Of a stretch of DNA of 33,538 nt, positions 1 through 33,538 are shown one piece after another. The translations under genes and the position numbers were made by a program. The DNA comes from Bacteroidota bacterium (GTDB lineage Bacteria; Bacteroidota; Ignavibacteria; Ignavibacteriales; SURF-24): assembly GCA_030706145.1 (NCBI GenBank), contig JAUZPB010000042.1:1-33538 (forward strand). Reading direction: 5' to 3'. The notes below the pieces were generated by a model that saw nothing but the letters and a program-made list of their open reading frames with translations, was not told the DNA's origin and ran no database searches. The first letter of the stretch is position 1; every line of letters begins with the position of its first letter.

Positions 1-882
1 AAGAAAAAAGGCGACAGACACCTCTCTCAGGCAATTAAAATACTGATGAATAGCTTCTATGGAGTTATGGGTTCTAGCGGATGCAGGTTCTATAAGGCCG
101 ACCTTGCTTCTGCCATTACAACGACTGGACATTGGTTACTTCTAGGCAGTAAAGAGTTTTTTGAGAACATTGGCTATGAAGTGATCTATGGTGATACGGA
201 TTCTTTATTCGTAAAACTAAAAGAAGAGGAAAATAATAATCTTTCTACGGTAGGGGAAAACCTGGCTGTAAAGCTAAACAAATATTGGCAAAAAAGATTA
301 TCTGATGATTTTAATACAGAATCTTTCCTTGAGATTGAGTTTGAAAAGATCTATACCCGCTTTACAATCAATCCTGCCAGGGGAGGGGATTATGGCGCAA
401 AAAAACGTTATGCAGGGTTAATTGAAAAAGGTGGCAATAGCGAAATAGAGTTTGTTGGAATGGAATTCGTTCGTTCAGATTGGACGAAGCTTGCAAAAGA
501 CTTTCAGGAAGAATTATACAAAAGAGTTTTTAATAACCTTGATGTGAAAATATGGATACAGGATTTCGTTACAAAAGTTAAAAATGGTGAATTCGACGAT
601 AAGCTTATTTATAAAAAACGACTTAGAAAAGATACAGAAGATTATGTAAAAAATGTTCCGCCTCATGTTAAAGCTGCACGCCTAATAAACAGGACTAATG
701 GCACGGTTTACTATGTCATTACAAAAAGAGGCCCTATTCCTGTCGAACTCGAACATAATGACTTTGACTATAATCACTATATTGATAAACAGATAAAACC
801 TATTGCCGATTCACTCCTTAACCTGCTTGGAATTTCCTTTGACTCTTTATTCCAATCTGAACAGCTAAATTTCTTTAGCTGA
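1..882 (+). CDS. polB: DNA polymerase II (family B), C-terminal part, cut by window edge
   Basis: The reading frame is open from the first base, so only the last 293 codons of a family B DNA polymerase are present. PolII enzymes of this kind are normally near 780-800 residues and act in DNA repair and translesion synthesis. The polymerase motif B appears as IKILMNSFYGVMGSSGCRF at about residues 12-30 of the fragment, and motif C, the catalytic Asp pair, appears as YGDTDS about 45 residues later. The KKRY and thumb region downstream agrees with PolII. The exonuclease domain lies outside the window. The methionine at base 46 is internal to motif B and is not the start. The frame ends in TGA at 880-882. 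The PolII assignment within family B is from motif resemblance to E. coli PolB. Confidence 0.9.
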   Translation, partial: KKKGDRHLSQAIKILMNSFYGVMGSSGCRFYKADLASAITTTGHWLLLGSKEFFENIGYEVIYGDTDSLFVKLKEEENNNLSTVGENLAVKLNKYWQKRLSDDFNTESFLEIEFEKIYTRFTINPARGGDYGAKKRYAGLIEKGGNSEIEFVGMEFVRSDWTKLAKDFQEELYKRVFNNLDVKIWIQDFVTKVKNGEFDDKLIYKKRLRKDTEDYVKNVPPHVKAARLINRTNGTVYYVITKRGPIPVELEHNDFDYNHYIDKQIKPIADSLLNLLGISFDSLFQSEQLNFFS

Positions 883-1118
883 CCTCTAAACCTAAAAACA
901 ATATTTTACTTCAGATTAAATTCTACAAAGCTTCCTACTATCGTCATACAATTATTATTCTATATACTTTTAACTACAGCTAGATTTGACAGGTAACTAT
1001 AAAATTAATATTATATCTATTAGGGCTAAATACTAAATAGTTTAGATATGTAAATATATATTGATAGTGTTAACAGTATAAGTTATGAAGTTTTACAAAT
1101 AAGAAGGGGATGGCTATT

Positions 1119-1538
1119 ATGGATCGTAAGGAATTTCTCATTGTCTCAGGAAAGATTGCAGCTTTTACGGCCTTAAGTACTTGTCTTTTTAACTGTAATC
1201 AAGGTTCTAGTAATGATATAACAGCTCCAACAAATGTTGATTTTACTGTGGATCTTAGTTCACAGGAGGGGAGTGCGTTAAATAGCGTTGGAGGATATAT
1301 CTATAAAAATGGAATTGTGATTGCAAGGGTAAGCCAGACGCAGTTTTCTGCCCTCTCACAAGCCTGCACTCACCAGGGTACAACGGTTAATTATCAAGCT
1401 TCAGCAACCAGGTTCCACTGCCCAAATCACGGTTCTAACTTCGATACAAACGGTAATGTAATCAATGGACCGGCAACGAGGAACCTTACAAAATATAATA
1501 CCTCTCTAAGCGGAAATTCGTTAAGGGTCTATAGTTAA
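1119..1538 (+). CDS. Exported Rieske [2Fe-2S] protein
   Basis: This is a small 139-residue electron-transfer protein with a single Rieske domain. The cluster ligands are visible as C83-T-H85 and C101-P-N-H104, spaced as in the family. The N-terminus (DRKEFL followed by a hydrophobic stretch ending LSTCLFNC) resembles a Tat-type signal with a lipobox-like Cys, so the folded, cluster-loaded protein may be exported and perhaps lipid-anchored. I chose the ATG at 1119 over the in-frame ATG at 1110 because the purine-rich AGAAGGGGA lies at 1102-1110, which is correctly spaced only for 1119. No oxygenase, cytochrome b or arsenite oxidase partner lies next to it, so its electron partner is unknown. 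Rieske identity is secure; export route is inferred. Confidence 0.88.
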   Translation: MDRKEFLIVSGKIAAFTALSTCLFNCNQGSSNDITAPTNVDFTVDLSSQEGSALNSVGGYIYKNGIVIARVSQTQFSALSQACTHQGTTVNYQASATRFHCPNHGSNFDTNGNVINGPATRNLTKYNTSLSGNSLRVYS

Positions 1539-1819
1539 GGCAAAAAGGAATCTGTCAGGACTATAGATAAATACATAGAAAGAACAGAAGCTGCTTCTTT
1601 CGCTTATAACCAAAAGGAGCGCTCTATGCTTTGGGACTTGAGTCTTGAACTTACTGGAATAAGTGAACCTCCTGTTTAACTATAGCAAGACAAAATGTAA
1701 ACTGACAGGAACATTTACTGTTTGCTGAGGTTTAATCTAAGCTGGTATTGAACTCCTTTTCCTTAGCATAAAAAGTAAAACTCTAAAAATATAGTTCTCA
1801 TATTCCGGTTTATTTAGTT
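1539..1819 (+). other. Spacer with open read-through frame and weak hairpin
   Basis: This is a 281-base spacer without a recognised gene. The frame of the Rieske gene stays open past its TAA for 46 codons to a TAA at 1677-1679. Inside it an ATG at 1626 is preceded by AAAAGGAG at 1612-1619 and could begin a 17-residue peptide. A hairpin is possible at 1578-1601 (GAAAGAA pairing with TTCTTTC), but no T-tract follows directly, so it is a poor terminator candidate. Whether any of this is used is unknown. Confidence 0.3.
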
Positions 1820-2512
1820 ATGAAGAAATATTTCCTGTCGCTTACATTGGTGCTCATTATTGGTTTTCTTATTTTCGGCTGCGAATATAAAAAAGTTCGA
1901 AAGCATGTCTATATTGACTCACTTTTCGTTAAAGATTCACTTCTTGTGTTTTCAAATATGATTCAAACCAAATCTGTTTGGACAGGACCAGATGATACGG
2001 CCCAGTTTCATTATGACCTGGAATATGTCATTTCATTGTATGAAAGGGTTCAGCTTAACAAGGTTCATTTCCTTTTGCCACTGGAAAAGTACGATCCGTT
2101 AATTTCGCACATTAGGAAAATGCCGGTACTTGTAATTGTTGGCAGGCAATATAGAGATGAACGTACAGGCTTTAATTTGACTGGGGATTTTGTAAATGGG
2201 AAGTTTATTGCAAGTGATACAAGGGCTGTCGTAGTATCTTTTGGTGATTATTTAGATAATAAAAACAGTAAATATAAATTCGAGGTAATCGATACTGTAC
2301 CCAAAGGATATGTTACAGCAGGTATGACTAAATCAATGGTTAAAAAGGCTTTGGGTGAGCCTCTTTTGATCATTTCAGATATGAATAGCAGTGGAAAACT
2401 AGAACAGTGGACCTATGATGAGGTATTCAGGTTTGATGGGACAAAGGAAAAGCTTAAAAACAGAAAGTTCATTTATTTTCTGAACGAGAGGGCTGTTTCA
2501 ATTAAAGATTAG
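1820..2512 (+). CDS. Lipoprotein with BamE/SmpA-like C-terminal region
   Basis: This is a predicted 230-residue lipoprotein of unknown function. The N-terminus is a classic lipoprotein signal: MKK, a hydrophobic core, then LIFGC with the lipidated Cys at residue 21. The C-terminal 70 residues begin GYVTAGMTKSMVKKALGEP, the pattern of the SmpA/OmlA (BamE) fold, in which a short helix carrying G.s..eV...lG.P precedes beta strands and a Trp-Tyr (EQWTYDEVF). BamE proteins help assemble outer-membrane barrels, but many unrelated lipoproteins share this fold, so no role in assembly is claimed. The middle 120 residues are not recognised. No strong ribosome-binding site is seen before the ATG. It sits alone between the Rieske gene and the ABC pair. 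Confidence 0.8.
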   Translation: MKKYFLSLTLVLIIGFLIFGCEYKKVRKHVYIDSLFVKDSLLVFSNMIQTKSVWTGPDDTAQFHYDLEYVISLYERVQLNKVHFLLPLEKYDPLISHIRKMPVLVIVGRQYRDERTGFNLTGDFVNGKFIASDTRAVVVSFGDYLDNKNSKYKFEVIDTVPKGYVTAGMTKSMVKKALGEPLLIISDMNSSGKLEQWTYDEVFRFDGTKEKLKNRKFIYFLNERAVSIKD

Positions 2513-2630
2513 AAAAATCAGAAAAACCTTTCTTTAAGATAGTCTTTATATTATTTTTGTTTTATATCCAATATAAAAGCTTCCGATATTTTTGAGCTCC
2601 TATTTTTTTTAATTATTAAGGATCATATAT

Positions 2631-3566
2631 ATGAATGCCTTGGAGGTTAGAAACCTTAGCAAGTCCTTTGGAAATATAAAGGCAGTAAGTAATGCAAGCT
2701 TTGCTGTGCCTGAGCATTCTATCTTTGGTTTAATTGGCCGAAATGGCGCCGGGAAAACCACAACGATTAGAATGATGATGAACATTTATCTTCCCGATAG
2801 CGGCGAGGTTGTTTTTCAAGGAGTTAAAGTTGGGCAGGATTTTAACAGTAGGGTTGGATATCTGCCTGAGGAGAGGGGATTGTATAAGAAAATGAAAGTC
2901 TTGGAAACTCTCCTTTTCTTTGCCGAGCTAAAAGGGAAATCAGGAAAAGCTGTTGAAAGAAAAGCACTTGAATACCTGGAAAGATTTCAGCTCTCTGATA
3001 GAAAACTTTCGAAAATTGAGGATCTTTCAAAAGGTAACCAGCAAAAAGTTCAGTTTATAACGACTATATTGCACGATCCTGATTTTATTATTCTTGATGA
3101 ACCATTTTCCGGACTAGATCCTGTAAATACTAATTTATTAAAGGAGATAATTCTGGAGCTCAAAGAAAAGGGGAAAGTAATTATTCTCTCAACTCATCTT
3201 ATGGACTTTGCAGAGAAAATGTGTGACCATATTGCAATGATAGACAAAGGGAAAGTCATCCTAAACGGAGCCCTGGATGAAATAAAATCAAAATACTCGC
3301 AGAAGAACGTCAGCCTTTCATATCAGGGAGATATTTCCTTCCTGAAAACAAATCCAATAATCGAAAAGATAATGGACTTTGGAAATGTAACCGGAATAAG
3401 AGTCAAAGAGCCACAGCATACAAAAGAATTGCTTAGACTGCTTGTTGAAAATGATATTACTGTAAAGAGATTTGATGCAAATGAAATATCGTTAAATGAG
3501 ATATTCCTTGAACTTGCTGGAAATGATGGCTCCGTAGATAGGAAAAAGGAGGTCTATAATGTTTAA
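2631..3566 (+). CDS. ABC transporter ATP-binding protein, NatA-like
   Basis: This is the ATPase subunit of an ABC-2 type exporter, acting on the cytoplasmic face of the inner membrane. Walker A is GRNGAGKTT (residues 36-44), the signature is LSKGNQQ (132-138), Walker B is FIILDEP (152-158) and the switch His is H189 in LSTH. The C-terminal 90 residues after the nucleotide-binding domain match the DUF4162-type tail common in NatA-like subunits. Length, 311 residues, is normal. AAGGA lies upstream of the ATG. The 3' end overlaps the permease gene by 8 bases, so the two are translationally coupled. NatAB systems were described as sodium exporters, but close relatives move drugs, peptides and other cargo; the substrate cannot be read here. 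Confidence 0.95.
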   Translation: MNALEVRNLSKSFGNIKAVSNASFAVPEHSIFGLIGRNGAGKTTTIRMMMNIYLPDSGEVVFQGVKVGQDFNSRVGYLPEERGLYKKMKVLETLLFFAELKGKSGKAVERKALEYLERFQLSDRKLSKIEDLSKGNQQKVQFITTILHDPDFIILDEPFSGLDPVNTNLLKEIILELKEKGKVIILSTHLMDFAEKMCDHIAMIDKGKVILNGALDEIKSKYSQKNVSLSYQGDISFLKTNPIIEKIMDFGNVTGIRVKEPQHTKELLRLLVENDITVKRFDANEISLNEIFLELAGNDGSVDRKKEVYNV

Positions 3567-4827
3567 CCAAAGAATGAATACAATTCTAAAGCGAGAGTTA
3601 AGAGAAAAACTCTTTTCGAGAGCTTTTATTATTATGACCCTCCTTATACCAATTTTTATGTTTGGAATTCTTGCTCTTCAGACTTTTTTAATGACTGTCG
3701 GAAGTGATGACAATACAAAGATACGAATAGTTACAACTTCAAATATAATGACCGAAAAACTGAGTGAAGGACTTTCCTCACTTGCTTTTGTAAAGAATGG
3801 CCATTATTCATTTGAATATAAAACAATGGATTCGACAGCTTTTGAAAAATATATTAAAGAAGTAAAAGGTGATTTAATTGGTGATAAGATTACCGGCATT
3901 TTATTTTTGCCTGAGAATGTCCTGAAGAATAAAAAGATTCAGTATTATTCAAAAAGCCCGAATAATGTAAATCTCTCTTCGAAATTAAAAGATCCTATAA
4001 ATAAAGCATTAGTCGATATTTATTTTAAGAATAAGGATTTCTCTAAAAAGGATGTAGAGTTTGCAAGCCTTGGCGTAGATTTTAATGGCTTCAGGGTCTC
4101 GAAAGACAACACAATTGAGCATGAGGGATCAGGTAATCTTGTCCTTTCATTTCTTTTCTCATTTTTGCTTTATTTCAGCCTGCTTATGACCGGTCAAATA
4201 ATGATGCGTTCGGTTGTACAGGAAAAAAATAACCGCATTGTTGAAGTTCTTTTATCTTCTGTAAATAGCAGGGAACTTATGACAGGGAAAATTTTCGGAA
4301 CTTCAATTACAGGTCTTGTTCAGATGGCTATCTGGCTTTCGCCTGTAATGGTACTGATTTCGACAAGCTGGTTTTTACTCCCCGAGGACTTAATATTAAA
4401 GTTAAGTATGAGTCAGCTGCTTTATTTCCTTCTTAATTATCTGGTAGGCCTTATTACTTTTATGGGACTTTTTGCTGCAATGGGAGCTATTTTTGACAAT
4501 GAGCAGGATGCGCAGTCGGGCATGTGGCCTTTGATGATGCTTATCATGATTCCGTTTTTCATTGCAATCTCTTTGGTTAATAATCCTGGAAGCAGTCTTG
4601 CAAAGTTCTCTTCAATTATTCCATTTTCATCTATTATGGTTATGCCTGCAAGAATGACCTTAACGGAGGTCCCACTTTGGCAGATCATTCTTTCATTTGG
4701 CATTAATATATTAACAATGATCCTGGTCTTTATGCTGGCAGCTAAGATCTACCGCGTCGGTATACTTATGAGTGGAAAAAAGCCTAAGTGGTCAGAAGTT
4801 GTTCAGTGGGTTAGATACAAGTACTAA
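3559..4827 (+). CDS. ABC-2 type permease, NatB-like
   Basis: This 422-residue membrane subunit partners the ATPase just upstream. It has the NatB/ABC2_membrane_3 layout: one N-terminal membrane segment (about residues 18-42), a roughly 150-residue extracytoplasmic domain, then five or six membrane segments in the C-terminal half beginning at LVLSFLFSFLLYFSLLMTG. The cytoplasmic motif VVQEKNNRIVEVLLSS is highly typical of the family. The ATG at 3559 is inside the last codons of the ATPase gene and is preceded by a strong AAAAAGGAGG, which fixes the start. The permease is the last gene of the pair and runs into a 13-bp stem at 4889-4918. Function is export of an unknown substrate. Confidence 0.93.
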   Translation: MFNQRMNTILKRELREKLFSRAFIIMTLLIPIFMFGILALQTFLMTVGSDDNTKIRIVTTSNIMTEKLSEGLSSLAFVKNGHYSFEYKTMDSTAFEKYIKEVKGDLIGDKITGILFLPENVLKNKKIQYYSKSPNNVNLSSKLKDPINKALVDIYFKNKDFSKKDVEFASLGVDFNGFRVSKDNTIEHEGSGNLVLSFLFSFLLYFSLLMTGQIMMRSVVQEKNNRIVEVLLSSVNSRELMTGKIFGTSITGLVQMAIWLSPVMVLISTSWFLLPEDLILKLSMSQLLYFLLNYLVGLITFMGLFAAMGAIFDNEQDAQSGMWPLMMLIMIPFFIAISLVNNPGSSLAKFSSIIPFSSIMVMPARMTLTEVPLWQIILSFGINILTMILVFMLAAKIYRVGILMSGKKPKWSEVVQWVRYKY

Positions 4828-4881
4828 TGGTACTTACAATCAGTGTATATAAAATAAATTGTATACTAAAATAAAGCGCCT

Positions 4882-4918
4882 ATAAAAAAATATAGCGGAA
4901 CTATTGTTCCGCTATATT
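4882..4918. terminator. Bidirectional hairpin terminator between natB-like gene and glnS
   Basis: A perfect 13-bp stem is formed by 4889-4901 and 4906-4918 with a TATT loop. Read on the minus strand it is followed directly by a run of seven T (the A-run at 4884-4890), which makes a good intrinsic terminator for glnS. On the plus strand the trailing bases are only moderately T-rich, so it may end the ABC operon less efficiently. Confidence 0.85.
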
Positions 4919-4945
4919 ATTCCTTTGCATGAAATATTTATTTTT

Positions 4946-6706
4946 TTAGGCTTGTGTTTTCTCTATTTTTGCCCAGCTATCTCTTAAAGTTACAGTTCTG
5001 TTAAAGACTGGTTTACCTTCAGATGAATCGGGGTCCACACAAAAATAACCCTGCCTTTCAAACTGGTAACGTGTTCCAGGAACTGCATTTTTTAGTCCAG
5101 GTTCTACAAGAGCATTTGGTATAATTTCTAAAGAACCCTCATTAATAAAGCTTCTCCAATCCTGTCCTTCTTCAACATTTCCAGGATTTTCAACTGAAAA
5201 TAGTCTGTCATACAATCTTAATTCAGCTTTAACAGCATGCCCGGCCGATACCCAGTGAATTGTTCCTTTTACTTTGCGCCCGCTGTTTGCTGAACCGCTT
5301 TTTGTCTCAGGGTCATACGTGCAGTGCAGCTCTGTTATTTCACCTTTTTCATCTTTTACAACATCAACGCATTTGATAATGTAAGCATATCTTAATCTAA
5401 CTTCATTTCCAGGGGAAAGGCGGAAGAATTTCTTCGGCGGATCCTCTCGGAAATCATCCTTCTCAATATAAATGACCTTAGAGAAAGGAACCTTTCTTGT
5501 TCCTGCTGTAATATCCTCTGGATTATTTATAGCTTCCATCTCCTCAACCTGTCCATCGGGGTAGTTGTCAATTACAACTTTAAGAGGATTTAATACAGAC
5601 ATAACTCTTAAGGCACGTTTATTTAAGTCTTCTCTAATGCTGTGCTCAAGCATAGCAACATCTATCATGTTCTCTCTTTTTGCTACTCCAACCCTTTCGC
5701 AAAAGTTTCTTATAGATTCAGGTGTATAACCTCGTCTTCTAAGGCCTGAGATGGTAGGCATTCTTGGATCATCCCAGCCCCTTACATGACCTTCTTTTAC
5801 AAGTTCGAGTAATTTACGTTTACTCATAACAGTATAAGTTAAGTTTAATCTGGCAAACTCGATCTGCTGAGGATGATGAGGAACTCTAAGCTCATCTAAG
5901 AACCAGTCATATAATGGGCGGTGAGCCTCAAATTCCAGCGTACAAATTGAATGTGTTATACCTTCAATTGAGTCACTTAATCCGTGAGCAAAATCATACA
6001 TTGGATAAATGCACCATTCATCGCCTGTCCTGTGATGTTTTGCCCTTAGTATGCGGTAAATTACAGGATCACGCATATTAAGATTAGGTGAAGCCATATC
6101 TATTTTAGCACGCAATGTCTTTGATCCGTCTTCAAATTCTCCTTTTTTCATTCGTTCAAAAAGGTCCAGGTTTTCTTCTACCGAACGGTTTCTGTATGGG
6201 CTGTCTTTGCCAGGCTCAGTTAAAGTACCTCTGTACTGGCGAACTTCCTCTGCATTCAGATCACAGACGTATGCTTTACCTTCTTTTATTAGTTGTACGG
6301 CAAAATCATGGAGCCTGCCAAAATAATCTGATGCGTAGTACATCCTGTCTTGCCAGTCAAATCCAAGCCAGTGTACATCCTCTTTAATAGATTCAACATA
6401 TTCAACATCTTCTTTACTTGGATTAGTATCGTCAAACCTTAGATTACACTGCCCGCCAGGATTTTCTAAAGCGATACCGAAATTAAGGCATATGGATTTT
6501 GCATGTCCAATGTGCAAATAGCCATTTGGCTCGGGAGGAAAGCGTGTATGAACCTTTCCAAAAAATTTATTTGTCTTTGCGTCTTCGGCAATAATGGTTC
6601 GAATAAAATCCTGTACTGGAGCAGAAGAATTGTTCATCTTCTCTGAAGAGGTCTCTTCACCATTGGATTTATTATCCGTTAAATTATCTTTATTTGTTTT
6701 TTCCAT
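4946..6706 (-). CDS. glnS: Glutaminyl-tRNA synthetase
   Basis: This class I synthetase charges tRNA-Gln with glutamine in the cytoplasm. The HIGH motif is in [15 protein letters not shown] (HIGH at residues 65-68) and the KMSKS equivalent is VMSKR (293-297), both placed as in E. coli GlnRS. The two anticodon-binding beta barrels occupy the C-terminal 230 residues. At 586 residues it is longer than the E. coli enzyme (554) mainly through a polar, low-complexity N-terminal extension of about 25-30 residues. The start is uncertain: the ATG at 6706 has AGAGG only at about 14 bases, and an internal Met at codon 24 (base 6637) would give a normal-length enzyme. It follows gltX by 59 bases on the same strand, suggesting co-transcription. 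Confidence 0.95.
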
Positions 6707-6765
6707 AAGTATTTTGCTTACCTCTGATTGGATATTCTTTCAGATTTTGTTCAGAATTTATTTAC

Positions 6766-8223
6766 TCAGATCTTTATTTTTTCTGCGGCTCTTTTCAGCC
6801 TGGAAATAGTCTCATCTTTACCGATGATATATAATATATCAAAAAGTCCGGGACCTCCGCCAACTCCTGAAACAGCAAGCCTTACAGGATGAATTAGTTT
6901 GCCTGTCCCAATGCCTAATTCTTCGGCTGTCTGTCTTAATGCAGTCTCATAGTCTTCTTTTACTGGATCTTGAAGGGCTGAGAATTTTTCTGCAAGTTTT
7001 AATATGTTTTCGGCTGAACCTTCCTTCCATCTTTTTTTGATCACATCCTGATCATATTCCTCAGGTGCTTCAAAGAAATATGGACTTTTTTCTATATATT
7101 CTTTCACAAAAGAGACTCTTTCTTTCATCGCTTCAATCACAAGAAGTAAATATTTATCGCTGAAAATTTTACCTTTGTATTTCGAAACCTCTAGCTCATC
7201 TTTAAGCATACTAAGCAATTCTTCATCCGGCTTTTTTCTTAAGTGTTCAGCATTAAGCCAGTTTAGCTTTTCAATATTAAATACTGCCCCTGACTTATTT
7301 ACTCTCTCTAAAGAGAACTTTTCTACCATCTCTTCAAGCTCATAATACTCCTTATCGTCTCCAGCATTCCAACCAAGAAGAGCAACGAAGTTAACAAGAG
7401 CATCCTTTAAGTATCCCTTTGCTCTGTAATCTTCGACTGCAACATCACCTTGTCTTTTACTTAATTTAGACCTGTCTGGATTAAGCAAAAGAGGCAGGTG
7501 TGCAAACACCGGCTTTTCCCATCCGAAAAAATCATACAAGAGAACATGTTTCGGAGTAGAAGATAACCATTCCTCACCCCGGATGACGTGCGTTATTTTC
7601 ATTAAGTGATCATCAACTACGTTTGCAAGGTGATAAGTCGGATAGCCGTCACTTTTTATCAGTACCTGGTCATCAATAATGTTGCTGTCAAATTCGACAC
7701 TGCCACGAATTACATCTTCGAAGGCAATTTTCATATCGGGCTCAATATTCATCCTAATGACATAGGGAACGTTATTTTTAAGCTTTTCTTCAATTTCTTC
7801 GGCAGATAGACTTAAACAATGTTTATCATATTTTGGTTGCAAGCCTTGTTTTTGCTGCTCATCCCTTACCTGACTAAGTCTTTCGGGGGTACAGAAGCAG
7901 TAGTAAGCCTTCTTTTGTGCAACGAGCTCTTGGGCATATTTTTTATAAATATCCAGCCTTTCAGACTGCATATATGGTCCATAATTACCACCTTTATCTG
8001 GGCCTTCTTCATATTCCAGCCCAACCCATTTCAATGCTGCAATCAGGTTTTCAACGGCACCTTCGACATAACGGTTTCTATCAGTGTCTTCAATTCTAAG
8101 AATGAACTTACCATTATTGTTCTTTGCAAAAAGATAATTGTATAAAGCAGTTCTTAACCCTCCTACATGTAAGTATCCTGTCGGGCTTGGAGCAAATCTT
8201 ACTCTCGGATGTTCACTAATCAT
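6766..8223 (-). CDS. gltX: Glutamyl-tRNA synthetase
   Basis: This class I synthetase charges tRNA-Glu. The signature APSPTGYLHVGGLRTALYNY holds the HIGH-type motif (residues 19-22) and KLSKRQGDV holds the KMSKS-type motif (253-257). Length of 485 residues is normal for a bacterial GluRS, and the alpha-helical anticodon-binding region fills the C-terminal 160 residues. The start is supported by GAGGA five bases before the ATG on the minus strand. With glnS directly downstream, this looks like a two-gene glutamate/glutamine charging unit. A cell with its own GlnRS does not need to make Gln-tRNA-Gln by transamidation, so this GluRS is expected to be discriminating, though the sequence alone does not prove that. 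Confidence 0.96.
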   Translation of the reverse strand: MISEHPRVRFAPSPTGYLHVGGLRTALYNYLFAKNNNGKFILRIEDTDRNRYVEGAVENLIAALKWVGLEYEEGPDKGGNYGPYMQSERLDIYKKYAQELVAQKKAYYCFCTPERLSQVRDEQQKQGLQPKYDKHCLSLSAEEIEEKLKNNVPYVIRMNIEPDMKIAFEDVIRGSVEFDSNIIDDQVLIKSDGYPTYHLANVVDDHLMKITHVIRGEEWLSSTPKHVLLYDFFGWEKPVFAHLPLLLNPDRSKLSKRQGDVAVEDYRAKGYLKDALVNFVALLGWNAGDDKEYYELEEMVEKFSLERVNKSGAVFNIEKLNWLNAEHLRKKPDEELLSMLKDELEVSKYKGKIFSDKYLLLVIEAMKERVSFVKEYIEKSPYFFEAPEEYDQDVIKKRWKEGSAENILKLAEKFSALQDPVKEDYETALRQTAEELGIGTGKLIHPVRLAVSGVGGGPGLFDILYIIGKDETISRLKRAAEKIKI

Positions 8224-8263
8224 TTTTCCTCAGATTCTAACTTTTGTAAATTAAATGTATAAT

Positions 8264-8298
8264 CAAACAGCACCCACTTTTGAAGTGGGTGCTGTGAA
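8264..8298 (-). terminator. Perfect 13-bp hairpin after the kinase-like gene
   Basis: Bases 8267-8279 pair exactly with 8283-8295 across a three-base loop. It sits downstream of the minus-strand kinase-like gene and upstream of gltX. On the minus strand the following bases are TTGATTAT, so the U-tract is poor; on the plus strand a run of A follows. I read it as the terminator of the kinase-like gene, but a leader or bidirectional insulating role is possible. Confidence 0.55.
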
Positions 8299-8305
8299 AA
8301 AAATA

Positions 8306-8390
8306 CTAAAAAATTATTTAACTCTAAAATTATTCTTAACTAAAATTATTACAGCTAAGATTATTTCAGTCTAAATGGAATTATTTTTTC
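8306..8390. repeat. Degenerate tandem repeat, about 16-bp period
   Basis: Five imperfect copies start with CTAA and carry an ATTATT core, beginning at 8306, 8324, 8340, 8355 and 8371. The spacing is 18, 16, 15 and 16 bases. The last copy runs into the stop codon and final Lys codons of the kinase-like gene (stop at 8381-8383). The AT-rich composition makes some similarity expected, but the regular period is visible. Confidence 0.55.
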
Positions 8391-10738
8391 GTATAGTATT
8401 TTACTTTCTCAATAAATTCCTTGCTGTCTATGGGTTTTGGTATATAATCTGTCGCCCCGGCCTCAAGGCACTTTTCACGATCCCCCTTCATTGCAAAGGC
8501 AGTCAGTGCAATTATAGGAGTATCTTTATATCCAGGAAGAAGTCTTATGTTTTGTGTAGCCTCAAACCCGTTCATGACAGGCATCTGCATATCCATAAGT
8601 ATCAGGTCAAATTGTTGCTTCTTTGCATTCTCGAGGGCTTCTTCACCGTTTTCAACAACAACAACATTCTCAAAGCTATTTTTCTTTAATAACCTTGTTA
8701 CTATTATCTGTGAATGTTTATAATCTTCAGCCAGCAGTATCTTAATTACATCTTCCTTAACAATTACTTCCTCTGGTGTTGAGGGAGTATCATAGCGGTT
8801 GATCATTTGATTTATTGTCTGGGCAAGATCTTCAATATTTGTGCTTTTTTTATCAAGAAGATCTTCAAAGAGTCCATCAATTTTCTTTAAGTCTTCTTCA
8901 TAGTTTTCTTTGCCCGTATAGATTATGATCGGAAGCTTAGCAAATTTATTGTTAGATTTTATAAGCTTTATTAGTTCAAAGCCGTTAGGATCGGGCATAT
9001 CCAGATCTACAATAGCAAGGTCTATATCCTTATCCTCAATTCTTTGCATAACATTGGCCGAAACATTTTCTGCTATAGCATTATAGCCTGCAGTTTCAAT
9101 TGCCTCTTTCACAAGGTTTAGTGTCGGTATATCGTCATCAACACACAGTATCATGGAGTCTTTTTTAAGCTTATAGCTTTGAAGAACTTCAACTAAGAAT
9201 TTATATTTTATAGGCTTAACAAAGTATTCAACTGCTCCCATCATAAAGGCCTTTTGCTGCTCAGCTTCAATTGAGCAGACAATAACAGGAGTATTCTTTG
9301 TATGTTTATTCTCATGGATCTGCTTTAACAGTTCAAGTCCGTTCGTATTTGGAAGGACTATATCCATAATTATAGCAAGGAAACTTTCTTTCTCGATTAA
9401 GCTTAAAGTTTGTTCTGCAGAATTTACAAGTGTAGGCTCATAACCCCATTTATTTAAATAATTGCTAAGGAGTTTTGAAGTTGCATAATCATCTTCAATT
9501 ACAAGTACCCTGTTTTTGCTGCCTGGGGCAGGGAGATCCAGAATTTGTTTTTCTATCTCAGAGATTGTTTCAGCTCCAATTGTAAAATTGAATATTGTCC
9601 CTTTGCCAACCGTACTATCGACAGTTATATCTCCGCCAACGAGTTTTATATATTTTTTTGCAAGCGTAAGACCTAGCCCGGAGTTAAAAGAATTCTTTGA
9701 AGTATCATTACTAATGAATGCAAAAGGATCAAATATGTTCTTTAGCTTCTCTGAAGTAATACCCCGTCCTGTATCAGTTACCTTAAAACTTACATGTTTG
9801 TTTCCACATAAGGATACACGAATACAAATCTTTCCATGCTCTGTCATCCTGATTGAAAAGCTGATTATATTCTGAAGAATATATCTTAATCTTTGACTAT
9901 CAACCAGTACTTTATCTGGCAAAGATTTATCAATATCAGAAATTATTTCGAGTTTATTTGGATCTGTTTTATCTCTGAAGATCTTGATCAGATCTTCTAA
10001 AAATGACCTAAGGTCAATTGATGTCCTGTTTTCCTTTACTTTCCCTGAATCAATCTTTGCTACATCAATAAGATCATTAATCAAAAATAAGAGGCTCTGT
10101 GCATTATTTTTTATAATAGAGATATATTCAGACTGTGAAGATGTAAGACTATCTTCAATTAAAAGCGAAGAAAACCCTATTATGCTGTTTGCGGGAGTAC
10201 GCAGTTCCTGAGATATATCATTAAGTATTTCTGGACAAGATATTTCAGATACAACGAGTTCTCCACCCCTAGCCGAAGCCCAGATCTTAAGAAGTGTACC
10301 AATAAAGGCAATTACATTCTTAAAACTATCGATGTCTGTTCTTAGAAATGGGGTCTTTCTTGCCAACTTAATAAAGACGTTTTGATTTTCAGATATCTTT
10401 GTTGTCATGCAGGCTTCATAAATAACAAACTCTGAGATCTGGAGTTCACATTCTGCTTCAGAATGGAAACTGATCCCAGGTTCACGTTCCTTTAGTAGTT
10501 TACACGCAGAACAGCTGAATGTGGCCCCTTTAAGATAGCTTTTTTTTGCTGAAGAAGATTTCCCAAGAACTAAAAGATTATTATCATCAGTAACTTTGAA
10601 TAATACCATTGATTGCAGTTCAAATTCATTGACAATGTAATCACAAATTTCATCCGGAAATTGCTCCTGCGCCTTTTCCGCCAGTGAGGCTAAATAATTG
10701 TATTTCTCCAGGAATTCAATCTTAAAGCTTTGCATCAA
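8381..10738 (-). CDS. Histidine-kinase-like protein with three receiver domains; H-box and N-box degenerate
   Basis: This 785-residue cytoplasmic protein has an N-terminal GAF-like region (about 1-155, with C76 and C79 in FSCSACK), a HisKA-like dimerisation helix (about 168-232), a HATPase region (about 275-390) and three receiver domains (about 409-522, 528-650 and 665-785). No membrane segment is present. The H-box reads SQELRTP: Gln177, a CAG codon, stands where the phosphorylated His should be. The N-box reads LQNIISFSI: Phe294 replaces the Mg-chelating Asn. The DTGRG (322-326) and GLGL (354-357) boxes persist. All three receivers keep their acidic pair, phosphoacceptor Asp (D459, D578, D716) and Lys (K508, K630, K768). 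The protein probably cannot autophosphorylate and may be a phosphate-receiving scaffold or an allosteric regulator. It has no adjacent response regulator gene. Confidence 0.9.
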   Translation of the reverse strand: MMQSFKIEFLEKYNYLASLAEKAQEQFPDEICDYIVNEFELQSMVLFKVTDDNNLLVLGKSSSAKKSYLKGATFSCSACKLLKEREPGISFHSEAECELQISEFVIYEACMTTKISENQNVFIKLARKTPFLRTDIDSFKNVIAFIGTLLKIWASARGGELVVSEISCPEILNDISQELRTPANSIIGFSSLLIEDSLTSSQSEYISIIKNNAQSLLFLINDLIDVAKIDSGKVKENRTSIDLRSFLEDLIKIFRDKTDPNKLEIISDIDKSLPDKVLVDSQRLRYILQNIISFSIRMTEHGKICIRVSLCGNKHVSFKVTDTGRGITSEKLKNIFDPFAFISNDTSKNSFNSGLGLTLAKKYIKLVGGDITVDSTVGKGTIFNFTIGAETISEIEKQILDLPAPGSKNRVLVIEDDYATSKLLSNYLNKWGYEPTLVNSAEQTLSLIEKESFLAIIMDIVLPNTNGLELLKQIHENKHTKNTPVIVCSIEAEQQKAFMMGAVEYFVKPIKYKFLVEVLQSYKLKKDSMILCVDDDIPTLNLVKEAIETAGYNAIAENVSANVMQRIEDKDIDLAIVDLDMPDPNGFELIKLIKSNNKFAKLPIIIYTGKENYEEDLKKIDGLFEDLLDKKSTNIEDLAQTINQMINRYDTPSTPEEVIVKEDVIKILLAEDYKHSQIIVTRLLKKNSFENVVVVENGEEALENAKKQQFDLILMDMQMPVMNGFEATQNIRLLPGYKDTPIIALTAFAMKGDREKCLEAGATDYIPKPIDSKEFIEKVKYYTKK

Positions 10739-11218
10739 AACAACCTTTTTTTTTAATTTCCATTAATTGCAATACTAATGAAATATTTTATTGCACAAAT
10801 ATAAACAAATTACAATAAAACTATATAGTTATATTTATTGCATTTAGACTGGTTTTAGCCTTTTTCTATGTAAAATCAAACATTTAGTGTCCTTTACACA
10901 CCTTGCAGCGACTTTCCTTTAAGAAAAAACCTTGCCATACTATATATATGTTTTATGTGCCTAAATCCCGGGCAAAGCAAAATACACTATGATTAGTGTG
11001 CCAGAATTTATACATTTTTTTGAAAGACCAGTTTTTAAGCCTCTTTGTTCCCTGAGGTACACCCCCTTAAGAGGGGGATCAGATTTACCAGTGGGATTCT
11101 CGTGGAAACTATGTGATTTAAAGTACAGAGTTTTGTTATAAAATAAATATCAAAACTATAAGTGGTTAATGTATGTTTTACAATAAATAGAGAATTAATA
11201 AATCGAACGGAGCCGTGC
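10739..11218. other. 480-base spacer between divergent genes; GC-rich inverted repeat
   Basis: The spacer separates the minus-strand kinase-like gene from the plus-strand membrane cassette and must hold both promoters. A perfect inverted repeat, CCCCCT-TAAG-AGGGGG, lies at 11062-11077 in otherwise AT-rich DNA. A TATATTTG on the minus strand (10803-10796) resembles the Bacteroidota -7 element, about 57 bases before the kinase-like start, but I see no matching -33 element. The frame open on the minus strand across 11035-11283 gives no protein-like sequence. Nothing else was recognised. Confidence 0.5.
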
Positions 11219-12223
11219 ATGAGAAACATGAATGAGACTGATAGGCAGATTATGGCTGAAGTTGGGGCTAGTAATGGATTCAATTATATCTTTAAATCTA
11301 ATGGGCTTGAGAAAGAAATAGACAGTTTCAAGGAAGCAAAATTAAAAAATTTGAGCTTCAAAATTGTCTCTAAGCATATTATTATCTCACTTGTAGCACT
11401 ATTCTTTACATTCTTTCTTGATATAGCGCATGTTCCTATACTTGGAAATATTTCTATGAATATTGCCAAAGGATTATTCTCAAATTGGAATCCTGCCAAC
11501 CAGAGTTTTGAATCCATCAGTTTCTGGTGGATGCCGGTCATTGTTTATTTTATTTTTATCTTGTTCGCATATAAAGCATATGTCGAACTAAGAAGCGAGG
11601 TAAAACAATCTACTTCGTCAGATATTATTGATAGAATAATTGGTGCATCTATAAGCGTTATTGACGGTATTGCTACGGCTTTACCTTTAATTGGTGCAGC
11701 TATACTCCTGATAAGCATAAAACTTGGACCTGAAGTTTTCCTTGGCCTTTCCGTTCCTTTTGAAATAAAGGCCCTTACAGTACTTGCAATAGGAAAACTC
11801 TTTGAACCTGTTTTAGATGAGCTTAGCGTTGAATTTCAACACATCATTAATAAAGCTAATGAGCTGAAAACAAGATACTATGCACAAACGCAGATTGAAC
11901 ATTTTCAAAAAGTAATTGAACAGCTGGAATCTTCAAGCCGGCTAAATGCTGCTGTTGCCGTTTCAGAGTATATGTCCTTAGATGACCTGAGGCAATATGA
12001 AGAAGTACTAGTAAGGACTGTTGAGTTAAGCAGGCAGATCCAGCAGAATTTCGGCTCTACTTTCCAGGTGCTTGATAAGATAAATAGCCTTCAAGCCCTA
12101 AACAGTCAAAAGATCAATGAAATGAAAGTGCTGGCAGAATCAATTGCCAGTGCTTCAAATGCCCTCAAAGATGAAAAGACTCTACAGGCTTTGCGCAGTC
12201 TTGAATCGATTGTAAAAAAGTAA
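11219..12223 (+). CDS. Polytopic inner-membrane protein with C-terminal coiled coil, possibly MotA/TolQ/ExbB-like
   Basis: I do not recognise this protein with confidence. It has about four membrane segments within its first 200 residues: around IIISLVALFFTFFLDIA, WWMPVIVYFIFILFAY, IATALPLIGAAILLISI and IKALTVLAIGKLFEPVL. A soluble helical tail of roughly 130 residues with coiled-coil character follows. The last two segments (ATALPLIGAAILL, then a GLS...EIKALTVLAIGKL stretch) loosely recall TM2-TM3 of proton-channel subunits TolQ/ExbB/MotA, which carry APLLGLLGTV and a later small-residue-rich segment. That likeness is by eye only. The ATG at 11219 is preferred over that at 11162 because CGGAG sits at 11208-11212; the protein is then 334 residues. 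It is first in a three-gene cassette, 13 bases before the next gene. Confidence 0.75.
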   Translation: MRNMNETDRQIMAEVGASNGFNYIFKSNGLEKEIDSFKEAKLKNLSFKIVSKHIIISLVALFFTFFLDIAHVPILGNISMNIAKGLFSNWNPANQSFESISFWWMPVIVYFIFILFAYKAYVELRSEVKQSTSSDIIDRIIGASISVIDGIATALPLIGAAILLISIKLGPEVFLGLSVPFEIKALTVLAIGKLFEPVLDELSVEFQHIINKANELKTRYYAQTQIEHFQKVIEQLESSSRLNAAVAVSEYMSLDDLRQYEEVLVRTVELSRQIQQNFGSTFQVLDKINSLQALNSQKINEMKVLAESIASASNALKDEKTLQALRSLESIVKK

Positions 12224-12236
12224 GAGGGCAATAAAC

Positions 12237-13205
12237 ATGATAAAGAAAAACAGAGACAGTAAATTTGTTATATACCAGGTTCTCTACATTTTCGTTATTA
12301 CTGTTCTGGCTATTAAAGGAGCTAATCTGGACCTGGGAGAAGTAGTATCTAAAGATAAGGCCCTGAAGGTTAGCGTGCGCGATTCTCTTATGGCTGTAAT
12401 TGATTCGCTAAATGCACTTGGCCTGAAGTTTGACCTTAAAGTCCAGCAGGATTATTCTGCAGAAAATGCGGAACTTAAAAAGAAAGTTATGACACTTAGT
12501 AAAAGTGTTACAATGCTTTCCGAAAAAGCCTCAAAATCGCAAGAGACCTTGCAGGCTAACATAGCGCAAAAACCTGAAACAAAGGCCACTATAAAGGATG
12601 ATAGTCCTATGCAATCTCCTCTGGCCGAGTCACAGAGTTTTATTCAGAATACATGGAACATTGCAAAAAATAAGGGAAACCTTCCAGCTCAGATACTTGA
12701 TCCTGCCAGCAGAAATCTAATTGCTAATGTTGGCCCGGGGGAGGAGAAAAAATTCGACCTTTCAAATCAGAAGGAAGTTATTATCAGATTCGGAAGCAGA
12801 GAACAGAAGATACCTGTCATGCCTAAAAGACCTCCGGAGATAAAAATTGAAGCTGTAAGTTCCAAGATGAATGGTTCGGAAATTTATGTGCAGGACTTAC
12901 AAAAGACTACTGTTTATAAAGTGACTATAGTGGACGTTAGACCTGACCAGCTGCAGATAACTTACAGTGGTCCGGTAAGTGTCTCTGGCCCTGTAAAGGA
13001 TAGTAAAGGAAATCTGGTCTATAACGTAAGCCTGAAGATTGCATCAAATGAGCAACGGTTCGATGAATGGATCGATAGAACTAAACCTCTTAAAGATGGC
13101 GAGGGAAGATATAAGGTGAACTTCTTCTTTTTAGCATCTGATAAAGTAACTAAGGAAAAAGTGCAGGTCGGTGATTCGTTCTTCTTTACAAGTTTCTCGA
13201 GATAA
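12237..13205 (+). CDS. Single-span membrane-anchored periplasmic protein, possibly GldM-like
   Basis: This 322-residue protein has a short basic N-terminus, one membrane span (about residues 10-30, YQVLYIFVITVLAIKGANLD) and a long exported part. The span and its sequel recall the GldM/PorM N-terminus, which carries YLV...ALLALNVSKE, and also the topology of TolR/ExbD/MotB. Residues 70-115 look like a coiled coil. The last 120 residues (from IKIEAVSSKMNGSEI) seem to be beta-rich, Ig-like repeats. It is shorter than GldM, which is near 515 residues, and lacks clear family hallmarks, so the comparison is tentative. AGAGGG precedes the ATG. The next gene starts 3 bases after its stop, so the two are probably made together. 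Confidence 0.75.
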   Translation: MIKKNRDSKFVIYQVLYIFVITVLAIKGANLDLGEVVSKDKALKVSVRDSLMAVIDSLNALGLKFDLKVQQDYSAENAELKKKVMTLSKSVTMLSEKASKSQETLQANIAQKPETKATIKDDSPMQSPLAESQSFIQNTWNIAKNKGNLPAQILDPASRNLIANVGPGEEKKFDLSNQKEVIIRFGSREQKIPVMPKRPPEIKIEAVSSKMNGSEIYVQDLQKTTVYKVTIVDVRPDQLQITYSGPVSVSGPVKDSKGNLVYNVSLKIASNEQRFDEWIDRTKPLKDGEGRYKVNFFFLASDKVTKEKVQVGDSFFFTSFSR

Positions 13206-13208
13206 AGG

Positions 13209-14360
13209 ATGCTTATAGTAAAATCTTTCTATAAATTCGCTCTGTTCTTTACCTTTGTACTTTTTTTGGCTGCTCCTTGTGCATCTTTTGCACAGGATAA
13301 AGATGAAGAGCCCATTACCTATTTTCAGATGGAACCTCTGAATGATAGTCTTTTTGTCAAAATTCAGGAGGAGGTCTTTATTGATCCTCCTGATCCCAAG
13401 GCAGAAATTATTGTTGACCTAAGGGATCCAAATAACCAGACTGTTACGATAAAAGGGAATTTGTATCCTTTCCTTTCTTTCACGCCTGAAACAAGAGCCC
13501 TTATTACAACCTATCCTTTTAAGATAAATTTAATCGATGACATTAATCTTACAAGTGTCTTTACAAAAGTAATAAGCTCAATAAAACTGAAAAAGATTAT
13601 TGAACCTCCAAGAAGACAGCAGATAAGTTCAAACCTTTATTACATAAATCCTTACCTGCAAATTTTTGGCGGAGAAAGATTTGGCTTTCCGATCAAGCAG
13701 GATGTGGGTTTTTCTATTGGACTTGGTACCCCGTATTCCGGAGTTTTGGAAACGGGCTTTGTTGAGGCTAATTTTCATATCCTTGGCTTCAGACTTGGAG
13801 GCTTCGGAAATGTGAGTGCTTTTACCGAGATAAAGCAAACCAATAATCACAATAACCTTTATCTTGGCGCAGGTTATGAGCTGGGTTATGTAATTCCACT
13901 AGGCAATTTTTTTGAAATTAGTTACCTAAGTTCACTTAAGGACCCTTCTCCTGCACAGATGACAGCTATTGAATCGGCTCAAAATGGAGATTATAAACCA
14001 ATGATAATTAAAGGGAATTATCTTAACTGGGAGTTCCGGTTTCCTTTTAGAACCATGGGATCAACAAGATCAAAATTGTATCTTGCACGCTATTTGGATG
14101 AAACTCACATTGGTTTTAGTGGAAGGGAGCTTACAATAGCAGGCAGTACTTTTGATTTTCGATTTGATGCTCTTACTTCAAGTCCCGATAGAAACCCTCA
14201 GTACATTTTTGATATTCTTATACAGAAAATTGCCGATTCCTGGGCTTCAAGTGCCGTTTCACTAGGCCCATCGGTTATCTTAACAAAGATGGAAAATAGG
14301 AAATTTGGTGCAACTTCTTTTTTCTTTAATTTAAGGCTGAAGCTAGGAACTTCATTATGA
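13209..14360 (+). CDS. Signal-peptide protein, probable outer-membrane beta barrel
   Basis: This 383-residue protein starts with a Sec signal peptide, cleaved after about residue 28 (ASFA before QDKDEE). The first 110 mature residues are soluble and Pro/Asp rich. From about residue 145 on there are alternating short strands with aromatic and Gly residues (YINPYLQIFGGERFG, DVGFSIGLGTP, LYLGAGYELGYVIPLG, ISYLSSL), ending in FFFNLRLKLGTSL, which together suggest a membrane barrel. I cannot name a family. It has no ribosome-binding site at proper distance and starts 3 bases after the upstream stop, so re-initiation is likely. With its two neighbours it forms an inner-membrane to outer-membrane set. 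A weak hairpin at 14399-14417 follows the gene. Confidence 0.75.
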   Translation: MLIVKSFYKFALFFTFVLFLAAPCASFAQDKDEEPITYFQMEPLNDSLFVKIQEEVFIDPPDPKAEIIVDLRDPNNQTVTIKGNLYPFLSFTPETRALITTYPFKINLIDDINLTSVFTKVISSIKLKKIIEPPRRQQISSNLYYINPYLQIFGGERFGFPIKQDVGFSIGLGTPYSGVLETGFVEANFHILGFRLGGFGNVSAFTEIKQTNNHNNLYLGAGYELGYVIPLGNFFEISYLSSLKDPSPAQMTAIESAQNGDYKPMIIKGNYLNWEFRFPFRTMGSTRSKLYLARYLDETHIGFSGRELTIAGSTFDFRFDALTSSPDRNPQYIFDILIQKIADSWASSAVSLGPSVILTKMENRKFGATSFFFNLRLKLGTSL

Positions 14361-14576
14361 GTATGTTTAATTTGAGTCACTTTTTTGTGAGTATATGATA
14401 GCTGCAACTTGCGGCTAGTCAGTGAATTCTCTTATTTCTGTTGTTTTTCGCTATATAGTAGCATAATTTTATGCATTATATAAAGTTTCCTTTGAAGAAA
14501 GTTTTTCTTTATATTTAAAACTTAATTTAAATAGTAATTCGAAATTAAAAAAAAGGAATTTACCGGAGAATAATAG

Positions 14577-17144
14577 ATGGCAAATTTTATTGGTACTTTT
14601 AATGTTGTCCCGTCTCTTCCACAGAACCTGGAAAGACTTAGAGAACTGACCTATAATTTGTATTGGACTTGGAATCAGGATGCATTCGAATTGTTTAGAA
14701 GGTTGGATCGCGAGCTGTGGGAGTCCACAAACCACAATCCTATTTTAATGCTGGGTAAAATTAGCCAGGACAGACTTCAGGAAGTCGCAAATGATGACGG
14801 CTTTATTGCACATATGAACCGTGCCTACGATGGGTTGCAGGAGTATTTATCACAGATCACATGGTACCAAAAAAACTTTAAGACCAACGGAAAACCTTAT
14901 GTGGCATATTTTTCTGCCGAGTATGGTTTAACTGAAAGTCTTCAGATCTATTCTGGAGGATTAGGTATACTCTCGGGTGACCATATGAAATCAACGAGTG
15001 ATCTTGGCCTTCCTCTTGTCGGTATTGGATTACTTTATAAAGAAGGTTATTTCCAGCAATACCTTACCTCGGATGGATGGCAGCAGGAAAGATATGAGAT
15101 AAATGACTTTTATAACCTTCCTATGACACTCATACTTGATGAGAAAAAGGTTCCAGTAAAAATTCCTCTTTCTTTCCCAAATAGAAATGTTTATTTCCAG
15201 ATCTGGAAAATTGATATTGGCAGAATTCCTCTATACCTCTTAGATACAAATGTAAATGAGAATAATGAGGAAGATAGAAAAATAACCAGAACTCTCTATG
15301 GCGGTAACTCAGAGACAAGAATACAGCAGGAGATGATACTGGGCATTGGTGGACTTAGGGCATTATACGCCTTGGGCATTAAACCTATGGTCTGCCATAT
15401 GAATGAAGGACATTCAGCTTTCCTTTCTCTTGAAAGAATGAGATCACTCATTGCAACTGATGGTCTGAGTTTTGACGAAGCAAAAGAATTAGGTTATTAT
15501 TCAAACATATTTACAACTCATACTCCTGTACCTGCTGGTATAGATGTATTTTCTAATGATCTTGTCGAAAAGTATTTTGGCAACTATTACCGCCACGAAT
15601 TAAAGATCTCCGATAAGGTTTTCTATAGACTGGGTACTATCGACAAAGATGCTCCACCAATGAATTTCAATATGGCCCACCTTGCAATGAATACCTCTGG
15701 TTATGTTAATGGTGTTAGTAAATTGCACGGAGAGGTATCAAAGAAGATGTGGGTATCAGGCTTTAAGGGAGTGCCTTTTGATGAAATCCCAATTGATTAT
15801 ATAACAAATGGCATACATACAAGAAGCCATATATCTACTGATATGGTTGAACTGCTTTATAGATACCTCGGCGAAAAATTCATTAACAGGCCTGAGGATC
15901 AGTCAATATGGCAAAGGATAGACAAAATCCCTGATGTTGAACTTTGGCGTACTCATGAAAGAAGGCGCGAAAGACTTGTGGCTTTTGCCAGAAACAGACT
16001 TAGAAAACAGGTACTTGCCCGCGGCGGATCTCACACAGAAATTGCAATTGCCAATGAAGTACTCGACCCTGGTGCTCTTACAATAGGTTTTGCAAGAAGA
16101 TTTGCAACATATAAAAGAGCAAACCTGATCTTTACAGACCTTGACAGGCTTGCTGCAATACTAAACAATGCACAGCATCCGGTTCAACTCATTATTGCCG
16201 GTAAAGCTCACCCTAAGGATGAAGAGGGCAAGAAGCTCATACAGGAAATTGTTCAAATTGCTAAGGAAGACCAATTTAGAAAAAGAGTAGTCTTCCTGGA
16301 AAATTATGATATGAACGTTGCACGCTATATGGTTGAAGGATGCGATGTATGGCTAAATAACCCTCGCCGCCCTCTGGAGGCAAGCGGTACATCTGGTATG
16401 AAGGTTATTGCTAATGGCGGTCTTAATTTCAGCGTCTTAGATGGATGGTGGGATGAAGGTTATGATCCAGAACTTGGATGGAAAATTGGAAATGGTGAGG
16501 AGTATCTCGATCTTGATTATCAGAATGAAGTTGAATCCCGTCAGCTTTATGATGCCCTTGAAACTGATATTGTGCCTGTGTTCTATAACCGCTCGACAGA
16601 CAAACTGCCAAGGCTTTGGATTGGTAAAATGAAAGCTTCAATGAAGTCTTTAGGACCTGTTTTTAATACAAACAGAATGGTTGAACAGTATTTTACTAAG
16701 TTTTACAACCAGGCCTTTGAAAACCGCAAAGCCCTGACAAAAAATAACTATCACCAGGTGAAAGCTTTAACTGAATGGAAGAAAAAAGTTAAAGATAACT
16801 GGGGACAAGTCAGATTCTTAAGTATAGGTTATGAAGGGACTGCTACAGATGTAAAGGTTGGAACTGAATTTATTGTTAAAGCTGAAGTACAGCTTGGTGG
16901 CTTATCTCCTGAGGATGTAGAAGTCCAGATCTATTATGGCTCTGTTGACAAACAGGATATAGCTCATGCAAATACATTTGTAAACATGGAATTTGATAAG
17001 TCCGGATCAAAATCAGGCTCTTGTCTTTATAAAGGAGCAATTATTTCTTCAAATAGCGGGCAGTATGGTTTTACAGCTAGAATATTGCCTAAGCATCCTC
17101 TTCTAATTAGCCCATTTGATCTTGGTCTTATATGCTGGGCTTAA
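14577..17144 (+). CDS. glgP: Alpha-glucan phosphorylase (GT35, DUF3417 N-terminal type)
   Basis: This enzyme removes glucose-1-phosphate from the ends of glycogen or other alpha-1,4-glucans using phosphate and pyridoxal phosphate. The first 120 residues, with LRELTYNLYWTWNQDAFELF, are the DUF3417 domain found in the shorter, non-mammalian type of phosphorylase. The PLP site is EASGTSGMKVIANGG, with the Schiff-base Lys at K609. Earlier hallmarks include YFSAEYGLTESLQIYSGGLG, HMNEGHSAF and the GFARRFATYKRANLI stretch. At 855 residues its length is normal for this subtype. The last 110 residues form a beta-rich tail. CGGAG precedes the ATG. The gene stands alone and ends at a strong terminator. 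The PLP it needs is a product of the pathway that includes pdxJ, also in this window. Confidence 0.95.
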   Translation: MANFIGTFNVVPSLPQNLERLRELTYNLYWTWNQDAFELFRRLDRELWESTNHNPILMLGKISQDRLQEVANDDGFIAHMNRAYDGLQEYLSQITWYQKNFKTNGKPYVAYFSAEYGLTESLQIYSGGLGILSGDHMKSTSDLGLPLVGIGLLYKEGYFQQYLTSDGWQQERYEINDFYNLPMTLILDEKKVPVKIPLSFPNRNVYFQIWKIDIGRIPLYLLDTNVNENNEEDRKITRTLYGGNSETRIQQEMILGIGGLRALYALGIKPMVCHMNEGHSAFLSLERMRSLIATDGLSFDEAKELGYYSNIFTTHTPVPAGIDVFSNDLVEKYFGNYYRHELKISDKVFYRLGTIDKDAPPMNFNMAHLAMNTSGYVNGVSKLHGEVSKKMWVSGFKGVPFDEIPIDYITNGIHTRSHISTDMVELLYRYLGEKFINRPEDQSIWQRIDKIPDVELWRTHERRRERLVAFARNRLRKQVLARGGSHTEIAIANEVLDPGALTIGFARRFATYKRANLIFTDLDRLAAILNNAQHPVQLIIAGKAHPKDEEGKKLIQEIVQIAKEDQFRKRVVFLENYDMNVARYMVEGCDVWLNNPRRPLEASGTSGMKVIANGGLNFSVLDGWWDEGYDPELGWKIGNGEEYLDLDYQNEVESRQLYDALETDIVPVFYNRSTDKLPRLWIGKMKASMKSLGPVFNTNRMVEQYFTKFYNQAFENRKALTKNNYHQVKALTEWKKKVKDNWGQVRFLSIGYEGTATDVKVGTEFIVKAEVQLGGLSPEDVEVQIYYGSVDKQDIAHANTFVNMEFDKSGSKSGSCLYKGAIISSNSGQYGFTARILPKHPLLISPFDLGLICWA

Positions 17145-17196
17145 AAAGAAAAAAAGTCTTATTTGTTTAATTTGAAAGACGACTTATATAAAGTTT

Positions 17197-17237
17197 CCAG
17201 GATCCTGCAAAAAAGCAGGACCTGGGAATTCTTTTTT
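17197..17237 (+). terminator. Intrinsic terminator of glgP
   Basis: CCAGG and TCCTGC (17197-17208, one bulged A) pair with GCAGGA and CCTGG (17215-17225) around an A6 loop, followed within six bases by a T-run at 17232-17237. It lies 52 bases past the glgP stop and 53 bases before the end of the convergent YidB-like gene. Confidence 0.85.
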
Positions 17238-17289
17238 ACCTTCTAGAACATTTTATACTGCAAGGATTTTCTGCTCAAAATATTTTAAA

Positions 17290-17697
17290 CTATAATTTTG
17301 TTTTTAAAAAACTAATTCCTTTTTCAAGCAGTCCTCCCTGGGGGACAGATCCTTCGGGTGTAAGCTTGTCTATTACTGTTGGCAGTATTTGAGTTAATCC
17401 GGAGGTTACACTTTCAGGTGACTGCCCGGTTTTTTCAGATAAGTATTGGAGCCTGTCATTCCCAAATCCTTCCCTTACCTGATCTTGCGAAATCGGTTGG
17501 TTTTCGCCGCGCCCTATCCAGGAAGAAATAATATTGCCTAGTCCATTTTGGTTAAATGAGCTTATAAGCCCGTTAAATCCACCATGCTGGTTGCCCGAGA
17601 ACATTTGTAGTAAAGCAGAGGCCAGGCCTGAATGTTCCTGACTGCCGCCGCCAAATAAGCCGCCTGCAGCTCCGGCTATGTTATCTAATAATCCCAT
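17290..17697 (-). CDS. YidB-like (DUF937) protein
   Basis: This 135-residue soluble protein begins MGLLDNIAGAAGGLFGGGSQ, a Gly-rich lead followed by a helical core containing GLGNIISSWIGRGENQPIS and a later LPTVIDKLTPEGSVP. This is the pattern of E. coli YidB and the wider DUF937 group, whose biochemical role is not established. Some members affect stress or antibiotic tolerance, but nothing here shows that. The start is well supported by AAAGGAG seven to eight bases before the ATG on the minus strand. It is a single gene, convergent with glgP and divergent from the flavoprotein at 17940. The 242-base spacer beyond it (17698-17939) holds nothing I recognise except the two start regions. Confidence 0.85.
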   Translation of the reverse strand: MGLLDNIAGAAGGLFGGGSQEHSGLASALLQMFSGNQHGGFNGLISSFNQNGLGNIISSWIGRGENQPISQDQVREGFGNDRLQYLSEKTGQSPESVTSGLTQILPTVIDKLTPEGSVPQGGLLEKGISFLKTKL

Positions 17698-17939
17698 TTT
17701 TACTCCTTTAATATTTTAGTTAATGCAGGTGACAGAGTCTTTATTAACTTTATGCCACTGAAAAATATATAACCTTTTTCGTTTTTGATATCAAGTCAAA
17801 ACAAACTAAGCCTATTTTATGCTGCTATTTCAAATGAAAAATTGAAGTCTTGAATTTAGGTATCTAAATGGCTAAACATTACTAATAACACTTTGTATGA
17901 AAAATTGTCCTTTTTTTTGTGAGATAGAAAGGTTTTTAT

Positions 17940-18875
17940 ATGTATGATGTGATTATTATTGGAGGGGGACCGGCGGGCTTAAATGCAGCTCTTTTTCTTG
18001 GCAGGTGCCGCAGAAAAGTACTTGTCTTAGATAGCGGAAAACCAAGAAATTTCCACACAAAAGCCATGCATGGCTATCTTTCGCGAGATGGAATAAAACC
18101 ACTGGAGTTTCTTAATATAGGAGCTGAAGAACTAAAAAAGTATGACGTAAAGAAAATGCAGACAGAAGTAAATAGAATTGACAAAACTGAAACAGGCTTT
18201 GAAATTACAAATAATGAAGGGGAAAAGTTCTATTCAAAAAAGCTTCTTATTGCAACTGGGATAAAAGATAATATTCCAGAAATAGAGGGTATTGAAGAAT
18301 TCTATGGCAAATCAGTCTTCCACTGCCCATACTGCGATGGGTGGGAAGTAAAAGATAAATCACTTTGCGTATATGCTAAAGGAAAAGCAGCCTTTGCTCT
18401 TTCTGTCTCTTTGCTTAACTGGAGTGAGGATGTGATACTATGTACAGATGGAATATCAAGACTGACGGCCTTAGAAAGAGAAGAGCTAAAGCTTTTGGGT
18501 ATTAAGATATTTAGTCAAAAAATAAGGTGCCTTGAGGGAACTGATGGGCAGCTAGAAAGAATAGTATTTGTAAATGGCGAAAGCATAGATAGAGATGCGC
18601 TCTTTTTCAGTGCAGGGCAAAGACAGCATTCACCTCTTGCCGAACAGCTAGGGTGTAAGTTCGGCTATAAAAGTTTTTATGTTACAAACCGCAAGCAGCA
18701 GACAAATGTCAAAGGAGCATATGTCGCCGGCGATGTTACAAAAGATGTTAAATTTGTTATTGTAGCAGCTGCCGAAGGAGCAAGGGCCGCTGTGGCTATA
18801 AATATCGAATTGCAGGATGAAGAAAAAGAAAAAAGACTATTTAAGGCCAGATCTTCTCTTAAAACACTTTCCTAA
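17940..18875 (+). CDS. Thioredoxin-reductase-like FAD disulfide oxidoreductase (CPYC type)
   Basis: This 311-residue flavoprotein has the TrxR fold. The FAD-binding GGGPAG is at residues 8-13 and the second FAD motif YVAGDV is at 261-266. The redox disulfide is C129-P-Y-C132 inside FHCPYCDGWEV, unlike the CATC of true thioredoxin reductase and like the CPYCHGWE subgroup of small FAD oxidoreductases. The central domain, where NADPH should bind, reads CVYAKGKAAFALSVSLL, which lacks the GxGxxA loop, and no HRR phosphate-binding motif is evident. The electron donor and the disulfide substrate are therefore open; the protein could act as an oxidase or use an unusual donor. AAAGG precedes the ATG. 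The next gene starts 53 bases downstream. Confidence 0.88.
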   Translation: MYDVIIIGGGPAGLNAALFLGRCRRKVLVLDSGKPRNFHTKAMHGYLSRDGIKPLEFLNIGAEELKKYDVKKMQTEVNRIDKTETGFEITNNEGEKFYSKKLLIATGIKDNIPEIEGIEEFYGKSVFHCPYCDGWEVKDKSLCVYAKGKAAFALSVSLLNWSEDVILCTDGISRLTALEREELKLLGIKIFSQKIRCLEGTDGQLERIVFVNGESIDRDALFFSAGQRQHSPLAEQLGCKFGYKSFYVTNRKQQTNVKGAYVAGDVTKDVKFVIVAAAEGARAAVAINIELQDEEKEKRLFKARSSLKTLS

Positions 18876-18928
18876 TATTAAAAAAATTACCATTTTTAGT
18901 TTTCTAATTACAGATACTATGGGTAGAT

Positions 18929-19711
18929 GTGAACCGGTTAAAAGAAGAATATAATAAACTGCTTGTGATTATCCGTCAGCTTGATAGAAAAGTTGTAACG
19001 GTTTTTATTGCAGTTGCCATTCTACAGACAATCTCATGGTATTATACTTCAAGACGCTTCTTCAGACTTTATCTGTCCGATTATTTTTTAGAGGACAACC
19101 TTTCTGACCTATATGAATACCTCTACTGGTATATAGGGGATTTTATAACACTATTTGTTTTATCGGCTCTTATTGTTAAATTTTTCTTCAAAGAAAAATT
19201 ATCTTCATATGGACTGAAGCTTGGGGAATATAAGTTTGGACTCTGTTGGTCTATAGTATTTTGTGCTGTAATGTTAATTATTATATGGTGCGTTTCTTCT
19301 TTGCCATCATTTTCAGCTGCATATCCTCAGCTGAATCTAGCAAAGGAGAAATGGATGATTTTTGTATTGTTTGAAGCTTCATTGCTCATTTATATATTTG
19401 CCTGGGAATTCCTGTGGCGTGGATTTATGCTTTTTGGTCTTGAGGAAAAATTTGGTTATTATACAGTGCTGATTCAAATGCTGCCTTTTGTTATACTGCA
19501 TAATGGAAAACCGGAACTAGAGACTTTCGGCGCTATATTAGGAGGAGTTTTATTGGGGATTCTGGCCTTAAGGACCAGATCGTTTATTTATGGAGTTTTA
19601 GTCCATTTCTTTGTCATGTTTAGTATTGATGTTATATCTGCCCTTAGGTTCAGGGCAGATGATTATGGACTAGGGCTTAATTCTTTGTTAAATTTGTTTA
19701 GTAATTTTTAA
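18929..19711 (+). CDS. CPBP (CAAX/bacteriocin-processing type) intramembrane protease-like protein
   Basis: This 260-residue protein has about six to seven membrane segments. The CPBP family signature appears as E160-F-L-W-R164 inside a hydrophobic stretch, followed by H191 in PFVILHNGKPE and H226 in GVLVHFFVMF, which together give the expected Glu-Arg-His-His set. The common second Glu of the EExxxR motif is replaced by Phe161. The start codon is GTG at 18929; no in-frame ATG lies upstream before stops. Related proteins cleave prenylated or peptide substrates or act as immunity factors, but no bacteriocin gene is nearby. Only 12 bases separate it from pdxJ, so it is probably the first gene of a CPBP-pdxJ-TIGR02757 operon. 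Confidence 0.85.
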   Translation: MNRLKEEYNKLLVIIRQLDRKVVTVFIAVAILQTISWYYTSRRFFRLYLSDYFLEDNLSDLYEYLYWYIGDFITLFVLSALIVKFFFKEKLSSYGLKLGEYKFGLCWSIVFCAVMLIIIWCVSSLPSFSAAYPQLNLAKEKWMIFVLFEASLLIYIFAWEFLWRGFMLFGLEEKFGYYTVLIQMLPFVILHNGKPELETFGAILGGVLLGILALRTRSFIYGVLVHFFVMFSIDVISALRFRADDYGLGLNSLLNLFSNF

Positions 19712-19723
19712 GAGGTAATAAAA

Positions 19724-20443
19724 ATGCGTTTCTGCTTAAATGTCGATCATATTGCAACCCTTAGAAATGCAAGAGGGGAAATGCTACCGGATCCGGTTAC
19801 CGTAGCTCTTATTGCAGAACAAGCCGGCGTAGATGGTATTGTTGTTCATCTTAGAGAAGACAGAAGGCATATTAATGAACGTGATCTCAGACTGCTGCGT
19901 GAATTAGTTTCTACTAAACTCGATATGGAAATGGCTGCAGTCGATGAGATTATAAAGATCGCATGCGACGTAAGACCTAACCTTGCTACAATTGTTCCTG
20001 AAAGAAGAAAGGAACTTACGACTGAAGGGGGAGTAAATGTAATTGATAATATTGAAGCTCTCTCAAATGCAATTAAAGAGCTCCACGAGGCAGAAATCCC
20101 TGTTTCACTGTTTATTGAACCGGATATTAACCAGATAAGTGCTGCTGCAGAAATAAATGCAGACTTTATTGAGATCCATACAGGGACATATGCAAATGCT
20201 GCAAACGAAGAAGAGCAGTTCGATGAGCTCGAAAGAATTCGTTTGGCTTCAAAGCACGCAAAAAAACTTGGATTGGGTGTAAATGCCGGACATGGCTTAA
20301 ACTATGTTAATATAAAACAATTCCTGGAAATTGAAGATATTGATGAGGTCAGTATTGGGCAGGCAATTATTGCCCGTGCCGTAATTACAGGCATTAAAGA
20401 AGCTGTCGAAGAAATGAAACAGATAATCCGTCAGAAGAAATGA
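19724..20443 (+). CDS. pdxJ: Pyridoxine 5'-phosphate synthase
   Basis: PdxJ condenses 1-deoxy-D-xylulose 5-phosphate with 3-amino-1-hydroxyacetone 1-phosphate to give pyridoxine 5'-phosphate, the last ring-forming step of the DXP-dependent vitamin B6 pathway. The protein is 239 residues, the usual length of this TIM barrel. It opens with RFCLNVDHIATLRNARG, and later shows VVHLREDRRHI, ATIVPERR, GVNAGHGLNY and EVSIGQAIIARAV, all strongly conserved in the family. AGAGGT precedes the ATG. Its stop overlaps the ATG of the next gene (ATGA), showing translational coupling. No other B6 gene is in the window. Confidence 0.97.
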   Translation: MRFCLNVDHIATLRNARGEMLPDPVTVALIAEQAGVDGIVVHLREDRRHINERDLRLLRELVSTKLDMEMAAVDEIIKIACDVRPNLATIVPERRKELTTEGGVNVIDNIEALSNAIKELHEAEIPVSLFIEPDINQISAAAEINADFIEIHTGTYANAANEEEQFDELERIRLASKHAKKLGLGVNAGHGLNYVNIKQFLEIEDIDEVSIGQAIIARAVITGIKEAVEEMKQIIRQKK

Positions 20444-21225
20444 CTCAGCTAAAAAGAAAGCTAGATTATCATTACAGGTACTTCGATAAAGATCAGATAT
20501 CTCCAGATCCACTGGAATTCCTTCACAGATATCATGATGAAAAAGATATTGAGGCAATCGGTATGATTGCCTCTGTCTTTGCTTATGGGAAAGTTGAACA
20601 GATCATTTCCACACTCAATAAGATCTGCAGTATCATTTCAGACCGTCCATATGAGTTTATTCTGGGCTTTAATTATTCCAAAGATCACTTGTGTTTTGAA
20701 AATATTAAGCATAGATTCTATACTAGCCAGGATATAGCCGTTCTTTTTAAAATACTCCATGTGGTTTATTCAAATTACGGATCATTAAAGAAGCTTTTTC
20801 TTCTTTATTACTTTGAGCAGGAAAACACTCTTAAAGAATCAATTTCTTTTTTTTCAAATAATTTGCTTAACCTTTCTAAATATGAGGGAAATACCTCTTA
20901 TGTAAGTCCTGGACTTGAATTTATGTTTCCAGATCCAATGAAGGGGAGTGCATGTAAAAGGATGAATTTATTCTTAAGGTGGATGGTAAGAAAAGATGAA
21001 CTTGATTTTGGCCTTTGGAATGAAATACCGAGATCGAAGCTTGTTATCCCGGTTGATACACACGTAGCAAGGATATGCAGCAGCCTTGGACTTACAAGTC
21101 TTAAGAACGTTTCATGGAAGATGGCAGAAGAGATAACAGATAAGCTGAAAACCTTCGATCCTTCTGATCCTGTAAAATATGATTTTGCTATTTGCCACAT
21201 TGGAATGCGGAGGATGCAATTTTAA
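20440..21225 (+). CDS. TIGR02757 (DUF2400) family protein
   Basis: This 261-residue protein is a TIGR02757 family member, a group of unknown function with distant likeness to helix-hairpin-helix DNA glycosylases. Supporting stretches are DPLEFLHRYHDEKDIEAIGMIASVFAYGKVEQI near the N-terminus and the C-terminal set GLWNEIPRSKLVIPVDTHVARI and DPVKYDFAICHIGM. The start ATG overlaps the pdxJ stop by 4 bases. The C-terminus ends abruptly as CHIGMRRMQF. If one base near 21208 were removed, the frame would continue as GGCNFKSSVAKF and on for about 25 codons, so a frameshift or sequencing error near the end is possible but unproven. It is likely the last gene of the operon. Confidence 0.88.
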   Translation: MTQLKRKLDYHYRYFDKDQISPDPLEFLHRYHDEKDIEAIGMIASVFAYGKVEQIISTLNKICSIISDRPYEFILGFNYSKDHLCFENIKHRFYTSQDIAVLFKILHVVYSNYGSLKKLFLLYYFEQENTLKESISFFSNNLLNLSKYEGNTSYVSPGLEFMFPDPMKGSACKRMNLFLRWMVRKDELDFGLWNEIPRSKLVIPVDTHVARICSSLGLTSLKNVSWKMAEEITDKLKTFDPSDPVKYDFAICHIGMRRMQF

Positions 21226-21337
21226 ATCCTCTGTTGCGAAATTTCCCGAATTACGCCTATTTTATAATAAAATCTTGTTGAACCCATAATAAAACAATAT
21301 TATATTGGTGAGCAGTTTTTGAGCTTTAATTGGATGT

Positions 21338-21365
21338 TTTTGCCGCTTCCTCTATAGCGGTAAAA
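21338..21365. terminator. Possible hairpin between the TIGR02757 gene and OPT gene
   Basis: TTTTGCCGCT (21338-21347) pairs with AGCGGTAAAA (21356-21365) with one G-T wobble and an eight-base loop. It lies 113 bases after the upstream stop and 70 bases before the OPT start. The T-tract after it is weak on the plus strand, so it may be a terminator or a leader structure for the OPT gene. Confidence 0.45.
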
Positions 21366-21434
21366 CTATTATTCCAAAGAGCATTTTACTATTTAATTTT
21401 CTTTTAATTTACTTTATCAGTCATAGGAGCAAAA

Positions 21435-23483
21435 ATGTCAGTATCTGATGTTGGGGTAAAGCCCCCTGAACAAAAGAAATTTGTACCATTTGTTTCTCCG
21501 GAGACTAACATGGCGGAATTTACAATCCGCGCGTTAGTAATAGGACTTGTAATGTCTGTGATCTTAGGTGCAGCAAATGCTTATCTAGGCCTGAAGGCCG
21601 GTATGACAATAGCTGCAACTTATCCTGCTGCAGTTATAGGAATGGCAGTTCTGAAGATCATGAAAGGCTCTATCCTTGAGGAGAACTTTGCCAGAACAGT
21701 AGGTTCAATCGGTGAATCTGTTGCTGCAGGAGCAATTTTTACAATCCCTGCATTTCTGATCTCAGGTGTTTGGAAAGAGTTTTATTCAATTGAACATTAC
21801 CTCCAGGCAACATCAATCATGTTTGTAGGTGGTGTAATTGGAATTCTTTTCGTTACAATTCTTCGACGCGTTATGGTTGAAGATGCAGAACTTCCTTTCC
21901 CGGAATCTGTTGCAGCTTCAGAAATTCATAAAGCTGGCCGCTCTGGTAAAAGTGGTGCTAAGTTCTTATTCTATGCTATGGGCCTTGGCGCTTTGATCCA
22001 GGCTTTAAAACAGTTACAGGCATTTGCTTCAAGTTGGGAAAAGTTTATCCCATTTAGCGGAAAGAGCATTACTTTTAGCAATGGAGCTTCTGTACCTGCC
22101 AGCGGCGGTACCTTGCTTAGCACTCCTGGCGTAAGTCCTGCTTATATGGGCGTTGGATATATTATTGGTCCTCAGCTTGCTGCTCTTAACTTTACAGGAG
22201 GACTTCTTGCATGGGGATTATTTGTCCCTCTATTGTTATACTTCCTTGGACCTGAACTTGCCAGTTCTTTAGCTGCTGCCGGTAAGGACATAAATGCTGA
22301 AGCTACATGGATCGATATGGCTAATCAGGTTTGGAAAACTATTGTCCGCCCAATTGCTATTGGCGGTATGCTTATGAGCGCTGCTTATACACTCTTTAAG
22401 ATGAGAAAAAGCCTTGGTGCTGGTCTTTCTAGAGCAATTGGCGACGTAAAAAGAGCTGCTACTGGTGGAACTGCTGAAAGCCGTACAGATAAAGACTTGA
22501 ATTTCAAATGGGTCTTTATTGGACTTGGCCTTGCTTCAGTTGCTACTTTCTTTATTTATTTATATTTCTCCCAGGACATTCTTGCTGCTGCCGTTGCAAC
22601 CATTGTAATGATAATTGCAGGATTCTTCTTTGCAGCTGTTTCAGGCTACCTGGTTGGACTTATTGGTTCAAGTAATAACCCTATCAGCGGTCTTACTATT
22701 TCAACTTTGATCGTTGCTGCAATCCTCATGGTTGCCCTTGGAGTTAAAGGAATGGCAGGAATTGCTGCTGTGCTTGGCGTTGCTGCTGTTATCTGCGTTG
22801 CTGCTGCTGTTGCAGGTGAAATGCTTCAGGACCTTAAAGTTGGACATATTCTTGGTGGTACACCATGGAAAATGCAGATAGGCGATATGTTTGGTATTTT
22901 GTTGTCTTCTGCTATTATGTTCTTCCCGCTTTTGATCTTACACGAAGGCGATATTAAAACTGGTGGTACAGGTCTTGGCGGTCAGAATTATTCTGCTCCA
23001 CAGGCAAGCCTTATGGCAATTTTAGCCAAAGGTATTGTAGGCGGCGATATGGCTTGGCCACTTATTATAGTTGGTATACTTATGGCACTTGGTTTCATTT
23101 TACTTAAGGTAAAGAGCCCTATGCTCGTTTGCGTTGGAATGTATTTACCTCTTGAAACTTCATTTGCCATATTTATTGGCGGTCTTATTAGAGGTTTGCT
23201 TGATAAATTAGCTGCCCGCAGGAAATTCAATGCTCCTCAGCTGGCCAGAATGGAAAACAATGGCGTTCTTTTGGCCTCGGGCTTAATTGCGGGTGAGGCG
23301 CTAATTGGATTGCTCTTTGCACTCTTTGCAGTAATGGATTGGAAGATCCCTCCAATCTTTGCACATCCAACATTCCTTATCAGCTTAATAGTTTTTGTAA
23401 TTATTGGCTACTTGTTGGTACGCACTCCATTAGCTAATGCAGGCGATCCTGATGAACCTGCTCCACCATCAGCTATGTTCTAA
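21435..23483 (+). CDS. OPT-family oligopeptide transporter
   Basis: This 682-residue, very hydrophobic inner-membrane protein belongs to the OPT/YSL superfamily. The opening TIRALVIGLVMSVILGAANAYLGLKAGMTIA is highly characteristic of the bacterial subgroup, as are LPFPESVAASEIHKAG and the later GGTPWKMQIGDMFG and PLETSFAIFIGG. It probably has 14-16 membrane segments. OPT proteins are proton-coupled carriers of small peptides or of metal chelates; the sequence does not decide which. The peptidases downstream make peptide uptake attractive. AGGAGC precedes the ATG, with a strong hairpin terminator just past the stop. Confidence 0.93.
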   Translation: MSVSDVGVKPPEQKKFVPFVSPETNMAEFTIRALVIGLVMSVILGAANAYLGLKAGMTIAATYPAAVIGMAVLKIMKGSILEENFARTVGSIGESVAAGAIFTIPAFLISGVWKEFYSIEHYLQATSIMFVGGVIGILFVTILRRVMVEDAELPFPESVAASEIHKAGRSGKSGAKFLFYAMGLGALIQALKQLQAFASSWEKFIPFSGKSITFSNGASVPASGGTLLSTPGVSPAYMGVGYIIGPQLAALNFTGGLLAWGLFVPLLLYFLGPELASSLAAAGKDINAEATWIDMANQVWKTIVRPIAIGGMLMSAAYTLFKMRKSLGAGLSRAIGDVKRAATGGTAESRTDKDLNFKWVFIGLGLASVATFFIYLYFSQDILAAAVATIVMIIAGFFFAAVSGYLVGLIGSSNNPISGLTISTLIVAAILMVALGVKGMAGIAAVLGVAAVICVAAAVAGEMLQDLKVGHILGGTPWKMQIGDMFGILLSSAIMFFPLLILHEGDIKTGGTGLGGQNYSAPQASLMAILAKGIVGGDMAWPLIIVGILMALGFILLKVKSPMLVCVGMYLPLETSFAIFIGGLIRGLLDKLAARRKFNAPQLARMENNGVLLASGLIAGEALIGLLFALFAVMDWKIPPIFAHPTFLISLIVFVIIGYLLVRTPLANAGDPDEPAPPSAMF

Positions 23484-23493
23484 TGAATTTTGT

Positions 23494-23527
23494 AAGGACA
23501 GGATTTACTCCTGTCCTTCTTTGTTTT
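23494..23527 (+). terminator. Intrinsic terminator of the OPT gene
   Basis: AAGGACAGGA (23494-23503) pairs perfectly with TCCTGTCCTT (23509-23518) around a five-base loop, followed by CTTTGTTTT. It begins 11 bases after the OPT stop codon. Confidence 0.88.
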
Positions 23528-23552
23528 ATATATACCTTTAATTCTGTTGATC

Positions 23553-23585
23553 AATTTTTAAGATAAAATTTTTAAGATAAAATTT
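23553..23585. repeat. Short 14-bp tandem duplication before the PqqD-like gene
   Basis: The unit AATTTTTAAGATAA occurs twice in direct succession (23553-23566 and 23567-23580), with a partial third copy. It ends eight bases before the start codon of the next gene and so occupies its 5' leader or promoter. Confidence 0.7.
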
Positions 23586-23593
23586 AGGAATTT

Positions 23594-23977
23594 ATGCCTT
23601 TAAGTTTCAGGGAAAGAAGAAAAATACTTAAAGATGCCAATTATCTGGACCTTACTCCATATCATATCTTTAAGTCAGAAACTGATGACAAAGGATTAGT
23701 TACCGTCCTTGTCCCAAAATTCAGAAATAAGCTCCTCGCTAAGCTAATACTACCCAGATTGAAATCTTCTCACTTTAAAATTAAATTAGATGAAATCGGC
23801 TCACTTGCCTGGCAGCATATTGATGGATCAAAAAACGTTGCCATGCTTTCAAGTGAACTAGTCGATATCTTAGGTGATAAAATTCAGCCTGTGAACGAAA
23901 GGCTGCCGAAATTTCTGACGAGCTTATATCTGGAGGGATATATATCTTTTAATGAAATTAAAAAAGAAGGAGAATGA
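23594..23977 (+). CDS. PqqD-like small protein
   Basis: This 127-residue protein has a C-terminal half that fits the PqqD fold: LDEIGSLAWQHIDGSKNVAML, then a helix, then LPKFLTSLYLEGYISF. PqqD-like domains are peptide-binding modules (RiPP recognition elements) in peptide-modifying pathways, but many stand-alone copies in this group of bacteria have no known partner. The first 60 residues (FRERRKILKDANYL ... VLVPKFRN) recall other single PqqD-like proteins, with a short beta-hairpin lead. No radical SAM enzyme or precursor peptide is adjacent. Its stop (TGA at 23975) is one base before the PepD start, and the ribosome-binding site of pepD lies within its last codons, so the two are coupled. 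Confidence 0.75.
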   Translation: MPLSFRERRKILKDANYLDLTPYHIFKSETDDKGLVTVLVPKFRNKLLAKLILPRLKSSHFKIKLDEIGSLAWQHIDGSKNVAMLSSELVDILGDKIQPVNERLPKFLTSLYLEGYISFNEIKKEGE

Positions 23978-23978
23978 A

Positions 23979-25442
23979 ATGGGAAAAATCTTAGGCGGTC
24001 TAAGACCGGAATTGTTATGGAACCATTTTGAAGAGATCTGCAATCGTCCCCATCCTTCAAGAAAAGAGGGAAAACTATCCGAGTACATTGTGTCAGTAGG
24101 GAAAAGAAATAATCTGGAAACCCTTACTGATGAATTCGGAAATGTTCTCATTAGAAAACCTGCTACTAAAGGAAAGGAAAACCTTAAAACAGCAGTTCTT
24201 CAAGGACATCTTGATATGGTACCCGAGAAGAACAATGATGTAAAGCATGACTTTGAGAGCGACCCTATTCAGCCTTATATAGATGGAGAATGGGTAAAGG
24301 CAAAGGGAACAACATTAGGATCTGATAATGGCATTGGTGTAGCTGCCGCTCTAGCTGTTGTAGAATCAAAAGATCTTGAACATGGCCCGCTCGAATTTTT
24401 GTTTACTTTAGATGAAGAAACTGGTCTTAATGGAGCACAGGCCCTTAAACCAGGATTCCTTAAAGCCTCAGTACTTCTTAACCTTGATTCCGAGGAGGAA
24501 GGCGCTCTTTATATTGGCTGCGCTGGTGGTAAAAGTACTTTTGCTGAATTCAACTTCTCAAAAGAAGATGCTCCTTCTGGTTCACAGTTCTTTCAGATCA
24601 AGGTAACTGGTCTTAAAGGTGGCCATTCAGGTTTAGATATTGCCGAAGGAAGAGGAAATTCAATAAAAATTGTAAGCAGACTCCTTTGGAACCTTTGCAG
24701 GAATTTCGGAGTAAGATTAGCCGAACTTAATGGTGGTAGCAAGCATAATGCAATACCAAGAGAAAGTTTTGCAACTGTAGCTGTCCCTTCTTCTTCTGTT
24801 GATGCATTCTCAAAGTATGTAAATGACTTTAATTCAATTATCAAAAAAGAACTCGCAACAAACGAGCCTAATTTGAAGGTTGAGGCTCTTAAGTCATCTG
24901 ATACCAATGTAAAAGTAATGGATAAATTGACTCAGGATAGGCTGCTTGGAGCTTTATATTCGGCTCCGCATGGAGTTATTACAATGAGCCCTGATATAAA
25001 AGGACTGGTTGAGACCTCGACAAACCTTGCTATTGTTAAGACAGAAGATAGTACTGTTTCTATAACAACTAGCCAAAGGAGTTCTGTTGAGACTGAGAAA
25101 GACGATGCTGCCAATATGGTCTATGCTGTCTTTTCTCTTGCAGGTGCTAAGGTTAATCAGGGTGATGGTTACCCTGGCTGGAAACCTAACATTAAATCGC
25201 CCGTTTTAGGCGTTCTTCAGACTACTTATAAGAAGCTCTATGGAACTGATCCTGAAGTAAAAGCAATACATGCAGGACTTGAATGCGGCATTATAAACGA
25301 GAGGTATCCTGATATGGATATGATCTCCTTTGGTCCTACAATTATTGGCGCACATTCACCAGATGAAAGAGTAAAAATAGATACAGTTGAAAAGTTCTGG
25401 GATTTATTGAAGGAAGTGTTAAAAAATATACCTTCAAAATAG
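23979..25442 (+). CDS. pepD: Xaa-His dipeptidase (aminoacyl-histidine dipeptidase, M20C)
   Basis: This cytoplasmic zinc enzyme cleaves dipeptides, notably those with C-terminal His. It shows the M20 metal-binding set: H77 and D79 in LQGHLDMVPEK, bridging D116 in LGSDNGIG, the catalytic E146-E147 in LDEETGL, D170 in LNLDSEEEG and a late His in IIGAHSPDERV. The dimerisation domain sits in the middle (ITVTGLKGGHSGLDI-like stretch, here KVTGLKGGHSGLDI). The start at 23979 is fixed by AGAAGGAG at 23965-23972 and gives 487 residues, close to E. coli PepD (485); the ATG at 23952 would overlap the upstream gene by 26 bases for no gain. It is coupled to the PqqD-like gene. Confidence 0.94.
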   Translation: MGKILGGLRPELLWNHFEEICNRPHPSRKEGKLSEYIVSVGKRNNLETLTDEFGNVLIRKPATKGKENLKTAVLQGHLDMVPEKNNDVKHDFESDPIQPYIDGEWVKAKGTTLGSDNGIGVAAALAVVESKDLEHGPLEFLFTLDEETGLNGAQALKPGFLKASVLLNLDSEEEGALYIGCAGGKSTFAEFNFSKEDAPSGSQFFQIKVTGLKGGHSGLDIAEGRGNSIKIVSRLLWNLCRNFGVRLAELNGGSKHNAIPRESFATVAVPSSSVDAFSKYVNDFNSIIKKELATNEPNLKVEALKSSDTNVKVMDKLTQDRLLGALYSAPHGVITMSPDIKGLVETSTNLAIVKTEDSTVSITTSQRSSVETEKDDAANMVYAVFSLAGAKVNQGDGYPGWKPNIKSPVLGVLQTTYKKLYGTDPEVKAIHAGLECGIINERYPDMDMISFGPTIIGAHSPDERVKIDTVEKFWDLLKEVLKNIPSK

Positions 25443-25467
25443 AATTAATTTATTTTTCAATTGCATG

Positions 25468-25504
25468 CGCACTCTCTCTTTTAAGTAAAAGGGGAGAGAG
25501 TGCG
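25468..25504 (+). terminator. Hairpin after pepD
   Basis: CGCACTCTCTC (25468-25478) pairs with GAGAGAGTGCG (25494-25504), an 11-bp stem enclosing an A/T-rich loop. The T-rich stretch comes only about 15 bases later (TTATTTTTATT), so termination may be partial. It lies 26 bases past the pepD stop. Confidence 0.6.
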
Positions 25505-25543
25505 TAGGCAAATAGCTTATTTTTATTAATAAAAGATTAAAAT

Positions 25544-26830
25544 ATGACAACAGCGCAAATACAAAGTAAACCCGAACCATCTGCTTTATATAGATGGGGA
25601 GTACTCATTTTTGTTAGTCTTGCTATGTTTGGCAATTACTACATTTATGACTGCATAAGTCCTCTTGCAGACCTATTGGCAAAACAGTTGAATTTCTCAG
25701 ATAGCAACATTGGACTTTTGCAGGCAATCTACAGTATACCTAATGTCTTTATGGTGCTTATTGGCGGAATAATAATTGACCGCCTTGGAACAAGGATATC
25801 GACATTTATCTTTGCAATGCTTTGTTTTCTTGGTGCACTTGTAACTGCTGTATCCTCAAGTTTGACATTTATGGCAGTAGGCAGACTTATCTTTGGACTT
25901 GGCGCTGAGTCTCTTATTGTGGCGGTTACAACAGTTATTGGAAGGTGGTTTAAGGGAAAAGAGCTCTCTTTTGCCTTTGGAATTAATCTTACAATTGCAA
26001 GATTAGGTTCATTTGCCGCTTTGAATTCCCCTTCCTGGGGCAGAAGCTTCTATAGCTATTGGCAAACTCCGCTGCTTATTGGTGTTGCAGCAGGCGTCAT
26101 ATCGGTCGTATCTGTTATAGTTTATATTATGATGGATGTAAATGCAACTAGAAACTTTTCTTTAAGAGAAGTTCCAAAGCAGGATGAGATTAAATTTAAG
26201 GAGATCTTTAACTTCGGAAGCTCATTCTGGTTTATTACACTCCTTTGTGTTACATTCTATTCTGCAATCTTTCCTTTTCAAACCTTTGCTGTTAAATTCT
26301 TCATGGAAACGCATGGTATAACTAGAGAAGCTGGCGGATTCTTATCGAGCATGCTGACACTTTCGGCAATGATACTAACACCGCTGTTTGGACTCCTTGC
26401 AGATTATATGGGGAAGAGATCTTTTCTGATGATGCTGGGGTCTTTGCTTATTATTCCAGTTTACCTTTTAATGGCATATACTCATGTTAATTTGTATATT
26501 CCTATGGCAATAATGGGAATATCTTTTTCACTGATCCCGGCTGTAATGTGGCCTTCTGTAGCTCTTATCGTTGATGAGTCCCGCTTAGGTACAGCTTATG
26601 GTTTAATGACAATGGTACAGAATATTGGACTTTCAGGATTCAATCTTTTGATTGGCTGGGCAAATGACACTAGCGGCGGCTATACGATGGGAATGTGGAT
26701 TTTCTCTTCACTTGGATTCTTTGGACTTTTGTTTGCTTTTCTTCTTAAGTCTAGTCAGAAGAAAACAAGCGGGCATAATCTTGAAGTTGGTATAAGAGAT
26801 AAAAAAGCAGTAGCTGAAACTGAAGCTTAA
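25544..26830 (+). CDS. Major facilitator superfamily transporter
   Basis: This 428-residue inner-membrane protein has twelve predicted membrane segments in two halves joined by a cytoplasmic loop (about residues 200-225). The MFS loop 2-3 motif appears as GGIIIDRLGTRIST, and the GRLIFGLGAES stretch fits segment 4. A related loop LLADYMGKRSF appears in the second half. These place it in the MFS; I cannot assign a substrate. The nitrate/sugar-phosphate type and peptide-linked branches are all possible. It is 101 bases from the pepD stop with a hairpin between, so it may have its own promoter. The 162-base spacer after it holds no gene or clear terminator. Confidence 0.92.
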   Translation: MTTAQIQSKPEPSALYRWGVLIFVSLAMFGNYYIYDCISPLADLLAKQLNFSDSNIGLLQAIYSIPNVFMVLIGGIIIDRLGTRISTFIFAMLCFLGALVTAVSSSLTFMAVGRLIFGLGAESLIVAVTTVIGRWFKGKELSFAFGINLTIARLGSFAALNSPSWGRSFYSYWQTPLLIGVAAGVISVVSVIVYIMMDVNATRNFSLREVPKQDEIKFKEIFNFGSSFWFITLLCVTFYSAIFPFQTFAVKFFMETHGITREAGGFLSSMLTLSAMILTPLFGLLADYMGKRSFLMMLGSLLIIPVYLLMAYTHVNLYIPMAIMGISFSLIPAVMWPSVALIVDESRLGTAYGLMTMVQNIGLSGFNLLIGWANDTSGGYTMGMWIFSSLGFFGLLFAFLLKSSQKKTSGHNLEVGIRDKKAVAETEA

Positions 26831-26992
26831 AACTTATTGCTTCCTGAGTTTTTATTGCTCTTTTCATTCTTCCTGGGGCCATAATATTGGAATCACTTCG
26901 CGTATATGGTGAAAATTAGTAATTTTTTCCTTATTGTTCGTTGGGGAAAAATAAATTTTATATTTTTAGCCGGCTTTTTTGCGTGAGTTTAT

Positions 26993-27778
26993 ATGCGTTG
27001 CTTAAAATCAAATAGTTGTATAACTATTGCTCTTGTGGTGATCTTATTTGCCATTTGGGGAGTATCATCTGATCTTAAGGCCCAAACCTGCGGTTTTGGT
27101 TGTCTTGGTTTGGGTGGGTTTTATGGTGGATATACAGTGCAGAAATATGAGCCAAATGGATTAAATGATTTTATCCATGCATATAATAATGAGCATTCTG
27201 CTACATTAAAGGAAAAGATGAAGGATTTTGGCAGTTCTGCTGCAGGATTCCGTGTAGGGGCTAATATTTTCAGAACACGCAGCAGCCATCTTTTCTTTTC
27301 TATAAAAGGCTTTTACCAGTACCTAAAAGAAGAACATGAGTTAAAAGATGAGGTCTCACCAGGCTCTGTGCTTTCAACTACTTATACTCTTGATCTGAAC
27401 TATTATGGTCTTGGACTTGATCTTGGAGTTATTCTTGGAAAGCGCGTGGACCTTAAGGTGATTGATGCTCAGGTTACATTCCATTCAGCAGATTTCCAGC
27501 CACGGACAAGCGCTCCGGATAATAAGATAAATGATAGTGATTTTGAAAATGAAAAGACTGTAACTGGTTTTACTATCGGAAGCGGACTAATAGTTCATAT
27601 TATTCCTGATTATGTTAGTCTTGAAGCAACTGCAGGTTATACAAAATTTTCTTTTGACCAGCTTCGCAACGATAGCAACGCTAATCTTGAGAATTCATTC
27701 GATACAATAAATAATTTTATTAAAAACGGCGGGCTGACAGCTACAATTCAGCTTAACGTCGGAATTCCTTTATATTAA
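26993..27778 (+). CDS. Exported barrel-like protein of unknown function
   Basis: This 261-residue protein begins with a Sec signal peptide (hydrophobic core ITIALVVILFAIWGV) cleaved after about residue 31 (LKA before QTCGFG). The mature part alternates Gly- and aromatic-rich strands (GLGGFYGGYTVQKY, GFRVGANIF, LFFSIKGFYQYL, LNYYGLGLDLGVILG, TAGYTKFSF) and ends in LTATIQLNVGIPLY, whose terminal aromatic residue suits an outer-membrane barrel of about eight strands. I see no OmpA peptidoglycan-binding domain. Two Cys near the mature start (C33 and C37) might form a disulfide. No strong ribosome-binding site is seen. It is followed by a good terminator, so it is probably a single-gene unit. Confidence 0.75.
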   Translation: MRCLKSNSCITIALVVILFAIWGVSSDLKAQTCGFGCLGLGGFYGGYTVQKYEPNGLNDFIHAYNNEHSATLKEKMKDFGSSAAGFRVGANIFRTRSSHLFFSIKGFYQYLKEEHELKDEVSPGSVLSTTYTLDLNYYGLGLDLGVILGKRVDLKVIDAQVTFHSADFQPRTSAPDNKINDSDFENEKTVTGFTIGSGLIVHIIPDYVSLEATAGYTKFSFDQLRNDSNANLENSFDTINNFIKNGGLTATIQLNVGIPLY

Positions 27779-27808
27779 CTAAATAAGACTAAAGGAAATA
27801 AAAAAATG

Positions 27809-27845
27809 GGGAATAGTCCCATTATATAATGGCAATTCCTTTTTT
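27809..27845 (+). terminator. Terminator after the barrel-like gene
   Basis: A palindrome CCATTATATAATGG (27819-27832) is extended by GGAAT (27810-27814) pairing with ATTCC (27835-27839) and is followed by six T (27840-27845). It begins 31 bases past the stop codon. Confidence 0.7.
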
Positions 27846-27900
27846 CCATTTCTTTTACTTTTATACTATCAAACATTACTGATAAAAATACGGGAAACAT

Positions 27901-28869
27901 ATGGCATTATCTAAACTTGACAAAGCAGCCATTATTGCAATCAAAGATTGCATGGGGACAAAAAAGAACGAAAAGGTTCTTGTTATTACAGACGAAATTA
28001 AAAGAGAGATAGGTTATTCACTTTATCTTAATGCACAGGCCTTAGGCTATAAATCTCTTCTTGTAGAAATGAAAGCCCGCAAGGGAAATGGCGAAGAGCC
28101 GCCTGAAGAAGTAGCTGAACTAATGTTAAAATATGACGTTGTGCTCTGCGCAACCGATAAATCCCTTACTCATACTGAGGCAAGGCGAAATGCTTCTGCA
28201 AAAGGTGCAAGGGTTGCAACTTTTCCTGGCATAACTAAAGAAGTAATGATAAGAGGCCTAAATGCCGATTATAAGAAAATTTCTGCTCTTAGCATTAAGT
28301 TGAAAAAGATCTTTGAAAAGACAAAGACTGTTAGAGTCACTTCTCCAGGCGGAACAGATATTACAATGGATATTTCTGGCAGAACTGCATATGCCAGCAA
28401 AGGCCTGTTTCATAAAAAAGGGGAGAGCGGTAACCTTCCAACAGGTGAAACATTTGTTGCTCCTTTGGAGGGAAAGTCAGAAGGCGTTTTTGTTGTAGAT
28501 GGCTCAATGGCTGGAGTTGGAATGCTAGGTAAAAATTCTGTAATCAAGATAAAAGTTGAAAAAGGCTATGCTACTGAAATTACAGGAGGGAAAGAGGCTA
28601 AAAAACTAATTGAGCTTTTAAGCAAAAATGGCAAAGCTGCAAGAAACATTGCCGAATTCGGCGTTGGTACTAATGATAAAGCTAAGCTTAGCGGTATTCT
28701 GCTTGAAGACGAAAAGGTCATGGGAACTGTTCATATTGCTCTTGGCGATAATAAATCGATGGGCGGAAATGTTCATGTCCCAAGCCATCTTGATGGCCTT
28801 ATCAATAAGCCTACAGTCTACTTCGATGATAAAGTAATTATGAAAAATGGGAAGCTTCTTATAAAATAA
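27901..28869 (+). CDS. M29-like aminopeptidase
   Basis: This 322-residue cytoplasmic protein matches the short thermophilic-aminopeptidase-like (M29-type) family. The diagnostic C-terminal half shows GNLPTGETFVAPLEG, then IAEFGVGTNDKAKL, then an acidic LLEDEKVMGTVHIALGDN with MGGNVHVPSHLDGL. These carry the acidic and His metal-ligand candidates expected of a dinuclear-metal aminopeptidase. The N-terminal half is an alpha/beta domain (VLVITDEIKREIGYSLY). Such enzymes remove N-terminal residues from peptides; specificity is not visible here. It stands between two terminators, so it is probably monocistronic. With the OPT transporter and PepD it points to peptide use. Confidence 0.88.
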   Translation: MALSKLDKAAIIAIKDCMGTKKNEKVLVITDEIKREIGYSLYLNAQALGYKSLLVEMKARKGNGEEPPEEVAELMLKYDVVLCATDKSLTHTEARRNASAKGARVATFPGITKEVMIRGLNADYKKISALSIKLKKIFEKTKTVRVTSPGGTDITMDISGRTAYASKGLFHKKGESGNLPTGETFVAPLEGKSEGVFVVDGSMAGVGMLGKNSVIKIKVEKGYATEITGGKEAKKLIELLSKNGKAARNIAEFGVGTNDKAKLSGILLEDEKVMGTVHIALGDNKSMGGNVHVPSHLDGLINKPTVYFDDKVIMKNGKLLIK

Positions 28870-28931
28870 TATGCCTGATAAAATAAAACGTAAGATAAAA
28901 TAATACGAAAGTTATTTTTGTGGATCCTATA

Positions 28932-28964
28932 AAAGGTAAGCCGGCTATAAACCGGCTTACCTTT
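28932..28964. terminator. Strong 13-bp hairpin between convergent genes
   Basis: Bases 28932-28944 pair perfectly with 28952-28964 around a seven-base loop; the stem is GC-rich in its centre and ends in A3/T3. It sits between the plus-strand aminopeptidase (stop 28869) and the minus-strand gene ending at 29013, and may serve both. Confidence 0.75.
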
Positions 28965-29012
28965 CCGGGAAATTTTTAGCTGTGAGGTGGTTCAGAGAAT
29001 TGACAAAGCATG

Positions 29013-29411
29013 TTATTTTGTTTCTTTTGTCTCTTCTTTTGTTGTAGTTGTTTTGCTTGTCTTCTTTGTTGACTTTTCACCTTTTTCCCTAATGTATACT
29101 TTCTTGCCTTTATCATTCAGATAATACTTGCCGCCTTTTTTCCCCTGGTATATTATCTTGCCATCATCTGTTTTTCCAACTTCTTTGTCAGCAACCTTTG
29201 CCTTAGTAACATCATGTTTTTTTATCTTTGTAGAATCCTTGACCATAGTATGGTCTTTCTTTGTTACCTTTGTCTGTATGGTTGAATGATCAGTTTTGCC
29301 TTCAATCTTTGTGTTCTTATGCTCTTTTGTTTCTTGAGCATAACCAGTAGAAACAATACCGAAAGCTAAAAAAGATATTAGAATTGCTATGGATAATAAT
29401 TTGCTTTTCAT
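29013..29411 (-). CDS. Secreted Lys-rich protein with PBCV-basic-adaptor-like motif
   Basis: This 132-residue protein has a clear Sec signal peptide (MKSKLLSIAILISFLAFGIV, cleaved near GYA before QET). The mature part is very rich in Lys and Thr and mostly low complexity, but holds one ordered block, DDGKIIYQGKKGGKYYLNDK followed by GKKVYI. That block fits the short PBCV-specific basic adaptor motif (iy.G..GG.Yy....GkKvY), found in chlorella-virus proteins and scattered bacterial secreted proteins. Its function is unknown; a role in binding nucleic acid, wall polymer or another protein would be guesswork. AAAGGAG lies in good position before the ATG on the minus strand. It is separated from the next gene by 60 bases. 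Confidence 0.85.
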   Translation of the reverse strand: MKSKLLSIAILISFLAFGIVSTGYAQETKEHKNTKIEGKTDHSTIQTKVTKKDHTMVKDSTKIKKHDVTKAKVADKEVGKTDDGKIIYQGKKGGKYYLNDKGKKVYIREKGEKSTKKTSKTTTTKEETKETK

Positions 29412-29471
29412 CTTGTACTCCTTTAGATAATTTAATTAAAACAATTGACATATTATAATTGAAGTAAATCA

Positions 29472-32400
29472 TTAAATTGAAAAAGCAGATCTTATCAGAT
29501 CATCCTGCTCTTTCTGATGCATCTTAAGCGAACCCGAAGCCGGACTAGCGCTTTCGGGCCTGCCTGAATAAAACAGTTCCTGTTCATCTGAAATAAGCAT
29601 CATCAGCCTTTCAAAGAGGAAATTCCAGGCTCCCATATTTCTTGGCTCTTCCTGTGTCCAAACAACTTTCTCTAATTGCGGATAATTTGAAAGAATCTTT
29701 GTGATCTCAACTCCTGGAAAAGGATAAAGCTGCTCGAGTCTTATTATTGCTGTATCCTGAATCTGTTTTGCTGTTCTGTATTTTATAAGTTCATAATAAA
29801 GTTTCCCGCTTACAAAAACTGCTCTGTTTATTTCATCTTTCCTGACTAAATTATCATCAACAACTAAATCAAATTTCCCACTAATAAGCTCATTTACAGT
29901 TGACCGGGCCTCCGGGAGTCTTAACAGGCTTTTAGGTGTAAATATTACAAGAGGCTTTTCGTTTTCACGTTTTGCCTGGCGTCTTAACAAATGAAAATAC
30001 TGTGCAGGTGTGGAAGGATTGCAGACAATTATATTATCCTCTGCGCACAAGGTAAGAAATCTTTCCATTCTTGCACTCGAATGTTCTGGCCCTTGACCTT
30101 CATAGCCGTGGGGCAGAAGTAAAACCAGTTTATTTGGGACCTTCCATTTACTATATGCACTTACTATGAAATTATCAATAATGACCTGAGCACTGTTGGC
30201 AAAATCGCCAAACTGGGCTTCCCATAGAACTAATGCAAGTGGATCTGCCATGCTATAACCGAATTCAAACCCTAATACTGCAGCTTCAGAGAGAAGGCTG
30301 TCTAGTGCTTCAAGCTTTGCCTGGCCTTCGGAAAGATGATTTAGAAGAATTATTTCAGAGCCATTGTTTATTTCTGTAAGTATCATATGTCTTTGGCTGA
30401 ATGTACCACGGGCACTGTCCTGCCCGCTTAGTCTTATTGGTGTTCCCTGAAGAAGAAGTGTTCCAAAGGCCAGGGATTCACCAAATGACCAGTCAATTGG
30501 TGTATTTCGGCTTTTAAGTAATTCCCGGCGCTTATCAAGCATTTTCTTTAGTTTTGGATTGATTGAAAATCCTTCAGGAAGTTTTGTGCTTGCATTTACT
30601 ATCTTATCTATCTCTTCAAGGTTAAGAACTTTTACATTTGTTTTTCCACTACTACTGCCGGGCTGCTGCTGGAGCTTATCTTCGGGAATAGCAAGCGGTA
30701 GGTCCGAATAAAAATCCTGCTTTTGTCCTTGTGAGGCTTCAAAAGATTGAACTAAGCATGCTTTTATACCTACTTCCATTTGCTGTATGTCTTCTTCAGT
30801 TATTACTTTCTGCGCAAGAAGTTCTTTTTGATATATCTCTTTTACTGAAGGGTGTTCCTTTATTTTTTTATACATTACAGGTTGTGTATAGGCAGGATCA
30901 TCCCCCTCATTATGCCCATGGCGTCTGTAGCCAAACATATCAATTACAACATCTTTATTAAATTTTTGCCTGTATTCAAAAGCAAGTCTTGCAACCCAAA
31001 GGACAGCTTCAGGGTCGTCACCATTTACATGAAATATGGGCGCCTGAACCATTTTAGCTACATCTGAGGCATAAATAGACGAGCGGGCTTCTGTAGGATC
31101 GGTCGTAAACCCAATTTGGTTGTTTATTATTATATGGATCGTTCCACCTGTTCTGTATCCGCTTAGCTGCGAAAGATTAATTGTCTCTGCAACGACTCCC
31201 TGACCAGCAAATGAGGCATCTCCATGAAGCAGCATAGGTATAATTCTTTTTCTTTCCGTATCTTTTGCCCTTTGCTGTTTAGCCCTTACAATGCCCTCAA
31301 CAACAGGATTTACCCATTCAAGGTGACTAGGGTTAGAGGCAACTGAAACCCTCATGAACTTTCCGTTTCTGGTTTTAACTTCTCCTGAGGCTCCAAGGTG
31401 ATATTTTACATCACCTGACCCATGGACAGAATCAGGATCAATATTACCCTCAAATTCTGTGAATATCTTATCATAGCTTTTCCCAATTATGTTTGCCAGA
31501 ACATTAAGCCTTCCTCTGTGAGCCATCCCGAAAAAGATCTCTTCAACTCCGTCATCTGAGGCAATATTTATCATATAGTCGAGCATTGGTATTAGTGTCT
31601 CCGAACCTTCGAGTGAAAACCTCTTATGGCCAACGAATTTATTATGAAGGAAATGCTCAAACCCTTCAGCTGTAGCAAGTTTCCACATTATTCTTTTTTT
31701 ATGCTCTGCATCAAAAGAAGGTATATTCCGCACAGGTTCCATTTTACCCTGAAGCCATGACTTTTCCTCCGGGTGTTGAATGTGCATAAATTCAACGCCT
31801 ATCTTGTCACAGTATGTCTGATGAAGAATATCCAGAACATCTCTTAATGTTCCGCTTTCCTTGCCGACAAATCCGCCGGTTATAAATGTCCTGTCGTAAT
31901 CCCAAATTGTAAAGCCATATATAGCTGGATCTAACTCCGGATGGTAGATGGCGTTGCTGCCAAGGGGATTAAGATTAGCAATAAGATGACCTCTTACGCG
32001 GTAAATATTAATAAGCTGAAACATTCTTGCATGTTTTTCAATGTTTTCTGCTGCAGCTAAACCAGATGAATATGACTTAGTTACAATGTCTTCTTTATAA
32101 TCGACCGGGCGCTGTGGTATACCCAGATCCTCAAATATTCTCACATAGAAATTATCTTCTCCAAGAAGCAGTTCATTTATCTTCTTCAGGAATAGTCCTG
32201 ATTCTGCTCCTTGAATTACACGGTGGTCGTATGTACTGGTAATATTCATTACCTTTCCTATTCCGAGATTTGCAAGTGTACTTTCGCTCATCGCCTGGTA
32301 CTGTGCCGGATAATCAATCACTCCGATTGCAATTATTACTCCTTGTCCTGTCATAAGTCTTGGAATTGAAGATACGGTTCCAACTGTTCCGGGGTTTGTT

Positions 32401-33149
32401 AAAGAGATTGTAGTTCCCTGAAAGTCAGAGGGTTCAATTTTGCCTGTGCGTGATCTGGATATTATATCATCGTATAACTTAAAGAATTCGCTAAAATCAA
32501 TTCGGTCTGCTTTTTTAATATTTGGCACGATAAGAGAGCGTGTGCCATCTTTCTTTTCTATATCTACTGCAATTCCCAGATTTACATCACTTTTTTGTAT
32601 AAGGTATGGATCATTGTTGATCATGGAAAAGGAGTTATTAATAGCCGGATAGGATTTTAATGCCTTTACGATGGCAAAGGCAACAATGTGTGTAAATGAT
32701 ATTTTCCCCTGGTTCGTTTTCTTTAAGAACTGGTTTATAATGCGCCTGTTTTCTTCAAGAAGTTTTACTGAAATTGCTCTTTGTGAGGTTGCAACCGGAA
32801 TGGAAAGGCTGCTTATCATATTGTCAATTATCTTAGCTCCGACACCTGTGATTTTCTGTGGCTTTTCTGTATCAGTAAACTGTGTCTGACTAAGAGATTT
32901 AGGCTTTTCTATCCTGTCAATTATTTCTCTTATTTCGCCTGTCTTCTGTCCATTTTGCGGTGTTTTTTCTACTGACTCTGCTGCTTCGGAAATATCGCTA
33001 AAGTAATTCTGCCAATACTCTGAGACAGAATTACTGTCTTTTTTATATCTATCATAAAGATCCGCTACATACCAGAAATTATATCCAAACTGATCAAAAA
33101 GCACCTTGTGCCCCTCATCTAATAGTTTTTCATCAAGTCTCTCATTCAT
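29472..33149 (-). CDS. Multifunctional 2-oxoglutarate dehydrogenase, fused E2 core and E1 (Kgd/OdhA type)
   Basis: This 1225-residue cytoplasmic enzyme joins a dihydrolipoamide succinyltransferase catalytic core to a thiamine-dependent 2-oxoglutarate dehydrogenase. Residues 20-50 are the E1 N-terminal helix (YVADLYDRYKKDSNSV ... YWQNYF). A 45-residue linker follows, then the E2 acyltransferase core (about 98-345) with its catalytic motif STYDHRVIQGAESG (H309). The E1 part spans about 370-1225: MAHRGRLNVLA (542-552), the TPP/Mg motif from GDASFAGQG (643-651) to NNQ (676-678), HGHNEGDDP, and C-terminal PLVIFTPKSLLR. No lipoyl domain is present, so a separate lipoylated E2 must supply it. The layout and length equal mycobacterial Kgd and corynebacterial OdhA (about 1220-1230 residues). 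It feeds succinyl-CoA and electrons into the TCA cycle. Confidence 0.95.
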   Translation of the reverse strand: MNERLDEKLLDEGHKVLFDQFGYNFWYVADLYDRYKKDSNSVSEYWQNYFSDISEAAESVEKTPQNGQKTGEIREIIDRIEKPKSLSQTQFTDTEKPQKITGVGAKIIDNMISSLSIPVATSQRAISVKLLEENRRIINQFLKKTNQGKISFTHIVAFAIVKALKSYPAINNSFSMINNDPYLIQKSDVNLGIAVDIEKKDGTRSLIVPNIKKADRIDFSEFFKLYDDIISRSRTGKIEPSDFQGTTISLTNPGTVGTVSSIPRLMTGQGVIIAIGVIDYPAQYQAMSESTLANLGIGKVMNITSTYDHRVIQGAESGLFLKKINELLLGEDNFYVRIFEDLGIPQRPVDYKEDIVTKSYSSGLAAAENIEKHARMFQLINIYRVRGHLIANLNPLGSNAIYHPELDPAIYGFTIWDYDRTFITGGFVGKESGTLRDVLDILHQTYCDKIGVEFMHIQHPEEKSWLQGKMEPVRNIPSFDAEHKKRIMWKLATAEGFEHFLHNKFVGHKRFSLEGSETLIPMLDYMINIASDDGVEEIFFGMAHRGRLNVLANIIGKSYDKIFTEFEGNIDPDSVHGSGDVKYHLGASGEVKTRNGKFMRVSVASNPSHLEWVNPVVEGIVRAKQQRAKDTERKRIIPMLLHGDASFAGQGVVAETINLSQLSGYRTGGTIHIIINNQIGFTTDPTEARSSIYASDVAKMVQAPIFHVNGDDPEAVLWVARLAFEYRQKFNKDVVIDMFGYRRHGHNEGDDPAYTQPVMYKKIKEHPSVKEIYQKELLAQKVITEEDIQQMEVGIKACLVQSFEASQGQKQDFYSDLPLAIPEDKLQQQPGSSSGKTNVKVLNLEEIDKIVNASTKLPEGFSINPKLKKMLDKRRELLKSRNTPIDWSFGESLAFGTLLLQGTPIRLSGQDSARGTFSQRHMILTEINNGSEIILLNHLSEGQAKLEALDSLLSEAAVLGFEFGYSMADPLALVLWEAQFGDFANSAQVIIDNFIVSAYSKWKVPNKLVLLLPHGYEGQGPEHSSARMERFLTLCAEDNIIVCNPSTPAQYFHLLRRQAKRENEKPLVIFTPKSLLRLPEARSTVNELISGKFDLVVDDNLVRKDEINRAVFVSGKLYYELIKYRTAKQIQDTAIIRLEQLYPFPGVEITKILSNYPQLEKVVWTQEEPRNMGAWNFLFERLMMLISDEQELFYSGRPESASPASGSLKMHQKEQDDLIRSAFSI

Positions 33150-33218
33150 AATGACTTACACCGCTCTTAAATTGTTAAAGAATATAGGCTGCTGCCCCAA
33201 TTCATTTTAAGAAATTAC

Positions 33219-33422
33219 ATGCCCAATTTCAATCTACTGATTAGAGCATTGTGGGATATGGTACTGACGAATCTTGGAAATGAAATTTGGATCTGCTTAC
33301 TCTTATTGTTTTCGATTTTTTATTGTATTATTTTGGTATCAAATGGGGAAAAAGTCGAATGGAAAGATTTTGTAAGTAGCCTGCAAAAGAGGGTTGATCT
33401 TCTGAAAAGAGGAGAATTTTAA
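33219..33422 (+). CDS. Small membrane protein, hypothetical
   Basis: This frame of 67 codons encodes a protein with one strong membrane span (about residues 23-42, EIWICLLLLFSIFYCIILVS) and a basic, helical tail (FVSSLQKRVDLLKRGEF). I do not recognise a family. It is divergent from the E2-E1 fusion gene, with a 69-base spacer between the two starts, and is followed after 93 bases by a likely nuoA start. The region before the ATG is A-rich without a clear ribosome-binding site. The clean hydrophobic span and charged tail make it more protein-like than the shadow frames in the window, but it could still be chance. Confidence 0.45.
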   Translation: MPNFNLLIRALWDMVLTNLGNEIWICLLLLFSIFYCIILVSNGEKVEWKDFVSSLQKRVDLLKRGEF

Positions 33423-33515
33423 TTAATATTCATTTGGGTAAACTCTGTGGCTATCAAATTGACATTTTAGATGTTTTTAGATAAATTTACCTCTTAATAT
33501 TCAATTAAAGGAACG

Positions 33516-33538
33516 ATGTTAGAGCAATATATACCGAT
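33516..33538 (+). CDS. Possible start of NADH-quinone oxidoreductase subunit A, cut by window edge
   Basis: An ATG at 33516 is preceded by AAAGGA at 33507-33512, a well-placed ribosome-binding site. Only MLEQYIP can be read before the window ends. Many NuoA proteins begin with a very similar MLE.Y.PI sequence, so this may be the first gene of a complex I operon. Seven residues are too few for more than a suggestion. Confidence 0.35.

Follow-up and report, generated by a model that had tools for sequence, protein, structure and literature searches.

Three Co-inherited Genes of Ignavibacteria Encode a Putative Trans-envelope Complex That May Work Like GldLM or TolQR

Introduction

What do three adjacent genes build when their products appear to reach from the inner to the outer membrane and belong to no named protein family? 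The question is raised by a locus in the window analyzed here, a 33,538-nucleotide stretch of DNA from a bacterium of the Ignavibacteriales, in which a first-pass annotation made from sequence alone had suspected an unrecognized ion-driven or transport machine. The products of the three genes are referred to below as P1, P2, and P3. The most likely reading, although belief and doubt are about equally balanced in it, is that P1 forms a PMF-driven ring and P2 an axle, which together act on an outer-membrane partner, P3. Were this reading true, the cassette would join the very few ion-driven engines known to span the envelope, and its combination of an acid on the ring with a base on the axle would test what such motors need. 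Even without a motor, three co-inherited unnamed families would amount to a new envelope complex.

A Conserved Gene Unit

The three genes lie on the plus strand, with 13 bp between the P1 and P2 genes and 3 bp between the P2 and P3 genes; the called reading frames agree with the layout first described (Table 1). For the P1 gene, a GTG at 11162 is a possible start, and the ATG at 11219 is preceded by GGAG 6 nt upstream.

Table 1. Coordinates of the cassette genes and of the features discussed in the text
Feature	Positions	Strand	Basis
Ribosome-binding-site-like motif GGAG of the first gene (P1)	11209..11212	+	sequence
P1 gene, 334 aa; inner-membrane protein with four spans and a helical tail in the cytoplasm; candidate subunit of a ring/channel	11219..12223	+	
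P1 TM3-TM4 hairpin (residues 134-194), best-conserved part of P1	11618..11800	+	
P1 codons E182, I183, and K184; intramembrane acid and base (E182, K184) invariant in 77/77	11762..11770	+	
P2 gene, 322 aa; single span, with helices and two Ig-like domains in the periplasm; candidate axle/shaft	12237..13205	+	
P2 transmembrane helix (residues 10-28), best-conserved part of P2; invariant Y13, Q14, Y17, and K27 (K27 codon 12315-12317)	12264..12320	+	
P2 periplasmic beta region (residues 122-322), predicted as two tandem Ig/cadherin-like sandwiches	12600..13202	+	
P3 gene, 383 aa; has a signal peptide and a conserved domain at the N-terminus, with a probable outer-membrane beta-barrel	13209..14360	+	

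The three genes are a real unit, and their order goes beyond chance because it is the same in orthologous and in paralogous trios. The genome from which the window comes carries a second complete, diverged trio (contig C302), at 22-37% identity and in the same order. Homologues were collected at 80 named loci, on contigs of Ignavibacteria or Bacteroidota that all appear to be metagenome-derived. At 61 of these all three genes lie side by side in order, so that the survey of gene order proposed with the first-pass annotation found linkage rather than scatter; a further 9 carry P1 and P2, and 10 carry P1 alone. Sixteen of the 19 incomplete loci run into a contig end; the other three are two that have no linked P3 (L032 and L049) and one that is a truncated second P1 (L076). 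In the three genomes that have no linked P3 (G003, G048, and G004, the last from the same family as the window), P3 is found elsewhere in the genome in every case. Among the flanking genes looked at, no conserved partner besides P3 was seen, where GldL and GldM share an operon with gldK and gldN. Viral contigs gave no match.

Across 59 related Ignavibacteriales genomes, a set that includes the window's own, P1 occurs in 15 and P2 in the same 15, with one additional weak match at 4e-4. P3 is again found in these 15, together with a fragment of 119 aa with two stops in a genome that has neither P1 nor P2 (G044). The co-occurrence gives a Fisher P of ~2.5e-14, a nominal value that ignores shared ancestry. 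Within families, and even within a single genus, the distribution is patchy and so reflects several losses or gains of the cassette.

A Conserved Membrane Core

Hydropathy and an AlphaFold2 model (pLDDT 80) agree in giving P1 four hydrophobic spans followed by a long cytoplasmic helical tail, in line with the four inner-membrane spans and the cytoplasmic coiled coil first described. The model places helices at residues 47-66, 104-130, 134-169, and 171-194, and the tail at 196-333. Conservation along the protein is far from even, with means of 0.76 for TM3 and 0.85 for TM4, compared with 0.61 for TM1/TM2 and 0.47-0.49 for the tail. Nine residues are invariant in all 77 sequences (P156, L157, G159, A160, A161, P180, F181, E182, and K184), and E182 lies at the hydrophobic maximum of TM4.

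For P2, the predicted structure has one span at about residues 7-28, helices at 39-60 and 78-107, and then two beta domains. The single span and the beta-rich region noted at first are thus present, but the long periplasmic coiled coil is replaced by two shorter helices, predicted with low to middling confidence. The span has a mean conservation of 0.88 as against 0.40-0.69 elsewhere, and Y13, Q14, Y17, and K27 are identical in 100% of 64 sequences. No conserved aspartate or glutamate occurs in the P2 span in the same 64 sequences. The search for a conserved acid in the single span or in its partner accordingly ended with the partner, in TM4 of P1. The beta region matches Ig- or cadherin-like structures in Foldseek (1.5e-5), and its residues 197-320 align with a Z of 9.0 and 2.5 A over 91 residues.

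Membership in a known family was sought in several ways. None of the three proteins of the window has a match at the curated cut-off in Pfam or NCBIfam, nor any in PADLOC, and among 77 P1, 64 P2, and 59 P3 homologues no Pfam family was matched by more than one-sixth, even at E 1. These searches agree with the early remark that none of the proteins could be assigned to a named family. The PF01618 model finds nothing in the window's P1 at E up to 5 and is not among the 25 families most matched by the 77 homologues; true PF01618 genes are present elsewhere in the same genome. P2 has no ExbD or OmpA match in Pfam, and the models of the PADLOC phage-defence library, ZorA/ZorB included, match nothing in the trio. 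One match of P2, to the NCBIfam LegC2/C7 model (2e-5, 24 bits against a cut-off of 350), covers the helical stretch only and was taken as coiled-coil noise. A sequence search of solved structures with profiles of the three proteins likewise returned coiled-coil noise or nothing.

Structural comparison of P1 ranks motor proteins first at a level below significance. When the entire PDB is searched with Foldseek, 36 of the first 50 matches are TolQ, ExbB, PomA, or ZorA chains, many copies of few proteins; probabilities reach 0.98, the best E is 0.026, and none reaches 0.001. With VIA-align, the motor matches have Z scores of 8.0-8.8 (ZorA 8.8, at 3.1 A over 126 residues; TolQ 8.5; ExbB 8.4), which tie with bundles from RND transporters, and a designed channel scores higher (11.1). 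The modeled membrane core of P1 fits a MotA/TolQ-like core, a match that is compatible but unproven. GldL is absent among the structural matches listed for P1, as is GldM among those listed for P2, and neither absence is evidence against a relation.

Direct kinship of P1 or P2 to GldL, GldM, or ExbB-like proteins did not rise above reversed or background controls. In hhalign, P1 against GldL or ExbB and P2 against GldM score no better than reversed alignments, and a PSSM test shows no consistent excess for GldL, GldM, or ExbB over a background of 390 N-terminal anchors and 105 membrane proteins. When short regions are aligned by profile, TM3 of P1 does fall on TM1 of GldL, and the spans of P2 and GldM fall on each other, both in the expected register. 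The "GldM-like anchor" once proposed for P2 takes one register with several GldM sequences but is not significant. Because the profile alignment and PSSM tests failed, membership in GldLM or in the MotA/TolQ/ExbB class is not claimed, and the suggestion of remote membership is not supported.

A Motor or a Scaffold

What speaks for a motor is that conservation peaks in the membrane core, in TM3-TM4 of P1 and the span of P2, together with invariant intramembrane charges. Under the motor reading, several copies of P1 would assemble into an inner-membrane ring with TM3-TM4 as its inner wall, and the span of P2 would sit in this ring, while the helices and Ig-like domains of P2 would bridge the periplasm as a shaft. 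As E182 took up and released protons, set against K184 of P1 and K27 of P2, it would move P2 relative to the ring, and P2 would pass the force to P3, which would in turn act on a surface or export process. We infer the ring stoichiometry, the ion flow, and that P2 touches P3, and likewise what the machine does at the outer membrane, where it possibly acts on surface polysaccharide, judging from the location of duplicated P3 genes. Against a motor stand the weak best Foldseek match, the ties of VIA-align with unrelated bundles, and the failure of sequence comparison to connect the cassette with any motor family, as well as the missing acid in the P2 span.

The same conserved charges could also form a salt bridge that serves assembly without ion flow. 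This is the basis of the main rival, a static trans-envelope scaffold in which P1 and P2, joined by intramembrane salt bridges, tether or position P3. Such a scaffold is unlikely on balance. In its favor, an intramembrane E/K pair and a lysine suit assembly as well as they suit energy conversion, neither co-inheritance nor an Ig-like shaft requires energy coupling, and no match to any motor is significant. What weighs against it is the near-invariant two-helix hairpin of 45 residues and the fact that the membrane parts are far better conserved than the soluble ones, which would seem to exceed what a tether usually needs.

The Outer-membrane Partner

P3 begins with a hydrophobic signal peptide that has no lipobox cysteine, as seen from hydropathy, and its beta-amphipathic stretches extend to the last residues of the C-terminus. 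From its sequence, the C-terminal part of P3 is likely an outer-membrane beta-barrel; of the signal-peptide barrel first described, the signal peptide and the amphipathic stretches are observed, whereas the barrel is a likely deduction from them. Its proposed role as a dedicated outer-membrane partner of P1-P2 gains from co-occurrence but not from structural support.

In some genomes P3 is duplicated. All six extra copies found in family f3 are located within or next to exopolysaccharide clusters, which contain genes for Wzc/Wzz, an SLBB export protein, the Wzx flippase, the Wzy polymerase, or UDP-sugar dehydrogenase or sugar-nucleotide enzymes. These copies form one lineage apart from the cassette copies (tree support 62/88; 97/98 for the f3 cassette copies). 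They hint at one use of the cassette at surface polysaccharide. The link is only a lead, because another extra P3, from the family of the window itself, adjoins squalene/phytoene synthase genes.

The location of the extra copies also bears on a second rival, a complex for export or transport. Here P3 would be an outer-membrane channel, for polysaccharide or lipid for instance, and P1 and P2 would be inner-membrane and periplasmic adaptors energized elsewhere. The six f3 copies accord with such a complex, but the cassettes themselves stand outside such clusters, with no match to 12 exopolysaccharide query proteins at 94 loci at 1e-6. Further weakening this explanation, the single lineage of the extra copies may reflect one event and not a rule, and P1 matches no transporter family. 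An export complex of this kind is improbable. Some cassette loci, L023 among them, do carry other open reading frames that look by eye like glycosyltransferases or flippases.

Comparison with Known Envelope Motors

The preferred reading, a ring and axle acting on P3, implies that the cassette may work like GldLM or TolQR. As in GldL-GldM and PorL-PorM, an operon encodes a protein that crosses the membrane more than once and has a long cytoplasmic helical tail; the last span holds a glutamate that is strictly conserved (in P1, E182, in 77/77). In GldL, E49 is the essential ring acid, comparable to E182 of P1, and its protonation controls GldM (PMC8986121). The shaft offers a looser likeness, with one span followed by helical and then beta domains (two helices and two beta domains predicted in P2), the D2 and D3 domains of GldM being all-beta after a helical D1 (PMC5790014). 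By the same measure, the membrane parts of GldL-GldM are also their best-conserved parts, whereas ExbB-like proteins have a weaker pattern. There are also differences: P1 has four spans and GldL two, P2 has two beta domains where GldM has a five-helix D1 and three further domains, and the linked partner of the cassette, P3, looks like a barrel.

TolQR, ExbBD, and MotAB resemble the cassette in the four-span layout, with a conserved core at TM3-TM4 as in MotA. ExbB-like genes share with P1 a P-x-[hydrophobic]-G motif early in TM3, one that occurs also in TolQ and MotA. The ion channel of MotAB consists of TM3-TM4 and the span of the B subunit (PMC12505986). In contrast to the axles of ExbD, TolR, and MotB, P2 is without a conserved intramembrane acid and has the invariant lysine K27 instead, and its periplasmic part is predicted to be Ig-like, where those axles have an ExbD-like or OmpA-like domain. 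ZorA-ZorB of the Zorya defence system also has a ring protein with a long cytoplasmic tail; unlike it, the cassette has no PADLOC match, P2 is without a peptidoglycan-binding domain, and the partner is an envelope protein. Finally, the AglRQS motor of Myxococcus serves gliding via Glt and spore-coat glycan transport via Nfs (PMC3858216). Its pairing of one inner-membrane motor with alternative outer parts recalls one P1-P2 pair with several P3, as an analogy only.

The cassette is found in a group in which SprA occurs in every genome searched (59/59) and the known motor GldLM is not detected: neither GldL (TIGR03513) nor GldM (PF12081) has a match above cut-off in the 59 genomes, the window's own included. 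Across the phylum, the GldL model has matches in 23 of 99 genomes. The window's genome encodes at least 150 type IX secretion system (T9SS) sorting domains. A role for the cassette as the general T9SS motor was considered and rejected, as 44 of the 59 SprA-positive genomes are without it; present in only 15 of 59, it is therefore not a general replacement for GldLM. That it is a highly diverged GldLM is very improbable, since the ring-borne acid, the helical-then-beta shaft, and a host with SprA, many sorting domains, and no GldL or GldM above cut-off are outweighed by this narrow distribution, the four spans in place of two, and the profile tests.

A more specific form of the ring-and-axle reading can be put forward tentatively, as a possibility that is more doubtful than the reading itself: the cassette would represent a separate class of ion-driven motor whose ring bears the acid and whose axle bears a lysine. 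This class, seen to date in Ignavibacteria and their close relatives, would drive interchangeable P3 partners, and one P3 lineage would have been taken into service for exopolysaccharide export or for its arrangement at the surface.

Additional Observations on Individual Loci

Several loci show features of their own. Seven contigs of one Ignavibacteria clade (L077, L078, L079, L080, L083, L084, and L100) stop ~150 bases or less from the start of the P2 gene, a place where an intact relative (L082) showed no tandem repeat. In genome G010, the P2 gene has an in-frame TAA and a remnant reading frame of 231 aa (L020:7119-7814), which makes it a broken or misassembled copy. Some cassettes carry tandem P3 pairs (L036:10124-11299, L039:10081-11220, and L035:5907-6514). 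The unlinked P3 paralogues within or next to clusters for exopolysaccharide biosynthesis or export, which form one lineage, are those at L225, L226 (two copies), L227, L228, and L229. A gene for a UPF0164 (PorV-like) outer-membrane protein is found a few kb from several f3 cassettes (L022:2303-3340 and five other loci). Upstream of the diverged cassette of G046, on the same strand, lies a gene for a protein with VWA and OmpA domains (L031:7411-9507), a possible peptidoglycan-linked partner.
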